A stretch of DNA of 64,000 nucleotides from contig NZ_CP136520.1 of NCBI RefSeq assembly GCF_032813545.1, forward strand, positions 428,001 through 492,000. Reading direction: 5' to 3'. The DNA comes from Nodosilinea sp. E11. GTDB taxonomy: Bacteria > Cyanobacteriota > Cyanobacteriia > Phormidesmidales > Phormidesmidaceae. This document shows positions 1 to 64,000 of the stretch, in pieces. The notes under the pieces are model-generated. The model worked only from the letters and a program-made list of their open reading frames with translations. It made no database searches and had not been told where the DNA came from. Within the stretch, counting starts at the first letter, position 1; the number at the start of each line of letters is the position of its first letter. A program made the position numbers and the translations under genes.

Positions 1-640
1 GAAAGAGTCTGTCTCGTTCTGTATTTCGGCTGCATTAATTTTTGTCTAGAGCGCAGAACATTGGGCTCTACTACCGTGCCACCCAACCGACCTTTGAAAC
101 TACGACCTAGATGTGGCTGAAGACTAGAGGGACGATCGCCCCAGGCGGTCGATTGTCGCGATCGCCAACACATCCCTGTAGGGGCATTGCAGTGTGTCAC
201 GCGCTGTAAGGTTGTGGCCCCATCGGCGATATAAGGTTATGCCCCCAGATGCACCTCAAATAGATTCCCATTGCCACAGGAATGACAGATAGGGATCATT
301 GCAAACCAAACGTCCTAAAGATATCGGCTATGGCTCTAGCGGCAGGCATTTCCGTTTTTACGGGAATCCGGGTTAACCATGGGTTGTTTCCTAAGGCCCT
401 GGGCCGACAAAAGCGTTCAGAATGACCTGGGTTACCCTCCATGGCAAAACTTCGACGTTACATTCAGTCGTAAAACACCACTCAAATCAACACCAAACGG
501 CATTGACAATCACCGACAGCCACCCTTGTAGCACCGCTTTTTAACCCTTTTTGAATAGAAATTAACCTTTATGGGTGTCCTGCCAGAGCGATCGCCAGCT
601 TGTTAGGATCGATAGCACATCCATAGCAATGGGAGATTCT
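1..640. other. Intergenic/leader region, no gene seen
   Basis: No credible coding sequence was found in this stretch. It contains HIP1-like octamers near 130-165 and a short stretch around 171-250 that resembles the GTAGGGGC-type intergenic repeats found elsewhere in the window, but no complete copy. A TTGACA hexamer at 503-508 is not followed by a convincing -10 box. The region may hold the promoter of the gene starting at 641. Confidence 0.5.
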
Positions 641-1156
641 ATGACTCGCTTTCTCGTAGCCGTAGTCGATGGTGCCAGGGCTTGCTTCTTCAGCTTAGAA
701 CCCCTAGCGGCACCGGAGCTAGAATCTGGCCCCGATTTGATGGAGCGCGGTGAATTGCTCAACCCCGCCATTGAAATGGCCGGGCAAGATCTGTGGGCCA
801 ACACCAAAACCGGTCGCAATCGGGGGAACGGCAGCCGTGGCCACAGCTACGACGATCACCGGAGCAATCACTTGGTTGAGTTTGAACGCCGCTTTGCCCT
901 GGCCATTGGGGCTCAGATAGACCATCTCATGGTCCACTACGATCTAAACACCCTAGTGCTGGTGGCAGAGCCCCAAATTTTGGGTCTTTTGCGCGAATGC
1001 GCGGCGGGCACCTATGGGCGATCTCACCAGGTGCAAGAACTAGCCAAAGACCTGTGCTGGATGAAACCCCGCCAGCTACAGGAATACTTGGCCCAACGAG
1101 GGGTGCTGCCTACCCGCCAGGTAGCCCTAGCCGTTGGGCGAACGCCCCAGCGCTGA
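641..1156 (+). CDS. Host attachment-like protein (baeRF/Host_attach family)
   Basis: This 171-residue soluble protein starts with a beta strand typical of the family (MTRFLVAVVDGARACFF), has a low-complexity middle (NRGNGSRGHSYDDH) and a C-terminal half with the pattern LVLVAEPQILGLLRE, close to the 'host attachment protein' family named after an Agrobacterium protein and related to release-factor-like folds. The biochemical role of this family is unsettled. The reading frame is open upstream to 575, but the ATG at 641 is chosen because GGGAG lies six bases before it and the family begins there. No signal peptide or membrane segment is visible. It is monocistronic: its neighbour is on the opposite strand, ending 83 bp downstream. 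Confidence 0.7.
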   Translation: MTRFLVAVVDGARACFFSLEPLAAPELESGPDLMERGELLNPAIEMAGQDLWANTKTGRNRGNGSRGHSYDDHRSNHLVEFERRFALAIGAQIDHLMVHYDLNTLVLVAEPQILGLLRECAAGTYGRSHQVQELAKDLCWMKPRQLQEYLAQRGVLPTRQVALAVGRTPQR

Positions 1157-1239
1157 GCCAAGTCTCCTGCCTCTGTAGACGGGAACGGTCTATATCGCTG
1201 GCTATAGCAGATTGAGCTGAGACTCAATCTTTGCGATAG

Positions 1240-2595
1240 CTAGGCCTGATCAAAGCCACCTAAGGCCAGGGGTTGACTGACCAGAGCCAAGGCCTCGGCC
1301 AGCGGTAGGGGGTGGCTAAACAAAAAGCCCTGGCCAATGTCGCAGCCCATAGTTTGCAGGGTCGCCATCTGGGCCGGGGTTTCTATGCCCTCGGCCACGG
1401 TGGGTAAGCCTAGCTGGTGGGCAATGTCGATAATTGAGCCGACCAAGATTTTGGCGCGATCGCTGGTGCACAGCTTGTGAATAAACGATCGATCAATTTT
1501 CAAACAGTCAATCTCACAGCGCTCTAGGTAATTGAGGCTAGAGTAGCCCGTGCCAAAATCGTCGAGCGAGACCTCAAAGCCAGCGGCGCGGCATTTTCCG
1601 ATCGCATCAATGGCCTCAATCTCGTTTAAAAAGATCCGCTCTGTGACCTCTAACTTAATCTGTTGGGCATTTACTCCATGGCGGTGGGTACAGGCCAGAA
1701 GTCGATCAAAGAAATTGGCCTGTTGAAACTGTCTAGCTGAAATATTGATACTAATAAAAAAGTCGCTGTGCTCTAAACCTAAGTAATCAAACTGATGTTG
1801 AAAGTGACGCAGATCGGCGCAGGAATGCTCTAAAATCCAGTCGCCCATGGGCAAAATTAGCGAGGTCTCTTCGGCCAAGGCAACGAACTGTTGAGGGGCC
1901 ACCATACCGCGTTGGGGGCAGGGCCATCGTAGCAGCGATTCGAACCCAACAATTTTGCGCGTGTTTAAATCTAAAAGGGGCTGATACACCAGCGAGAGTT
2001 CGTCATTCCGCACCGCACTTTGTAGGTCCGACTCTAGCTTAATGTCGTCTAAAATTTGCTGGTACTGCTGGCTTCTCACGTAGGCCGTCTCAGGTACAGC
2101 TGGTCTGGGCAAGCCAATATGGGGATTGGTCAAGGTCTTGAGATAGGCGTTGTAGGCACGATTGCGGTGAAGGGACACCGCAAGGAGCAACCGCACCATG
2201 GGCGATGATGACTCAATGCGCTCTGCCACCTGGGCGGCTGACACCACAATGCAACGGCAGGGGCCAATGGCCTTGGCCGAGGCAGAGCGAGTCGAGGCAT
2301 CAATAATGCCCATCTCTCCAAAAAAATCGCCGGGACCTAACACATTGAGTTGAAGAGAATCATGGCCGGTGCCAACAAAAATTTCGACATAGCCAGACTC
2401 AATGATATAGGCTTTATCGGCAGAATTGCCCTCTGAAAAAATAGTTTCACCAGCATTAAAAAGACGAGTATTACAATCTGGAAATACAGCAATATCGGTT
2501 ATTAGGGCATTGTGCTCATTAACCGTTGGGTTGGTTTCCATAGTGGCCGGTACCCCAGAGGGTAAAGAACTGGATAAAGCCGTGACTTTTTTCAT
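1240..2595 (-). CDS. Cyclic-nucleotide-binding / EAL phosphodiesterase fusion
   Basis: This 451-residue cytoplasmic protein joins two second-messenger domains. Residues ~35-150 form a cNMP-binding beta-barrel (phosphate-binding cassette FGEMGIIDASTRSASA with the conserved Arg). Residues ~190-440 form an EAL domain that in active members hydrolyses cyclic di-GMP. Visible EAL motifs are GFESLLRW (Ala of EAL replaced by Ser), EVTE, DDFGTGYSSL, KIDRSF and VAEGIET with the final GQGF, so the metal-binding and catalytic acids look intact. cAMP- or cGMP-gated c-di-GMP breakdown is inferred, not shown. No membrane segment is present. The gene stands alone, divergent from the malate dehydrogenase gene. 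Confidence 0.88.
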   Translation of the reverse strand: MKKVTALSSSLPSGVPATMETNPTVNEHNALITDIAVFPDCNTRLFNAGETIFSEGNSADKAYIIESGYVEIFVGTGHDSLQLNVLGPGDFFGEMGIIDASTRSASAKAIGPCRCIVVSAAQVAERIESSSPMVRLLLAVSLHRNRAYNAYLKTLTNPHIGLPRPAVPETAYVRSQQYQQILDDIKLESDLQSAVRNDELSLVYQPLLDLNTRKIVGFESLLRWPCPQRGMVAPQQFVALAEETSLILPMGDWILEHSCADLRHFQHQFDYLGLEHSDFFISINISARQFQQANFFDRLLACTHRHGVNAQQIKLEVTERIFLNEIEAIDAIGKCRAAGFEVSLDDFGTGYSSLNYLERCEIDCLKIDRSFIHKLCTSDRAKILVGSIIDIAHQLGLPTVAEGIETPAQMATLQTMGCDIGQGFLFSHPLPLAEALALVSQPLALGGFDQA

Positions 2596-2868
2596 AACAG
2601 GAACAAGTTTGGGAGCCTTACTCTAGCATCCCTTATTTATCTGAGGTCGTTCATAGACCAACTATGAAGTGTCAGTGTTTATTGTGAAAAGTTGTAGTCA
2701 ATCACAGGATTATCGTAGAGCTGTCACACCTCGCTGTGATCTATATCACAACAGCTTAAGGCTGAATTGTCTAGCACTTAACCGGCGATCGGCAATATCG
2801 CTCGGCCTGATCCAGGTTCCCTGGTAGGCTAAGGGCACCCAAAGCACCCACCTAGACCCCGTACCGCC

Positions 2869-3834
2869 ATGACCAATGCCTTGCCTCTGCCCCGCCGTTC
2901 TAGCCAGGTCACCGTAGTCGGGGCTGGCAACGTGGGTAGCACATTAGCCCAGCGCTTGCTCGAACGTAACCTGGCCGATGTCGTGCTGGTCGATATTGTG
3001 GCTGGGCGCCCCCAGGGGGTAGCCCTTGACCTCTCCCAGGCGGCGGGCAGCGAGGGCCACAACCGCACCATTGTGGGCACCAACGACTACCAAGACACCG
3101 CCAACTCAGACATTGTGGTAATTACCGCTGGGCTGCCCCGCCGCCCCGGCATGACCCGCGACGACCTTACCCAGGTCAACGGCAAGATTGTGGTCGATAC
3201 TCTGCGCCAGGCGCTGGCCGTATCACCTGGGGCCAGCGTAATTGTAGTTACCAATCCGCTCGATGTGATGACTTACTTAGCCTGGCGGGTTAGCGGCTTG
3301 CCGCCTCAGCAGGTCATGGGCATGGCCGGGGTGCTCGACTCGGCCCGGTTCCAAACCTTCATTGCCTGGGAGTTGGGGGTGCCTCCCCAGGATGTCTCGG
3401 CGATGGTGTTGGGTGGCCACGGCGACCTGATGGTGCCTCTGCCCAGCTACACCACCGTCAGCGGCATTCCGGTGGCTGAGCTGATGCCGGCCTCCCGCTT
3501 GCAGGCGTTAATCGATCGCACTCGCAACGGTGGCGCTGAAATTGTGCAACTGCTCAAGCAGGGAGGGGCTTACTATGCCCCAGCCTCTTCTGCCTGTGTG
3601 ATGGTCGAGGCCATCTTGCGCAATCAGCGGCGAATTTTGCCCCTGGCTGCCCACCTCACGGGCCAGTACGGCCTAGAAGATCTCTGTCTGGGAGTGCCCT
3701 GTCGTCTAGGCCAGACCGGCATTGAAGCAATTCTAGAACTGTCGCTTACCCCGACAGAGCAGGCGGCCCTAGAGCGATCGGCAGCGGCGGTTAAAGAGCA
3801 GCTGCAGCAGGCCCTGGCGCTCTTAGAATCGTGA
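2869..3834 (+). CDS. mdh: Malate dehydrogenase (LDH-like type)
   Basis: The 321-residue product should interconvert malate and oxaloacetate with NAD(H). The Rossmann motif VGAGNVGST lies near residue 17, followed by the acidic VDI that prefers NAD. RRPGMTRDDL carries the substrate-loop arginines expected for malate; an LDH would have Gln at the specificity position. Further family motifs are VTNPLDVMTY, GMAGVLDSAR (substrate Arg) and LGGHGDLMVPL (catalytic His). Length matches bacterial LDH-type MDH (about 310-325). The ATG at 2869 is used although no strong ribosome-binding site is seen. In cyanobacteria this enzyme closes the C4 branch of the TCA pathway. The gene appears monocistronic. Confidence 0.93.
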   Translation: MTNALPLPRRSSQVTVVGAGNVGSTLAQRLLERNLADVVLVDIVAGRPQGVALDLSQAAGSEGHNRTIVGTNDYQDTANSDIVVITAGLPRRPGMTRDDLTQVNGKIVVDTLRQALAVSPGASVIVVTNPLDVMTYLAWRVSGLPPQQVMGMAGVLDSARFQTFIAWELGVPPQDVSAMVLGGHGDLMVPLPSYTTVSGIPVAELMPASRLQALIDRTRNGGAEIVQLLKQGGAYYAPASSACVMVEAILRNQRRILPLAAHLTGQYGLEDLCLGVPCRLGQTGIEAILELSLTPTEQAALERSAAAVKEQLQQALALLES

Positions 3835-3960
3835 TCTATGCCATTTAGCCACGGCTAGGGGCTTAGCTTTGGCTCTGGGCCAGGGGGTAATGTGCCTAAC
3901 CCATCTAGGGAGCCTGAGGCTCAACCTGAGTTACCCTAAACACCTGTTGATCTAAACCCC

Positions 3961-5313
3961 ATGACCTCCACTGCCTTGCCCGAGTTCTTGCGTTATTCTG
4001 CCGATCACTACTGGCTAAAAAACGCCCGATTGCCCCTGGTCTGCTTAGATGACTCGGTGCCCTGGAAGACGGCGATCGCAGCCTTAGCCGCCCCACCCGT
4101 TTCCGAAGATCTAGTGGCTGCCCATATAGAAATTGAGCATGGACGCATTGCGGCGATTGTGCCCGCCAGTCAGGCCCTGAACCCAGCGCAACCGGCCTGG
4201 GACCTGCGCCAGGGTCTAGTATGGCCCTGCTTTGTCGACTGCCATACCCACCTTGACAAAGGCCAAACCTGGTTTCGCCACCCCAACCCCGACGGCACCT
4301 TTGACTCAGCCCTAGCGGCCGCCAGCGCCGACCAGCGCCACTGGAGCGCCGCCGACCTCTACCCTCGCATGGACTTTGGGCTGCGGTGTAGCTATGCCCA
4401 CGGCACCCAGGCGGTGCGCACCCATTTAGATGCCCTCAATGGGCAGGCCGACATTAGCTTTGCGGTGTTTGATCGGCTGCGGCAGGAGTGGGCAGGCAAA
4501 ATTGCCCTCCAAGCCGTGTCCCTGGTGTCGATGGACTACTACGATGACCCCGCCGCCGAGACCTTGGCCGATACCGTTGCCCGCTACGGCGGTATTCTAG
4601 GCGGCGTAATCTACCCCCAACCCGGTATTGAAGCCCAGATCGATCGCGCCTTTGCCCTGGCTGAAGCTCGGGGGCTAGACCTCGACTTTCATGTCGATGA
4701 GAGCCTTGACCCCGAGGCCGAGGGGTTGCGCATCGTAGCCGAAACCAAGCTGCGGCGAGGGTTTAGGGGCCGGGTTAACTGCGGTCACTGCTGTAGTCTG
4801 TCGGTACAGGCCAGCGATCGCGCCCAATCTACCCTCGCTCGGCTCAAAGCCGCCGACATTAGCGTCGTCAGCCTACCCCTGTGCAATCTCTATCTGCAAG
4901 ACCGACAGCCCGGCACCATGCCCCGCTACCGAGGGGTTACCCTACTGCCCGAGCTGCGCCAGTTTGAGGTGGCCGTCGCCCTAGCCAGCGACAACTGCCG
5001 CGATGCCTTTTTTGCCTACGGCGACCACGACATGGTGGAGGTGTTTACCCATTCGGTTCGTATTGGCCAGCTCGATCGCCCCATCGGCGACTGGCCCCTG
5101 GCGGTAACCCGCACCCCAGCAAAAATTATGGGTCTAGAGGCTGGGTTGATCGGGGTAGGTCGCCCCGCCGATTTAGTTCTGTTCAAAGCTCGCAGCTTTA
5201 GCGAGCTGCTGTCGCGGCCCCAGGGCGATCGCAGGGTGCTGCGCCAGGGTACCGCCATCGACACCACCCCGCCCGACTACGCCGAACTCGATGCCCTGAT
5301 GGGTCTAAGCTAA
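3961..5313 (+). CDS. Amidohydrolase, cytosine deaminase-like
   Basis: This 450-residue member of the metal-dependent amidohydrolase superfamily is closest by motif to CodA-type cytosine deaminases. Metal and catalytic motifs are the HxH of DCHTHLDKG (near residue 97), FHVDE (third His and catalytic Glu), GHCCSL (fourth His) and ASDNCRD (Asp). The N-terminus contains the small beta-sandwich strands seen in the family, and the C-terminus the usual GRPADLVLF segment. The likely reaction is hydrolytic deamination of cytosine or a related ring, but creatinine, isoguanine or other substrates cannot be excluded from sequence. It lies 126 bp after mdh on the same strand with no obvious functional link. 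Confidence 0.82.
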   Translation: MTSTALPEFLRYSADHYWLKNARLPLVCLDDSVPWKTAIAALAAPPVSEDLVAAHIEIEHGRIAAIVPASQALNPAQPAWDLRQGLVWPCFVDCHTHLDKGQTWFRHPNPDGTFDSALAAASADQRHWSAADLYPRMDFGLRCSYAHGTQAVRTHLDALNGQADISFAVFDRLRQEWAGKIALQAVSLVSMDYYDDPAAETLADTVARYGGILGGVIYPQPGIEAQIDRAFALAEARGLDLDFHVDESLDPEAEGLRIVAETKLRRGFRGRVNCGHCCSLSVQASDRAQSTLARLKAADISVVSLPLCNLYLQDRQPGTMPRYRGVTLLPELRQFEVAVALASDNCRDAFFAYGDHDMVEVFTHSVRIGQLDRPIGDWPLAVTRTPAKIMGLEAGLIGVGRPADLVLFKARSFSELLSRPQGDRRVLRQGTAIDTTPPDYAELDALMGLS

Positions 5314-5319
5314 ATCGGT

Positions 5320-5430
5320 GGTTGCAATTAAACGTAGGATGGGGCAAAGGGCCATACCCGTGCCCATCGCCCTGATGATGGGCACGCGATGCTTTGCCCA
5401 TCCTACGCGGGGTTTATATTTAATTGAGCC
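5320..5430. repeat. Long inverted repeat with GTAGGATGGG arms
   Basis: An imperfect hairpin element fills the gap after the deaminase gene. The outer arms read CAATTAAA (from 5325) and TTTAATTG (to 5426). Inner arms are GTAGGATGGG (5354 on) and its complement ending near 5406, and the centre is a third arm pair, GTGCCCATC / GATGGGCAC. GTAGGATGGG-type palindromes are common dispersed repeats in cyanobacteria. It may also act as a terminator for the gene ending at 5313. No second full copy was seen in this window. Confidence 0.6.
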
Positions 5431-5641
5431 TTCCTACTTAGCCGCGGGGAACCTTACCCCCAACAACCTGGAAAACCGAACCCCGCTCTAACCCTAGGTT
5501 TGCTAGGCTTGAGCCACAACTAGATTGAGCGTTGTCTGCCCTGGCTTTAGCCGCACCCGCTGCGACCCTCAGGGCCAGAGTTGACTACAATAAAATCGCT
5601 CTGCAGAGCAAGATTAGGCGCAGGTTTATAGGAGGACGGGA

Positions 5642-6622
5642 ATGGCTGCTACGGGCTTTAAAGACTATTACGCCGTGTTGGGGGTTAGCCGCACCGCGGA
5701 TGCCGACGATATTAAGCAGTCGTTTCGCAAACTAGCCCGCAAGTACCACCCCGACGTTAACCCCAACGACAAAACCGCCGAGGCCAAGTTTAAGGAGGTC
5801 AGTGAAGCCTACGAGGTGCTCTCTGACCCCGACAAGCGGAAGAAGTATGACCAGTATGGGCAATACTGGCAGCAGGCCAGCCGGGCTGGGGCCGGCACCC
5901 CCTACGGTAGCCCGGGCGACATGGGCGGTTTTGACTTTAGCAACTATGGCAGCTTCGATGAGTTTATCAACGAACTGCTGGGCCGCTTTGCCACCTCTGG
6001 CGGCAGTGGCCGCACTTACCCCTACGGCACCCCGGCAGGCGGGCCGAGCGGGGCAGGGTTTGGCTATGACCCCAGTGTCGGTCAATCCTTTGATCAGGAG
6101 GCCTCCATTCGCCTCACCTTTAGTGAAGCCTTCCACGGAGCCCAAAAGCGACTACGCATTGGCAATGACAATGTTGAGGTGCGCATTCCCCCAGGGGCAA
6201 AACAGGGCAGCAAAATTCGACTCAAGGGCAAAGGCCCCCTCAACCCTTACACCAAGCAGCCCGCCGATATTTATCTAGTCGTGCAGCTCGATACTCACAG
6301 CTTCTTTAAGCTAGAAGGCGATAGCCTCACCGCTGAGGTGCCCATTGCCCCCGACGAAGCCGTGTTGGGCGGCAAAATTGATGTGCCCACCCCCGATGGC
6401 AGCGTGACTATGAACCTACCGGCAGGCACTCGCTCGGGCCAGAGCCTGCGGCTGCGGGGGAAGGGCTGGCCTCGCCCCAAGGGCGATCGCGGCGACCTGC
6501 TGATCAAAGTTGTGATCACCCCACCCGCTAGCCTCAGCGACAGCGAGCGTCAGCTCTACGAGCAAATTCGCCAGAGCCGCACCGTTAGCCCCCGCCAAAG
6601 CTTGGTCAACAACCATCTCTAA
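5642..6622 (+). CDS. DnaJ-family co-chaperone without zinc finger (CbpA/DnaJ2 type)
   Basis: This 326-residue type-II Hsp40 stimulates a DnaK-type Hsp70. The J domain (residues ~5-72) contains the essential HPD in KYHPDVNP. A Gly/Phe/Ser/Tyr-rich linker (~75-150, with repeated YG and GG) leads into two beta-sandwich C-terminal substrate-binding domains (~160-310: [38 protein letters not shown]). The CxxCxGxG zinc-finger cluster of DnaJ is absent, which places it with CbpA/DnaJ2. The start is firm: AGGAGG lies seven bases before the ATG. An AT-rich ACAATAAAAT just upstream could be a -10 region. The gene stands alone. Confidence 0.93.
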
Positions 6623-6725
6623 TACCGAATCCGAATTCCATACCCCCAATATCCAACCAGCCAACCGTAGGGGCGCATGGCATGCGCCCTGCCGAACCGG
6701 GGGTTAACCAAACAGGATTTAGTAT
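6622..6725. repeat. Family B intergenic repeat, copy 1
   Basis: A ~104-bp element begins at the stop codon of the DnaJ gene. It is bounded by inverted ends ATACCGAATCC and GGATTTAGTAT and contains a GTAGGGGCGCATGGCATGCGCCC palindromic centre (6668-6690). Seven further copies or derivatives were recognised in the window (see finding). No coding potential. Confidence 0.75.
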
Positions 6726-6737
6726 AGAACCCAGCAA

Positions 6738-6757
6738 CAAAAAGCCCCAGGGGCTTC
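6738..6757 (-). terminator. Rho-independent terminator-like hairpin
   Basis: On the minus strand AAGCCCC-T-GGGGCTT is followed by TTTG, a short hairpin with a brief T-run. It is placed about 50 bases past the stop of the minus-strand membrane protein gene that ends at 6806. The loop is very short, so confidence is moderate. Confidence 0.5.
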
Positions 6758-6805
6758 CTTAGAGAAGCATCCTAGGGCTGGCTTAGCCGAGACAGGACTG
6801 AGCGC

Positions 6806-7339
6806 TTAAATCTCCTCAGCCCGGCTGAGGTCGCCGTAGAGTAGGCTCAGCAGGGCACCGCAGCCCAGCAGTTTTAGGGCTTCAAGGCCAAAGTAGAGGC
6901 CGTGCATTTGGTTCATGGCGGCGGGCACTTCAAGGGTGGTGGCAAAGGGGTCTAGGGCGGTGCCCAGGGCACCCATGGCCGGGGCCACGGCGTAGGTGAG
7001 CACTAGGGTCACTGCCAGTAGGCCTAGGCCTAGCTCCATGGCCCAGCGGCTGCGTAGGCCGCTAGCGACAACAGGCCGCTGGGGGCGAGACTGGCGAGCT
7101 ACCAACAGCCCGGTCAAAATGACTCCGGCACACAGTAGTTCTAAACGGTTAAACACCCAAAACATGGCGTAGCCCGTCGAGCCAAAGTCAGGCTGGCTCA
7201 TCATGCCCCCCACAAACAAACCGGGCATAATGACAAAATCCATCAGCAGACTGCTGCTGAACCAAAACATCAGCGCAAACAAAACCGCTCCCACCCAGCG
7301 GGTGGGCCGAGCAGCGGCAGGGTTAGACAGGGTATTCAT
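6806..7339 (-). CDS. DUF4149-like integral membrane protein
   Basis: This 177-residue protein has four predicted membrane segments: roughly residues 16-40 (VGAVLFALMFWFSSSLLMDFV), 52-75, 98-118 and 145-165. It resembles the DUF4149/TMEM205-like family, whose function is unknown. The frame opens three bases earlier with TTG, but the ATG at 7339 is the better start, with AAGG about 11 bases upstream. Conserved features are the FWVFNRLEL segment after loop 1 and the NQMHGLYFGLEALKLL motif before the last helix. It is followed by a short terminator and preceded by an untranslated region of about 600 bp. Confidence 0.75.
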   Translation of the reverse strand: MNTLSNPAAARPTRWVGAVLFALMFWFSSSLLMDFVIMPGLFVGGMMSQPDFGSTGYAMFWVFNRLELLCAGVILTGLLVARQSRPQRPVVASGLRSRWAMELGLGLLAVTLVLTYAVAPAMGALGTALDPFATTLEVPAAMNQMHGLYFGLEALKLLGCGALLSLLYGDLSRAEEI

Positions 7340-7949
7340 CAATGTATGCCTTGTGAAATGATGATGAGTGAAGCGGGATGAAGCACTCGCTATTCAGCTG
7401 AGTTCTTTATTTATCAATGATTTCAGCCTAGCTAACTTTGCTGGCTACTGGTGTGAACTATTCTTTCAGCGACGCTATTTTTTCGCCGTTGTAATGTTGC
7501 GATACAAAGGCTGAGAGCGTTGCAGAATAGGGCTCTAGGGGCAGTGTAGGGAGAGTTAGGTGAATCAGCGCGAGAAAAATCGTAACGTGCTGTTATAAAC
7601 GCCGGTTGAGTCGCCTCTGTTCCCTGGGGCGGAGCCGCATTGGTGAGTCTCTCAGCAATGCCCACTAAGCTAAGGGACTTTTGAAAAATGGTTTCTTTAA
7701 GGGTGGGCAGTGCCCATCATACAGCGGCTACAGTCACTGGATTGAGGCTGGTATCTTCTTTCCTGGAAACCGCCTAAGGCTGGGAATGTTGGCCGTGGTA
7801 TAGCTGTAGCCAGTCTGGTTAAGACATTTATCTCTAGAACGTTCAAACGTTCAAACGTTCTGCAGGTTTTGGATGTTCTAACCTAGGTGACTATGGCCAT
7901 ACAAAGACGATGGCTATCTTTGACTACCATTCACCCACCCTCGCTGTTC
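7340..7949. other. Gene-free region carrying two dispersed repeats
   Basis: No gene is supported here. The interval contains a family C repeat (about 7671-7729, core GGGTGGGCAGTGCCCATC) and the first family A hairpin element (7799-7901). The remainder shows no recognisable signal. Confidence 0.6.
7799..7901. repeat. Family A hairpin element, copy 1
   Basis: A 103-bp element starting TATAGCTGTAGCC and ending CTATGGCCATA, with a central run of GTTCAAAC units. The two ends are imperfect inverted repeats of about 30 bp. Same family as the elements at 9108, 19251, 36868, 47012 and 62272. Confidence 0.85.
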
Positions 7950-8330
7950 TCACGGAAATCGACAGACTACCCGACCCAAAATATTGGTCTGGGCAACCAG
8001 GCCAAAGTCACGGCTGTCGGTGCTGGCTGCTGCGTTGAGCCCCTTTAAGAAACAGCCGTCAGCATCCACATACACCACCCATTTGATCAGCCATAGCTCT
8101 GGTTGGCGGGGATGGCGGGCCACCACCAAGTCTCCCGGTTGGGGTACTTGTTGACGATAGGCGGTGGGATCGATCAAAACTTCGCTGCCCGCCTCTAGCA
8201 AAGGCAGCATGGACTCGCCAACTACGCGCAACCGCCGCCGCTGACGCAGTAGCCACAGCACTACATCGGTGACCTGACTGCGGCGCAACTGCGACGGCGG
8301 AGTAACGGCAAAAGCATGATTCACTAGCAA
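7950..8330 (-). CDS. sodX: Nickel-type superoxide dismutase maturation protease (S26-like)
   Basis: This 126-residue protein has the signal-peptidase (S24/S26) fold in compact form. The catalytic Ser lies in VGESMLPLL (residue ~40) and the candidate general-base Lys in LWLIKWV (residue ~83), with PGDLVVARHP between them. It lacks the N-terminal membrane anchor of leader peptidases, as expected for the enzyme that removes the Ni-SOD propeptide. It sits directly downstream of sodN on the same strand, which supports the assignment strongly. No ATG opens the frame: TTG at 8330 or GTG at 8324 must be used. An 18-bp stem-loop lies between it and sodN and may set its expression below that of sodN. 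Confidence 0.88.
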   Translation of the reverse strand: MLVNHAFAVTPPSQLRRSQVTDVVLWLLRQRRRLRVVGESMLPLLEAGSEVLIDPTAYRQQVPQPGDLVVARHPRQPELWLIKWVVYVDADGCFLKGLNAAASTDSRDFGLVAQTNILGRVVCRFP

Positions 8331-8369
8331 CGAACCGGAACGTTAAGCCACAACGTTGAGGTACAAAAC

Positions 8370-8417
8370 GGAGAAGGGATAGAGCCACCTAAGCTTGGAT
8401 GGCTCTATCCCTTCTCC
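8370..8417 (-). promoter_or_regulatory. Perfect 18-bp stem-loop between sodN and sodX
   Basis: Arms 8370-8387 and 8400-8417 are exact complements of 18 bp around a 12-base loop, which itself contains AAGCTT. On the minus strand, the coding sense, the hairpin is followed by GTTTTG rather than a long T-run. It lies 15 bases after the sodN stop and 40 bases before the sodX start. Likely roles are partial termination or stabilisation of the sodN message. Confidence 0.85.
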
Positions 8418-8432
8418 TCCAGCTAAGCTTAA

Positions 8433-8912
8433 CTAGCTAGCGGTGTACCAAGAGACATCGCGGTTCTTGGTAGCCCAAAACATTGTGTGGACCTTCTGCA
8501 CCGCTTCCATCAGTTCGGTCGCGTGCTGTACGCTGACCTCTACTTTGCAGGCCGAGCAGAGCTTGGCGGCTTTCCAGAAGGTGTCGTGCAGGTCGGGGAA
8601 CTGCTCTAGGTGTACAGGCTTAAAGTAGTCGGTCCAGAGAACCAGCAGTTCGTCTTTGGCGATTTGGGCCTGCTCTTCTTTAATGGCAGTAAAGCGGGCA
8701 AAGGTGTTGTGGTAAGCCACAGAAGCCGCCTTGTCGCCGCTGGTGGGCTGCTCTAGATCGACTAGTTTTTTGGTCATTGACAGCACCGCTTCGGCGGCTA
8801 CCCGAGCCGAAGACGGGTCGTAAACGCCGCAGGGGCCATCGCAGTGGGCGTGTACCTCAGCAGCGGGGAACCATGCCTGTAGCTTGGCAATTGCTTGATT
8901 GAGCATAATCAT
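8433..8912 (-). CDS. sodN: Superoxide dismutase, nickel type
   Basis: This 159-residue precursor of Ni-SOD disproportionates superoxide to oxygen and hydrogen peroxide. The diagnostic nickel hook HCDGPCGVYDP starts at residue 23. After removal of a 22-residue propeptide ending VHA, His1, Cys2 and Cys6 would bind nickel. Position 4 is Gly where many family members have Leu. The remaining four-helix-bundle sequence (about 137 mature residues) and its KxVHTMFWATKN C-terminal segment fit the family. Methionine codons at 8912 and 8906 are both possible starts. The propeptide has no Tat or Sec features, so the enzyme is probably cytoplasmic. sodX follows after 102 bp on the same strand. Confidence 0.96.
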   Translation of the reverse strand: MIMLNQAIAKLQAWFPAAEVHAHCDGPCGVYDPSSARVAAEAVLSMTKKLVDLEQPTSGDKAASVAYHNTFARFTAIKEEQAQIAKDELLVLWTDYFKPVHLEQFPDLHDTFWKAAKLCSACKVEVSVQHATELMEAVQKVHTMFWATKNRDVSWYTAS

Positions 8913-9107
8913 CCTGGTAGTGAATGGGTAAAAGCGTTGAAACCGAAACTTTCCGCGATTTCTATGGCCTCTGGCCTCACTTGCCCCCTCACCCGCTCTG
9001 GATTAAGCATCCCTATGCCAGGCAGGGGGATTGGTCGGGCCACGTTTCACATTGTTAACGCTATTGAGCCCTTCCGCAACCTTTGCCCTGGCTTTGGTCG
9101 GCAGATT

Positions 9108-9206
9108 TATCGCTGTAGCCAGTCCGGTTAAGACATTTCTCCTAAGAACGTTTGAACATTCGAACATTCGGTTTCTGGATGTCCTAACCCGGTGACTATG
9201 GCTATA
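9108..9206. repeat. Family A hairpin element, copy 2
   Basis: A 99-bp element running from TATCGCTGTAGCC to ATGGCTATA, in the gap between sodN and the nuclease gene. The core AACGTTTGAACATTCGAACATTC carries two substitutions (CGTT to CATT) relative to other copies. Confidence 0.82.
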
Positions 9207-9308
9207 ACTCCAGGTCTAGCGGCTTGAGAGTTGCGATCGCGCCTGCTTTGCAGTACTTTTGTACGACTTCGGATTAAGTTGCTGGGCTGTTTTACCGGTT
9301 GGAGAGCT

Positions 9309-10331
9309 ATGGCTGTTTATCGACTGCGTTTTTGGCGGCGATCGCTCGCGTTATTGGCCCTGGGCCTCGGTCTGGCTGGCTGTGGTGATCTACTGCTCGT
9401 CACTCGTTGGCGCACCCCTGTCGACCTCTCGACCTTACCCCCCTGCGTCGACGATGACTGCAACTGCGGCGATTTTGCCGCCCAGGCCCAGGCGCAAGCG
9501 GTGCTAGACGCCTTTGCAGGCGACCCCTACGGCCTCGATGGTGACGGCAATGGTCAGGCCTGTGAGCGACTGCCCACGGTGCTGCCACCCTCCGATCCGC
9601 CAGCGCCAGCCTCAACTAACCCGCACCTGGCGCTGGGCAATCCTAGCCAGGCGGCTACTACCAACCCCAACAATTACTTAATTCAGCGGGATCAGTATGT
9701 TCTCAGCTATAACCGCGATCGCAACGGGTTGAACTGGGCCAGTTGGGAGGTCGATGCCGCCTGGCTTGGCTCTGTGGGGCGTCAAGACAACTTTCGCCCC
9801 GACGGTGGACTGCCCGCCGGATTTTATCAGGTTACCCCTAACGACTACCGGGGCAGTGGCTACGATCGTGGCCATGTGGTGCCCTCAGGCGATCGCACCC
9901 GCACCGTGGCCGATAACGCCGCCACATTTTTAATGACCAATATCATGCCCCAGGCCCCCGAAAACAACCGTGGCCCCTGGCGAGAACTGGAAGAATACGG
10001 GCGATCGCTCGTCTATCAATACGATCGCAGCCTGCATGTCTTTGCCGGGGCCTATGGTAGCCAAGGTGATGTGGGCAACCGGGCGATCGCCATCCCCTCG
10101 CGTCTATGGAAAATCGTGGTGGTCTACGATCAGCTTAGCGATGGCAGCCTAGAGGTCAGTGGCGACACCCAAATCATTGCTGTAGATCTGCCCAACACAA
10201 ATCAAGTGGTGTCAGACTGGCGTCATTATCAAACCTCGATCCAGCGCATTGAGATAGCAACGGGCTACACCTTTCTAGAAAACCTGCCCCCAGCGCTCCA
10301 GACTACGCTAAAAGCGAACGCTGGCCAGTAG
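9309..10331 (+). CDS. Excalibur-type Ca-binding domain / DNA-RNA non-specific endonuclease lipoprotein
   Basis: The 340-residue product from the ATG at 9309 has a lipoprotein signal peptide (basic RLRFWRR, hydrophobic LALLALGLGL, lipobox LAGC), so it should be a membrane-anchored extracytoplasmic protein. Next comes an Excalibur-like module (CVDDDCNCGDF ... DGDGNGQACE). The C-terminal ~220 residues are a ββα-metal DNA/RNA non-specific endonuclease (NucA/Serratia nuclease type): YDRGHVVPSGD contains the catalytic DRGH, and NIMPQAPENNRGPWRELEEY contains the metal-binding Asn. The frame is open back to 9231, but that extension would hide the signal peptide. It probably degrades extracellular nucleic acid. 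It stands alone. Confidence 0.9.
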   Translation: MAVYRLRFWRRSLALLALGLGLAGCGDLLLVTRWRTPVDLSTLPPCVDDDCNCGDFAAQAQAQAVLDAFAGDPYGLDGDGNGQACERLPTVLPPSDPPAPASTNPHLALGNPSQAATTNPNNYLIQRDQYVLSYNRDRNGLNWASWEVDAAWLGSVGRQDNFRPDGGLPAGFYQVTPNDYRGSGYDRGHVVPSGDRTRTVADNAATFLMTNIMPQAPENNRGPWRELEEYGRSLVYQYDRSLHVFAGAYGSQGDVGNRAIAIPSRLWKIVVVYDQLSDGSLEVSGDTQIIAVDLPNTNQVVSDWRHYQTSIQRIEIATGYTFLENLPPALQTTLKANAGQ

Positions 10332-10952
10332 CTCAGACACTGCATTCCAGGAGTGATGATGATCGCCTATAATGGCAAGGAGATCCCTATGTTATTGGGT
10401 TCTTAATATGTAAGATAGTTGATTTAGTGGATTACCATTTCAAATTTTGCGAGGTAGCAGATATTTAAAGTATGGGTTAATTGATTATTTTATTTTTGAC
10501 TAAAACAGCTATAAAAGTCTGGGACATCTATTTTTGTGGTTAATCCAATGGTCTTTGGCTGATGTTGTCCGCTAAGTCTTAAGCTTACTTAGGCCTACCT
10601 TTGACATTAGGTTCATCTGAGTTCACGGGCTAGAGCCCTGATCTAAACATTGCTCCTATCAGCTCTAAGGCTAGCTCGTCCCCTAGATCGCTCATCAGTT
10701 TTCAGCTGTTGCATTTATCCTTGGCCTCGGGTGCTAGTGGTGTTTAGGGCAAGGCGTTGTCAGGCAGCATCGGCTAGCTAAGGCCACTCTCTAGCTTTTT
10801 CAAAGAGAACCCGCTAAACTCTTACCCTTGATGCTTACCTGAGGAGGTTAGTCTGCTTCATCATTAGTTCGTTGGCTGGTTTGGGTTAAGAAACCAGCTT
10901 CATCTCAAATGTCTATAGAAAACTGATCAATTTAATTACTCTTAGTTTTTTT
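10332..10952. other. AT-rich gene-free region
   Basis: About 620 bp of lower-GC DNA with no supported gene. A 16-codon open frame (ATGATGATC..., near 10356) behind AGGAGTG is too short to claim. No repeat of the families found elsewhere was recognised. It may contain the promoter and leader of the downstream NYN-domain gene. Confidence 0.45.
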
Positions 10953-11474
10953 ATGTCTAACAGGTACGGTTTAAAGCGGCTGTCTATATTTGTAGACGGC
11001 AATAATATGTTCTATGCTCAGCAAAAAAATGGCTGGTTTTTTGACCCCAAACGAGTATTGGAGTATTTCCTAGGATTAGACGGAGGCGCTACCCTAGTCA
11101 ATGCCTTTTGGTATACCGGCCTCAAAGACCCCCAAGACCAGCGAGGCTTTCGAGATGCCCTGATCAGCTTAGGCTATACCGTTCGTACTAAAATCCTCAA
11201 AGAATACTACGACGATACTTCAGGACGATATTCCCAAAAAGCCAACCTTGATATTGAAATTGCCATCGACATGTTTAACACGGTCGATCAATACGATGAA
11301 GTGGTTTTATTTAGTGGGGATGGCGACTTCGAACGAGCCATTGAACTACTGCGATCGAAAAATACCCACATCACAGTGGTCTCGACGGAAGGGATGATTG
11401 CCCGCGAACTGCGGAATGCCACAGATCGCTACATCGATCTCAACAGCGTCCGCAAATACATTGAAAAAGACTGA
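10953..11474 (+). CDS. NYN domain protein, LabA/DUF88 family
   Basis: This 173-residue protein is a single NYN (PIN-like) ribonuclease-fold domain. Predicted metal-binding acids are in SIFVDGNNMFY (near residue 14), the middle NLDIEIAIDM and LFSGDGDFERAI. The pattern and length match the cyanobacterial LabA/LalA group, of which LabA in Synechococcus elongatus acts in circadian output. Paralogues are common, so equivalence to LabA itself is not claimed. It lacks the C-terminal extension of longer relatives. No clear ribosome-binding site precedes the ATG. The gene ends about 140 bp before a tRNA gene on the same strand. Confidence 0.85.
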   Translation: MSNRYGLKRLSIFVDGNNMFYAQQKNGWFFDPKRVLEYFLGLDGGATLVNAFWYTGLKDPQDQRGFRDALISLGYTVRTKILKEYYDDTSGRYSQKANLDIEIAIDMFNTVDQYDEVVLFSGDGDFERAIELLRSKNTHITVVSTEGMIARELRNATDRYIDLNSVRKYIEKD

Positions 11475-11615
11475 GGGGCTAAGCAGCCAAGCTCAAACCC
11501 CACAGGATTTAGCCGGCAGGTGTTTTGAGCCCTTTCTTCAAACAAAGTTGAAAAGGGCTCGGTCCTGCGATCGCCCTGCGCTGCTATACTAATTGACTGT
11601 GAATATCTCTTGCTT

Positions 11616-11687
11616 GCCGATGTGGCTCAGTGGTAGAGCACTCGATTCGTAATCGAGCGGTCGCGGGTTCAAATCCCGCCATCGGCT
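11616..11687 (+). tRNA. tRNA-Thr (anticodon CGT)
   Basis: All four arms fold: acceptor GCCGATG/CATCGGC, D arm GCTC-AGTGGTA-GAGC, anticodon arm CTCGA-TTCGTAA-TCGAG and T arm GCGGG-TTCAAAT-CCCGC. The seven-base anticodon loop reads TTCGTAA, giving anticodon CGT, which decodes ACG (Thr). The 3' CCA is not encoded; TTT follows. Confidence 0.96.
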
Positions 11688-12171
11688 TTTAGTGGCAATA
11701 GGCATTTTGCCCATTTGACAATGGGGCCAAATCTGGGTCAAGGCTGCTGCCGCTTTGGAACCGCTAGGTAGAATATCTGCCGCCTAACGTTTCCCGAAGA
11801 TTGAGTTGATCCGACTACAAGTTCAGCCTTGCTCTGTGTCTACTCCGCGATCGCTGACTCAACGGTGCCAACAGATTGAGTTGGCGGGGCGGTAGGTTTG
11901 GAGTTGGGCTCAGTCGTTGCCGTTGCGGGCGCGGGGGTGAACTCTGGCGGTAGTGAGCCACCCCCGGTTCAGCAGGACGCATGCCACGCGCCCCTAGGGG
12001 TTGGCCTTTTGGGAATCGGGGTTTTGTGAGTTGGATTTGGTATCAGACCCAGGGCTAGCGGGCCACGGTCTGCCGAGCGCTGACATTGCTGTTAATCCAC
12101 AAGGCTGCGAGACGCCCCCTCGACGTGAGCGATAAACTCGTAGAGTTTTTGATTTGAGGAACTATTGAGCG
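11688..12171. other. Gene-free region with a family B repeat
   Basis: No supported gene. The segment about 11961-12043 is a reverse-oriented family B element ending TTGGATTTGGTAT, with its GCGCCCCTAGGGG centre. The rest shows nothing recognisable apart from a GAGG about 12 bases upstream of the MFS start. Confidence 0.5.
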
Positions 12172-13638
12172 ATGACCGCAACGGTATCTCCCGGTTCCTT
12201 TGAACAGCGGTTGGATAACGCCTCCCTGACCCGCGCTATGGCGTTGCTCTGGGTGCTCTCGGCGGGGCTGATTGCTCTAGACGGGTTTGATTTTTTTGTG
12301 ATCGGGGTCGCCCTTCCCTTCCTGAAGCGAGATTTTGGCCTGGATGCCACCACCCTGGGGGCGGTGGCTACGGCAGCGGTGGTGGGTTCCCTGGTGGGTT
12401 CCCTCACCCTGGGGCCAATTACTGACCGGGTGGGGCGCAAACCGATGCTAATTGTCGATGTGCTGCTGTTTGTGGTGGCGACGGCAGGCACGGCCCTGGC
12501 CTGGAATGTCGCTTCGCTGATTGCGTTTCGCTTTCTGGTAGGGGTGGCGATCGGGGCCGACTACCCGATCAGCGTCGCCTACATCACCGAAAATGTCCCC
12601 GCCCGCTACCGGGGGCGATTGGTGATTGGAGCCTTTACCTTTCAGGCGGTGGGGGCCATGCTGGGGGCGCTGACCGGAGTGGTGGTCATATCTCTGTACC
12701 AGGTGTTCTATCCCGATCCGGAACCCATGGCGGTGCAGTATGCCTGGCGCTGGATGCTAGGGGTGGGGGTACTCTTGGCAGTTCTAGTGGCGGCGGTGCG
12801 GCTGAGCGTTCAGCTAGAAAGCCCACGGTACTACATTAGCCGGGGTGAGTATGACAAGGCTTCGGCAGCCGCCAGCCAACTTTTGGGAGACGCGATCGTC
12901 ATTACAGCTGAGGGTGAACCGCCCCCAGAGACCGAGCCCACAACCCTGGCCACGCTGTTTACCCCGCTCCATCGGCGCAGTACGCTGCTGGCCTCCCTGC
13001 CATGGTTTTTGCAAGATATTGCCACCTACGGCATCGGCATTTTTACCCCGGCCATTATCGCCATGCTGGCCCTGTCTACGGAAACTAATTTCATGGTGCA
13101 GGAGATGAATGCGGCCAAAGGGGCGGCGCTGGTGGATGTGTTTTTGATCGTCGGGTTTCTCGGTGCCGTGGCCCTAGTGGATCGCCTGGGGCGCATTCGC
13201 CTTCAAATCATCGGCTTTGGGGGCATGGCGGTGGGGCTGCTGCTGCTGGCCGCTTCGGGGTTAGTCTCGCCAGATCAGGGGGCCGCAACAGGGCTGGTGT
13301 TGGCTGGGTTTGTAGTGTTCAACCTGATGATGAATGCTGGCCCCAATGCCACCACCTTTTTACTCTCGGGAGAGGTGTTTCCGACTCACCTGCGGGCCAC
13401 GGGGGCCGGGTTTGCGGCGGCCTTTGCCAAGGCGGGGGCGGTGCTGGGCACCTTTGTGCTGCCCATTGCGGCCAAATCCTGGGGGATTTCGCCCTTACTG
13501 ATGGGCTTGGCGGTGATCTGTGGGCTGGCGGCAGCACTTACCTACCGCTTCCGCATTGAAACCACGGGCCAATCCCTAGAGGCGGTGCAGGACTGGGAGC
13601 GATCGCTATCTCTCACCCCACCCTCCCAAGGCGGCTAA
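12172..13638 (+). CDS. MFS transporter (sugar-porter / aromatic-acid symporter-like)
   Basis: This 488-residue protein has twelve predicted membrane helices and the hallmarks of the major facilitator superfamily. The loop 2-3 signature is GPITDRVGRKPM, helix 4 is FRFLVGVAIGADYPIS, and PARYRGRL closes the first half. The second half repeats LVDRLGRIRLQ. GFDFFVIGVALPFL in helix 1 carries the charged Asp of phosphate- and aromatic-acid:H+ symporters (PHS/AAHS clades). The substrate cannot be read from sequence. A central cytoplasmic loop (~residues 225-270, acidic EGEPPPETEPT) separates the halves. The next gene on this strand begins 144 bp later and encodes an unrelated DUF202 protein. Confidence 0.88.
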   Translation: MTATVSPGSFEQRLDNASLTRAMALLWVLSAGLIALDGFDFFVIGVALPFLKRDFGLDATTLGAVATAAVVGSLVGSLTLGPITDRVGRKPMLIVDVLLFVVATAGTALAWNVASLIAFRFLVGVAIGADYPISVAYITENVPARYRGRLVIGAFTFQAVGAMLGALTGVVVISLYQVFYPDPEPMAVQYAWRWMLGVGVLLAVLVAAVRLSVQLESPRYYISRGEYDKASAAASQLLGDAIVITAEGEPPPETEPTTLATLFTPLHRRSTLLASLPWFLQDIATYGIGIFTPAIIAMLALSTETNFMVQEMNAAKGAALVDVFLIVGFLGAVALVDRLGRIRLQIIGFGGMAVGLLLLAASGLVSPDQGAATGLVLAGFVVFNLMMNAGPNATTFLLSGEVFPTHLRATGAGFAAAFAKAGAVLGTFVLPIAAKSWGISPLLMGLAVICGLAAALTYRFRIETTGQSLEAVQDWERSLSLTPPSQGG

Positions 13639-13782
13639 ACCCTATGGAGGCTCCACTGGAGTTGCGCGAACGGGCGATCGCCTCCAACTATTCCCTACTA
13701 TTTGGCTAGCCTGCCCCACGGAATTGACGGAAATTCCTCAAGATGATGCCAAATCCCACTTTTCTCAGCCCTAATCGGTCCG

Positions 13783-14154
13783 ATGCCTGATTTTAACCCC
13801 CAAGACGAACTTGCTCGCGATCGCAACCACCTGGCCGCCGATCGCTCCCTGCTATCCTTTGCGCGCAGCAGTCTCACCCTAATCGGCTTCGGGGTAGGGA
13901 TTGATCAAGTGGTCAGCGCCATTGCTCCGGCTGGACGCTTTATCGACCTTTGGGCCTACGGCCTCAGCCTGCTGTTGGTGGGCCTGGGCGTTGTCACCCT
14001 GGCCCTCGCCATCCGCGATTATCAAGGAGAAATGCAGCGGCTGCAGGCTCCGGTGTATCGCTATACCCCCCGTCCAGCCCTAGGGAGCACGACCGGCCTG
14101 GCGGTGCTGGTCGTAGGCACCCTGGCCTTCCTTTGGTTGGGGCTACAACTATGA
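13783..14154 (+). CDS. DUF202 (YidH-like) small membrane protein, paralogue 1
   Basis: The 123-residue product has the DUF202 signature: a polar N-terminus (DELARDRNHLAADRSLLSFAR) followed by TLIGFGVGIDQVV, the first membrane segment, then helices at ~50-72 and ~98-120. Function of DUF202 proteins is unknown. It is the first of three paralogues within 1.4 kb (14247-14651 on the minus strand, 14756-15148 on the plus strand). It keeps Arg-Ser after the AADR motif where the other two have Glu-Arg-Thr. Confidence 0.85.
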   Translation: MPDFNPQDELARDRNHLAADRSLLSFARSSLTLIGFGVGIDQVVSAIAPAGRFIDLWAYGLSLLLVGLGVVTLALAIRDYQGEMQRLQAPVYRYTPRPALGSTTGLAVLVVGTLAFLWLGLQL

Positions 14155-14246
14155 CCTTGGAGGTGCTGCGATGATTCCGTTGGCGGGTGGGTACCGCCCA
14201 CCAGAGGAGAGGGGCTTCCCCGCCAGTCATCCTGAATCAAGTGCTT

Positions 14247-14651
14247 TTAAATCAAAAACAGCGTGGCTACCAGACCAGCTAGCCCCAACATCACAATGCC
14301 GACTACCACCACCCGGTTCAAAGCCCCCACCGACAGCATCAAATAGTCGGGCCGCTCAATACTGTTTACGGCTAACCGATGTTGAATCAACGCTATGCCC
14401 AACAACACCAGCCCCAACCCTACAAATCCCATGCCAATCAGCGTGGCTGTCTCCTTGGTGATGGCCGGTTCCAGATTAGGAAATCGCCGTCGCAAACTGC
14501 GAAAAATTTGGTCAAAGGCAACCCCAAAACCGATCAAACTGAGGCAGATTCCCAACCAGGCATTAATGGTTCGTTCCGCCGCCGCCCGATTGCGTTCCTT
14601 CGCCAATTCATTAGTCGTATTAATCGGGTTTTGAGGCCTTGAATCTGTCAT
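14247..14651 (-). CDS. DUF202 small membrane protein, paralogue 2
   Basis: A 134-residue protein with the same layout as its neighbours: NELAKERNRAAAERTINAW, then SLIGFGVAFDQIF, an amphipathic stretch FRSLRRRFPNLEP and two more membrane segments. The frame remains open to 14846, but that extension overlaps the divergent third paralogue. The ATG at 14651 (MTDSRPQN) gives the family length; an ATG a few codons upstream (MIMPPQ) is an alternative. It is transcribed opposite to both flanking paralogues, so the three cannot form one operon. Confidence 0.8.
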   Translation of the reverse strand: MTDSRPQNPINTTNELAKERNRAAAERTINAWLGICLSLIGFGVAFDQIFRSLRRRFPNLEPAITKETATLIGMGFVGLGLVLLGIALIQHRLAVNSIERPDYLMLSVGALNRVVVVGIVMLGLAGLVATLFLI

Positions 14652-14755
14652 GGCGATCGCAGCTTTTTGGGGTGGCATGATCATAATCCCCATTTGTTCC
14701 GAGAATAGAGGGCAGACCCACCGGTCTGCTCCTACCCCCTTACCCCCTATTCCCC

Positions 14756-15148
14756 ATGACCCCACCCAACAACCCCGCCACCGAACTCGCCAAAGAACGC
14801 AACCGCGCCGCCGAAGAACGCACCCTAATGGCCTGGATTCGCACATCCCTCGCGCTCATTGGGTTTGGCTTTGGAATTGAACGCATTGTGGCCGCCATCT
14901 ACCAAGCCCTGGGCGATGCCGTTAACCCGCTACGGCTGTCGCGCATTTTGGGCCTGTCCTTCGTAGCTCTAGGCACCTTTGCCATGCTGTTTGCCGCCCT
15001 CGACCACCAACGCCAACTCAAACGCATCCAGCGCAACGACCTGGTTTACCAATCCCGCCAATCCCCTGCCCTGGTGGTAGCCTACATCCTCACCGGACTC
15101 GGGGCGATCGCCTTCCTCGGCGTGCTGATCAGCCCCCTACTGACCTAA
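14756..15148 (+). CDS. DUF202 small membrane protein, paralogue 3
   Basis: A 130-residue protein opening with TELAKERNRAAEERTLMAWI and SLALIGFGFGIERIV, nearly identical in motif order to paralogue 2, followed by membrane helices at ~70-90 and ~105-128. The acidic-basic AKERNRAAEERT motif is the conserved hallmark of DUF202. The start ATG at 14756 lies 104 bp from the start of paralogue 2, so the two are divergent from a shared short promoter region. Confidence 0.87.
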   Translation: MTPPNNPATELAKERNRAAEERTLMAWIRTSLALIGFGFGIERIVAAIYQALGDAVNPLRLSRILGLSFVALGTFAMLFAALDHQRQLKRIQRNDLVYQSRQSPALVVAYILTGLGAIAFLGVLISPLLT

Positions 15149-15262
15149 CCCTCATCTCTCCACCTCCCCCTGGCCAACACCCTATTTGCCGCGCTGTTGG
15201 TGTTTGTTCTGGGCATCAGCATTGTGGTAACGAGAGCCAAAACCTTCCACAGCTCCCCAATC

Positions 15263-15381
15263 CTACTTGGCTACCCCCGATTCTACTGGGCGAAGGGCAG
15301 TAAGGCCTCCGGCCAGGCTATGCCAACGCCCCTACGGGTTAACCGGTTGGTCTCGGGGGTATGGAACTCGGATTGGATATT
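15263..15381. repeat. Family B repeat, copy 3 (long subtype)
   Basis: A ~119-bp element that is the reverse complement of the copy at 26191-26318 over most of its length, including GCCTCCGGCCAGGC and the CGCCCCTACGGG segment, ending with a TCGGATTGGATAT-like terminus. It occupies most of the 298-bp gap between paralogue 3 and the PII-like gene. Confidence 0.75.
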
Positions 15382-15446
15382 AGAGCCACTGCGGGCCGAG
15401 ACAGGGGTGAAAACTAAGCTTGCTACAGGAGACGCAAGCCCAGTTT

Positions 15447-15746
15447 TCAATCAAACAAGCCTTCTACAGTTTGGCGAAAGACAATCAGGGCATGGGTGTC
15501 TTGAAAGGGTTTTAAGGCTTCAATGAGCTGGTTGGAGAGGTCGGCGGAGACTAGGGTTTTAAGCTCAATATTGGTGTTATAGCCAGCAATATCACCCATG
15601 CGTCTACCATGGCTGCCAGCGCCCTGGGCGGGTACCAGGGTGTAGCCCGAGACTTGCAGTTCGGTGAGTAGATTGATCAGCCGATTTTGCAGAACAGCTT
15701 CACCAATGATCGTAACGAGAGTGCCTTTGGTTAGAGAAGATGACAT
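15447..15746 (-). CDS. PII-like signalling protein (SbtB-type)
   Basis: This 99-residue protein matches the ferredoxin-like PII superfamily. A first beta-strand (GTLVTIIGEAVLQNRL) leads to LQVSGYTLVPAQGAGS, the loop region GRRMGDIAGYNTNIELKTLV and the closing helix and strand LIEALKPFQDTHALIVF. GYT, GxGS and the N-I spacing are closest to SbtB-type proteins that bind adenyl nucleotides and regulate the bicarbonate transporter SbtA. It lacks the C-terminal cysteine-containing loop of SbtB, and no sbtA lies in the window. Canonical GlnB is excluded by length and the missing T-loop tyrosine motif. Ligand and partner are unknown. Confidence 0.7.
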   Translation of the reverse strand: MSSSLTKGTLVTIIGEAVLQNRLINLLTELQVSGYTLVPAQGAGSHGRRMGDIAGYNTNIELKTLVSADLSNQLIEALKPFQDTHALIVFRQTVEGLFD

Positions 15747-16212
15747 AGTTAAAAGCCTCCAGGCTAAGTTGTGTTGAAATGGATTTTCTAAAAACTAGCC
15801 TCAGCCAGAAATACGACGCCCAAGATCAGAAAATATTGTTGAAGAGGCGAATCTTTGGCAATATCAGCTGATCTTGGCTGGGTATTTTATGATCTGACCA
15901 TGGAGCGAGAGTCTCTTTTAGGATGACAGACTGATGTTTAATCTTTAGTTTAAATGGGTGGAAAATGATGCCGACGTTTCAAGCAGGCAATCTACTGACC
16001 AGTTTAGCGTTGTTTGGGTTAGCTCACCGGTCTCAATTGGCTAGCGGCTGCAACAGAGAGAGTCCAGCCCAGCTAGACAAACGTCGCGATCGCAATGGGG
16101 AGCTGAGTCGTCATACTGTTTGTATCTAACTGTTTGTCTCAAACTGTTTGTATCTAAAATGACTCAGATCGGTGCTCAGCACAATTAGTTTTAGCCACAG
16201 CTCACCCTAAGT
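15747..16212. other. Gene-free divergent promoter region
   Basis: About 470 bp between the divergent PII-like gene and the CheB-CheR gene. No gene and no repeat of the major families was recognised. A short direct repeat of ACTGTTTGTATCTAA appears at about 16118-16132 and 16144-16158, with a partial third ACTGTTTGT... variant. Confidence 0.4.
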
Positions 16213-19209
16213 ATGCTTCTCCCGCCTCCCGCCGATGACGCCCCACCAGTCTCTATCCAGTCAGAAGAGTTGTTCCCGGTGGTGGCGATTGGGGCATCGG
16301 CGGGAGGGCTAGAGGCCTTTACCCAACTGATTAGCCATCTGCCCGCCACCACGGGAATGGCCTTTGTGCTGGTGCAGCACCTCGACCCCAGCCAGCCCAG
16401 CCTGCTGAGCGAAATCATGGGCCGCACCACCGAGATGCCAGTGCTGGAGGTGACCGATGGGGTGGCGATCGCCCCCAACCAGGTCTACGTTATTCCCCCC
16501 AATGCGGCGATGACCATTGTGGCGGGCGAGCTGCGGCTGCAACCCCGACCGCGATCGCGCACCGGCAGCCACACCATCGACAGATTCTTTAGCGCCCTGG
16601 CCCAGGAGCGGGGCACCAAAGCCATTGGCGTGGTGCTCTCGGGGGCCGATGGCGATGGCACCCTGGGCCTGGAGGCGATCAAGGCGGCGGGGGGCATCAC
16701 CTTTTCGCAGTCGGAGGCGTCGGCCAAATTTAGCAGCATGCCCCATATGGCGATCGCCACTGGGCAAGTCGATTTCATTCAACCGCCGGAGGAGATTGCC
16801 CACACCCTGGCTAGCCTCAGCGAGCACCCCTATGTCAGCATCTCCAGCCCGGCGGAGCCAGCAGCACCCCAGGAAAGCAACCCTAGCACCGACGCCCTAG
16901 CCGCCATTCTCGCCCAGATGAAGCGAGCCACCAAGGTCGACTTTGCCCAATACAAGCCCACCACCGTGAAACGGCGCATCTTTCGCCGTATGGCCCTGCA
17001 CCATCTAGAAAGCCTAGAGAGCTACGGTCAGTACCTGCGGGCTAACCCCAAAGAGGTGCAGGCGCTGCACCAGGAAATTTTGATTGGTGTGACCAGTTTT
17101 TTCCGCGATCGGGAGGTGTTTACGGCTCTGGAGCAAATGGTGTTTCCGGCTCTACTGCGCGATACTCAACGAGTGGCCCAAGAGGGCCAACGCAACCCCG
17201 ACCAACCCCTGCGCATTTGGGTAGCGGGCTGCTCGACCGGCGAAGAGGCCTACTCCATTGCCATTTGCCTGCTGGAGTACCTGGGTCGCCACAGCGCTAG
17301 CCCGCCGATTCAAATTTTTGCCACCGATGTCAGCGAGTTGGCCATTGAGGTGGCCCGCTTTGGCTGGTACTCGCCCAGCCAGGTCAGCGATGTGTCGCCG
17401 GAGCGGTTGCAGCGGTTTTTTGTGCCCGCTGACGGTGGCTACCAAATCAACAAAGTGGTGCGGGAGCTGTGCGTTTTTGCCTGCCAAAATTTAATCACCG
17501 ACCCGCCCTTTTCGCGGCTGGATTTAATTAGCTGCCGCAATGTGTTGATTTACTTTGGGGCGGCGTTGCAAAGCAAGGTGCTGCCCATGTTTCACTACGG
17601 GCTTAAGCCCGACGGTTTTTTGCTGCTGGGGTCATCGGAGACGGTGGGGGAGTTTAGCGCCCTATTTTCGCTAGTGGACAGCCGCTATAAACTCTACGCC
17701 AAGCAGTCGTCATCGCTGCCCTTGAGCTTTGACTTTGACCCCACTGCCTACACCCCCAACCCCCAGCCCCCCCGACCCGACCCACCTCGCGATCGCAGTC
17801 AAGACATTGACCTCTACGCTCTGGCCGACCAAACGGTGCTCAATCGCTATGGCCCGGCAGGGGTGCTGGTGAACGACCGGCTGGAGATTTTGCAGTTTCG
17901 GGGGCAGACCGGGGCCTATCTGGAGCCGGCCCCCGGTCGCGCCAGCCTCAATTTGCTCACCATGGCCAAAGGAGGGCTGCGGCTCGACCTGCGCACGGCT
18001 CTCTACGAGGCTCAGCAAACGGGCCAGGCGGTGCAGCGGCGATCGCTGCAGCTGACGACGGGCGATCGCCCCCACGCGGTGCAGATCGAGATTGTGCCCC
18101 TAGAGCCCCAGCCTGCGGGCAAGGCCTACTACCTGGTGCTGTTTACTGATGGTCTGGAGGGGGGCGTTAGCGAGGTTCCTGCCGCAGATGGCGACCCCGC
18201 CGCGACCCTAGAGATCAAGCAGTATTTGCAGGAAAACCTCGCGCTCCAGCAGGATCTCGACACCACCCGATCGCACCTGCAATCGATCATCCAAGAGCAG
18301 GAGGCCACCAACCAGGATTTGCGGGCCGCCAACGAAGAAATTCTCTCCAGCAACGAAGAGCTGCAAAGCACTAACGAAGAGCTGCAAACCGCCAAGGAAG
18401 AAATTCAGGCTACCAACGAAGAACTCAGCACCATCAACGACGAACTCTACCGCCGCAACGCCGAGACCACCCGGATCAGCGACGACTTTCAAAACCTGCT
18501 CAGCAGCATTCATATTCCCATTCTGATGCTGGAAGATGACCTGCGCATTCGCCGCTTCACCCCCACCGCCGCCGCCCTATTTAACCTGATTCCCGGCGAT
18601 GTGGGCCGCCCCCTGGGAGACATCAACCACCGCCTGATGGTGAGTGACCTGGAAGCCAGAATTTTGAACGTGATCACCACCCTGGAGCAGAGCAGCCAGG
18701 AGGTGCAGGATCGGTCGGGCCACTGGTACGACCTGCGGATTCGCCCCTACCGTACCCTCGACAACCGCATTGACGGTGCCGTAGTGGTGCTGGTGGATAT
18801 CGACAGCCTGCGGCGCGCCGCTGACCAGCTGCGCCAGGCCCGCGACTACGCCGACGCCATTGTGCAGACCGTGCGCGAAGCTCTGGTGGTGCTCGACCAC
18901 GATCTGCAGGTGGTGACGGCCAATCGGCAGTTTTATCAGACCTTTCAGGTCAGCCCCAGCGACACCGAGGGGCGATCGATCTTTGCGCTGGGCAACGGCC
19001 AGTGGGATATTCCTCAGCTGCGATCGCTGCTCTACGACCTGCTGCCCCAAGACTTGCAGGTCAACGACTTTGAAGTGGTGCACAGCTTTGAAACCATTGG
19101 CCCCCAGACCATGCGGCTCAATGCCCGCAAAATGACCCAGGTCAACGGCGACGATTTGGTGCTGCTGGCGATTGAAACCGGGGGCGATCGCACCGCTAAC
19201 GGCGGATAA
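16213..19209 (+). CDS. CheB-CheR fusion protein with coiled coil and PAS domains
   Basis: This 998-residue cytoplasmic signalling protein contains a CheB methylesterase domain (~20-210: VAIGASAGGLEAF with catalytic Ser29, QHLDPS His, SGADGDGTLG Asp). A CheR methyltransferase follows (~225-490: AGCSTGEEAYS for SAM, ISCRNVLIYF). After a linker and PAS-like segment come a coiled coil (~665-760) of repeated NEELQSTNEEL units and two PAS domains to ~985. There is no histidine kinase or receiver domain, unlike some relatives. Such fusions are thought to modify receptor glutamates, but no chemoreceptor gene lies nearby. The downstream neighbours are PAS and GGDEF genes. Confidence 0.93.
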   Translation: MLLPPPADDAPPVSIQSEELFPVVAIGASAGGLEAFTQLISHLPATTGMAFVLVQHLDPSQPSLLSEIMGRTTEMPVLEVTDGVAIAPNQVYVIPPNAAMTIVAGELRLQPRPRSRTGSHTIDRFFSALAQERGTKAIGVVLSGADGDGTLGLEAIKAAGGITFSQSEASAKFSSMPHMAIATGQVDFIQPPEEIAHTLASLSEHPYVSISSPAEPAAPQESNPSTDALAAILAQMKRATKVDFAQYKPTTVKRRIFRRMALHHLESLESYGQYLRANPKEVQALHQEILIGVTSFFRDREVFTALEQMVFPALLRDTQRVAQEGQRNPDQPLRIWVAGCSTGEEAYSIAICLLEYLGRHSASPPIQIFATDVSELAIEVARFGWYSPSQVSDVSPERLQRFFVPADGGYQINKVVRELCVFACQNLITDPPFSRLDLISCRNVLIYFGAALQSKVLPMFHYGLKPDGFLLLGSSETVGEFSALFSLVDSRYKLYAKQSSSLPLSFDFDPTAYTPNPQPPRPDPPRDRSQDIDLYALADQTVLNRYGPAGVLVNDRLEILQFRGQTGAYLEPAPGRASLNLLTMAKGGLRLDLRTALYEAQQTGQAVQRRSLQLTTGDRPHAVQIEIVPLEPQPAGKAYYLVLFTDGLEGGVSEVPAADGDPAATLEIKQYLQENLALQQDLDTTRSHLQSIIQEQEATNQDLRAANEEILSSNEELQSTNEELQTAKEEIQATNEELSTINDELYRRNAETTRISDDFQNLLSSIHIPILMLEDDLRIRRFTPTAAALFNLIPGDVGRPLGDINHRLMVSDLEARILNVITTLEQSSQEVQDRSGHWYDLRIRPYRTLDNRIDGAVVVLVDIDSLRRAADQLRQARDYADAIVQTVREALVVLDHDLQVVTANRQFYQTFQVSPSDTEGRSIFALGNGQWDIPQLRSLLYDLLPQDLQVNDFEVVHSFETIGPQTMRLNARKMTQVNGDDLVLLAIETGGDRTANGG

Positions 19210-19758
19210 AAGATATTCCCAAAAAATAGTTTGATTTAATGTATGAAAAGTATAGCCATAGTCACTTGGGTTAGGACATCCAGAAACCCTAGAAACGTTC
19301 GAATGTTCAAACGTTCTTGGAGAAAATATCTTAACCGGCCTGGCTACAGCTACAAGGTGAAATCAACAGCAAAAAACCAACCTGGCTGCAGGCTGACATC
19401 TACCCCATATACCTCGTAGGGGTATTGCAGTGCAATGCCCCTACGAGGTATATGTTTCGAATCGGGGGGGGTTGGGTTTGGTTTGGTACAACTGGCGAAG
19501 AAAGAGCTAGGATAACTCTGGCACAAAAATACCCAGATTTTTGCATCATTCCCAGAGTGCAGGGCCTACGCCCCTAAATGGAGGTATCTGCTTCTTTAAA
19601 AATCCCCTAAGTCCGCCGATGGCTATACTTGGCGAAATATATTGATATAATAAAGAGACTAAGAAGTAAGCGCTTTTTAAGCTGAAATCAAACTTTTAAG
19701 GCAGGTGCTGCTAGCCGCATTTTTTTTGGATGATCAACCATCCTGGGAAGCTGACCCA
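19210..19758. other. Gap with family A and B repeats
   Basis: A 549-bp interval with a reverse-oriented family A element (19251-19352) and a family B derivative (about 19401-19488). The latter's centre is a near-perfect stem ATATACCTCGTAGGGG...CCCCTACGAGGTATAT at 19407-19453. No coding sequence is supported; a GTG-opened extension of the PAS gene from 19705 is possible but not preferred. Confidence 0.6.
19251..19352. repeat. Family A hairpin element, copy 3 (inverse)
   Basis: Runs TATAGCCATAGTCACTTGGG ... GGCTACAGCTA in opposite orientation to copies 1, 2, 4 and 6; core GAAACGTTCGAATGTTCAA. It lies 41 bp after the CheB-CheR stop. Confidence 0.85.
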
Positions 19759-20442
19759 ATGGGTATCTCGCATCAAATTGAGGCTGTCTACCAACGTGCT
19801 CTGCGGCTGCGCGAGCAGGCCACTACCAACCCTGTCGATCCATCGCTGCTAAATTTGGCCCTTGACAACCTCTACCTCGTGCTCGAAGAGCTCCAGGCGG
19901 TAGATGCCGAGCTGCACCAGCAAAACCAAAGACTCAGCGCCACCCGAGGCGAGGTAGACCTCGAACGCCAGCGCTATCGCACCCTGTTTGAGCTAGCTCC
20001 CGATGGCTACTTAGTCACCGACAGCAAAGGAAAAATCTATCACGCCAACCGAGCAGCAGAGAGTTTATTTGCCCTCCCCCAGACGGGGCTGGTGGGCAAA
20101 CCCCTAGTGGTGCTGATCGAGCAGGGCGACTGGCCAGAGTTTCAGCGGCGGCTGGCTCAGCCCCACCCCGCTACACCCTGGGAAGTCATGCTCAAATCGC
20201 GGCAGCAGGAGCCAGTTACGGTGGCGATCACCACCAATTTCCTCAAAGACAGCCGCCAAGGGGTGACCACTATTCTTTGGTTGCTGCGAGACGTTTCTCA
20301 GCAGCGCCGCCTAGAGCAGCAGCAACCGACAGCCCACACCGATCTCGACGATCTAATCGCTGCCCGCATCGCAGAACTCACCCAGGCCAATGCCCAACTA
20401 CGTCAAGACCTCAACAACTGTCGTCAGGGCAGATCGCAATGA
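19759..20442 (+). CDS. PAS domain protein with N-terminal helical region
   Basis: A 227-residue protein with a helical N-terminus (residues ~1-65), one PAS domain (~70-190: RYRTLFELAPDGYLVTDSKGKIYHAN) and a helical C-terminus. It has no output domain. Its first ~120 residues parallel the next gene's product (QRALLLHQQA / QRALRLREQA; LVLEELQAVDAELHQQNQ), showing tandem duplication. The frame opens with GTG at 19705; the ATG at 19759 is preferred because it matches the paralogue's start. The stop overlaps the next start (ATGA), indicating translational coupling. It may sense a ligand and partner the neighbouring cyclase; that is inference. Confidence 0.8.
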   Translation: MGISHQIEAVYQRALRLREQATTNPVDPSLLNLALDNLYLVLEELQAVDAELHQQNQRLSATRGEVDLERQRYRTLFELAPDGYLVTDSKGKIYHANRAAESLFALPQTGLVGKPLVVLIEQGDWPEFQRRLAQPHPATPWEVMLKSRQQEPVTVAITTNFLKDSRQGVTTILWLLRDVSQQRRLEQQQPTAHTDLDDLIAARIAELTQANAQLRQDLNNCRQGRSQ

Positions 20443-21563
20443 GCACAATGTTTGAGCGCATTGATGCCGTGCAGCAACGGGCGCTGCTGCTGCACCAGCA
20501 GGCCAGCGCGTCGCCCATTCGGCCTGAGCTAGTGGCCTTAGCCCTAGAAGACCTCAACCTGGTGCTTGAAGAATTGCGCACCGCCCACGAGGATCTGCTT
20601 CAGCAAAATCAGGCCCTGGCCGACTACCGCCAGCAGCTAGAAACCGAGCGGCAACGCTACCAAGACCTGTTTAACCTCGCCCCCGACGGCTACCTGGTGA
20701 CCAATGCCAAGGGCCTTATTCAGGCGGGGAATGTGGCGATCGCCGCCCTGCTGCGACTGCCCCAGACGTCACTGGTAGGCAAACCCATGGTGCTATTTTT
20801 CCCGGTCCAGCACCGTCGTGCCTTCTATGCCCTGCTGGCCCAGATCAACCGTTCCAGCCAGCCCTTACCCACCAAAACTTGGGAAACCCAGATTGCACCC
20901 CGAGAGGGTACAGCCATCAATGTGGCCATGACCGTTTCCATCAGCCACGAGAATGGCGAAGCCCGCCTGCGCTGGTTGGTGCGAGACATCACCCAAAAAA
21001 AGCAGGCCGAAGCTAAAATTCACCGTCAGGCCTTCTACGACCTGCTTACCGGTCTACCCAACCGCGCCTTTCTCGATACCTATTTGCCCAAGGTGCTGGC
21101 CCAGGCCAATCGTCAACAGACCCAGGTGGCAGTAGCTTTTTTAGACCTTGACCGATTCAAAGCCATCAACGACAGCCTGGGCCACGGCGTAGGCGACCAA
21201 ATGCTGCACCAAGTGGCCCAGCGCCTGGCCCGCTGCCTGCGCGAGGAAGATTTGCTGGTGCGCTGGGGCGGTGATGAGTTTATTTTAGTGATCTCTCGGC
21301 TGACAGCGACAGAGTCGGTGGAGCACACCTGCGATCGCATTTTAGAGAGCCTGCAACCCTCCTTCGCGGTCAATGCCCACCAACTGCACATTGGCACCAG
21401 CATTGGCATCGCCCTCTTTCCTCAAAATGGCACCGACCCAACCACCCTGCTGCGCCACGCCGACCAAGCTCTGTATCAGGCCAAAAACCAGGGCCGCAAT
21501 ACCTACCGTTTTTACCAGTCGGAGTTAAACGTCAACTGCATTGGCGATAGCGAACCAAGCTAG
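20439..21563 (+). CDS. PAS-GGDEF diguanylate cyclase
   Basis: The 374-residue product makes cyclic di-GMP from two GTP. A helical N-terminus (~1-65) and PAS domain (~70-190, RYQDLFNLAPDGYLVTNAKG) precede a GGDEF domain (~205-365). The active-site RWGGDEF is intact, and a REED sequence five residues before it fits the RxxD product-inhibition site. LTGLPNRAFLD and ALYQAKNQGRNTY are further family motifs. It begins at an ATG that overlaps the stop of the preceding PAS gene by four bases; the longer frame open from 20277 is rejected for that reason. No transmembrane segment is seen. Confidence 0.92.
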   Translation: MSTMFERIDAVQQRALLLHQQASASPIRPELVALALEDLNLVLEELRTAHEDLLQQNQALADYRQQLETERQRYQDLFNLAPDGYLVTNAKGLIQAGNVAIAALLRLPQTSLVGKPMVLFFPVQHRRAFYALLAQINRSSQPLPTKTWETQIAPREGTAINVAMTVSISHENGEARLRWLVRDITQKKQAEAKIHRQAFYDLLTGLPNRAFLDTYLPKVLAQANRQQTQVAVAFLDLDRFKAINDSLGHGVGDQMLHQVAQRLARCLREEDLLVRWGGDEFILVISRLTATESVEHTCDRILESLQPSFAVNAHQLHIGTSIGIALFPQNGTDPTTLLRHADQALYQAKNQGRNTYRFYQSELNVNCIGDSEPS

Positions 21564-21597
21564 GCCTTAAGCAAGCTGATTGTGACAGGCTCTAAAC

Positions 21598-21690
21598 GGT
21601 GAGGGGGTCAGCTTCCAGCTCTCAGGTTTATGGCAGCTCTGAAACCCGAAACCCAACAACCTGCCACCTTTGGCTTAGCAGATTACTAAT
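21598..21690. repeat. Family E repeat, copy 1
   Basis: A ~93-bp segment after the GGDEF gene shares TCAGGTTTATGGCAG and the end TTTGGCTTAGCAGATTACTA with the segment at 38485-38582. Similarity is clear at both ends and weak in the middle. Confidence 0.45.
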
Positions 21691-21746
21691 AGAGTTAACC
21701 TTAGACATTGACTTAGCCGGTGAGCTCTAGGTAACGGGGGTGGACC

Positions 21747-23045
21747 TCAGGCGTCAAGGCTGGCGTTGATACCGATGGGGAAGCTGACTGTTACCGTAGT
21801 TTCTTGGTTTAGCGTGCTGACGATGGAAATCTGCCCCCCGAGCAGATCTACACATTTTTTGACGATGGTTAGACCCAGGCCTACACCCTGGATATTTTCA
21901 GCATTGGCGGCCCGATAAAATGACTCTAGTATGCGATCTTGATCGGCCTCTGGAATGCCAATTCCCTGATCTTGGATGATAAAGAAAAAGCACTTAGAGT
22001 CACAGCCAATCTGAAGTTTGATGTTTGGATTAGCAGGGGAAAATTTAATCGCATTGCTCAATAGATTGAGTAATATTTTGGTAATCAATCGAGCATCGGT
22101 AGTTTGGAACTGGCAGTCAGCCGCTAAGAGAACCTGAATGTCATGGCTAGGCGATTGGCTTGGGGACAGACTAGCGATTGCACCTTGGGCGATCGCCTTC
22201 AGATCGACTACACCCAACTCCGGGTTGCGATTGCCAAACTCCAAATAGTTCAAAAAAATCACATCGTCGATCAAGTCAGTCATCCGCTGAATAGCCGCTT
22301 GAATACGGAAAAAATGCTTTTGCCGCAGTGGCACAGTCAGCTGATCGGCGTAGTTTTCTAGCACCCCCACCGAGCTACTAATAATCGCCATCGGCGTGCG
22401 ATATTCGTGGGAAATAGCGGTGATAATTTGAGACTTAAGCTGACTGAGCGCCTGTTCTTGATCGAGGGCTTGCTTGAGCTGCTGACCCAAGGTTTGCAAT
22501 TGCCGGTTGGCCTGGGTAATTTCGGTCGTGCGCTGGGCAATGCGGGTTTCTAGCTCCTGGTTGATCTGCTGCAGAGCAGTTTCAGCCTTTTCGCGATCAG
22601 CGATCTCGCTCTGTAGCTGCTGATTTTGCGCATGGAGCTGCCGCTGCATGCGAACCAGGCGCAGCTGGTGCTCAATGCGGACCACTACCTCTTCAATTTC
22701 AAAGGGTTTGGTAATGTAATCTTCGCCTCCTACGGCAAACGCCCTCACCTTGTCGAGAGGTTCGTCAAGGGCGCTGAGAAAAATTACTGGAATAGCCTGG
22801 GTGCGCCCATCGGCCTTGAGCTGTTGACAAATCTCAAAGCCGGTTATATCCGGCATAATGATGTCGAGCAGAATCAGGTCGGGGGGGTTGACCACGGCCA
22901 CATCAAAGGTGAGTTCGCCCTTGATCACCTTACGAACTTTGTACCCCTGGTCGTTCAGTAAATTGGCCAGCAGCCTCAAGTTATCGGCACGGTCATCGAC
23001 GACTAAAATATCGCCTTTGGGGAATGAATCGTGGTCGTAGGGCAT
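21747..23045 (-). CDS. Response regulator-histidine kinase (REC-HisKA-HATPase)
   Basis: A 432-residue protein in which a receiver domain comes first (residues ~12-130: ILVVDDRADNLR, LILLDIIMPDITGFE with the phosphoacceptor Asp, KPFEIEEV). A coiled coil (~130-205) follows, then HisKA (~205-270, ITAISHEYRTPM with the phospho-His) and HATPase_c (~310-425: NLLSNAIKFSP, QDQGIGIP, GVGLGLTIVK). REC-first kinases are common in cyanobacteria and can take phosphate from an upstream partner. It is cytoplasmic with no sensor domain of its own. A 219-bp gap separates it from the upstream hybrid kinase on the same strand. Confidence 0.93.
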   Translation of the reverse strand: MPYDHDSFPKGDILVVDDRADNLRLLANLLNDQGYKVRKVIKGELTFDVAVVNPPDLILLDIIMPDITGFEICQQLKADGRTQAIPVIFLSALDEPLDKVRAFAVGGEDYITKPFEIEEVVVRIEHQLRLVRMQRQLHAQNQQLQSEIADREKAETALQQINQELETRIAQRTTEITQANRQLQTLGQQLKQALDQEQALSQLKSQIITAISHEYRTPMAIISSSVGVLENYADQLTVPLRQKHFFRIQAAIQRMTDLIDDVIFLNYLEFGNRNPELGVVDLKAIAQGAIASLSPSQSPSHDIQVLLAADCQFQTTDARLITKILLNLLSNAIKFSPANPNIKLQIGCDSKCFFFIIQDQGIGIPEADQDRILESFYRAANAENIQGVGLGLTIVKKCVDLLGGQISIVSTLNQETTVTVSFPIGINASLDA

Positions 23046-23264
23046 AGCAGCAGCTAGGTGGGGGACTTAGGTACAGGCTCCAGACCAGCGAGGTTAGTGC
23101 CTCTGCTGACGATAGAAAAAGCGACGGCACAGGGGGCCAGCCCTAGACACAAGACCCGGTGGAGGTGAATACAGGAACAAGCAGCCATAAAACCTCAGAG
23201 TTCAATGAGGGGATAGGAATGAGGGGATAGAGAATACGGCGGGGACAGACACGATCGCAAGCCT

Positions 23265-25343
23265 CTAGGGTTGAGAGATTAGCGCTGGCTCAGCAGCGGT
23301 GAGCCGCACAATCTCGTCTAGGCGAAAGTCATTGACTAGTTCAGTCAGCCCCCGAGCCAGGGTGTCCTCCTGGCTGTCGAGTTGAGCCACCAGGGCATAG
23401 ATGTGATCTTCGTCTGCGCCCCGCGCCGCCAGGTGAAGCTGGGCAATCCAGGACTGAGACTGACGGGCCAAGGCCGTAGCGATCGCCGCCTGACTAGGGC
23501 TAGGAACCACTGCCGTCGAGGTAACGGTATCGGTGTAGATATACTCTAGGGCCAGATACTGGGCGAGGCGATCGAGCAGCACCACTTCGTCGATGGGTTT
23601 GCGCACCAGGTCATTACAGCCTGCGCTGAAAATATTGGCCCGCTCGTCTTCAAACACGCTGGCGGTAACAGCAATAATGGGGGTCTTCTCGCCCCCGGCC
23701 ATGGCCTTAATCGCCCGTGTCGCCGCATAGCCATTCATCACCGGCATACGAATGTCCATCAAGATCAGGTGGGGCTGCCGCTGTTGCCATTGCACAATGG
23801 CCTGTTCACCATTTTCAGCTTCGTCAATTTCAAAGCCCAGGGGGTTTAAGAGCTGACGCAAAAACTGGCGGTTCTCCCAGTGATCATCGACAACCAGCAG
23901 GCGATAGGTGGGAGAACCGGGCACGACCCCCACCACCTGCCGTTTGGGGGCCGGCTCAGAAACAATAGCTGAGGCTGGGGCAACGGCGATCGCAACTTGA
24001 AAACAGCTACCCTGGCCAACGGTGCTCTCTACCTCCAGCCGTCCCCCCATCAGCTCAACGAACTGGCGGCTGATGGCCAGTCCTAGCCCCGTGCCTTCCT
24101 GGGCGTTACGCCCGGTTTCACTCTGTACAAACGGGGTAAACAGAGTACCGATTTCGTCCGCCGCAATGCCCGCCCCGGTATCCACCACCTCAAACCTCAG
24201 CGGCTGAGCCCCCGGCTGGGCCTCAGCTGTCGTCACCCGCAGGGTCACTGATCCGGCTTGGGTAAACTTAATCGCATTGCCCAGCAAGTTGAGCAACACC
24301 TGACGCAGCTTGCGTTCATCGCCGGTTATCCACTGGGGCACTTCGGCAGCGCAGTGGTACTCCAGGGTCAGCCGCTTGTCTTCGGCCCGCAAACCCTGCA
24401 TTTCGATCAGGGCTTCGAGCATGGCATGGAGGTCAAAGGGGGCTTCGCTCAGGGTGAGCTGACCCGCCTCAATTTTGGCCATGTCGAGCACGTCGTTGAT
24501 TAGCGACAGCAGATGTTCGCCGCTGCGGTGAATAATGCTCAGGGTTTCCCGCTGCTCAGTCAGACGACTCAGCTGGCTCTGCACTTGGGCGCGGTTCAAG
24601 TCTCGCAGCATGACCTGAGAAAAACCGAGAATGGCATTCAAGGGGGTACGCAGCTCATGGCTCATACTGGCTAGAAAGTCGCTTTTGGCGCGATTGGCCT
24701 GCTCTGCCGACTCTTTGGCCTGCTGTAGTTCGATCGTGCGGGTTTGAACCCGGTGTTCTAAGGTCTCGTTGAGCTGGGTGAGGGCGGTCTCGGTCTGCCG
24801 CTGGGAAATTGCACCGCCGATGCTGCCTGCGATCGCCATTAAAGCCGCCTGGGTGTTGGGGTTCCACTGGCGGGGTTGGTGGCAGTCGTCAAAGCCAGCA
24901 AAGCCCCAAAAATAGTCGCGAATGAAGATAGGCACCACCAAAATTGACTGAATGCCCTGGGGCTCTAACAGCTGGCGCTCGGTGGCAGGGAAGTCTTTGA
25001 TCACCCCCAAAATAGGCTGCTCCTGGCGCAGGGTGTCGTACCAGCGGGGCAAAATTTGCTGATATGGCAAATTTTGCAGCTCTGGATTGTCGATCTCTGG
25101 CGTCACTCCGGGGGCCACCCACTCCCAGCGCTGGCTGCTAGCCATACCCTTGGTTTCTGCGTGGAGATGGTTTTCAAAAACGTAGATGCGATCGACGTCG
25201 GTGGCTTGGCCTAGGGCCGCCAGCGCCAGTTGTACAGCGGCATTGGCGTCTTTGACCGTCAGCAGTCGGTTGGTGGCGATCGCAATGCCCTGGAGCAGGC
25301 GATCGCTGGGAGACAGGGGGGCAGACGCGTGCTCAGCAGCCAT
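23265..25343 (-). CDS. GAF-histidine kinase-receiver hybrid
   Basis: The 692-residue protein has an N-terminal GAF domain (~25-180, with [14 protein letters not shown] and [13 protein letters not shown]), a coiled coil, HisKA (~215-290: [21 protein letters not shown] would be the H-box; phospho-His in SHELRTP), HATPase_c (~330-450: [28 protein letters not shown]) and a receiver domain (~485-605: [13 protein letters not shown]). A ~60-residue helical tail follows. The probable substrate of the GAF domain is unknown. Start ATG at 25343. No membrane segment. The REC-HK gene lies downstream on the same strand, which may let the two kinases form a relay. Confidence 0.93.
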
Positions 25344-25676
25344 CAGGGATCTCTAAAGTATTCGCATAGATCTAGCTTCTCGTTCCTGTCACCCCTTGAC
25401 ATCCGCAACCCTGAGGGAGTTTCGTTGCGGCTGACTACGCAAAAATACTGATGCTTGTCTGGGTAAACCTAGCGATATTCACGGAGAAATTGAGGCCCCA
25501 TTGGGCGGGGAATGCATTGAGGGTAGGGTTTAAAGGCTGGCAATTAGAGGATTCTGTTCCCCACCCCGCCGATAGCCGGAGCCATCAACGTCCCAGTGCC
25601 ATCCTGACCGGTTTTAGATCAAACCGTATAATCACGCAGACAGGGTGGCTTTACTTGCGTAGCAGCACCTAGATAG
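25344..25676. other. Gene-free region
   Basis: A 333-bp interval between the GAF kinase and the zinc-ribbon gene. An open frame from 25451 has unconvincing composition and no ribosome-binding site. No repeat or regulatory motif was recognised. Confidence 0.4.
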
Positions 25677-25898
25677 TCATAGGGGCCGAGGCCTGAGCGA
25701 AATGCCCGATGAGTGGGATTCGATCACCCGACCATTGAGAGAGCACATCCGCATCAAATAGTCACATCTAGGACATTCCGTCTCGATAATTTCCCGGCGC
25801 GGACACAAGATTGGCTCGGCTGACGATTGAAGGGAAAAATTACGCAGACTTTCGCACCCACAGTCGGGGCAGCGGGTGATCAGCGGTTGACACTGCAT
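25677..25898 (-). CDS. Small zinc-ribbon protein
   Basis: A 73-residue protein with two CxxC knuckles, RCPDCGC (near residue 9) and ECPRCDYLM (near 43), followed by CSLNGRVIESHSSGIS. The CDYLM...GRVIE ending is typical of small cyanobacterial zinc-ribbon proteins that databases sometimes label, misleadingly, as PriA-related. Zn binding is predicted; function is unknown. The frame opens at 25922, but the ATG at 25898 has GAGGTG eight bases upstream and is chosen. Confidence 0.7.
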   Translation of the reverse strand: MQCQPLITRCPDCGCESLRNFSLQSSAEPILCPRREIIETECPRCDYLMRMCSLNGRVIESHSSGISLRPRPL

Positions 25899-26548
25899 AG
25901 TAAGCACCTCAGAGACAGACAATCACGTTTGATGAGATTAAAAGACAGTGCGCTGAACAGCGGGTTGAGATGTTTAAATTGTGTCTCAATTGCAAAGTGC
26001 GCGAATCAGCAAATACGACGGTTCTTGAATTCCGTAGATTTACCCCACATTGGCCCAAACTAACCACCCAGTTTGCACGGGTTTCTACGGAGCTCGCCAA
26101 CCCGTCCTGCGCCCAACCATCCCTCAGCGATCGGGTCAAAGTTGCAATTGGGGCCAACAGTCCTAACTCACCGGCCCCAGCGGCCTCTGAGACCAAATTC
26201 GAATTACATACCCCCAATTCCCAACCGGTCAACCGGTAGGGGCGTTGGCATAGCCTGGCCGGAGGCCTTACCACCGTTCGCTCAGCAAAATCGGGGGTAG
26301 CCAAGTCGGCTTCGGTATGACCACGCCAGTAAACCTACTTAGGTGACAGCTCCGGGACAACACTGATGTTGAACCTGAGGGGGCATCGCTAGTGCGCGAT
26401 CGCCGTCTGAAGCGCTGGTTTTGATGTCTTGGGCCTGAGGTTTTGGGATAGAAGCGCTGGAAGAGGAGCAGATCGCTCGCCGATCGGGGCCAAGTCTGTT
26501 GAATACTAGTAAAGGTAATACGTCTGGGTTAGTAACTGGGGGAAAGCT
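25899..26548. other. Gap upstream of glyQ with a family B repeat
   Basis: A 650-bp gene-free interval. A long family B element occupies about 26191-26318 (ends ACCAAATTC and TCGGTAT, centre GGTAGGGGCGTTGGCATAGCC). The remainder presumably contains the glyQ promoter; no clear promoter boxes were identified. Small frames here are not supported. Confidence 0.55.
26191..26318. repeat. Family B repeat, copy 4 (long subtype)
   Basis: Reverse complement of the copy at 15263-15381; shares TAGCCTGGCCGGAGGCCTTA and ATCGGGGGTAGCCAAGT. About 128 bp, no coding capacity. Confidence 0.78.
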
Positions 26549-27436
26549 GTGCACTTTCAGTCTGTGATAGCAACGCTGAATGACTTTTGGGCCAAGCAGG
26601 GTTGCGTAATTATGCAGCCCTACGATACAGAGAAGGGTGCGGGCACCAAGAGTCCTCATACGTTTTTGCGGGCGCTAGGCCCAGAGCCGTGGGCGGTGGC
26701 CTACGCAGAGCCCTGCCGACGACCCGCAGATGGGCGCTATGGCGAGAACCCGAACCGCTATCAGCATTACTTTCAGTACCAGGTTTTGATCAAGCCGTCC
26801 CCTGATGATATTCAGGAGACCTATATAGAGTCGTTGCGGGCGCTAGGTATTAAGCCCGAAGACCATGACATTCGGTTTGTAGAGGATAACTGGGAAGATG
26901 CGGCGGTCGGTGCCTGGGGCGTGGGCTGGGAGGTGTGGCTAGACGGTATGGAGATTACCCAGTTCACCTATTTTCAGCAGTGCGGAGGAATTGACTGCCG
27001 CCCGGTCTCCATCGAGCTGACCTACGGGTTGGAGCGATTGACCATGTATTTGCAGGAGGTAGATGCGATCGCCAAAATTCAGTGGAATGACCAGCTGACC
27101 TACGGCGACATCTATATGCAAGCAGAAATTGAGAACTCAACCTACAACTTTGAGGCCTCTAACCCTGAGCTGTTATTCACGCTGTTTGACCTATACCAGC
27201 AGGAGGCCGAGCAACTGATGGATCGGGGGCTGGTGCTGCCGAGTTACGACTACGTGCTGAAGTGCTCTCACACCTTCAACCTGCTAGATGCGCGGGGGGT
27301 CATTTCGGTCACCGAGCGGACCCGATACATTCGCCAAGTGCGAGGGTTAGCGCGGCGGGTAGCCCAGCTGTACCTAGAGCAGCGCGAAAAGCTGGGGTTC
27401 CCACTGCTGGAAGGCAGCCAGCAGAACGTGGCTTAG
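26549..27436 (+). CDS. glyQ: Glycine--tRNA ligase alpha subunit
   Basis: The 295-residue alpha chain of the bacterial heterotetrameric glycyl-tRNA synthetase forms the adenylate site and works with GlyS, which is not in this window. The N-terminal [57 protein letters not shown] and [14 protein letters not shown] (class-II motif 3) are strongly family-specific, and the length matches the usual 290-300. Translation starts at GTG; it has GGGGGAAAG upstream and matches the family start. Separate glyQ and glyS loci are usual in cyanobacteria. Confidence 0.97.
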
Positions 27437-27554
27437 CCATGGTTGGTAGCGTACAGGGACTCTGACTGAGGGCTTCAGGTGCTAGGTGTCGGGTTTCAGG
27501 CACCGTTGGCTAACCACGGTTGCGATCGGTGAATGGCCCTCTTCTGTACGCCTT

Positions 27555-27607
27555 GTGGGATAGGCCTCTTGCCTGTCTAGACTAGACAGGCAAGAGGCCT
27601 ATCCCAC
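27555..27607. terminator. 53-bp palindrome between convergent genes
   Basis: Arms 27555-27580 and 27582-27607 are exact 26-bp complements separated by one base (A at 27581). It lies between the convergent ends of glyQ (27436) and the aminotransferase gene (27642). It may be a bidirectional terminator, though no T-run follows on either strand, or a dispersed palindromic repeat with cruciform potential. Confidence 0.8.
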
Positions 27608-27641
27608 CAACCTATGAGCCCTTTGAATAAACCCCCATTCC

Positions 27642-28808
27642 TTAGGCGGCTTGACGCAGCACTGTGCCTAGGGCTTGCAATAGCGTATCGACATGCTCTG
27701 GCTGACTGTTGTAGCCCATCAGGCCAATACGCCACACTTTGCCGCCCAGTTCTCCGAGGCCGCCGCCGACTTCAATGTTGTAGTCGGCCATGAGCTGGCG
27801 ACCTACGGCCTTGGCATCAACGCCATCGGGCACCCGCACGGTGGTTAGCGTGGGTAAGCGCAGTGATTCTTCGACGTGACAGGTGAGGCCGAGGTCGGCG
27901 AGCCCAGCCCAGAAGTAGGTGGCGGTCTGCTGGTGGCGCTGCCAACGGGCTTCTAACCCTTCTTCGGCCACCAGGCGGAGGGCTTCACGCAGGGCATAGG
28001 TGAGATTAACCGGAGCAGTGTGATGGTAGACGCGCTCTGGCCCCCAATATTTGCGCAGCAGAGCGGCATCGAGGTACCAGTTGGCGACAGGCTGACGCCG
28101 CCGCTCTAGTTTGGCGACAGCGCGGGGGCTCATGGTAAAGGGAGAAATGCCAGGGGCACAGCTCAGGCCCTTTTGGCTACAGCTGTAGGCAAGGTCGACC
28201 TGCCAGTCGTCTAGAAAAATAGGCACGCCGCCTAAGCTAGTGACGGTATCGACCACCAGCAGACAGTCGTGGGCGGCGCAGGCGGCCCCTAGCCCTTCGA
28301 GGGGTTGGCGCACACCGGTCGAGGTTTCAGCATGGACGATCGCCAGTACGGCGGGCCGATGTTGGTCTAGGGCAGCGGTCAACTCCTCTAAGGTAAAGGC
28401 TTCGCCCCAGGGGCGGTGAATAGTGACAACGTCAGCCCCGTAGCGCTGGGCCATATCGACGAGGCGATGGCCAAAATAGCCCTTAACGCAGACAAGAACG
28501 CGATCGCCCGGTTCCACCGCATTGGCCAGGGTAGCTTCCATAGCCGCCGACCCGGTGCCAGCTACCGCGTAGGTGAGCGGGTTGGCGGTCTGCCAGGTAT
28601 AGCGCAAAAGGTCTTGCACCTCATCCATCATGGCTAAGTAGGCCGTGTCGAGGTGGCCAATCGGCTGCTGGTTCATAGCGGCGATCACCTGGGGGTCGGC
28701 ATTGGAGGGGCCAGGCCCAAGCAACAGTCGCCGGGGTACGGCTAAGGGAGCAATAGAGGCTGGTGGAGCCAGGCGGACAGAGCCATTGGGGGAAAGGGTG
28801 GTTGCCAT
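27642..28808 (-). CDS. PLP-dependent alanine--glyoxylate / serine aminotransferase family protein
   Basis: A 388-residue class-V aminotransferase. LLLGPGPSNADPQV opens the fold, GTGSAAMEATLAN binds the PLP phosphate, VDTVTSLGGVPIFLDDWQVD holds the Asp that contacts the pyridine nitrogen, and SCSQKGLSCAPG contains the Schiff-base Lys. Cyanobacterial members convert glyoxylate to glycine with alanine or serine as donor, the photorespiratory route; soluble-hydrogenase small-subunit annotations for this family are historical errors. The frame opens at 28835, but the ATG at 28808 (MATTLSP) is preferred. It converges with glyQ. Confidence 0.9.
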   Translation of the reverse strand: MATTLSPNGSVRLAPPASIAPLAVPRRLLLGPGPSNADPQVIAAMNQQPIGHLDTAYLAMMDEVQDLLRYTWQTANPLTYAVAGTGSAAMEATLANAVEPGDRVLVCVKGYFGHRLVDMAQRYGADVVTIHRPWGEAFTLEELTAALDQHRPAVLAIVHAETSTGVRQPLEGLGAACAAHDCLLVVDTVTSLGGVPIFLDDWQVDLAYSCSQKGLSCAPGISPFTMSPRAVAKLERRRQPVANWYLDAALLRKYWGPERVYHHTAPVNLTYALREALRLVAEEGLEARWQRHQQTATYFWAGLADLGLTCHVEESLRLPTLTTVRVPDGVDAKAVGRQLMADYNIEVGGGLGELGGKVWRIGLMGYNSQPEHVDTLLQALGTVLRQAA

Positions 28809-28942
28809 GAGTAACACTGAACATGAATAGGACAAAGGGGTTGGTCGGCGGGGCTAGCCTGGTTTCATTCTCCTATGGATGCGGTATTCTGTAGCGTCAA
28901 ACACCGCTGGTGGCGGTCAGCATCACTGATGGGCTGCTTTAC

Positions 28943-29003
28943 CCTAAGGGGACTTCCGAACAACTTCTCACTAATGGTGGGCACTGCCCACCCTACAGTG
29001 GCT
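28943..29003. repeat. Family C repeat, copy 2
   Basis: About 60 bp sharing AAGGGGACTTCCGAACAACTT and the palindrome GGTGGGCACTGCCCACC, then CTACAGTGGCT, with 7671-7729 and (inverted) 53821-53880. Confidence 0.6.
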
Positions 29004-29022
29004 GACGAGCGCTGGGTTACCC

Positions 29023-30558
29023 TTACCCTAACGGTTTGGGCGTAGCCTCTAGGGTTGACAGGGCTTCTCCGGGAGAAACTTGCAGCCACACCACAAACAA
29101 TGCTCCAGGGCCAGGGGGGTAGGCGGCGGCCTCGGGTGGCACCCAGGGAGTACCCTGCACAGGGCTGATCAAATCGAGGTGACCGCCCATGCTCAACACT
29201 AGGTCTTGCACGATCGCCAACCCCAGACCCGTACCGGGAATATCGCCCAGGGCCTGAATGCCGCGAAAGTGACGGGTAAAGAGCTGGGGCTGATCTGCTG
29301 CCGGAATGCCCGCTCCCGTATCGCCGACAGCAATGCCTTGGAAAACCTGGTCATCTAAACGCTGCAACAACCCCGCTGTCACCCAAATCAACGCCCCCGG
29401 CGGCGAATATTTAAGGGCGTTGTCGAGCAGGTTATGGAGCACTTCGCCCAGGGCGGCGGGGTCAAGCCAAACCTGGGGCAAGGGGGTTGGAATGTGGTGC
29501 ACCAGGTGCAGGCCCCGCTCCTGGGCCAAGGGCAGCGTAGACTGCATCAGCGGTAGAGCGACATCGGCGATCGCCCCTGGTTTGACGATGAGCGATCGCC
29601 CTAGACCATGGCCCTGGGCAGGGGCGATCGCCAGCACTTCGGCTGAGCCTGACCAATTTTTTCCCTCGCCCGACGCCGCATTCGCAGCCGCCTCTCCCGG
29701 CAAAAGCAACCCACTAACCGGGGGCATGGTTGCCTTACCCAGAGCTTCATCGCCCTCAGCCACGGCGGCGTCAAAGTGCTCAGCCAGATCTTGCAATCGG
29801 CGACTCTCGCGCACAATGCCCTCGGCAATGGGGCGGTTGGTGTCTTCGGCGGGGAGGCGTTTGACCATCAGCTTGCCAAAGGTTTGCAGCGCCGTCAGCG
29901 GATTGCGAAACTGGTGGAGCAGATCGTGGAAGGTTTCTGACTGATCGGCCTGGCTGAGCTGGCGCTGGTTGAGCTGGCGCTGGAGCCACTGACTGCGCTG
30001 GTCCATCACGCAGGCGATCGCCAGGGTGCTGGCCACCTGCTCCGCCTGCTGGTAGTCGTCGGGGGTCCAGGGGCTAGATTCACGGGTGCTGACCAGCATA
30101 CCTAGCACCACCCCTTCGTGGGCCAGGGGCAAGACCAGCGGGTACGCCGCTGGTTCAGAGTCTAACTCCGAAGCGGGGGCCGGATCCAACCCTGGGGACA
30201 GTGACACCTCAACATCCCCAAAGGCCTCGTAGAGCTGAGGGGGGTAAACCGGTAACGCCTGATCTAGACCTGACGCCCGGTGGAGCCAACCTTGGGGCTG
30301 TACAGCCGCCTGAGGCGACGATAAGCCATCTTTAGGCTCATCGCCAATTTCGGAAACCGCCGCCAGCCCATCTCTCAGGCCGATCCACAGGTCGGCGTTC
30401 TCTGGGTAAGCCACCAGGGGCACCAGGGTAGGGCTGAGGGATTCTGCCGTGGCCTCAGCCAGGTATACCACCGTCGAAACGGCCCCCAAGGCCTGAGTTA
30501 GCAAGAGCACCTGGGATTGGCACAGGGTGATAAATTCGGAACTAGGAGAGCCAAGCAT
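29023..30558 (-). CDS. GAF-like sensor histidine kinase
   Basis: A 511-residue cytoplasmic kinase. Residues ~1-195 form a divergent GAF-like sensor region with long loops. The dimerisation segment contains FHDLLHQFRNPLTALQTFGKL (HisKA; His in LLHQFRNP). HATPase_c spans ~370-490 ([38 protein letters not shown]). The H-box HQFRNP differs from the commoner SHELRTP and belongs to a cyanobacterial subgroup. A ~60-residue Ala/Gly-rich insert lies between HisKA and HATPase. No response regulator gene adjoins it. Confidence 0.9.
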   Translation of the reverse strand: MLGSPSSEFITLCQSQVLLLTQALGAVSTVVYLAEATAESLSPTLVPLVAYPENADLWIGLRDGLAAVSEIGDEPKDGLSSPQAAVQPQGWLHRASGLDQALPVYPPQLYEAFGDVEVSLSPGLDPAPASELDSEPAAYPLVLPLAHEGVVLGMLVSTRESSPWTPDDYQQAEQVASTLAIACVMDQRSQWLQRQLNQRQLSQADQSETFHDLLHQFRNPLTALQTFGKLMVKRLPAEDTNRPIAEGIVRESRRLQDLAEHFDAAVAEGDEALGKATMPPVSGLLLPGEAAANAASGEGKNWSGSAEVLAIAPAQGHGLGRSLIVKPGAIADVALPLMQSTLPLAQERGLHLVHHIPTPLPQVWLDPAALGEVLHNLLDNALKYSPPGALIWVTAGLLQRLDDQVFQGIAVGDTGAGIPAADQPQLFTRHFRGIQALGDIPGTGLGLAIVQDLVLSMGGHLDLISPVQGTPWVPPEAAAYPPGPGALFVVWLQVSPGEALSTLEATPKPLG

Positions 30559-30801
30559 GGCGGAGCAACATAAGAGTCTGACGGAATAAAAATTAAAGTT
30601 TTGTCAATTTTTTAACAATTCTGTTCAGGGCGATCGCCTGCAAATACCCTTGTATCCTTTACAAGCCCTGGTGTGTAGGGCCTTTAGCCAGTTTTTTAAG
30701 AGAAGTTGAAATTCTTATTTTGAGCCTATATACTTGGCCTGGTTAACAAATTTTGTAACCGAAACTACATCCAAATATCCACTGAGAGGGAGGTAGGCAA
30801 C

Positions 30802-31125
30802 TTGGCAAGGAGACGCAAGCGTAAGAGTCGTCGTCGCTTAGAAGGCCGTCGAATTTTAGAAGCTGTTCCTCAGTATAGTATTGAGAGCGGCAACGAAAAA
30901 CCCGTTACCGCAGCTCGGAATTTTATTCATTCCGAGGGCATCGCCCCCCCAGCCCTGCTGCTGGTCAAACGGAATGAGCATACTACCGACCGGTACTTTT
31001 GGGCCGAAAAGGGTTTGTTTGGTGCCCAGTATGTGGAAGAGAATCATTTTCTCTTTCCCAGTCTGAGGGTGCTGCTGGGCGAAGAGGAAGAGGATGCCTC
31101 AGCCCTGGAGACCTTGACTCACTAG
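30802..31125 (+). CDS. DUF3155 protein (cyanobacterial)
   Basis: The 107-residue protein begins with the basic MARRRKRKSRRR block, then SIESGNEKPVTAARNFI and the very conserved RNEHTTDRYFWAEKGLFG / ENHFLFPSLR core. It belongs to a family restricted to cyanobacteria whose function is unknown; the basic tail could bind nucleic acid (inference). The start is TTG, supported by GAGGGAGGTAG about eight bases upstream. A strong terminator at 31201-31233 follows. Confidence 0.9.
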   Translation: MARRRKRKSRRRLEGRRILEAVPQYSIESGNEKPVTAARNFIHSEGIAPPALLLVKRNEHTTDRYFWAEKGLFGAQYVEENHFLFPSLRVLLGEEEEDASALETLTH

Positions 31126-31200
31126 ATTGCACGGGTTGCAGGGAACACCGACGCTAACGACGTCAGCAAAACCCGCAGTCTAAAGTAGTCTAAATAGGAC

Positions 31201-31233
31201 AAAAGCCAGCCTATAGTAGGCTGGCTTTTTTTT
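31201..31233. terminator. Bidirectional rho-independent terminator
   Basis: A 13-bp perfect stem AAAAGCCAGCCTA / TAGGCTGGCTTTT with TAG loop and an eight-base T-run on the plus strand. It ends the DUF3155 transcript and, read on the minus strand, overlaps the stop of the neighbouring convergent gene at 31232. Confidence 0.93.
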
Positions 31234-31762
31234 AGCCTTGGCGACCTAGGGTCTGCTCTAGGGCAATGAGTTCGTCGCGGTGGGCCGTAATCGTCACCGT
31301 GGCTGTTGGTACCGGTGACGCTGAGGCCGCGTTGGGCTGCACCGCTAAAATAATCTCTTCATCGCGATCGGAGCCACGCCAGTAAAACCATCCTGCCGCT
31401 GGGGCCAGCCCTAACAACGCGAGAAACCCCGTACTGTAAGCCGGCCACAGATTGGTCAGCACCAGGGCAAAGCACAGGGCACCGACGGCGGCTAACAGCG
31501 TTAAGAACCCTGCAAGGAAGAGGCTGGGGCGAACCCGCCCTCGCAACACAATGCGCTGGGCCTCGGCCTCAGCAGCAGCAACTGCGTAGGACCGCCCCTC
31601 AAAATAGGTGGTTAACTCTTGGAGTAATGCCAAAGGCTCCATAGGTTTCACCAGCGTTCGCGTTTCGAGGCGAGCTTTGGTAGAGGCCCGAATAAAAAAG
31701 ACTAACCCCACCATCATCAGCAGGGTTAGAACTAAGGTGGAATAGGTTACGGTTTCGGTCAC
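31232..31762 (-). CDS. Cofactor assembly of complex C subunit B-like protein
   Basis: A 176-residue membrane protein: one N-terminal helix (~6-24, TLVLTLLMMVGLVFFIRAS), a soluble stretch, then two adjacent helices (~80-103 and ~107-127). The pattern FFIRASTKARxE ... LRGRVRPSLFLAGFLTLLAAVGALCFALVL matches the CCB family, in which plant CCB2/CCB4 attach haem c(i) to cytochrome b6. In cyanobacteria the role in b6f maturation is expected but less studied. Next to it on the same strand, 75 bp upstream, lies a PadR-type regulator. Confidence 0.8.
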   Translation of the reverse strand: MTETVTYSTLVLTLLMMVGLVFFIRASTKARLETRTLVKPMEPLALLQELTTYFEGRSYAVAAAEAEAQRIVLRGRVRPSLFLAGFLTLLAAVGALCFALVLTNLWPAYSTGFLALLGLAPAAGWFYWRGSDRDEEIILAVQPNAASASPVPTATVTITAHRDELIALEQTLGRQG

Positions 31763-31836
31763 GGCTGGGCCAAAGCAGAGGTACCTTTCTAGGGTACGGA
31801 ATCTTGAGACATTCCGATCGGCCTGGCCAGCCGAAC

Positions 31837-32226
31837 TTAGAGCCTAGGAGATGAAAAGGCTGGGCTTTGGTTGTAGGCTGGCCGCACTGGATCGCCCATA
31901 TAGGTTTTCCAGAATTCGGCCAGTTCTTCAGCCTGTAGTCGCCAGTCGGGGTTCAGGCGATACATACGGCGGGGGCGGCCTCGACCCTCTACTTTTTTCC
32001 AGTAGCCATCAATGGCCTTTTCGTCCTCCAGAAACTTAAGCGCCCCGTAAAGCACTGTGTCAGATAGACGATAATGAGGGTAGTGCAGGGTTAACCACTG
32101 GATCAGCTCGGTGCCGTAGGAGTCTTGCTGGAGCAACACCGATAGCACATAGCAAACAGCAAGCTCTTTATTTAGATAGATGGGCGGTGGATCCTCGAAG
32201 AACTGATAAATATCCTCAAATTTCAT
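31837..32226 (-). CDS. PadR family transcriptional regulator
   Basis: The 129-residue protein has a winged helix (~20-100) with the PadR pattern SYGTELIQWLTLHYPHYRLSDTVLYGALKFLEDE followed by the wing GRGRPRRMYRL and a short C-terminal helix. It lacks the long C-terminal dimerisation domain of PadR-s2 members. It may regulate itself or the downstream membrane gene (31232-31762), which is on the same strand. The inducer is unknown. Confidence 0.88.
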   Translation of the reverse strand: MKFEDIYQFFEDPPPIYLNKELAVCYVLSVLLQQDSYGTELIQWLTLHYPHYRLSDTVLYGALKFLEDEKAIDGYWKKVEGRGRPRRMYRLNPDWRLQAEELAEFWKTYMGDPVRPAYNQSPAFSSPRL

Positions 32227-32434
32227 GGGATCGCTCCAGATATGTTAAATTTTGCCTGCTTTATGCAGGCCAGGGTTAAAAGCAACCGATTTAGCCGCCA
32301 ACGAATAGGCTAATTCTAAACACAGGTGATCCCCACGGTATCGAAGTAGGGCCATATGGTAACTATCTGCAAATTTTTTTAGACATTATTAAATATTCGC
32401 CACCAAGGATAATTTGGACTGGATCCTCAAAGGC

Positions 32435-33847
32435 CTAGCGGCGATCGCGATCGCGCAATCCAGTACTGTTTTCTAAGGGCAAGGCAGGACGATTGGTTTG
32501 AAATAGAATACGGCCATCGCTCACCGCCGCCAGGTGAATTTGCACCGGCCCGGCGGTAAAAATATCGGTCGCGGCAATGGCCTGTAGGTCTACGGTCTGG
32601 CCCAGCTGCTGGACAGTTTCGAGAAAGCTCAGAATAGTTTCAGGGCGATTGTCAGCCACTTGCAGGGTATCGCTGACCACACCGTCTTGACGGGCCCGAA
32701 ACTGGGCGGCGGCCAGCAGCAGGTTGAGCCGCTCGACTAGCTGGCGATCGCCAAAGGGCGGCGACTCTAGAGCGACGGTGGCTAACCGCTCTCCCTGGGC
32801 GTAAACCTGCTGATTGGGCGTAGCGTCAATAAACACCTGGACACAGGGCTCGCCCCCCTGCACTACACAGGGTTCACCCGTAATATAGTTGGCCGCAGAC
32901 AGCAGGCGCACCACATAATCTTCACCACTGGCCAAACGGCTAATCAGCGCCTCTACTTCCCGATTGCCAATCAACAAAATTTGCTGGTCGATAAAGGCTC
33001 CGGGGGCAATGGCCCGAGCCACCAGCCGATTGGCCTCGATTAGAAAACTGGCGACAAACTCCTCGGCCTGGGCTCGATTTTCAGCCCGCCCCTGGCCTAC
33101 CAAAATTTCTTGGTTGCGATTGAGGGCAATGTTGCCGCGAAAGAGGCCCTGAAATTGGTTTTGCAGATCGGCAACCTGCTGCTCTAAAAAGTCTTGTTCA
33201 ACTTCGAGATCGGCCAGGAGTTGCTCTCGCTGGGCGATTTGCTGATCGCGCTGGGCAATCTGTTGGTCTAGTTCAGAGATCGCGCGATCGCGCTGGGCAA
33301 TCTGGCTACCAATGGCGGCCTGCTGCTGGAGCAGGTTATCGCGCTGCACCCGCAGCACATCGGTAGACTGGCGCAGGGTGGCGGCCTGCTGCGAAACCGC
33401 GTCGAGTTGGCTCTGGGTCTGGCGCAGTTGGCCCTCGGTGGCTTCCTGCTGAGCTACGGCCTGATTGAGCGACTGGTTAATCTCTTGCAGCCGGCTCAAG
33501 GCCCGCTGTCGCTCGTCGGTCGCCGACTCCAGATCGGCCTCAACGCTTGATTGGGTGGCCTGGGCTTGGGCCAGATCAGCTTCGGCATTGGCCAGGTCGG
33601 CCTGAATTCTACCCAGCTCAAACACCCCGGTGCGCAGTTGACTACTCACCCCAAACAGCAGCGCTAGGGTAGATGCTGAGATGACGCTGCCGGTCGCGAT
33701 GCTGACAAGGGTAGCGGTTTGCCTGGGACGCAGGTTAAATAGACTCAGGCGGGCTTTACCAACCCGGGTGCCCACGCGATCGCCAATGGTCGCAATCATG
33801 CCCCCCAGCATTAACACCGCCAAAATTAGTACGTAACCAGAAACCAT
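32435..33847 (-). CDS. DUF3084 coiled-coil membrane protein
   Basis: A 470-residue protein with two N-terminal membrane helices (~3-22 and ~46-66, separated by the conserved GDRVGTRVGKARLSLFNLRP), then ~140 residues of heptad coiled coil rich in Gln, Ala and Asp (~80-230, with imperfect AQRDQQIAQRE repeats), and a globular C-terminal domain. It matches the cyanobacterial DUF3084 family of unknown function. The arrangement suggests a membrane-anchored scaffold. No operon partner: the neighbouring ntcA is 157 bp upstream on the same strand. Confidence 0.88.
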   Translation of the reverse strand: MVSGYVLILAVLMLGGMIATIGDRVGTRVGKARLSLFNLRPRQTATLVSIATGSVISASTLALLFGVSSQLRTGVFELGRIQADLANAEADLAQAQATQSSVEADLESATDERQRALSRLQEINQSLNQAVAQQEATEGQLRQTQSQLDAVSQQAATLRQSTDVLRVQRDNLLQQQAAIGSQIAQRDRAISELDQQIAQRDQQIAQREQLLADLEVEQDFLEQQVADLQNQFQGLFRGNIALNRNQEILVGQGRAENRAQAEEFVASFLIEANRLVARAIAPGAFIDQQILLIGNREVEALISRLASGEDYVVRLLSAANYITGEPCVVQGGEPCVQVFIDATPNQQVYAQGERLATVALESPPFGDRQLVERLNLLLAAAQFRARQDGVVSDTLQVADNRPETILSFLETVQQLGQTVDLQAIAATDIFTAGPVQIHLAAVSDGRILFQTNRPALPLENSTGLRDRDRR

Positions 33848-34004
33848 GCACCTGCCACAGGGGAGTTTGCATTTACTCTACTGCATGGGTTAAGGCCTTG
33901 TACGCCTTAATCGTGTCAACGGCGACCTGTCTACCTAATCGGTTTACCTAAGCTGCCGGTCTGAGCCGCCGGCTTAGACCGGCAGCTGCAAGCTCAAACG
34001 GAGC

Positions 34005-34676
34005 TTAAGTAAACTGCTGACTGAGGTTGACGGGGTCGTGGACGGTGATCTTCTTCTTATATATGGAGATCATGCCCTCCTGGCGCAGATCGCCCAGCAG
34101 GCGGGTTACGGTCACACGGGTAGAGCCAATGGCCTCGGCGATCGCCTGGTGAGACAGCTTGAGATCGATGGTAATGCCATCCTGGCTAGGCACCCCAAAG
34201 TCACGGCATAGAATCAGCAGAAAGCTGACCAGGCGAGAGCCCATGTCGCGGTGGGCCAGGGTCTCAATCATCATTTCAGTCTGCAAAATGCGAGACGAGA
34301 GACCTCGCAGCATCAGCAGCGCCAGTTCAGGGTTTTCTTCTAGGGCCTGCTCAACCTGCTCGATGGGCACCGACAGCAGCTCAACCGGTGTAAAGGCAAC
34401 GGAGTGATAGAAGCGATCGGAACGGTTGCCCGTAATCAACGACAGCACCCCAAACACGCTATTTTCACGCAGGAGAGCCACGGTGATTTCTTCGCCAGCC
34501 TCATACACCCGCGACAGCTTAACCGCCCCTTTCAACAAAAAGTAAACCCGTTCTGCCGGGTCGCCGGGGAAAAAAATCGTTTTGCCCCGTTCGTAGGACT
34601 CAACCACCGGAGGAAAGGCTCCCCCAGATAGCTGGCGAAAAACATTGGCAAGGGGCTTATCTTGAGTCACTACCAT
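34005..34676 (-). CDS. ntcA: Global nitrogen regulator NtcA
   Basis: This 223-residue CRP/FNR-family activator of nitrogen-assimilation genes uses 2-oxoglutarate as inducer and PipX as coactivator. The beta-roll effector domain (~25-140) contains [31 protein letters not shown]; the helix-turn-helix (~170-205) reads [30 protein letters not shown], the DNA-recognition helix that binds GTA-N8-TAC. Length and sequence match cyanobacterial NtcA throughout. A perfect GTA-N8-TAC site lies 198 bp upstream of the start codon (34874-34887), in line with known autoregulation. Confidence 0.98.
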
Positions 34677-34844
34677 ATTGTTCTGCTAAGAGCGTCACAG
34701 AAATCACCTGTACTGAACCAGACAACTACAGCCCTAAACCGAGCGCCAGGCCCCAATTACAGAGCGCTACTTGGGCACCAAGCATAGAGCAGTTTGAGCG
34801 GTCTGGGACATCTAAATAATGCAAACGTTCCATGACTTTAAAAC

Positions 34845-34887
34845 ACTTAACCTCAACTCCCCGGGGCGCGTTTGTATAACACACTAC
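34845..34887 (-). promoter_or_regulatory. NtcA-type site and candidate -10 box for ntcA
   Basis: GTATAACACACTAC at 34874-34887 is a perfect GTA-N8-TAC palindrome. On the minus strand, TTAAGT at 34845-34850 lies 23 bases downstream, the usual spacing to a -10 box in NtcA class-II promoters, though it departs from TANNNT at one position. Known ntcA genes are autoregulated; the site could instead serve thrC, but no plus-strand -10 box has the right spacing. Confidence 0.65.
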
Positions 34888-34923
34888 TTTGTTGACCTCT
34901 GAGCCAGAATTTGCGCTCATCCC

Positions 34924-34950
34924 TATACCCGACCAAAAAAGTCGGGTATA
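34924..34950. promoter_or_regulatory. Perfect 10-bp inverted repeat upstream of thrC
   Basis: TATACCCGAC (34924-34933) and GTCGGGTATA (34941-34950) flank a CAAAAAA loop. It sits 88 bp before the thrC start, outside the NtcA site, and could be an operator or a leader hairpin. Confidence 0.75.
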
Positions 34951-35037
34951 TTTGACCAACGCTTGTCACCAGTGTTACGTTCTGAATAACTTAAGCAGAC
35001 CAACTACTGTCCATCGAGAAGCCCTAGAGAAAACGCC

Positions 35038-36342
35038 ATGACGCAGTCCATTGAACGCTCCATCGCTGCAAAGCCCACTTTTTCAGCCCTCAAATGCCGT
35101 GAGTGCGGTGAAACTTACGATCTAGGTGCCAGGCACGTGTGCGAAGACGTGTGCTTTGGTCCCCTAGAAGTAGCCTATGACTACGACGCGATTCGCCAGC
35201 GGGTTACCCGCGAAACGATTCAGGCGGGTCCTTTGTCGATCTGGCGCTACAAAGACTTTCTACCGGTTGAGGGCAGCAACCCCATCGATGTCGGTACGGG
35301 CATGACGCCCTTGGTGCGGGCCAACCGTCTGGCGCGACGCCTAGGGCTCAAAGAACTCTATATAAAGAATGACGCTGTCAACATGCCCACCCTGAGCTTT
35401 AAAGATCGGGTGGTGTCGGTGGCGTTGACTCGGGCTCGGGAACTGGGCTTTACCACGGTCTCTTGCGCTAGCACCGGTAACCTGGCCAACTCTACTGCGG
35501 CGATCGCTGCCCATGCTGGTCTCGACTGCTGTGTCTTCATCCCCTCCGATCTAGAAGCCGGTAAAGTGCTGGGCACCCTGATCTACAACCCCACGGTAAT
35601 GGCCGTGCAGGGCAACTATGACCAGGTCAACCGGCTCTGCTCTGAGGTGGCCAACACCCACGGCTGGGGGTTTGTAAACATTAATCTGCGCCCCTACTAC
35701 TCTGAAGGCTCTAAGACCTTGGGCTATGAAGTGGCCGAACAGTTGGGCTGGCGCTTGCCTGACCACATTGTGGCTCCCCTGGCCTCAGGGTCGCTGTTCA
35801 CCAAGATTTACAAGGGCTTCCAGGAGTTCGTCAAGGTGGGCCTAGTCGATGACAAGCCCGTGCGTTTTAGCGGTGCCCAGGCTGAAGGCTGCTCGCCCAT
35901 TGCCCAAGCCTTTAAAGAAGGTCGAGATTTTGTCACCCCGGTGAAGCCCAACACCATTGCTAAATCGATCGCCATTGGCAACCCCGCCGACGGCATCTAT
36001 GCCCTCGATATTGCCCGCAAGACCAACGGCAATATTGAGTCGGTCACCGATGCCGAAGTGATCGCTGGCATGAAGCTACTGGCCGAAACCGAAGGCATCT
36101 TTACCGAAACCGCCGGGGGCACAACCATTGCGGTGCTACAAAAGCTCGTAGAAGCCGGTAAGATTGATCCCGACGAATCGACTGTTGTCTACATTACCGG
36201 CAACGGTCTGAAGACGCAGGAGGCGGTGCAGGGCTATATTGGCGAACCGTTCACCATTGAGCCCAAGCTCGACAGCTTTGAGCGTGCCCTAGAGCGTTCG
36301 CGCACCCTTGAGCGCCTGGAATGGCAGCAAGTGTCCGTTTAG
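35038..36342 (+). CDS. thrC: Threonine synthase
   Basis: The 434-residue PLP enzyme converts O-phosphohomoserine to threonine and phosphate. The N-terminal cysteine-rich patch CRECGETYDLGARHVCEDVC is typical of plant/cyanobacterial forms. The PLP lysine lies in LSFKDRVVSVAL (~residue 122), followed by SCASTGNLANSTAA for the cofactor phosphate; FTETAGGTTIAVL and YITGNGLKT complete the fold. It is divergent from ntcA and followed, 135 bp on, by the MoaD/ThiS-like gene. Confidence 0.96.
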   Translation: MTQSIERSIAAKPTFSALKCRECGETYDLGARHVCEDVCFGPLEVAYDYDAIRQRVTRETIQAGPLSIWRYKDFLPVEGSNPIDVGTGMTPLVRANRLARRLGLKELYIKNDAVNMPTLSFKDRVVSVALTRARELGFTTVSCASTGNLANSTAAIAAHAGLDCCVFIPSDLEAGKVLGTLIYNPTVMAVQGNYDQVNRLCSEVANTHGWGFVNINLRPYYSEGSKTLGYEVAEQLGWRLPDHIVAPLASGSLFTKIYKGFQEFVKVGLVDDKPVRFSGAQAEGCSPIAQAFKEGRDFVTPVKPNTIAKSIAIGNPADGIYALDIARKTNGNIESVTDAEVIAGMKLLAETEGIFTETAGGTTIAVLQKLVEAGKIDPDESTVVYITGNGLKTQEAVQGYIGEPFTIEPKLDSFERALERSRTLERLEWQQVSV

Positions 36343-36363
36343 GTGCCGTCCACCTATAAAGGT

Positions 36364-36434
36364 CTCAGGCTTTAGGTCTAGGGTTTAAGGTGGGGGCTGT
36401 ACCTCCCGTCAGACCCTGCACCTAAAGCCCTGAG
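36364..36434. repeat. Imperfect hairpin between thrC and MoaD-like gene
   Basis: Arms CTCAGGCTTTAGGT (36364-36377) and ACCTAAAGCCCTGAG (36420-36434) pair around a GC-rich loop that itself can fold. It could weaken read-through from thrC or be a dispersed palindrome; no T-run follows. Confidence 0.6.
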
Positions 36435-36477
36435 CGCCACCGCAAATTAGTTTTTCCCGATTCATTCATTCACACCT

Positions 36478-36753
36478 ATGGCTGTAAAAGTACTCATTCC
36501 TACCCCGCTGCAAAAGTTCACTAAAGAGCAGGCCACCATCGAGTGCGATGGCGGCAATATTGTTGAGCTACTCGATCACCTAGAGAGCAACTGTCCTGGC
36601 ATTAAGGCCCGGCTCTGCGACGACTCTGGCGAGTTGCGCCGGTTTGTCAACTTCTACGTCAACAGCGAAGATATTCGTTTTCTCGACGGCAAAGACACCG
36701 CCCTGAGCGATGGAGACGAGGTCAGCATCGTACCTGCTGTGGCGGGCGGCTGA
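36478..36753 (+). CDS. MoaD/ThiS-like sulfur-carrier protein
   Basis: A 91-residue ubiquitin-fold protein ending in the diagnostic C-terminal Gly-Gly (VPAVAGG), which is activated as a thiocarboxylate in sulfur-transfer pathways. Strands are visible at [21 protein letters not shown] and EVSIVPAVA. Proteins of this group next to thrC are widespread in cyanobacteria; a role in cysteine, thiamine or molybdopterin synthesis is possible. A cysteine-synthase (CysO-like) link is inferred, not shown. Terminator at 36798-36834. Confidence 0.85.
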
Positions 36754-36797
36754 TCTCCCTGACTAGACCGATGGCAACTTAAGTTGGACTGCATTGT

Positions 36798-36834
36798 AAA
36801 CCCCCAAGAGAATCAATCTCTTGGGGGTTTTTGT
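36798..36834 (+). terminator. Rho-independent terminator
   Basis: A 14-bp stem (AAACCCCCAAGAG with its complement) around a five-base loop, then TTTTT. It lies 45 bases after the MoaD-like stop. Confidence 0.93.
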
Positions 36835-36867
36835 AGGATTTTTTTGGGCTTGCGATCGCTGGTGATC

Positions 36868-36972
36868 TATAGCTGTAGCCGGTCTGGTGAAGACATTTTC
36901 CCTAAAAACGTTTGAACGTTCGAACGTTTCTAAGGTATCTGGAGGTCCTAAACCCAAGTGACTACGGCTATA
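36868..36972. repeat. Family A hairpin element, copy 4
   Basis: A 105-bp element running from TATAGCTGTAGCC to ACGGCTATA with the most symmetrical core of all copies, AACGTTTGAACGTTCGAACG. It follows directly after the terminator of the MoaD-like gene. Confidence 0.87.
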
Positions 36973-37158
36973 TCTATGGCGATCTGGCCTGGGAAATAGG
37001 TGGATCGGACTGGCCTGGATCGCGGCGATCGCCAGGTAATTGCCCCAGAGTGCTTACTCTAGGACTGCTGAAACCCCCTATGATTAACGTATCAACTTTA
37101 TTTGAAATATAGTGTTTTCAGGATAGCTGTCGTTAGGTTGGTTAGGCATCAAGCAGTC

Positions 37159-37193
37159 CCAAAATCGTCCAAACATTTAAACGCTGATTTTGG
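37159..37193. promoter_or_regulatory. Inverted repeat upstream of the ACR3 gene
   Basis: CCAAAATC (37159-37166) and GATTTTGG (37186-37193) form an inverted repeat with a 19-base spacer, 57 bp before the ACR3 start. It may be an operator, but no regulator gene is adjacent and the sequence does not match the ATCAA-N6-TTGAT of ArsR sites. Confidence 0.4.
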
Positions 37194-37250
37194 CAATGCC
37201 TTAGCCAGACGGGTTACAGCCATCCGCCGTCCCTTGCTTCGACGTGAACC

Positions 37251-38411
37251 ATGTCAACGAATCAACCCCATGCCACCCCCAACCCAAAAGCCTATAACGC
37301 TGGGGGACAGTTGAGCTTTTTTGAACGTTACCTGACGGTGTGGGTGGCGCTTTGCATTCTGGCAGGCATCGCCCTCGGACGCCTGTTTCCGGGGGTAGCC
37401 GTCGCCCTGGATCGAATGAGCGTCTACCAGGTGTCGGTGCCCATTGCCGTCTGTCTCTTTTTCATGATGTACCCCATCATGGTGAAGATCGATTTTTCTC
37501 AAGCGCAGCGGGCCGCCCAAACCCCCAAACCGGTGCTATTGACCCTGGTGGTGAACTGGCTGATTAAGCCCTTCACTATGGTGCTGTTTGCTCAGTTCTT
37601 TTTGGGGGGGATCTTTCGTCCTCTACTAACGAGCACCGAAATGATTCGCGGTGGCGAAATTGCCTTAGCCGATTCCTACATTGCCGGGACAATTTTGTTA
37701 GGCATTGCCCCCTGCACCGCCATGGTGCTGATGTGGGGCTATCTCTCGTTTAGCAACCAGGGGCTGACCTTGGTGATGGTAGCCATCAACTCTCTGGCTA
37801 TGCTGTTTCTCTATGCGCCCTTGGGACGGTGGCTGTTGGCCGCCAACAATCTGGCGGTACCCTGGCAGACCATTGTGCTATCGGTGCTGATTTATGTGGG
37901 GTTGCCCCTGCTGGCGGGGGCGGTCTCCCGCAGCTGGATTTTGCGCCACCGGGGAAGGGCCTGGTTTGACCAGGTGTTTCTCAAATACCTGAGCCCAGTG
38001 GCGACGATCGCGCTGTTGACCACCCTGGTGCTGCTGTTTGCCTTTAAGGGCGATTTGATTGTTCGTCACCCGCTGCATATTCTGCTGATCGCAGTGCCCT
38101 TGTTTATTCAGACCAACTTCATTTTTCTGATCACCTATGTGACTGGGCAAAAGCTCGGGCTGGTCTATGAGGATGCAGCCCCAGCGGCATTGATTGGGGC
38201 GAGTAACCACTTTGAGGTGGCGATCGCCACCGCCGTTACCCTGTTTGGTCTCAACTCTGGAGCCGCCCTGGCCACCGTCGTTGGCGTACTGATCGAAGTG
38301 CCGGTCATGCTCATGCTGGTGGAGGTGTGCAAGCGTACCGCCTTTTGGTTTCCCCGAGAGCCTGAAAAGGCTACTCTCCCCGATCCCCGCTGCCTCAGAC
38401 CCCTCGGGTAA
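37251..38411 (+). CDS. Arsenite efflux permease, ACR3 family
   Basis: A 386-residue membrane protein with ten predicted helices and the ACR3 pattern: [13 protein letters not shown] in helix 2, [28 protein letters not shown] (the conserved Cys of the arsenite path) and [20 protein letters not shown] near the end. It exports arsenite using the proton gradient. Usual partners ArsR and ArsC are not in the vicinity, so its regulation is not obvious; an inverted repeat at 37159-37193 is a candidate. Start ATG at 37251; an earlier frame start is not supported. Confidence 0.92.
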
Positions 38412-38484
38412 ACCTGAGTTCCTCTGGGCGCACCTATCGGGGACAGTTAGTGGGTGTCCACTTTCAGGTGCAGATTCACTAAAC

Positions 38485-38582
38485 GTGGGGTGTCAGGCGT
38501 CAGGTATCAGGTTCATGGCAGACCCGACATCTGACACCTTGAACCCTATAGCCTATTACCTCTGGCTTGGCAGACTACTAGC
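38485..38582. repeat. Family E repeat, copy 2
   Basis: Contains the stem GGTGTCAG (38489-38496) / CTGACACC (38531-38538) and shares TCAGGTTCATGGCAG and GGCTTGGCAGACTACTA with 21598-21690. Confidence 0.45.
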
Positions 38583-38590
38583 TCGTGAGG

Positions 38591-38968
38591 TTAAAACCCA
38601 GCGTCGGAGTCGGTCCAGATTTCGCAGGGCTCTATGCTACAGCCCACCATCACCAGCTGAATTAAAAACTCGCCCTCGTAGGGGGCGACGACTACAGGAA
38701 TAGCATCGTCTAAAGTGTCTGACGCCACGAGTTCGCCAGAGACAGCATCGTAGAGAAACATGTCTAGGTCGTAGCAGTCGTCGTCGCAGATGGCATGGAC
38801 CACTTCATCGGCTAGCAGGTAGCCGTCGTAGACAATCTCTTCACCACTGCTCAGCCAATCTACTCGAGATTGGGCCTGGGCCAAAGGTGCTGTGCTGGCG
38901 ATCGCGATCGCCCCTAGGGTCATGGCTGCCGCCAGCTTTACTCCATACTGAGCCCGTTCATGCGCCAT
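38591..38968 (-). CDS. Secreted hypothetical protein
   Basis: A 125-residue protein with a clear signal peptide (MAHERAQYGVKLAAAMTLGAIA... , cleavage near AQA) and a small mature domain containing DSTSRV-like beta strands, YDLDMFLYDAVSGELVASD, and four cysteines in two pairs (CDDDC and CSIEPC) that could form disulfides. I do not recognise the family; the LDMFLYDA...DD motif resembles pre-peptidase C-terminal-type beta domains. The start ATG at 38968 is chosen over the frame start at 39016 because GGAGAG lies seven bases upstream. Periplasmic location is inferred. Confidence 0.6.
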   Translation of the reverse strand: MAHERAQYGVKLAAAMTLGAIAIASTAPLAQAQSRVDWLSSGEEIVYDGYLLADEVVHAICDDDCYDLDMFLYDAVSGELVASDTLDDAIPVVVAPYEGEFLIQLVMVGCSIEPCEIWTDSDAGF

Positions 38969-39016
38969 AGTGTGTCTCTCCAATTGATCAAGGTGTGCGC
39001 CAGAGCAAGATGTCAC

Positions 39017-39329
39017 CTATCGCTCTGAGGCTATAGAGCTAAATTTCCCTCAAAAGCAGCGAATAGAACCCTAAAATGACCAATCTCTACAGAGTATTTA
39101 CAATTAGCTTTAGAAAAATTGTCCTTAGGTGCTCTAGGGGAGTGCTCTAGCCCGAATTATTCTCGAGAACAGACGTTAAAGGCCGTCATTGCTGCGTAGA
39201 GTCATTGCTGCGTAGAGTCATTCCCGCGAAAGCGTAGGACGGGACTCTAGCCAGGAGTGGGTTGCTTTGCATAGATGCCCGTTTTCGCGGGAATAATGGG
39301 CATTGCCCTAGGGTTATAAACCATGCAGG
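39017..39329. other. Gene-free gap with a 16-bp tandem repeat and family D hairpin
   Basis: Contains two exact copies of GTCATTGCTGCGTAGA (39185-39216), continuing into the family D element CATTCCCGCGAAAGCG ... CGTTTTCGCGGGAATAATGG (39217-39297). No gene is supported. Confidence 0.6.
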
Positions 39330-40958
39330 CTAAGGCAGTTGCACCAACACCCAGCCGCGCACCTGCCCCAGGCGGGCCGTGTCGGCAGGCAGCTCGGCCA
39401 AATCGATCGAGGCTACCCAGGCGTAGCTGCCAGAGGGCAGCGTGCGCCAGTCGTCGGTCGCGACGCCGGGCTGGGGGGTGTAAAACGTGAGCAGCACCGC
39501 ATCTTCATCGGCTCCGCTGACCGAGCGAAACACCGCATTAATGGGGTGTTCTGCCACAATCGCTTGCAGCGGTGGCGTGATCATCGCCAGTTTGACATCG
39601 GGGTTGTAGTTGCCCCACAGCCCGGTGGCATAGAGCATAGCAATTACCCCCCACGGCCCCAGTAGCCAGCCCCCCTGCCAGCGGGCCGGATGGCGCTGAT
39701 CAGTGCGGCGATCGCGCCAGTAGACCCCCAGGGGCACCAGCCAGCCCAACCCCCCAGCCAGGGCTAACAGGGCATAGCTGCTGAGGTGATCTAAGGGAAA
39801 CCTTTGGGGCCATAGCAGGGCCACCCCAGCAGCCCCTACGAGCACCGCGCCCAGGCCACCCAAACCTAGGCTCAACCCCTTAACCCACTGGGGCTGAGGG
39901 CGCGCAGCATAGCTCTGCCCCAGGGTGGTTAGGGTCAAGGCGGCCAGCAGAGCGACAAAGGGCAGCAGTTGCAGGGGATAGTACCAGGTGCGGGTTTTAA
40001 ACAGGGTCAGCAGCCCAAATAGCACTAGGGGATAGCCCAGCCACAGCCCCTTGCGCCGGTAGGGCGATCGCCACCCCAGCCACACCCCCGGCACCGCCAA
40101 AAATGGCCAGGGAAAAGCATTGGCTGGAATATTCCAGAAATAATACAAAGGCCCAGCGTCGTGAAACGCTTCCTGGGCGAGGTTGAGCAACAGACCAAAG
40201 GTGCGCTCTAGGGGGAGGGAACCGTAGCGCTGAACACTGAGGGCTAGCCAGGCGATCGCCGGTACCAGACCCAACCCCAAGCCTAGATAGAGGCCGGGGT
40301 TAAGCAAATGACGGTGGCGGCGATGGTCTAACACCAGGTAGGGCACCAGGGCTGCCACCACCGGAATTACCATAATGCTCTTGAGCATAAAGCCCAGGCC
40401 CACGGTGGTGCCCGCCAGCAGCCCCCAGCCAAAGCGCCGGCGGGGGCTGGCTTCGGCTTGCAGCAAAGCCCAAATGCCCAGCAGTTCGAGAGCGGTCAGG
40501 GGCACATCTTGAATGGCCAACCGCGAGGCCTGCATCCAGATCGGGGTGGCGGCAAGAATGGCGGCCCCCCAAAACCCAATCGATGCCGTCAGGCACTGCC
40601 GCCCAATGCGGTAGGTGAGCATCACCGCCCCCCAGCAGGCGATCGCGCCGGGCAGTCGCGCCGCCCATTCACTGACCCCAAACAGCTTGTAGGAGGCTGC
40701 AATCAGCCACTGAATGCCCATCATGCGATCGTGTATCGGTTCGCCCCACCACTGTTGAGTAACCCAATCCCCCGTCGTCACGATCCACCGGGCCTGCTGG
40801 GCATACCACCCCTCATCGTGGGGCATCAGGCTTTGCAAGGGGCTGCGCAGCAGCAGCAGCAGACCCACCCACAGGCTGAGCACCAGGTAGGGGGCCAGCG
40901 CCGATTTACTCAAGGTGGCGCTAAACCGCTGGGTTGGGGGGTTGGGGAGCGATCGCAT
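39330..40958 (-). CDS. ArnT/PMT-type glycosyltransferase, membrane (GT83-like)
   Basis: A 542-residue integral membrane protein with ~11 helices and the first-loop catalytic pattern MPHDEGWYAQQARW (two acidic residues), typical of ArnT/PMT lipid-linked sugar transferases. GAIACWGAVMLTYRIG and AAILAATPIWMQASRLAIQDVPL are further family motifs. It would transfer a sugar from a polyprenyl phosphate to an acceptor that cannot be identified here. The frame starts at 41057 but the ATG at 40958 (MRSLPNPP) fits the family better. A weakly conserved C-terminal domain of about 100 residues faces the outside. Confidence 0.85.
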   Translation of the reverse strand: MRSLPNPPTQRFSATLSKSALAPYLVLSLWVGLLLLLRSPLQSLMPHDEGWYAQQARWIVTTGDWVTQQWWGEPIHDRMMGIQWLIAASYKLFGVSEWAARLPGAIACWGAVMLTYRIGRQCLTASIGFWGAAILAATPIWMQASRLAIQDVPLTALELLGIWALLQAEASPRRRFGWGLLAGTTVGLGFMLKSIMVIPVVAALVPYLVLDHRRHRHLLNPGLYLGLGLGLVPAIAWLALSVQRYGSLPLERTFGLLLNLAQEAFHDAGPLYYFWNIPANAFPWPFLAVPGVWLGWRSPYRRKGLWLGYPLVLFGLLTLFKTRTWYYPLQLLPFVALLAALTLTTLGQSYAARPQPQWVKGLSLGLGGLGAVLVGAAGVALLWPQRFPLDHLSSYALLALAGGLGWLVPLGVYWRDRRTDQRHPARWQGGWLLGPWGVIAMLYATGLWGNYNPDVKLAMITPPLQAIVAEHPINAVFRSVSGADEDAVLLTFYTPQPGVATDDWRTLPSGSYAWVASIDLAELPADTARLGQVRGWVLVQLP

Positions 40959-41106
40959 AGATAGGCTGGACAACGTTAACCCCCATCCTCCCATATCCCA
41001 TACTATGGACGGGTGAGTCGGGGCCAGGGGCTGCCCCAGCGGTTTCGCCAGCGGCAATGACTGCCTAAAATTAGGCCCAGGCTACAGCTCAGAGGGAGAT
41101 ATAGGG

Positions 41107-41853
41107 TTGGCAAGCATCGATCGGCACAATCAAGAAATGCTCAAGAATGCTGAGGCTTGGCAGCAAAAGCCAGCCCTCAGGGCCATCTACCAGACCTTCC
41201 ACCGGGCGATCGCTGCCCACCTGGCCCCGATTTCCCAGCCCACTGTCGAACTGGGCTCGGGCGTAGCCGACATTCAACGGGTGATTCCGGGCTGTATCCG
41301 CACTGACATTTTTCCGAACCCCTGGATTGATCGAGTGGAAAATGCCTACGCGCTCTCCTTTGCCGCAGATAGCCTGGCCAACCTGATTCTCTTTGATGTG
41401 TTTCATCACCTGCGCTACCCTGGCACTGCTCTGCAAGAATTTTGGCGGGTGCTGGCCCCCGGCGGGCGAGTAATTTTGTTTGAACCCTGCGTCAGCCTGC
41501 TCGGGCTATTGGTCTACGGCGTACTGCATCCCGAGCCGCTGGCGCTGAACCAGGCGATTGAGTGGCAGGCTCCCCCAGCCTGGCAAGCCAATCAGCTCGA
41601 CTACTATGCTGCCCAGGGCAACGCCAGCCGAATTTTTCTTCGAGCACATCTAAAGTTCGATCTGCAAGGTTTTCACCTGATCAAAACCCAGCGCTATGCG
41701 GCAATTTCCTATGTGGCCTCGGGTGGTTACTCCAAACCCCAGCTGTATCCCAACGATTGGATGCCGCTGATGGCGGCGATCGATCGCCTCTGTAACCATG
41801 TCCCCTGGATCTTGGCTACCCGCCTGCTGGTCGTTCTAGAGAAGCCCGTCTAG
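41107..41853 (+). CDS. SAM-dependent methyltransferase, class I
   Basis: The 248-residue protein has motif I TVELGSGVADI (SAM-binding GxG), motif II DIFPNPW, the LFDVFHHLRYPGTALQEFWRVL middle and APGGRVILFEPCVS, typical of small-molecule class-I methyltransferases. Downstream residues (~150-248) form the substrate-binding lobe. The start codon is TTG, with GAGGGAGATA upstream; an internal ATG at 41137 is an alternative. Substrate unknown. It is divergent from the glycosyltransferase and could modify a glycan, but this is a guess from position. Confidence 0.85.
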   Translation: MASIDRHNQEMLKNAEAWQQKPALRAIYQTFHRAIAAHLAPISQPTVELGSGVADIQRVIPGCIRTDIFPNPWIDRVENAYALSFAADSLANLILFDVFHHLRYPGTALQEFWRVLAPGGRVILFEPCVSLLGLLVYGVLHPEPLALNQAIEWQAPPAWQANQLDYYAAQGNASRIFLRAHLKFDLQGFHLIKTQRYAAISYVASGGYSKPQLYPNDWMPLMAAIDRLCNHVPWILATRLLVVLEKPV

Positions 41854-42006
41854 CCCCTGATCGCCAATGGGTGAGGGTAAGACTGTGTGATGGCCAAAGG
41901 CTATTGGCCCGCCTTCTATGACCTGGGCAAACCCAACGATGACGAGGGCAAACGACATCAATGCCCAGCGAGTCGCCCAGGCTGGGGTAACCATCACCAT
42001 TTGGTA

Positions 42007-42591
42007 TTAGGGGTAAATCTGCGGATAGTCGCCGGGTTCGACAAACTCCTCTGCGGTGGCGCTGCATGCTTGATAGCGAAAGGTTTCTAGCTCTAGCCTG
42101 CCCTCAGACCAGCGATAGTCGGCGAGAGAGCCACAGTCTCCTAGGCCGCGCGCCTTGCTAAAGATGGTCAAGACCCCCGGCTCAGGATCAAAGGTAGCCA
42201 ATCCTCCCACGGTGGTTTCGCTGGTGCGCCCAAAGGCTCCAGTTTCGTCGGGGGCGAAGCCGTCTAGGCTCAGCGGTTGCCACGAGCCATCGGCCTGGTA
42301 GGCGACGTAGGCATAGACCAGCTGGTAGGCCGCTTGGGCGCAGACCAGTTCGACCAAGGCCCAATCGCCCAGGGCATAGACCTGAGACTCGGCTTGGGTG
42401 ACCTCGGGCTGAAAGAAGCCGTCGCACAAATCGAGGCTTTCGACCTGGTCGTAGACGGTCTGAAAGATCACCTCATCGGCGGGCAGTTGGCCCGACTCGG
42501 GCTCGGCGGGGGCGGGGGGGGCCGGGGCATTGCAGGCGGCGATCGCAAACATAGCCAAGGTCGCAAGGGTCAGGCGCTGGGTGTGGTTCAC
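42007..42591 (-). CDS. Hypothetical lipoprotein
   Basis: A 194-residue protein with lipoprotein signal peptide (RLTLATLAMFAIAAC, lipobox IAAC), a Pro/Ala/Glu-rich linker and a globular domain with ALVELVCAQAAYQLVYAYVAYQADG. It starts at GTG, with GGAGAT upstream. No family recognised. Paired cysteines (CDGFF, CAQAA, CGSLADY, CSATAE) could form disulfides. Confidence 0.65.
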   Translation of the reverse strand: MNHTQRLTLATLAMFAIAACNAPAPPAPAEPESGQLPADEVIFQTVYDQVESLDLCDGFFQPEVTQAESQVYALGDWALVELVCAQAAYQLVYAYVAYQADGSWQPLSLDGFAPDETGAFGRTSETTVGGLATFDPEPGVLTIFSKARGLGDCGSLADYRWSEGRLELETFRYQACSATAEEFVEPGDYPQIYP

Positions 42592-43001
42592 GGGTAGATC
42601 TCCGGGGTGCGATCGCCAGTTGGGGCCGCCTCTGGTGGGCTAGCCATTATTTTGCCATCATCCTACGACCCTGACTTTTGGGCCAGGCTTTGTAGACGAA
42701 ACCAGAACTGTCCTTAAAGGCCCACGCTTGCCTTGCTAAACCCTCCTCCTGCACAGCAAAAACGGTTCTAAAGTACTGCTATAGATGGATTGATTGGGAG
42801 TTAAGAGGCCTTAGAGTTTGAGCCAAAGCTAACGTTATCAACGGCTGAGCCCATGCTGTTCAGGCAGTCTTCCTGCTCTACGATTCGACATCAGCCTCAG
42901 ATCAGTCATCCTTGGTTCGGTGGCCCCTTTAGGCAAACATTGCTCTATGGACAGCTCAGCCCGGATGCGAGCAGTCTTACCTGCGATCGCCGGGGTCAGC
43001 A
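42592..43001. other. Gene-free region
   Basis: A 410-bp interval between the divergent lipoprotein and hybrid kinase genes. No repeat family member, no clear promoter and no small gene was recognised. Confidence 0.4.
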
Positions 43002-46000
43002 ATGTTGATTATGGCAAATTCCGATAGTCTGCAAGGGACGACCAATTACCCTGGCATCATTCTCATTGTCAATCGGGTTAATGGCGAAGGCGAACACTAC
43101 GAATCGCTCTTGCAGTTAGCGGGGATGACCGCTGGGGTGGTGAGCGAGTCTTACGATGGCCCCATCCTAGAGCATTGTCAGACTCAAGTAGTAGAGGGCA
43201 TTTTAGTCGAGTGCTATGCCCCCGATCGCCGAGGTCTGGAGTTGATTCGCCACATCAACACCCAGCTGGGCGACCAGTGCCCACCCCTGATTGCCATCGA
43301 CAGCAACGACGCCTACCTAGCCATGGCGGCCATCAAGGCGGGAGCGACCGATTATCTCGTCAGAGGCCAGTTTACGGCTGACCAACTCCGGCAGGCGCTG
43401 CGACCGGCACCGGAGGCGGCTGATCAACCGAGCGAGCCCGAGTATTACGAGCAAGAGCACTATAAGCGAGACCGGTTTTTGGCGGTAGGGTCAGATCTAG
43501 AGGCGATCGCAGGCCGCGACGGCTATTTTCACTGGGTAAGCCCTACCTTTGAGCGTATTTTGGGCTGGACACCGGCCGAAATGACGGCTCGTCCCTGGGT
43601 GGAGTTTCTGCACCCCGACGACATACAACTCTCGGTGATTGAGGCAGAACGTCTGCTGGCGGGCCGTGAAGTGTTGGCCTTTGAAAACCGCTATCGCCAC
43701 AAAGACGGCACCTATCGTTGGCTGCTGTGGCGCTGCCAGTGGGACATCGATCAGCAGGTCAGCTATGGCACCGCCGTAGACATTAGCGCGCTCAAACAAT
43801 CGGAAGTCGCCCTCAACGAAAGCCACCACCTTCTAGAAGAGCAATCCCACCGGTTCGAAGCCATGCTGTCAACTATTAGCGACTTTGTTTACCTGTTTGA
43901 CCGCGAGGGCCGCTTTGTTTTTGCCAACCAACCTTTGCTCGACTTGTGGGGCCTCACCCTAGCCGATGTCGTCGGCAAGAACTTCTACGACCTCCATTAC
44001 CCCGAGATGCTAGCGGCCAAACATCAGGCGGAGATTGAGCGGGTGTTTGCCACCGCTGAGATCGTCAAAGATGAAACAGCCTATACCAGCCCCACGGGCG
44101 TCGGTGGCATTTACGAGTATATTTTTATGCCCCTGATCGAACCAGCGGGGGTCGTTCAGGCCGTGGTAGGTTCGACCCGCAACATTACCGATCGCAAACG
44201 CGATGAAGCGGCGCTGCAAGCCAGTGAAGAACGGTTTCGGCTGACGGCTAACACCGTGCCAGAAATCATTTGGATTACCGACCACCGTGGGCAGGTTGAG
44301 TTTGTCAATCAGCAGTGGAGTGCCTACACGGGCGCGGCCTACGAACCAACCACCGCAGTGGAAGCTCTAGTCAGTTTTGTGCATCCTGACGATGTGCCCC
44401 TGACCCTGGACGCCTTCAATCAAGCACTTCAGACCGGGGAGTTGTTTCGGGTTGAACACCGGCTGCGATCGGCGGCGGGCTTCTATCGCTGGTTTTTGGT
44501 GCAGGCCGAGCCCTATCGCGATCCCCAGGGAGGCGAAATTCGGCGATGGTTTGGCACTTTAGTCGATATTCACGATCTGAAGCTAGCCGAGGCGGCCCTA
44601 CGCACGTCAGAAGCTAAATATCGATCGCTGTTCAACTCTATGGACGAAGGTTTTTGTATTTTGGAAGTCATCTTTGATGAGCAGCAACAGGCGATCGACT
44701 ATCGCTATGTCGAAATTAACCCCGCCTTTGAGCACCAGACTGGGTTGAGCAATGCCTTGGGTAAATCTGTTCGCGAGCTGGTGCCCAATATAGAGCCGTT
44801 TTGGTTTGACACCTACGGTCAGGTAGCCCTCACAGGAGAACCCACCCGGTTTGAAGATTATGCCGAGTCGATGGGGCGGTGGTTTGACGTCAATGCCTTC
44901 CGCATTGGCAAGCCCTACGAGCGGCGGGTCGCCGTTCTCTTCAACGATATTACTGAGACCAAGCAGACCGCTGAGCAGCTGCATCGCTCTGCCCAACTCG
45001 ATGCCTTTCGCGTCACCCTATTCGATGCCCTACGAGTGCTGAGCGACCCCATTAGCGTGCAGGCGACGGCTTGTCGACTGTTGGGAGAAGCGTTGAACGC
45101 CAGTCAAGTCTATTACTACGAGTACAACGAAGACGCTGGCTCAGGCATTGTGCAAGATACCTATCAACAAGCCGGTGAAAATTCCCTGGTGGGGGCATAC
45201 CAGTTTGCAGATTTCCCCGCTACCCATACGTTGCTCAACACCGGCCAGCTGCTGGTTTTGCCTGACATTGCCAATGCAGCAGTCTTGCCTTCTCAGGAGC
45301 GCGCCCGGCTCCACCAGTTGGGGTTGGCCGCCCTGGCCAGTGTGCCCCTGGTCAAGCGCCGCCGCCTGGTGGCGGTCTTCAATGTTGGGCAGTCGTCACC
45401 CCGCGATTGGACTCCTTTAGAAATTGCCTTCATTCAAGAGACGGCAGAACGCACCTGGGCCGCCGTGGCGCGGGCACGGGCTGAGACGCGCTTGAGCAAC
45501 AGCGAAGCCCAGTTTCGGCTACTGGTCACCACCAGTTCCGATACGCTGTACAAGATGAGTGCCGACTGGAGCAAGCGATGCACCCTCGACGGTCAAGATT
45601 TTTTGGCCGTCCCTGACCAGTCCCAGCGAACCTGGCTGGAGCAGTGGGTTCCTGCTGATGACCAGCCCCAGGTGATGGCGGCCATTGACCACGCGATTCG
45701 CGCTAAATGCTCCTTTGAGTTAGAACACCGGATCAAGCGGACAGATGGCACCGTGGGGTGGACGCTGTCGCGGGCTGTGCCGCTGCTAAATGAGTACAAC
45801 GAGATTGTGGAATGGTTTGGGGCGGCAAGCGATGTCACCGAGCGCAAACAGTTGCTAGAACGCGAACAGGCCGCTCGGCAACAGGCAGAGCGGGCCAATC
45901 GCACTAAGGATGAGTTTTTGGCGATTCTGTCCCACGAGTTGCGATCGCCCCTCAACCCAATTTTAGGCTGGGCTAAGCTGCTCCAGACTAAAACCCTCGA

Positions 46001-47000
46001 CGAGGCCAAAACCAATCGGGCCTTGGCTACTATCGAGCGCAATGCCAAACTTCAGGCAGAGTTGATCGACGACCTGTTAGATGTGGCCAAAATTCTGCGA
46101 GGGAAGCTCGAAATCAGCGATCGCTCGATCAATCTTGCCTCGGTGATCGAAGCGGCCATCGACGTGGTAAGAACCGCGATTCAGGCCAAGGCCATTCGGT
46201 TAAAGACTACCCTCAACGAGGACTGTCTGGTGCGGGGCGACAGCGTTCGCCTACAGCAGATCATTTGGAATTTGCTGTCGAATGCGGTCAAGTTCACCCC
46301 CCAGGGGGGACAGATCGACATTCAGCTAGAACCGGTCGACTACTGTGCCCAGATCACCATTACCGATACCGGCAAAGGTATCAGTCCAGGGTTTTTGCCG
46401 CAGCTATTTGACTCCTTTCGCCAGGAAGATGTGTCGATTACTCGCCAGTACGGCGGTCTGGGCCTGGGCCTCTCGATTGTTAAATATCTGGTCGAAGCCC
46501 ACGGCGGCAACATTGTTGCCAGCAGCCCAGGCGAGGGGCTCGGGGCCACCTTTACCCTCCAGCTACCGCTAATGGAAGACTCTGCCCAGGGACCGCTAGT
46601 GGCCCCGAATGCTCCTAGGACCATTGATCTGAGCGGCATTAAGGTGCTCACCGTTGACGACAGCCCCGACACCCGCGACTTGCTCGTCACCCTGCTCGAA
46701 CAGTATGGCGCGGAGGTCAGAGCCGAGGCCGGGGCCTCGGCGGCCTTACCCCAGCTCACCCGCTGGAGGCCCGATGTGCTGGTGTGTGATATTGGCATGC
46801 CCGATATGGATGGCTATACGCTGATCCAGCAGATTCGCCGCTTGCCCACGGAGCAAGGGGGACAAATACCGGCGATCGCCGTCACCGCCTATGCCCGAGC
46901 AGACGATCAGCAACGCGCCCTAGACTATGGCTTTCAAAAGCATCTCTCCAAGCCGATTGAACCCGATCAGCTGCTCAGGGCTGTGGCTGACCTAGCCTGA
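43002..47000 (+). CDS. Multi-PAS/GAF hybrid histidine kinase with degenerate N-terminal receiver
   Basis: A 1332-residue cytoplasmic sensor kinase. Residues ~18-135 resemble a receiver but the phosphoacceptor position holds Glu70 (GILVECYAPD) and the acidic pocket is missing (LIVNRV), so it is probably inactive as a phosphoacceptor. Four or five PAS domains (~165-270, 285-400, 405-525, 535-655, 835-950) and one GAF (~665-825) follow. HisKA has His978 in ILSHELRSP; HATPase_c covers ~1090-1200 (NLLSNAVKF, DTGKGI, GLGLGLSIVK). A full receiver ends the protein (CDIGMPDMDGY). Signals are unknown. Start at 43002; an in-frame ATG at 43011 is possible. Confidence 0.93.
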   Translation: MLIMANSDSLQGTTNYPGIILIVNRVNGEGEHYESLLQLAGMTAGVVSESYDGPILEHCQTQVVEGILVECYAPDRRGLELIRHINTQLGDQCPPLIAIDSNDAYLAMAAIKAGATDYLVRGQFTADQLRQALRPAPEAADQPSEPEYYEQEHYKRDRFLAVGSDLEAIAGRDGYFHWVSPTFERILGWTPAEMTARPWVEFLHPDDIQLSVIEAERLLAGREVLAFENRYRHKDGTYRWLLWRCQWDIDQQVSYGTAVDISALKQSEVALNESHHLLEEQSHRFEAMLSTISDFVYLFDREGRFVFANQPLLDLWGLTLADVVGKNFYDLHYPEMLAAKHQAEIERVFATAEIVKDETAYTSPTGVGGIYEYIFMPLIEPAGVVQAVVGSTRNITDRKRDEAALQASEERFRLTANTVPEIIWITDHRGQVEFVNQQWSAYTGAAYEPTTAVEALVSFVHPDDVPLTLDAFNQALQTGELFRVEHRLRSAAGFYRWFLVQAEPYRDPQGGEIRRWFGTLVDIHDLKLAEAALRTSEAKYRSLFNSMDEGFCILEVIFDEQQQAIDYRYVEINPAFEHQTGLSNALGKSVRELVPNIEPFWFDTYGQVALTGEPTRFEDYAESMGRWFDVNAFRIGKPYERRVAVLFNDITETKQTAEQLHRSAQLDAFRVTLFDALRVLSDPISVQATACRLLGEALNASQVYYYEYNEDAGSGIVQDTYQQAGENSLVGAYQFADFPATHTLLNTGQLLVLPDIANAAVLPSQERARLHQLGLAALASVPLVKRRRLVAVFNVGQSSPRDWTPLEIAFIQETAERTWAAVARARAETRLSNSEAQFRLLVTTSSDTLYKMSADWSKRCTLDGQDFLAVPDQSQRTWLEQWVPADDQPQVMAAIDHAIRAKCSFELEHRIKRTDGTVGWTLSRAVPLLNEYNEIVEWFGAASDVTERKQLLEREQAARQQAERANRTKDEFLAILSHELRSPLNPILGWAKLLQTKTLDEAKTNRALATIERNAKLQAELIDDLLDVAKILRGKLEISDRSINLASVIEAAIDVVRTAIQAKAIRLKTTLNEDCLVRGDSVRLQQIIWNLLSNAVKFTPQGGQIDIQLEPVDYCAQITITDTGKGISPGFLPQLFDSFRQEDVSITRQYGGLGLGLSIVKYLVEAHGGNIVASSPGEGLGATFTLQLPLMEDSAQGPLVAPNAPRTIDLSGIKVLTVDDSPDTRDLLVTLLEQYGAEVRAEAGASAALPQLTRWRPDVLVCDIGMPDMDGYTLIQQIRRLPTEQGGQIPAIAVTAYARADDQQRALDYGFQKHLSKPIEPDQLLRAVADLA

Positions 47001-47011
47001 ATTACATTAGA

Positions 47012-47115
47012 TATAACCATAGTCACTTGGGTTAGGACATCCAGATACCTTAGAAACGTTCGAATGTTCAAACGTTTTTAGGGAAAATGTCTTAACCAGA
47101 CTGGCTACAGCTATA
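47012..47115. repeat. Family A hairpin element, copy 5 (inverse)
   Basis: 104 bp from TATAACCATAG to CTACAGCTATA; core GAAACGTTCGAATGTTCAAA. It directly follows the hybrid kinase stop (11 bp). Confidence 0.85.
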
Positions 47116-47199
47116 CCCCTGGTTCAGCCAGTCGCACAGCGGTGCACCCCTACAGATTGGCCTTTTGGGTATCGGGGGTATGGAATTCGCATTCGGTAT
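47116..47199. repeat. Family B repeat, copy 5 (degraded)
   Basis: Shares GATTGGCCTTTTGGG and ends GAATTCGCATTCGGTAT with the reverse-oriented copy at 11961-12043. It abuts the family A element. Confidence 0.65.
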
Positions 47200-47206
47200 A
47201 GTGCCG

Positions 47207-48436
47207 TTAGCGGGCGTTACTGTTTTCAACATGGTGCTCATACCAATTCAGCAACGGGGTTGAGCTAATACCGTGCAGCGTGACCGAAATGGCCACGGTT
47301 ATAAAGGTAACCCAGGCGATCAGTTCTCCCGTCTCGCCCTCAAGCCCCTGCCCCAGGGCATAGGTTAAGTAGTAGAGCGACCCCACACCGCGAATGCCAA
47401 ACCAGCCAAAGAACCACCGGGTGGAGGGGTGGAGCGACGACCCCAGGGTGCTCACCCAGGCTCCCAGCGGACGAATTACAAACAGCAGTGAACCGGCAAT
47501 CAGCAACGCTGGAGCCGCGAACCGCAGGATGGGCTCAATGCGCAGCAGCGACCCTAGCAGTAAGATAGTGCCGACTTCGGTCAGTTTTTCGAGTCGCTCC
47601 ATAAACCGCAGCCGGGAGGCTGATTGCTCTGGGCTAAGACCCTGGCGATACATCACCACCCCGGCAACAAACACCGCTAAAAACCCGTAGCCGTGCGCTA
47701 GCTCAGCCAGAGCATAGCTGATCAAAATGGTGCTGAGGCCGACAAAGTCTTCCATGAGCTCGTCAACGGTGTGGTGTTTGGCAAAATGCTGCTCTAGCCA
47801 GCAAATGCCTCGGGCTACACCAATGCCCACCACCAAACCAGCCGCGATCGCCCAGATCAGATCGACGGCCACCCATTGCCCAAACCAGCTTTGCCAGTTG
47901 TCGTTTTCTATCCAGTGCAGCCCAAAGTAGACAAACGGAAAAGCCAGGGCATCGTTGAGGCCACCCTCGGAGGTAAGTCCAAAGCGCAATTCGTTGTAGT
48001 CTTGGGGGTCGTCGAGCTGCACTTCAGAGGCTAAAACCGGGTCGGTGGGGGCCAAAATTGCCCCTAGCAAAATGCTGGCTCCCCAGTCTAGAGCTAAGAA
48101 GAAATGGCCGATGGCCGCGATCGCAAAAATGGAAATCGGCATCAAAAAGCCAATCAATCGAATGGTAGAGTTCCAGGCTAAGGCATTGAGCGGGCGGTTC
48201 ATTTTAAGGCCACAGCTAAACAGAGAAACTAAGACCACAAACTCTGTCAAGCGTTCTAAAAGCTCAGTATCGGGCCGCACCTGCACCAGATTAAAACCGT
48301 AGGGGCTGAGCAAAACCCCCACAATCAAATAAATCAAGGCGTAGGATAGGGGCAACTTTTCGATCCACCCAGATCCCAGAGTTACCGCCAGTAGCAATAT
48401 GCCAATTACCAGCAGATCGAGAATATAAATATCCAC
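47207..48436 (-). CDS. Cation:proton antiporter, CPA1/NhaP type
   Basis: A 409-residue membrane protein with ~12 helices. APTDPVLASEVQLDDP (conserved Asp pair region) and LTSEGGLNDALAFPFVY (family signature with Asn-Asp) are typical of CPA1 Na+(K+)/H+ exchangers. The C-terminal hydrophilic tail is very short. The start is GTG at 48436 (reverse strand). Likely role: Na+/H+ or K+/H+ exchange and pH or salt homeostasis. No neighbour forms an operon with it. Confidence 0.9.
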   Translation of the reverse strand: MDIYILDLLVIGILLLAVTLGSGWIEKLPLSYALIYLIVGVLLSPYGFNLVQVRPDTELLERLTEFVVLVSLFSCGLKMNRPLNALAWNSTIRLIGFLMPISIFAIAAIGHFFLALDWGASILLGAILAPTDPVLASEVQLDDPQDYNELRFGLTSEGGLNDALAFPFVYFGLHWIENDNWQSWFGQWVAVDLIWAIAAGLVVGIGVARGICWLEQHFAKHHTVDELMEDFVGLSTILISYALAELAHGYGFLAVFVAGVVMYRQGLSPEQSASRLRFMERLEKLTEVGTILLLGSLLRIEPILRFAAPALLIAGSLLFVIRPLGAWVSTLGSSLHPSTRWFFGWFGIRGVGSLYYLTYALGQGLEGETGELIAWVTFITVAISVTLHGISSTPLLNWYEHHVENSNAR

Positions 48437-48539
48437 AGGTGTTGAGTACCCAATTAATTTAAGTGCAAAAACCCCGATTTAAGTGCAGCCCGACGGGGTG
48501 AGAGGCAAGACTATAAGTGCTCAACATGGGCTTGGTCTA

Positions 48540-48644
48540 ATACTGAATCCTGAATGAATACCCCCGATTTGTAGGGACGTAGCATGCTACGCCCCTACGA
48601 GGTTCCTGACTATGAACCGGGGTTTACCAAATCGGATTTGGTAT
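48540..48644. repeat. Family B repeat, copy 6
   Basis: About 105 bp: ends ATACTGAATCC and GGATTTGGTAT, centre GTAGGGACGTAGCATGCTACGCCCCTAC. This is the clearest terminal inverted repeat pair of the family. Confidence 0.8.
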
Positions 48645-48879
48645 AAGACCCATAAATCTTCGTTTCTTCACTCTAAAAGCTAGCCTTAGGGCTTAACAGC
48701 CACTTCCGGTAGATCTTTGCCCAGCCGCCGTAAATCGCAAGGTGATTTACGGCGGCGACCTCAGTGCGATCGCCGCTGGGGGACGGTCTACCGGCAGGGT
48801 AAGCCCTCAGCCCATCGGGCAGGCCCATATGTCATGATTGATCGTCTGTGCCCCTTGAGCCCTGGCCTCACCCTACCCT

Positions 48880-50481
48880 ATGCTGCGCCTTAGCCAAATC
48901 AAACTGCCCCTCGACCACCCTGAAGCTGCCCTAGAAAAGGCAATTCTTAAAAAGCTGCATCTAGCAGCGGCAGACCTGAGCGGCTTCACTATCGTTAAGC
49001 GCAGCTACGATGCCCGCAAAAAAGGCAACATCACCCTGGTCTACATTGTGGATGTAGACACGCCCAAGGAAAAAGCCCTGCTCAAGCGGTTTAGGCAAGA
49101 CGCCACCGTGGTGCCCACGCCCGATACAACCTACCGCCCGGTGGCCCACGCTCCCGAAGGGTTTGAGCACCGCCCGATTGTGATTGGCATGGGGCCTTGC
49201 GGCATGTTTGCGGGGTTGATGCTAGCGCAAATGGGGTTTAGGCCGATTATTCTAGAGCGAGGTAAGTCGGTGCGCGATCGCAGCGTTGACACCTTTGGCT
49301 TTTGGCTGAAGAAAACTCTCAACCCCGAGTCAAACGCGCAGTTTGGCGAAGGTGGCGCGGGCACCTTCTCCGACGGCAAGCTCTACAGCCAGGTGAGCGA
49401 CCCTCAGCACTATGGCCACAAGGTGCTCACCGAGTTGGTGAATGCTGGGGCCAACCCCGAAATTCTCTATATCAATAAGCCCCACATTGGCACCTACCGC
49501 CTGGTCAAAATCGTGCAGACCATGCGCGCGAATATCGAAGCCTTGGGCGGCGAGATCCGCTTTCAAACGCGGGTGGTCGATCTGGACATCGACCAGGGCC
49601 AGGTGCGCGGCGTGCGGCTAGAGAATGGCGACTACCTGGCCAGCGACCATGTGGTGCTGGCGGTGGGCCACAGCGCCCGCGACACGTTTCAGATGCTGCA
49701 CGAGCGAGGGGTCTACCTTGAGGCCAAGCCCTTTTCCATCGGCTTTCGGGTCGAGCATCCCCAATCGCTGATCGATCGCTGCCGTCTGGGTGACCAGGCC
49801 GGGCACCCCCGACTGGGGGCCGCCGACTATAAGCTGGTGCACCACTGCGAAAATGGGCGATCGGTCTATAGCTTCTGCATGTGCCCCGGCGGCAAGGTGG
49901 TGGCGGCAGCCTCCGAGCCAGGGCGGCTAGTGACCAACGGTATGAGCGAATACGCCCGCGATGAATCCAACGCCAATAGTGCGATCGTGGTTGGCATTAC
50001 CCCTGAAGACTACCCACCGGGGCCGTTAGGGGGCATTGCCCTCCAGCGGCAGATCGAAGAACGGGCCTTTGCCCTGGGGGGCGGCACTTACGAGGCACCG
50101 GGGCAGTTAGTGGGCGACTTTTTGGCGAACCGTCCGTCTACCGCCTTTGGCCAGGTGACGCCCTCCTACAAGCCGGGGGTAAAGCTGGGGGATTTGAGCG
50201 CGAGTTTGCCCGACTATGCGATCGCCGCTCTACGCGAAGCCATTCCCGCCTTTGATCACAAAATTCGTGGATTTGCGATGGCCGACGCGGTGCTCACCGG
50301 CATCGAAACCCGCACCTCGTCGCCCATTCGCATCAAGCGCAACGACCGCTTTGAGAGCCTCAATACCGCTGGGCTCTACCCGGCGGGCGAGGGGGCAGGC
50401 TATGCGGGGGGCATTTTGTCGGCGGGCATCGACGGCATTCGGGTGGCGGAGGCCGTCGCCCTGAGCTTAGTTAACGGGTGA
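48880..50481 (+). CDS. FAD-dependent oxidoreductase (COG2509 type)
   Basis: A 533-residue protein with an N-terminal ~95-residue ferredoxin-like domain (LRLSQIKLPLDHP, VYIVDVDTPKEKALL) and a FAD-binding Rossmann fold (VIGMGPCGMFAGLMLAQMGFRPIILERG, with GxGPxG and terminal Glu). FGEGGAGTFSDGKLYSQ and AGEGAGYAGGILSAGIDGIRVAEA are the hallmarks of the uncharacterised COG2509 flavoproteins. Reaction unknown; it is not a reductase with a recognisable NAD site. Start ATG at 48880. Confidence 0.9.
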   Translation: MLRLSQIKLPLDHPEAALEKAILKKLHLAAADLSGFTIVKRSYDARKKGNITLVYIVDVDTPKEKALLKRFRQDATVVPTPDTTYRPVAHAPEGFEHRPIVIGMGPCGMFAGLMLAQMGFRPIILERGKSVRDRSVDTFGFWLKKTLNPESNAQFGEGGAGTFSDGKLYSQVSDPQHYGHKVLTELVNAGANPEILYINKPHIGTYRLVKIVQTMRANIEALGGEIRFQTRVVDLDIDQGQVRGVRLENGDYLASDHVVLAVGHSARDTFQMLHERGVYLEAKPFSIGFRVEHPQSLIDRCRLGDQAGHPRLGAADYKLVHHCENGRSVYSFCMCPGGKVVAAASEPGRLVTNGMSEYARDESNANSAIVVGITPEDYPPGPLGGIALQRQIEERAFALGGGTYEAPGQLVGDFLANRPSTAFGQVTPSYKPGVKLGDLSASLPDYAIAALREAIPAFDHKIRGFAMADAVLTGIETRTSSPIRIKRNDRFESLNTAGLYPAGEGAGYAGGILSAGIDGIRVAEAVALSLVNG

Positions 50482-50503
50482 GGTGGGCATCGAGAGGCGG
50501 CAC

Positions 50504-50752
50504 TTAGGTTCTGGGGGTAGAACGCCGTGAGGGAGGCTTGCGGCGAGAGGGGCGGTGCTCAGGCTCTAGCGTATCGGGGTGCTGAGCCTCTAGCAAAAAG
50601 ACCCGCCGCCCATCGGTGATGCGGTAGAGGGTGGTGCAGGTGCAGGTGTGCCCCTCAGCCCTCAGTTCGGTAGCCCGTTCGGTGCAGGCGGCCTCGGCCT
50701 GTTCCACTTCTTCCCAGTCGGTTTCGAGAAATATTTCCTGGATCAAACTCAT
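50504..50752 (-). CDS. Small hypothetical protein
   Basis: An 82-residue protein from the ATG at 50752 (MSLIQEIFLETDWEEVEQ) with a central CTCTTLYRITDGRRVFLLE core and a basic Pro/Arg/Ser-rich tail that may be disordered. The frame extends to 50866, but the start at 50752 begins the compact part; the ATG at 50770 is an alternative. I do not recognise a family. The Cys-Thr-Cys could bind metal. It shares a strand with the 2OG oxygenase just upstream (gap 115 bp). Confidence 0.5.
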   Translation of the reverse strand: MSLIQEIFLETDWEEVEQAEAACTERATELRAEGHTCTCTTLYRITDGRRVFLLEAQHPDTLEPEHRPSRRKPPSRRSTPRT

Positions 50753-50867
50753 AGGTTCGCTCAACGACATCCACTGTACTGATTCTGACCTTAAATGGGT
50801 GCTATGGCCGAGAAATAGGTGGTTTTTGCCCAGCTTAGACCGGCTCCAGCCGCCATTGACCTGCACC

Positions 50868-51476
50868 CTAACGCTTGGGTTTGGCCGAGGCCACCGCCCG
50901 CGACTCGATCAAAAACTCGGGAATATCGTCGAGGGCCGCCGCCTCAAGGGCGTACTGTTCACACACCAGGCTGAGGCGGTTGCCGCCACTGGCCATGGCG
51001 TTGACCGAGTGGGTCAGATCACCCTGAAAGTGCAGCAGCATGCCCGCTTGGGGTTTGATCTGCGCCACTCGCTGCCGCCCTCGCTGCAACACCAGTTCGC
51101 CGCTGTCCAAGTCGGCGGGCACCTGCACGTAGAGCACGCTCACCTGCTGAGGCGGGTCAATGGTTTTGCAGTACGACCTGAGCGATCGATCGATATGGGG
51201 ATCAACCCGTGACCCCTGCTTCAGCAGCAGCGGGTTGAGATAAAAGGCGTTGCAGTCGGGCAGCAACGCCCGGTCGAGGTAGGGCTTAAACAAGGGAAAC
51301 TGGCGATCGACCTCGGCCCGCCCCGCTGGGGTAAACACGACCGAGAACCCTTTGGTACCCACAAAATCACGGTTGAGATTATTGGTGGCAAAGTAGCGGC
51401 AGGCCTGAATTGCCCCCCGCAGGTTGTGCAGGTAGGGTTGGGCAAAGGCGTCGGGCTGGCAGCGGTAGTAGGTCAT
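50868..51476 (-). CDS. 2-oxoglutarate/Fe(II)-dependent oxygenase (prolyl 4-hydroxylase-like)
   Basis: The 202-residue protein has the double-stranded beta-helix metal triad: HxD in RVDPHIDRSL and the distal His in GDLTHSVNAM, with Arg ten residues further (GGNRLSLVCEQ) to bind 2-oxoglutarate. The N-terminal helices (FAQPYLHNLRGAIQACRYF) are usual for this group. Substrate unknown. It begins at ATG 51476, near the 5' side of a DUF411 gene on the same strand. Confidence 0.85.
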   Translation of the reverse strand: MTYYRCQPDAFAQPYLHNLRGAIQACRYFATNNLNRDFVGTKGFSVVFTPAGRAEVDRQFPLFKPYLDRALLPDCNAFYLNPLLLKQGSRVDPHIDRSLRSYCKTIDPPQQVSVLYVQVPADLDSGELVLQRGRQRVAQIKPQAGMLLHFQGDLTHSVNAMASGGNRLSLVCEQYALEAAALDDIPEFLIESRAVASAKPKR

Positions 51477-51555
51477 GGCTGGCGATCGCCAGCGGCGAGC
51501 ATCGAAGTCACAGGTTTTTCGGTCTTATCTGGTTTCGGATCTGAATCTAGATTGC

Positions 51556-52032
51556 TCAGGGATGTTCGGCAAAGGGGGTGGGCGGAGTGTCGGCGGCAAA
51601 GGTAACCACGGTGTAGGGGTCTACCCGGTTGCCCATTTCCATCCCCGGTGCGCCCACGGGCATGCCGGGGGCGGCAATGCCGAGAATGTCGGGGCGCTCC
51701 CGGAGCAAGCGCTGCACGTCTGCCGCTGGCACATGGCCTTCAATCCGGTAGTTCTCTAAGATGGCCGTGTGGCAAGAGGCCAACTCCTCCGGTACACCGT
51801 ACTGGGCTTTGATCACCGCCATGTCGTCGGTGACGATCGACTGCACCTCAAACCCAGCTGCTTCCATGTGCTCGACCCAGTGACCGCAGCAGCGACAGCT
51901 GGGGCTACGGTACACCGTCAGCGCTGACTCTGCCGCTAGGGCCGGGCTGCTTGGCCACAGCAAAAGCGCGATCGCCCCCACCAGCGCCACTGTTAGCAAT
52001 CGAGTCAGCCAGCCACGCCAAGTCCTTACCAC
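51556..52032 (-). CDS. DUF411 secreted metal-binding protein
   Basis: A 158-residue protein with N-terminal signal peptide/anchor (LLTVALVGAIALLLWPSSPALA) and the DUF411 core: VYRSPSCRCCGHWVEHMEAAGF (CxCC metal-binding motif with His), GVPEELASCHTAIL and YRIEGHVPAADVQRLL. DUF411 members are often near copper-resistance genes; here none is seen, and an oxygenase gene lies downstream. GTG start. Periplasmic copper or other metal handling is inferred. Confidence 0.87.
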   Translation of the reverse strand: MVRTWRGWLTRLLTVALVGAIALLLWPSSPALAAESALTVYRSPSCRCCGHWVEHMEAAGFEVQSIVTDDMAVIKAQYGVPEELASCHTAILENYRIEGHVPAADVQRLLRERPDILGIAAPGMPVGAPGMEMGNRVDPYTVVTFAADTPPTPFAEHP

Positions 52033-52272
52033 ATTGCTCTCCCCACCTAAGTCGCCTGAATTAAGGGTCTGAAGAGTACTAGCTTAGCCCATCGCTACGG
52101 TCGTCATCATTGAGCGATCGCAGGCTCAGCGCCAGCTCACCAAAGGGGCCTCACCCGGCCCTGGGGCAAGCCGATCTGCAGGGGAACGCGTGGTGCTGGT
52201 CGTCTCAAGCGACGGTCTCCGCCGGATAACTCCGCGCTATAACAAGGGAGTCTTCATCTCGGCTTTACTTCC

Positions 52273-53778
52273 ATGGCAGATTCATTTCAACGTCAGGGCA
52301 ACACCACTGAGCACCTACTGACCACCCCCCAAGGCAGTCACCCCTACACCGCCTCCGCCCAGTGGCAAACCCTTTACGAAAACGATAAGCCGGTGGCTGA
52401 GCTATTCCATGTGGCCTACACCATTGCCGAGCAAGACCCGGCCAAGCGCCCCATTACCTTTGTGTTCAACGGTGGTCCTGGGGCGGCCTCGGCCTACTTG
52501 CACATGGGCGCTCTGGGGCCACGGCGGGTAGTGTTTAACCCCGACGGCAGCCTGCCTCGCCCCCCGGTGCAAGTGGCCGACAACGCCGAGAGCTGGCTCA
52601 GCTTTAGCGACCTGGTGTTTATCGATCCCCTGGGTACTGGCTTCAGCCGCACCTTGCCCAAGGAGGGTGAAAAAGCCGATGCGTCTGACGAAAAATCGGC
52701 CAAGGCCGACAAAGAGGCTGACAAATCAGACGACAAGCCCGACGAAAAAGCCAAAAAATTCTGGGCGGTCGATCGCGACCTCAATAGCCTGGGCGAATTT
52801 ATTCAGACCTACCTGTCAGCCCACCACCGCTGGCTGTCGCCCGTATTCATTGCTGGCGAAAGCTACGGCGGGTTTCGGGTGGCTAAACTCTGTCGCAAGC
52901 TTCAGCAAGACTACGGCGTGGGTCTGTGTGGGGCCATTCTGATTTCACCAGTGATGGAATTTATGCTGCTGGAGGGCAATGACTACAGCCTCAGCGGCTG
53001 GGCAACGGTGATTCCGTCGATGGCCGCGACGGCAGCTTACCACGGGCGGGTCAACACTACCGACAGCCCCGCCGCCCACGGGGCTAAAGCCGCCGACTTT
53101 GCCCGCAAGACTTTAATTCCTCTGCTGGCCCTGGGCAGCACAGCCCCCGCCGAAGACCAGCAACGCGTGTTTGGCGAACTGGCTGCCCTAATTGGCCTCG
53201 CGCCTGAGATCGTACAGCGCCACCGGGGCCGCATCGACATTACTATATTTGCCCGCGAGCTGCTGAGAGAACAACAGCGAATTTTGGGCCTCTACGATGG
53301 CTCAGTCACCGCCATTGACCCCTTCCCCGATCGCCTGCTGAGCGAAGGCACCGACCCCACCCTGGAGGGGATCGATCGCATGTTTACCGGCGCGATCAAC
53401 AGCCATCTGCGCTCTACCCTGGGGGTCGATACCAGCCTTACCTACAACTTGCTCAGCTTTGAGGTGTTCAAAGCCTGGGAGTTTTTGCCCGAGAGCGACT
53501 ACCGCCAGGGCTTTGCTGGCTCTGTGGATGACCTGCGGGTGGGCATGGCCCTCAACCCCTACCTCCAGGTCTACATTACCCACGGCATCTACGACCTGGT
53601 AACGCCCTATTTTTCCTCAGAGCACCTGAAGGATTTGATGAACCTCAACGATGAGCTGCGCCCCAACCTCACTTTGCGCCATTTTCAGGGGGGCCACATG
53701 TTCTATACCTGGGAGGAGTCGCGGCGACAGTGGTTTGACAACATGCAGAGGTTTTATCACCAGGCAATGGGCAAATAG
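52273..53778 (+). CDS. S10-family serine carboxypeptidase-like protein without signal peptide
   Basis: A 501-residue alpha/beta-hydrolase. Ser197 lies in AGESYGGFR, Asp in GIYDLVTPYF (~437) and His in QGGHMFYTW (~478); the oxyanion motif FNGGPGAASA is at ~65. It has no signal peptide, unlike most S10 enzymes, so it is probably cytoplasmic. Residues ~132-162 are a Lys/Asp/Glu-rich insert (EGEKADASDEKSAKADKEAD) of repeat-like composition. Substrate unknown. It stands alone. Confidence 0.87.
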   Translation: MADSFQRQGNTTEHLLTTPQGSHPYTASAQWQTLYENDKPVAELFHVAYTIAEQDPAKRPITFVFNGGPGAASAYLHMGALGPRRVVFNPDGSLPRPPVQVADNAESWLSFSDLVFIDPLGTGFSRTLPKEGEKADASDEKSAKADKEADKSDDKPDEKAKKFWAVDRDLNSLGEFIQTYLSAHHRWLSPVFIAGESYGGFRVAKLCRKLQQDYGVGLCGAILISPVMEFMLLEGNDYSLSGWATVIPSMAATAAYHGRVNTTDSPAAHGAKAADFARKTLIPLLALGSTAPAEDQQRVFGELAALIGLAPEIVQRHRGRIDITIFARELLREQQRILGLYDGSVTAIDPFPDRLLSEGTDPTLEGIDRMFTGAINSHLRSTLGVDTSLTYNLLSFEVFKAWEFLPESDYRQGFAGSVDDLRVGMALNPYLQVYITHGIYDLVTPYFSSEHLKDLMNLNDELRPNLTLRHFQGGHMFYTWEESRRQWFDNMQRFYHQAMGK

Positions 53779-53820
53779 ACATCCCTCGGCTGAACACTTG
53801 CAGTCATCAAACCGAATTTA

Positions 53821-53880
53821 GCTCCCTAATGGTGGGCGGTGCCCACCATTAGGGAGAAAGTTTTCCAAAAGTCTCCTTAA
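53821..53880. repeat. Family C repeat, copy 3 (inverse)
   Basis: Symmetrical CTCCCTAATGGTGGGC...GCCCACCATTAGGGAG followed by AAAAGTCTCCTTAA, the complement of the AAGGGACTTTT end of the copy at 7671. Confidence 0.6.
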
Positions 53881-53886
53881 CCCGCT

Positions 53887-53983
53887 TATACCCAATCCTA
53901 TCTGTATACCCTCGATTTGTAGGGGCAATGCCCCCACGAGGTATCGGTTTCAAATCAGGGTTTTGTGGGTGAGATTGCCTATT
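53887..53983. repeat. Family B repeat, copy 7 (degraded)
   Basis: Centre GTAGGGGCAATGCCCCCAC; ends ATACCCAATCC and GTGAGATTGCCTAT only partly match the family. Confidence 0.55.
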
Positions 53984-54001
53984 AACTATGGAAGTTGCCA
54001 A

Positions 54002-54111
54002 AAAAAACCGACAGACCCTGGCGGGCTTGTCGGTTTGGTTGTGTGTTCCCTGTAGATGACTCGGCTAAAGTTGAGTCAACCTCAGTATTGCTGGAAGGTT
54101 CCCGGAAACCT
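54002..54111 (-). ncRNA. Candidate small RNA with terminator (minus strand)
   Basis: On the minus strand, three stem-loops follow one another: AGGTTTCCGGGAACCT, TGACTC...GAGTCA and a 9-bp stem AAACCGACA/TGTCGGTTT. The last is followed by an unbroken T-run of at least seven bases. No minus-strand gene precedes the terminator except ddl, 600 bp upstream and beyond the antisense TerB-like gene. CAGGGAACACA between the second and third stems vaguely recalls the Yfr2-type motif, with one mismatch. Speculative. Confidence 0.25.
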
Positions 54112-54291
54112 AGCCAATTTGTCACGTGCGGCGGTGAGATTGATCACAAAGTTCAGCAATTTAACTGATGCCAATACCCCAATTAATTCAATACATAGTA
54201 GCGCCGCCCCATGACTCGATTGCACCGTAGCGACTTTGAAGCAAAAATAGGGCATAGAGGGGCAAACGCTAAGTCGAAGGGAAACACTACC

Positions 54292-54702
54292 ATGACCAAA
54301 TTACCCATGGAGCCAGCCGAAGCCCTAGCCAGTATCGCCATGGTGGCGATCGCCGCCGATGGCTACCTGGCCCACCAGGAAGGGCAAGACATGACTATGT
54401 TGCTGTCGCGCATGGCGCTGTTTAGCAGCTACTCCGCCGATGCCCTCCAGCGTCTGTTTAATTTGGTGCTCAACCGCCTCAAGCAAGAGGGGCCAGGGGT
54501 GCTAGTCAACGAGGCCAAGGCCGCCCTGCCCCAAGATTTGCGAGAGACAGCCTTTGCGATCGCCACCGATCTGGTGCTCTCCGATCGCACCGTCACCCCC
54601 CAAGAGCAGGCCTTTTTAGAAGACCTCTACCGCATTCTAGATATTCCCAGTGCCCTGGCCCAGCAGATAGTGCAGGTCATGACGATCAAAAATCGCGGTT
54701 AG
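54292..54702 (+). CDS. TerB-like helical protein
   Basis: A 136-residue all-helical protein with TerB-like features: EALASIAMVAIAADGYLAHQE, then VLSDRTVTPQEQAFLEDLYRILDIP, the second acidic 'DG' and 'SD' turns expected to bind a cation. Frame is open back to 54211, but the ATG at 54292 has AAGGGA ten bases upstream. Role in tellurite resistance is not implied; relatives are widespread in stress-associated loci. It converges with ddl, whose stop is 9 bp away. Confidence 0.75.
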   Translation: MTKLPMEPAEALASIAMVAIAADGYLAHQEGQDMTMLLSRMALFSSYSADALQRLFNLVLNRLKQEGPGVLVNEAKAALPQDLRETAFAIATDLVLSDRTVTPQEQAFLEDLYRILDIPSALAQQIVQVMTIKNRG

Positions 54703-54710
54703 ATGGCACC

Positions 54711-55781
54711 CTAAGTTGCCGCCTCAGCCCGCTCAAACCCCAGCTGAATCAGCCTGTCTACTAACGCCTCAAAGGAAACCCCGCTGGCCTCCCACATCAT
54801 GGGGTACATGCTGGTGGCGGTGAAGCCGGGGAACGTATTGATCTCGTTGATCAGCACCTCCCCGGTGGCCTCCACGTAGAAAAAATCTACCCGAGAGATG
54901 CCGGTGGCATCTACCGCCTGAAAGGCCGTTACCGCCATCGACTGAATGCGCTGGGCGATCGCCTCGGGCACCTGGGCCGGGATGGTGTGCTGAGACTGGC
55001 CGCTGGTGTATTTGGTCTCGTAGTCGTAGAAGCTGCTCTGAAAGGTAATTTCGCCCACCAGAGAGGCTTGGGGATTGTGGTTGCCCAGCACGGCGCACTC
55101 AACTTCGCGGGCCACCACCCCAGTTTCGACAATGATGCGGCGATCGTAGCTGGCGGCGCTGTCGAGGGCCGCTTCGAGTTCTTTGCGGCTGGTAGCCTTA
55201 GCAATGCCCACCGACGAACCCAGGTTGGCAGGTTTGACAAAGCAGGGGTAGCCCAGCTCGGTTTCGATGCGATCGCACAATTTTGGAAATACGCAGGGGT
55301 TTGACCACACCTCAGCCCGATCTACGGCCAGGTACTTGACCTGGGGCAGACCGGCCTGGGCAAAGGCCGTTTTCATGGCAATTTTGTCCATGCCGACTGC
55401 CGAGCCCAGCACCCCAGAGCCAACAAAGGGCTGCTGCATTAGGGTAAACAGGCCCTGCACCGTACCATCTTCACCGTTGGGGCCGTGGAGTACCGGAAAC
55501 CAAATGTCGATCGCATCGACCTGGTCAAACTGGGGCAGGCGCAGGCGAGGCGTTGCGGCTGGGGTCGTGGCCTGGGGGGGCACTCCGGCGGCCAACACCG
55601 CTGCCGCCTCAGCCCCGGCCTGCCAAACACCATCTTTGCGAATGTAGACGGGCAGCACAGTGTACTTGTCGGCGTTGGTGCCGCTGGCCAGGGCGCGGGC
55701 GATCGCCATCGCCGAACAAATCGACACCTCATGCTCCCCCGAACAGCCGCCAAACACTAACCCTACCGTTACGGTTGCCAT
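54711..55781 (-). CDS. ddl: D-alanine--D-alanine ligase
   Basis: A 356-residue ATP-grasp enzyme that joins two D-Ala for peptidoglycan. N-terminal [14 protein letters not shown] contains the substrate Glu and Ser; [27 protein letters not shown] (ATP binding) and [21 protein letters not shown] (metal ligands) are all present. Length is typical. An upstream hairpin with T-run on the minus strand (55863-55902), 80 bases before the start, might be an attenuator. It converges with the TerB-like gene. Confidence 0.95.
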
Positions 55782-55862
55782 AGCTTGCCTACCTTCGCGC
55801 CAATTGCGGATAAGGTATCACAGAAGCGATCGCCTGCCCCATGGCCCAAGCCATCCCGGCGC

Positions 55863-55902
55863 AAAAAAAAGCCTTGAGATCCCTCCAGGTATCTCAAGGC
55901 TT
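55863..55902 (-). terminator. Strong minus-strand terminator upstream of ddl
   Basis: A 12-bp perfect stem (55869-55880 / 55891-55902, AAGCCTTGAGAT) with a ten-base loop and an eight-base T-run on the minus strand. It lies 82-121 bases upstream of the ddl start and there is no minus-strand gene before it, so it is either a leader attenuator or ends a small RNA. Confidence 0.88.
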
Positions 55903-56078
55903 AACAATCAGGGTGCATCTACCTTTCCTTAATACGTTGAGGAAGCTAACCATCCGGACAGTTATTTATTTTTTGGGTCGCTAGGTTTGCTCCGGGAAGA
56001 ATTAAATGGTCCAGGGCTGCGGTCGATCGGTCATCACAGTGCATAATGCCATTGATACAAGGTGTGGCAGAGTGAGCG

Positions 56079-56396
56079 GTGAAATACTTTTTTCTTTCTG
56101 ACGGTTGGGTGACAGGCCGAGTGTGGGAGTTTGGTGGTCTGTGGAATGAGATCGGCTGGCAGCGCAAGCCCCACATGCGTCGCCTAAATCTGTCGATTCA
56201 AGAACAGGGCGAAACCCTTTGGCTCTATCAGGTCGAAGAGACCGTGCTAATGGTCGAGGTTAAACCCGAAAATGAAATCGGTAGCCCCATTGGGCAGGTG
56301 GTGCTCAAACGGCTGATCACGGCCGAGCAGGTGATTGATCGCCTCTGCGCCGCCAACAGCGACATGGCCAACGAAAATTTGCACGAAAAGGCCTAG
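56079..56396 (+). CDS. Conserved cyanobacterial hypothetical protein
   Basis: A 105-residue protein (GTG start) with dense conserved-looking aromatic content: MKYFFLSDGWVTGRVWEFGGLW, then ETLWLYQVEETVLMVEVKP and GQVVLKRLITAEQVIDRL. It lacks a signal peptide or membrane segment. The pattern recalls a small protein family seen in many cyanobacteria; the function is unknown and I do not assign a name. It is followed by a HIP1-rich gap and plsY. Confidence 0.7.
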   Translation: MKYFFLSDGWVTGRVWEFGGLWNEIGWQRKPHMRRLNLSIQEQGETLWLYQVEETVLMVEVKPENEIGSPIGQVVLKRLITAEQVIDRLCAANSDMANENLHEKA

Positions 56397-56622
56397 GGCT
56401 GGTCTCCATAGCTAGGTGAGGATTGCTAACGTCTTTGCTAACCTGAGGCCCCAATCCTCCTAGACTAGATATAGCAACTAGATACCGACAAGCGATCGCC
56501 CTAGGCATGACAAGCTGGGGCGATCGCTTGTCGGTCGGTTGCATACCCTCCGTTTGCACCAAACTATTTGCATCACCCATTTCACCTCATTTATCTCTCA
56601 CCGTAGTTAAGGACATAGGGCG

Positions 56623-57270
56623 TTGGCGGTATTAGCAATTGTGCTGCTGCTGGTGGCAGCTTACCTCTTAGGTTCCATTCCCACTGGTTATTTGGTAGCC
56701 AAGTGGCTCAAAGGCATCGACATTCGCCAGCACGGGTCGGGAGGCACCGGGGCCACCAACGTGCTGAGAACGGTCGGCAAAGGGGCGGCGATCGCCGTGC
56801 TGGCGATCGATCTGCTCAAGGGGCTACTGGCGGTGCTGTTAGTGGCCGCCGTGTGGCCGACGTTCGCCGCCCTACTCCCCGAGGCGGCAGCATGGCAACC
56901 CTGGCTCACCATGCTGGCTGGCCTCATGGCCCTGGTGGGCCACAGCAAATCGGTCTGGATTAACTTTACCGGCGGTAAGTCGGCTGCCTCGGGGCTGGGA
57001 GTCTTAATCGGCCTGGCCTGGCCGGTAGCCCTAGGGGCAGCGGCAGCCTTTGCAATTACCCTAGCCCTTAGCCGCATGGTGTCTTTGGGGTCGATCGCGG
57101 CCGCGATCGCCACCGTAGTGCTGATGGTAGTCACCGGCCAGCCGCTGCCCTACGCCGTGTTGGGCACCCTGGGCGCGGTCTATGTAATTCTGCGCCACCG
57201 CAGCAACATCGATCGCATGCTGGCCGGCACCGAACCCCGCCTTGGGCAGCAGCCCTCTAACCTCAGCTAG
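56623..57270 (+). CDS. plsY: Glycerol-3-phosphate acyltransferase
   Basis: A 215-residue membrane enzyme that transfers acyl groups from acyl-phosphate to glycerol-3-phosphate, the first step of phospholipid synthesis. Motif 1 is LLGSIPTGYLVAKWLKGIDIRQHGSGGTGATNVLR with the Ser and Arg/His of the active site; motif 2 is GHSKSVWINFTGGKSAASGLG; motif 3 is YVILRHRSNIDRMLAGTE. About five helices. The start is TTG, with AAGGA upstream. It converges with the fasciclin gene. Confidence 0.94.
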   Translation: MAVLAIVLLLVAAYLLGSIPTGYLVAKWLKGIDIRQHGSGGTGATNVLRTVGKGAAIAVLAIDLLKGLLAVLLVAAVWPTFAALLPEAAAWQPWLTMLAGLMALVGHSKSVWINFTGGKSAASGLGVLIGLAWPVALGAAAAFAITLALSRMVSLGSIAAAIATVVLMVVTGQPLPYAVLGTLGAVYVILRHRSNIDRMLAGTEPRLGQQPSNLS

Positions 57271-57282
57271 GGGCTAAGCCAC

Positions 57283-57315
57283 AAAAAAACCTCCAGGGCT
57301 AAGCTCTGGAGGTTT
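57283..57315 (-). terminator. Rho-independent terminator of the fasciclin gene
   Basis: A 10-bp stem AAACCTCCAG / CTGGAGGTTT with a nine-base loop, followed on the minus strand by a seven-base T-run (57283-57289). It lies 55 bases past the fasciclin stop and may also slow plsY read-through. Confidence 0.9.
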
Positions 57316-57369
57316 AAGAGAAGTCAGGAATTCCGAAGGTGTCGAAAAACTCTCAGAGCCGAGTCAGGC

Positions 57370-57975
57370 CTAGAGCGCCAAGCCGGGGGGTAAAATCACC
57401 TGGTCAATGGCGTGGATGATGCCGTTGCTAGCTTGAATGTCGGCTTCAGTCACCATGGCCTGGTTGACCATCACATCGCCCGTAGCGTCGTCAACTTGCA
57501 GGGCAATAGTTTCACCCGAAGCACTGGGTACATCCCCAGTGGTCACCGCAGAGGCAGGCACTTCCCCATCGACTACGTGGTAGGTCAAGACTTGGCGCAG
57601 CACGTCTTGGTTCTCAGGCAGCAGCAGCTGGTCTAGGGTACCGTCGGGTAGCGCGTCAAAGGCGGCGTTGGTGGGCGCAAACAGAGTAATCGGGCCACTG
57701 GTGGCCAGGGCTTCGGTCAGCCCGGCAGCCTCAACAGCCTCGACTAGGGTGCTAAAGTCGCTTTCGCTGGCAGCCACGTCAAGAACACTGTTGCCGTCAC
57801 CAGCGGTCTCGTAGCCAGCAGCAGGCGCTTCGGTCGTGGCTGAATCCTGAGCAGGCGTAGTACCGGCGGTGGTGTCGGTGGTGTCGGTACCGCAGGCTGC
57901 TAGCAGAGCCGCAGCACCAACGCTGGCAAACCCAACAGCCCAACGCTTAGCCATGGACGAACGCTTATTAATCAT
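57370..57975 (-). CDS. Fasciclin-domain lipoprotein
   Basis: A 201-residue exported protein: lipobox LLAAC near residue 28, a Thr/Ala-rich linker, and one fasciclin (FAS1) domain (~65-200: TLVEAVEAAGLTEAL, ITLFAPTNAAFDAL, VLTYHVVDGEVPA, ASNGIIHAIDQVILPP). FAS1 proteins are involved in adhesion in other organisms. ATG start with AAGGA nine bases upstream. Location: outer face of the membrane or periplasm. Confidence 0.92.
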   Translation of the reverse strand: MINKRSSMAKRWAVGFASVGAAALLAACGTDTTDTTAGTTPAQDSATTEAPAAGYETAGDGNSVLDVAASESDFSTLVEAVEAAGLTEALATSGPITLFAPTNAAFDALPDGTLDQLLLPENQDVLRQVLTYHVVDGEVPASAVTTGDVPSASGETIALQVDDATGDVMVNQAMVTEADIQASNGIIHAIDQVILPPGLAL

Positions 57976-58186
57976 CGGGAATAGTCCTTACACTCGAAAC
58001 TGCATGCACCAGGGTGCAAAGTACAAAACTAAGTCGGGAGTCACCCCGCAAGAGCACTTAACGTACCTTAACGATCGCGCCTAAAGCGTCCCTCCCCCCA
58101 AAGTTAGAACCCGCTTGTTCCCGCAGGGGGCAACAATCTACCCTAGGGTGGAGGGAGGGGTGTCGCACAGTTTCTGACAACCAGCC

Positions 58187-59644
58187 TCACAGGTCTGAAG
58201 CGGTGCTGTCTAACTCTGGCCCCGCTTCGGCGGCTATCCGCTGCTGGCGCTGGGTTTGCAGAGCTAGCAAGATCTGCTGGTGGCGATCGCGGCTAATCGG
58301 GTAACGGTAGCAAAACCACAGCCCTACTACTAGCAGCAGTGCGGGCAGCGGACCAATCAATAGACGGATGGCGTTGAGCGCAGCGGCAGGCTGACTGTCG
58401 GCGTTGGCGACATAGCCAGTCCAGCCCAGCACCTGCCCCGAGATAAACAGAGCGATCGCCAGCCCCAGCTTTTGCAAGAACACCAGGGCGCTAAAGTACA
58501 GCCCCTCCCGCCGCAGGCCGGTGTTGAGTTCGTCTAGGTCAACCACGTCGGGCAGCATGGCAAAGGGCACCATATACAACGTGGCCACCCCAATCCCGGC
58601 AATCACGCCGAGACTATACATCCAGACCACCTGCCCCGGCTGCACCGTGGCCAACCCGCCCAGGGCCAAAGCCGCCAGGGGAGCCCCCATCAGAAACACG
58701 GTACGCTTACCGGTGCGCTTGGCCACCCAGTCCCAGCCCCAGAGCATGGCGATCGCAGTACCCTGCACAGCCAGCGCCATCTGGGCAAAGTGGGTGGCGG
58801 GCAACCCCATCCAGGCCCCGACAAAGTAGGGCAGCATGGCGGCGGTCACCTGCACACTCATCCAGCCGCAGAGATAGAGGCCCAAAACCTGGCGAAAGGC
58901 CGAGTTGCTAAACACGCTGCGCAGCTGGGGCAGCAGGGCTGGGCTCTGGGTGTCGGTAGCCAGCCGAGGCCGTCCAGCCTGCACCTGCCAGTAGCGGCGG
59001 TAGGTGCCCGCCACGCACAGGCCAATAATCACCACCGCCAAACTCGCCGACAGCGCCCCCAAAATAATGTACTGGCGGGCCGGGTCGGCCACTCGGGCAA
59101 ATACCGCCTGGGCCATCAGCAGCGCCACAATGCTGCCGCCAATGCTAAAGGCCGACTTCATGCCGATCAGATCGGTGCGCTCGTCGTAGTCGTCGGCCAG
59201 TTCTGCCGCCAGGGCCGTATAAGGCAACTGCACGGTAGTAAAGGCGGCAAAGGCAAAGAGCGACAGCACAATATAGTAGGCAAAAATGCCCCACTGACTG
59301 GCAAAGGGCGGCACCGTCCACAGCAGCACCGACGAGATCGCCAGCGGAATCACCCCCCCCAGCATCCAGGGGTAGCGGCGGCCCCACGGCGACACGGTGC
59401 GATCGCTCAGCCAGCCAATTAACGGATCATTAATCGCATCCCAAAAGCGGCCAAACAGCAGCACTGCCCCCGCCAGAGCCGGGCTTAACCCCGCCACCGT
59501 AGTAAAAAAATACAGCACAAAAAACGCAGACAGGCTGGCCGGCACCGCCGCCGCCAGCTCACCTACGCCGTAGAACACTTTTACCGAAAACGGCAGCGGC
59601 GGTAGCTTAGACAACGGGGTAACTCCAGGAGAGACTAAGAGCAT
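58187..59644 (-). CDS. MFS transporter, glycoside-pentoside-hexuronide (GPH) type
   Basis: A 485-residue 12-helix carrier with the GPH hallmark FYGVGELAAAVPASL, then LLFGRFWDAINDPLIGWLSDRT (conserved Asp pair), WGRRYPWML, TVQLPYTALAAELADDYDERT. MelB-type members use Na+, H+ or Li+ with sugars; the substrate here is unknown. The C-terminal tail is longer than usual, polar and Gln-rich. Start ATG at 59644. Divergent from the following lipoprotein gene. Confidence 0.9.
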   Translation of the reverse strand: MLLVSPGVTPLSKLPPLPFSVKVFYGVGELAAAVPASLSAFFVLYFFTTVAGLSPALAGAVLLFGRFWDAINDPLIGWLSDRTVSPWGRRYPWMLGGVIPLAISSVLLWTVPPFASQWGIFAYYIVLSLFAFAAFTTVQLPYTALAAELADDYDERTDLIGMKSAFSIGGSIVALLMAQAVFARVADPARQYIILGALSASLAVVIIGLCVAGTYRRYWQVQAGRPRLATDTQSPALLPQLRSVFSNSAFRQVLGLYLCGWMSVQVTAAMLPYFVGAWMGLPATHFAQMALAVQGTAIAMLWGWDWVAKRTGKRTVFLMGAPLAALALGGLATVQPGQVVWMYSLGVIAGIGVATLYMVPFAMLPDVVDLDELNTGLRREGLYFSALVFLQKLGLAIALFISGQVLGWTGYVANADSQPAAALNAIRLLIGPLPALLLVVGLWFCYRYPISRDRHQQILLALQTQRQQRIAAEAGPELDSTASDL

Positions 59645-59747
59645 TAGGGCCTCATCATCCCACAGGTTTCATCCAGATGTAGGGCTTTAGAATCGTTGGC
59701 CAGTCGCCGCGATAAGATAGCGGCGATACCAAGTGGAGAGGCTCACC

Positions 59748-60395
59748 TTGGCCAGGGCAATAGGACTCAAATTGCTGATCATTGGGTTAGTGCTAGCTAC
59801 CGGGGTCGCCTGCGATCGCCAGAGTTTAACGGGTGACCCGCCCCCCTCTGCTCCCCTTAATGCTCCCGGCCCGCCACCGCCCCCAGACGGAGCGTTTCTA
59901 GCGCAAATGGCCCCCGACCAAACCAGCCAGCTCACTAGCCTGGGGGTAGATGTGGTGGTGCCCGGCGAGGTGCCGCCCGCCTTTGCGATCGTAGAAATGC
60001 GGATTGACCAGGGCGACCCTGGCCCCGCCTACCTAGTGGTCTACCAAAATGATCTTAACCAGTGCTTTGCCGTCGAATTTGCCGCCGATGGCATTGGTGA
60101 CCCGCTACCCACCGAAAACCGCCTTCCCCTTCAGCCGCCGCTGTTTGGCGATCAGGGCTACGGCCTCAACTACGGCCCCTTTGCCGAAGCCGATATGCAG
60201 AGCCAGTTCCCTGAACCCAACCTCTTCACCGACTGGATGCTAGGCCCCTCCGGTGCCTACCGCTTGATTGGGGCCACCTACATTGGCGACCTGTTTGAGT
60301 CTCTGGGCAACTGCGAAGACGTCAGCCCCGAGGTGGCCGTGGCCCTGGCCGAATCGTTTACGGTGCTGAGTGCTGACCCGATGGGGGCCGACTAG
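59748..60395 (+). CDS. Hypothetical lipoprotein
   Basis: A 215-residue lipoprotein precursor (signal ARAIGLKLLIIGLVLATGVAC, lipobox GVAC), proline-rich linker (PPPSAPLNAPGPPPPP) and a globular domain with VVVYQNDLNQCFAVEFAADG and a final CEDVSPEVAVALAESF. No family recognised. The TTG at 59748 follows GGAGAGG with six-base spacing and is preferred over the GTG at 59733. Confidence 0.65.
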   Translation: MARAIGLKLLIIGLVLATGVACDRQSLTGDPPPSAPLNAPGPPPPPDGAFLAQMAPDQTSQLTSLGVDVVVPGEVPPAFAIVEMRIDQGDPGPAYLVVYQNDLNQCFAVEFAADGIGDPLPTENRLPLQPPLFGDQGYGLNYGPFAEADMQSQFPEPNLFTDWMLGPSGAYRLIGATYIGDLFESLGNCEDVSPEVAVALAESFTVLSADPMGAD

Positions 60396-60481
60396 GAGAC
60401 AGCGCCAGTCCCCTGCGCTGATCCCGGTATCGTGAGAGAATAAATCTTTATAAATTGCACTCTCAGCTTAGGACGTTTGGC

Positions 60482-60817
60482 ATGGCCGAAATTCAGTTTG
60501 CCCGTGGCATTGCAGAACCCGTAATTCCCGATGTTCGCCTCACCCGCGCTAAGGATGGTTCAGACGGTACGGCCACCTTTTATTTCGACTATCCCCAGGC
60601 GCTCTCGCAGCAGGAAGGGGTGGAGATCACCGGCATGTATCTCGTTGACGAAGAAGGGGAACTGGTGACCCGAGACGTCAACGGCAAGTTCATCAATGGC
60701 GAACCCGCAGGCATTGAAGCGATCTACGTGATGAAAAGCGAAGCCGATTGGGATCGCTTTATGCGGTTTATGAACCGCTACGCTGAACAAAACGGTCTGG
60801 GTTTCACCAAGAGCTAG
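60482..60817 (+). CDS. psb28: Photosystem II assembly protein Psb28
   Basis: The 111-residue protein matches Psb28 ([22 protein letters not shown], then [26 protein letters not shown] and [15 protein letters not shown]), an assembly factor that binds the cytoplasmic side of CP47-containing PSII intermediates and is absent from mature PSII. Start ATG at 60482 matches the family; the frame opens earlier. It is followed, 11 bp on, by moaB. Confidence 0.95.
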
Positions 60818-60828
60818 TTGCCCTGACT

Positions 60829-61323
60829 ATGGCCCATCCCCAGCCTTTATCGCGACCGGTGGGTTGTGCGGTCGTCACAGTGAGCGACACCCGTACAGTC
60901 GAGAGCGATCGCAGCGGGCAGATCTTGCAAACCCTGCTCACCACGGCGGGGCATTTGGTCCACGACTACCGCATCGTGCCCGACGAGCCCGATCGCATTG
61001 CTGCACTCTGCCAAACCCTGGCCCAGCGGGCCGACATAGACTGCATCTTGCTCACAGGCGGTACCGGCATTGCCTCCCGCGACACCACCTACGATGCCGT
61101 CGCGGCCCTGCTAGAAAAAACCCTGCCGGGGTTTGGCGAACTGTTTCGTCAGCTCAGCTTTGCCGAAATTGGTTCTCGCGCCATGGCCTCCCGCGCGGTG
61201 GCGGGGGTTTATCAGGCCAAACTGCTGTTTTCTTTGCCTGGTTCTAGCAAAGCCGTCACCCTGGCCATGGAGGCGCTGATTTTGCCAGAGCTTCCCCATC
61301 TGGTGAGTGTGCTGCAAACCTAA
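60829..61323 (+). CDS. moaB: Molybdenum cofactor biosynthesis protein MoaB
   Basis: A 164-residue member of the MogA/MoaB family that adenylates molybdopterin. Visible are AVVTVSDTRTVESDRSG, LTGGTGIASRDTTYDAV (the GGTG motif with catalytic Asp/Thr) and LPGSSKAVTLAME near the end. Eleven bases after psb28 suggest co-transcription. Its other Mo-cofactor partners are not in the window. Confidence 0.93.
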   Translation: MAHPQPLSRPVGCAVVTVSDTRTVESDRSGQILQTLLTTAGHLVHDYRIVPDEPDRIAALCQTLAQRADIDCILLTGGTGIASRDTTYDAVAALLEKTLPGFGELFRQLSFAEIGSRAMASRAVAGVYQAKLLFSLPGSSKAVTLAMEALILPELPHLVSVLQT

Positions 61324-61411
61324 GGGGGCGGTCAATCCAAAGAGCAAGATTTTGGTGTAGAGGGTCAGACTCCGAGCCTTTACACCCCCTGTCCCTTTTT
61401 TACCCAACGCT

Positions 61412-62254
61412 ATGACCTCTGCCTCGGCTCCCTCATCCCAGTGGGCGCGCCTGCTCAAAAATCAGGGTACCTGGGTGGGGTCGTTTACCCAGCTTTCTCC
61501 CACTGGCGAGGTGCAGCAAGATATCCCGTCGGAGGTGGCTCTGCTGCCCCTCAACGGAGGCAACACCCTGCGCCAAACTATTCGCAAATATCCCCCCGAC
61601 CAGCCCCTAAGCGAAACCGTCCTGGAGTATAGCTCCCTGGGGCGAGGGGTCTTGTTTTGTGAAACCGGGGCCTTTTCCCAGGGCTCGATTCAGCGCAGCC
61701 CGGTGAGCGAGTTTGGAGCCGAGCTGGGCCTCATCCACGGAACCGAGCGGCTGCGGCTAGCTCAGATTTTTCCTAAACAGCCTACCCTGGGCAGCCTGAC
61801 GCTAATTCGTGAACAGTGTCAGGGCAGCGCCCCGACTATGCGCCCCGATCTATCGGTAAATCAGCTGTTGGGGACTTGGGTGGGCCAGGCAGAAACCGTG
61901 TTTCCCGACTGGCAACCTCCGCAGACCATGGCGACTCGCCTAGAGATTCAGCCAGCCGGGGGCAATGGCATCATCCAACAGCTCACTTTTGGTGACAGCC
62001 CACCGCTGCAAACCCAGGGGCAGGCGGTGGGGGCTACCCTGCGCTTTGACCAGGGCCGCCAGCCTGTCACGGTGCTGCTATTGCCGGGCGGGGCCTCAGC
62101 CACCTTTCCCTCCTCTCTTCAGTCGGGTCAGCCGTTTTTTCTAGAAGTGGGCTGGCTGATTAGTTCCACCCTGCGGCAGCGACTAATCCGCACCTACAAT
62201 GCCCAAGGTACCTGGGAAAGCCTCACCCTAGTCATTGAGCAGAAACTCCCGTAA
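61412..62254 (+). CDS. DUF3598 family protein
   Basis: A 280-residue protein with two similar lipocalin-like halves: first LLKNQGTWVGSFTQLSPTGE, second LLGTWVGQAETVFPDWQPP. DUF3598 proteins have beta-barrel halves; relation to CpcS-type chromophore lyases is by fold, not by shown function. It is widespread in cyanobacteria and algae. It is the third gene on the plus strand after psb28 and moaB, with an 88-bp gap. Confidence 0.85.
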   Translation: MTSASAPSSQWARLLKNQGTWVGSFTQLSPTGEVQQDIPSEVALLPLNGGNTLRQTIRKYPPDQPLSETVLEYSSLGRGVLFCETGAFSQGSIQRSPVSEFGAELGLIHGTERLRLAQIFPKQPTLGSLTLIREQCQGSAPTMRPDLSVNQLLGTWVGQAETVFPDWQPPQTMATRLEIQPAGGNGIIQQLTFGDSPPLQTQGQAVGATLRFDQGRQPVTVLLLPGGASATFPSSLQSGQPFFLEVGWLISSTLRQRLIRTYNAQGTWESLTLVIEQKLP

Positions 62255-62271
62255 TCTGAAGTCCGATTACT

Positions 62272-62375
62272 TATAGCTGTGGCCAGCCTGGTTAAGACAT
62301 CTCCCTTAAGAACGTTTGAACGTTCAAACGTTTTTTGGGCTTCTGGATGTCCTAACCCAGGTGATCATGGCTATA
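62272..62375. repeat. Family A hairpin element, copy 6
   Basis: 104 bp from TATAGCTGTGGCC to ATGGCTATA; core AACGTTTGAACGTTCAAACG. It follows directly after the DUF3598 stop. Confidence 0.86.
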
Positions 62376-62398
62376 ACTTACAGAAAACGGCCTGCCTG

Positions 62399-62471
62399 TC
62401 GTTCCCGCAGAGACGAAAATCCATCCTGGAGTCACGTATCCACCATGGATGCCCACTTCCGTGGGAATGAT
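62399..62471. repeat. Family D repeat, copy 2
   Basis: GTCGTTCCCGCAGAGACG ... CTTCCGTGGGAATGATAG, a shorter relative of the element at 39217-39297, lying just after the family A copy. Confidence 0.6.
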
Positions 62472-62508
62472 AGCTTGCTGTGACATCCTGATCCTGACAC
62501 CGGCCCCG

Positions 62509-63183
62509 CTAAACCTCCGCCCACTGCCGCAGCAAATTAGCCCGAGTCTTTGCCAGCAGGTCAAACTCGCGGGTTTTACCACAGCGCTCAAACAGCGTTT
62601 GGCAGACGGTATCTAGATCAAACAAGATTTCCCGCTCGGCGGGGTCGCGCACTAGACTCTGCACCCAGCTCACGGCGGCTAGGCGCACGCCTCTGGTCAC
62701 GGTCTCGACCCGGTGCAGGGTGGAGGACGGATACACCACCATAGCTCCAGCATCGAGCTTAAACGCCTGCTCCCCCTGGGGGCTATCGATCACCAGTTCG
62801 CCACCGTCGTAGGTGGCTGGGTCACTGAGAAAGAGGGTCAACGATACGTCCGATCGCATCGGTTGGCCCTGAGCAACCATCAGAGCATTGTCGGTATGGG
62901 TTCCATAGGCCATCCCCGGGTCGTAGCGGCTGATCAACATTGGGTGAATGAGCCGGGGCCGCACGGCAATTTGAAATAGGGGATGGCGTTGGAGGGCAGC
63001 CAAAATCAGCGCTCGAATCGGCTCTAGTTCTGGGGCCTCTCTGGGCAGTTGGCGGTTGTGCTTGACCGCTTGGGCATGCCAGCCTGCGGTGGTTTTACCG
63101 TCTACGAAGGCCGCCTTGGCTAGGCTAGCGGCGATAGTTTGCAGATCATCAGCAGAGAGAACGTCGCCAATGCAGAGAATCAT
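62509..63183 (-). CDS. Fe(II)/2OG dioxygenase, PiuC/YbiX (PKHD-type hydroxylase)
   Basis: A 224-residue member of the PKHD hydroxylase family that bacteria often encode beside iron-siderophore uptake genes. The HxD is in YGTHTDNAL, the distal His in STLHRVETVTRG, with Arg in GVRLAAVSW. MLISRYDPGMAYG and FLSDPATYDGGELVI are further family motifs. It begins at ATG 63183, divergent from the FecCD gene 468 bp away, supporting an iron link. Confidence 0.9.
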   Translation of the reverse strand: MILCIGDVLSADDLQTIAASLAKAAFVDGKTTAGWHAQAVKHNRQLPREAPELEPIRALILAALQRHPLFQIAVRPRLIHPMLISRYDPGMAYGTHTDNALMVAQGQPMRSDVSLTLFLSDPATYDGGELVIDSPQGEQAFKLDAGAMVVYPSSTLHRVETVTRGVRLAAVSWVQSLVRDPAEREILFDLDTVCQTLFERCGKTREFDLLAKTRANLLRQWAEV

Positions 63184-63651
63184 AGGGGGTTAACAAACAA
63201 GCGTGGGGGAAGGGGACTGGGTTTTGGGGACTGGGTTTCAGAAACCAGTGGGTTAGGGCGTGCCCACAGGGCTATAGATATCAGGAATGATTAGCATAAG
63301 CCATACCAGACGGCACTGACCAGCGGTGAGTCAACCCTCACCAAACCAGGCTTTGTATAATTTGCTCCCGCTTAAGCTTGACAATGGATCGCAAATACGA
63401 GTGAATGCTTCTTGATAGTGTTTTGCAATAAAGACCTATGGGTACTCGATTAAAACAACCCACCGGCACCGCTTGTGTGACTGGCAATAACAGCGCCTCA
63501 CCCTGGGACGCAAGGGGTTAGCGATGGGCGATCGCCGGTTGGGCCTGGTGGAACAGGCAAACCTTTACCTGAAAAACTATGCTCACGCCACCATTGGCCA
63601 GGCGGCGTTGCATACCTTGAAAATCGAGCCAATGCTGCGGGACTTGAGCGA
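63184..63651. promoter_or_regulatory. Divergent region between piuC-like gene and FecCD permease
   Basis: A 468-bp region with no long gene. A TATAAT hexamer at 63356-63361 and a TTGACA at 63378-63383 are candidate promoter parts. A direct repeat of GGGGACTGGGTTT occurs at about 63210-63240. Two short overlapping ORFs (63438-63521 and 63524-63658) lie before the permease start. No Fur box is certain. Confidence 0.35.
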
Positions 63652-63658
63652 ATGGTGA
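63524..63658 (+). CDS. Short upstream ORF coupled to the FecCD gene
   Basis: A 44-codon ORF ([18 protein letters not shown] ... MLRDLSEW) ends TGGTGA, overlapping the ATGGTGA start of the permease, as in translational coupling. The frame is open back to 63491. It does not match a known protein and could be a coupling leader or a remnant of a larger gene. A shorter, out-of-frame ORF precedes it at 63438-63521. Confidence 0.3.
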
Positions 63659-64000
63659 CGCTGGAAAAACCTTCCAAACCTTCTATACAGACTGTTCGAG
63701 CGGCGCAGGGGCCATACCGGCTAACTCTGGCCCTGGGGCTGCTGCTGCTGGGGTTGGCCCTGGTGGTAGGGCTGTCCCTGACTCAGGGTTCGGTGGCCAT
63801 GACGGGGCCAGAGCTGTGGGCGGCACTGCTGCGCCAGGGCAATGCTACTCACCAAGTGATTTTGTGGGATCTGCGGCTGCCTCGGCTAGTGGCGGCACTG
63901 CTGGTGGGGGCGGCCCTGGGCGTTTCGGGGGCATTGCTTCAGGGCATGCTGCGCAATGGGTTGGCCAGTCCGTTTTTGCTGGGGATATCGTCGGGGGCGG
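63652..64000 (+). CDS. FecCD-type iron/siderophore ABC permease (5' part)
   Basis: The first ~116 codons are in the window; the gene runs off its end. It has a short basic N-terminus, a first membrane helix ([21 protein letters not shown]) and the typical [43 protein letters not shown] region of FecCD/BtuC transporters. Partner genes would lie outside the window. The divergent PiuC-like gene points to iron. Confidence 0.93.

Follow-up and report, generated by a model that had tools for sequence, protein, structure and literature searches.

A terminator-like stem-loop between the genes for nickel superoxide dismutase and its maturation protease in Nodosilinea sp. E11

Why would a long, perfectly paired stem-loop stand between the gene for a structural enzyme and that for its maturation protease? 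The question arises at the sodN-sodX locus of the cyanobacterium Nodosilinea sp. E11 (genome size 6.1 Mb), which we analyzed in a window of 64,000 nucleotides (contig NZ_CP136520.1, 428,001 to 492,000; coordinates below are positions in this window). Here, sodN, encoding a Ni-superoxide dismutase of 159 amino acids (8433-8912, minus strand), matched TIGR02753 (211.6 bits; cut-off 90) and PF09055 (166.1 bits), and sodX, encoding an S26-like Ni-SOD maturation protease (7950-8330, minus strand), matched TIGR02754 (89.6 bits; cut-off 63.25). Lying on the same strand and belonging to these curated families, they are codirectional genes of one functional unit. The original prediction held that an 18-bp perfect stem, too long to be expected by chance, lies 15 bases past the sodN stop and 40 bases before a sodX without an ATG start, and that it partly terminates or protects the sodN mRNA, keeping the enzyme abundant and its protease scarce.

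The geometry was as predicted. The arms, at 8370-8387 and 8400-8417, are complementary without a mismatch over 18 bp and lie between the two genes. From the stop codon of sodN (8433-8435) to the stem there are 15 nt, and the stem ends 39 or 45 nt from the TTG or GTG start of sodX. On the minus strand, the whole stem-loop (8370-8417) forms 20 pairs, one of them G-U and 11 of them G-C, around an 8-nt loop, with an energy of about -38.4 kcal/mol. The tail 3′ of the stem on this strand reads GTTTTGTACC, and its U-tract, GUUUUGUACC (8360-8369, minus strand), has five U in the first 8 nt past the stem, where the tract (GTTTTGTA, 5/8 U) is interrupted by G (GUUUUGU). This U-tract is present on the sodN strand only, the opposite strand showing TCCAGCTA. 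Both features by which Rho-independent terminators are recognized, a GC-rich compact stem-loop and at least 4 U in the 8 nt past the stem, were therefore found together. The folding energy of the 111-nt region was -52.9 kcal/mol, whereas shuffles averaged -29.7 (z -7.3) and none of 200 did as well. The absence of an ATG start from sodX was also correct for this genome, in which TTG (8330) and GTG (8324) are the candidates, an in-frame TAA standing just 5′ of TTG-CTA-GTG (read by eye from the sequence). Alignment of relatives makes the GTG at 8324 the more likely start; in these alignments, read by eye, sodX likewise seems to begin with GTG in several close relatives, and with ATG in three others (L012-L014).

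We then asked how unusual such a stem is within the genome, using a 464-kb sample composed of the window and 20 stretches of 20 kb, in which perfect stems with loops of 3-14 nt were sought. Seven perfect stems of at least 18 bp were found, the sodN stem included, and 22 of at least 14 bp, compared with none of either size in three whole-sample shuffles, which agrees with the prediction that 18-bp complementarity is improbable by chance. The 22 stems lay between convergent genes (14), between codirectional genes (7), or in a called ORF (1), and never between divergent genes, as judged against background genes called with a simple purpose-made ORF caller; this is the pattern expected of terminators. 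Strong perfect stems in the Nodosilinea genome are thus mostly at gene ends, and the sodN stem is among the minority situated between codirectional genes. A hairpin of -38 kcal/mol or stronger was present at 12/352 gene ends of the sample, the sodN end being one of them. The longest perfect palindrome of the 464 kb (loop 3-14) is also in the window, a 25-bp stem with a 3-nt loop between convergent genes (27555-27607), and another perfect stem, at 17372-17407 of L184, belongs to a dispersed repeat.

At 0-2 mismatches, the sodN stem itself occurred at a single genomic site, between sodN and sodX, by which a dispersed repeat (REP or MITE) was ruled out; at 3 mismatches, two genomic sites appeared versus five for a reversed-pattern control, that is, the control level. 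Nor did the hairpin match a known RNA element, an Rfam scan of the whole window at gathering scores having returned only tRNA and nitrogen stress-induced RNA 1 (NsiR1; 55864-55924, minus strand; 54.7 bits, gathering score 39), both elsewhere. The window does contain a dispersed repeat that we label MITE-like; it is approximately 105 bp long, its ends are imperfectly inverted (TATAGCTGTAGCCAG...CTATGGCTATA), and a palindrome resembling GAACGTTYRAACGTTC lies at its center. Its six window copies are at 7790-7905(+), 9108-9206(+), 19250-19352(-), 36868-36972(+), 47017-47117(-), and 62272-62375(+), and sodN-sodX lies between two of them that share an orientation. There were 14 further copies in 400 kb of the same genome and at least 51 matches genome-wide (40 of 108 candidates scored), with 44 in G009, 26 in G007, and no match in G002-G005 and G008.

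To place the hairpin in a comparative setting, we examined 153 distinct sodN loci. The gene was found in 134 genomes, of which 89 were examined, most of the remainder being picocyanobacteria; one locus set, the best 80 of 584 confirmed stretches, leans towards close relatives. A sodX match lay on the sodN strand in 156/170 loci (duplicates counted) and on the opposite strand in none, and was absent from 14/170 within the sequence stretch examined per locus; relative to the sodN stop, the matches began between -69 and +1288 nt, and 150 of them within 300 nt. To be scored as a U-tract hairpin, a hairpin had to be compact, reach -14 kcal/mol or better, carry a qualifying U-tract, and lie within 100 nt of the sodN stop; one locus at a contig end (L111) was left out of the count. 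Among members of the same family with sodX homology 61-300 nt downstream, such a hairpin was present in 33/46 distinct spacers versus 68/460 shuffles. In the Nodosilinea genome, it was present at 10/58 codirectional gene ends with gaps of 61-150 nt, the sodN end among the 10 (Fisher p 2.5e-8 against the family spacers, a statistic that ignores kinship). Outside the family, the same distance class gave 18/46 versus 17/460 shuffles, with Chloroflexi and Acidobacteria represented and with examples from Caldilineaceae, Ardenticatenaceae, and Chloroflexaceae. Two family members of this class, L046 (without a hairpin) and L050 (with a terminator), were at first counted with the other loci, and moving them gives 34/48 for the family and 17/44 for the others; L047, a family member with a hairpin in the class of 60 nt or closer, was likewise counted with the others.

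The remaining distance classes were smaller or harder to interpret. Other loci with sodX at most 60 nt away, many of them from Prochlorococcus, had hairpins in 18/44 cases versus 19/440 shuffles, and were not counted as support because many of these hairpins overlap the sodX coding sequence by position. In the family, the small classes gave 1/2 (at most 60 nt), 1/1 (more than 300 nt), and 1/1 (no sodX found), and among the other loci 1/3 (more than 300 nt) and 1/10 (no sodX found). If any hairpin of -30 kcal/mol or better is accepted alongside the U-tract hairpins, 37/46 family spacers are included, a figure that has no matching shuffle control; hairpins of -30 or better, counted by themselves, occurred in 17/46 family spacers versus 29/460 shuffles. 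The original prediction had named absence of a hairpin from all close relatives as evidence against itself, and a terminator-like hairpin instead proved common in them. Three picocyanobacterial loci (L091, L116, and L176, two of them from Synechococcus records) had a GCAGCAG...CTGCTGC-type hairpin followed by six T, approximately 29-73 nt past the sodN stop and at or overlapping the start of sodX homology.

Folding of the entire spacer gave a similar picture. For spacers of 45-300 nt, the mean folding z was -2.82 (median -3.05; n=47) in the family and -3.07 (median -3.06; n=35) at the other loci, compared with -1.04 (median -0.59; n=122) for codirectional and -2.52 (median -1.79; n=43) for convergent spacers of the Nodosilinea genome. 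The family sodN-sodX spacers therefore fold like the convergent, and unlike the codirectional, spacers of this genome, and the z of -6.7 for the window's own spacer was equalled by just 7/165 background spacers. Within the same genus, a z of -2 was reached in only 13/22.

Absences were also frequent. No U-tract hairpin was found within 100 nt of the sodN stop in 13/46 family loci and 28/46 other loci of the 61-300-nt class, loci of Calothrix, Rivularia, Crocosphaera, and Okeania being among those without one. Since the gene pair occurs in some lineages with no such hairpin in its spacer, the element is not a required part of the system. In one congener (L016), sodX homology begins 41 nt past sodN and there is no qualifying hairpin; five siblings (L004, L005, L006, L009, and L014) lack a qualifying U-tract, and four of them (L004, L006, L009, and L014) have long imperfect purine-rich hairpins instead. 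In some siblings, a dispersed purine-rich repeat of the genome supplies the spacer hairpin. Degenerate repeats of this type (GGTGAGGAAGATGAGG-like) are located 3′ of sodN in L002-L009 and L012-L014 and form long imperfect hairpins in some places in the sibling genomes. The repeat had at least 32 matches in G017 (query included; 40 of 84 candidates scored) and one in the window's genome. Twenty copies sampled from one sibling lay in codirectional gaps (14), called ORFs (5), and a convergent gap (1), and several of the sampled copies were a single arm without a strong fold.

The hairpins of close relatives differ markedly in sequence. Comparing the window with 16 close relatives, DNA identity was 83-90% for sodN and 74-80% for sodX, with very high alignment z, while the spacer was scarcely alignable (z -0.8 to 4.1), its identity of 66-81% being uninformative because it is computed over gap-chosen columns. 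An alignment of the 17 sequences contained no conserved block within the sodN-sodX spacer. A fixed slice 5′ of sodN, by comparison, aligned with z of 14.8 to 28.9 in 15/16 relatives; in the remaining one (L010; z 0.4), the same block is present further upstream, beyond an insertion. What is preserved between the window and its relatives is the position and structure of the hairpin, not its sequence. When the 48 family spacers, 34 of which have a U-tract hairpin, were clustered by similarity, a cut-off of E 0.0001 gave 30 clusters and one of E 0.01 gave 24, of which 22 and 17, respectively, held a U-tract hairpin; the 44 other spacers, 17 with a U-tract hairpin, fell into 35 or 34 clusters. The window's spacer was a singleton at E 0.0001. 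Seven family spacers in one cluster had a common TCCCGC...GCGGGA-type stem, so that common ancestry or a common terminator accounts for some of the conservation. The other clusters with more than one member consisted mostly of close relatives; hence, the hairpins are not all independent.

The block 5′ of sodN (approximately 9005-9085, minus strand; span judged by eye) was present in 17/17 aligned sequences, most of which displayed an (A/T)ATCCCC...GGGAT dyad, and is likely the promoter or operator driving both sodN and sodX. Its 21-base core was found with at most 3 mismatches in 8/18 genomes, in seven of which it lies just upstream of sodN; extra sites were found in G007 and in G040 (one each), the latter genome having no sodN match.

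Taken together, placement, a U-tract on the sodN strand, and recurrence in relatives point to the terminator half of the predicted partial terminator or protector; protection of the mRNA is weighed below. On balance, we think that the hairpin probably acts as an intrinsic (Rho-independent) terminator, its stem strong and its U-tract weak, inside a sodN-sodX operon with read-through to sodX. RNA polymerase starting from the sodN promoter would mostly halt past the hairpin, so that sodN mRNA would be plentiful, monocistronic, and structured at its 3′ end, and a minority of polymerases would pass the interrupted U-tract and transcribe sodX, the translation of which would be lowered further by its non-ATG start, resulting in a low, catalytic level of protease. 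What the DNA itself shows is the sequence, predicted structure, orientation, and placement of the hairpin, and its recurrence at this position in relatives; from these we infer that transcription ends there, that it does so only in part, that polymerases reading through supply the sodX mRNA, that the block 5′ of sodN acts as a promoter, and that dosage is the reason. A search of the genome for Rho gave two weak matches, of 29.8 and 21.6 bits, and none above the cut-off of 509, and cyanobacteria are stated to lack Rho in a Synechococcus elongatus 7942 paper (PMC13289151). Against a terminator stand the interrupted U-tract, the relatives that have no U-tract hairpin, and the mapped ends in S. 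elongatus 7942, which suggest intrinsic termination for only 22% of transcription units (PMC13289151).

The most serious competitor, although we consider it unlikely, is a hairpin that chiefly protects or defines the sodN mRNA 3′ end after processing, as a barrier to 3′-exonuclease, in which case the genes would be cotranscribed and sodN RNA would outlive sodX RNA. A 20-pair stem stronger than most gene-end hairpins would suit such a role, as would the long hairpins without a qualifying U-tract in some siblings, but a processing barrier needs no U-tract, and one follows directly on the stem here and in most of the family loci counted above. Less probable still is that the hairpin fully terminates a sodN transcript that is always monocistronic, with sodX transcribed from its own promoter. 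This would fit the resemblance of the spacers to convergent gene ends in folding z, as well as one locus (L022, in G014) where sodN has a U-tract hairpin 3′ of it and no sodX was found in the stretch examined. Short of proof, we lean towards read-through over a second promoter because the sodX start is a mere 39-45 nt from the stem, because no sigma-70-like site was seen on the minus strand of the spacer and no conserved block lies within it, the conserved block being 5′ of sodN, and because sodX so consistently shares the strand of sodN and is never opposite to it.

Two further explanations seem much weaker. It is very improbable that the palindrome is neutral, for example a functionless product of chance or remnant of a repeat: this would accord with siblings whose spacer hairpin derives from the dispersed purine-rich repeat and with the other perfect stems of the genome, at least one of which is within a dispersed repeat, but the sodN stem is single-copy, no stem of such size arose in shuffles, and hairpins of differing construction recur at this position more often than in shuffles or at gene ends of the same genome. 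Least credible of all, with almost no weight in our assessment, is that the sodN 3′ end gives rise to a small RNA regulating another SOD mRNA. The precedent would be Streptomyces s-SodF, derived from sodF and acting on sodN (PMC3919588), and two Fe/Mn-SOD loci are also present in the Nodosilinea genome; the stem, however, has no other genomic match at up to 3 mismatches save the two chance-level sites. Predicted long complementarity between the 3′ region of sodN and the two Fe/Mn-SOD loci did not exceed that of shuffles, 21 and 38 of 100 of which were as good, and the idea was set aside.

The leaky terminator that we favor would have counterparts in other bacteria. Internal terminators that set gene ratios are already known, having been shown in Clostridia: in ABC-importer operons of Ruminiclostridium cellulolyticum, premature termination at internal terminators sets the transcript ratio, and a long stem with modest U content distinguishes these from canonical terminators, according to PMC9045158. 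The Nodosilinea element is alike in lying between genes of presumably abundant and low product in one operon and in its long stem and modest U content; it differs in its genes and phylum and in that the clostridial cases were measured by northern blot and reporters (PMC9045158), while sodN-sodX is known from sequence alone. With the canonical Rho-independent terminators of S. elongatus 7942, as defined in PMC13289151, it shares a hairpin and at least 4 U in 8 nt; unlike them, it stands between codirectional genes expected to be coexpressed rather than at a mapped end, and its U-tract is interrupted. Streptomyces coelicolor has the same enzyme and protease pair, and a strong stem-loop terminator is involved there too, but, as we read PMC3919588, it ends the sodF mRNA, whose 3′ UTR RNA pairs with the 5′ end of sodN mRNA, and the sodN-sodX intergenic region contains that 5′ end, so that the gene arrangement differs. 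In the literature searched, most of it outside subscription journals, we found no report of an internal terminator between sodN and sodX.

A broader proposal, which we offer tentatively and hold to be doubtful, is that the ratio of Ni-SOD to protease may be under selection, and that cyanobacteria, Chloroflexi, and Acidobacteria may have repeatedly re-made a leaky terminator at this one position from different sequence, in some siblings from the dispersed purine-rich repeat, with read-through perhaps serving as a further control point, for instance by nickel. If termination with read-through is indeed what occurs at this locus, a structural metalloenzyme and its dedicated protease would share a promoter yet differ greatly in amount, and the spacer would retain its function, ending transcription, even as its sequence changes from one close species to the next. 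The sodN-sodX spacers would then also provide natural cyanobacterial intrinsic terminators, probably of graded strength, in a group where termination is poorly understood.
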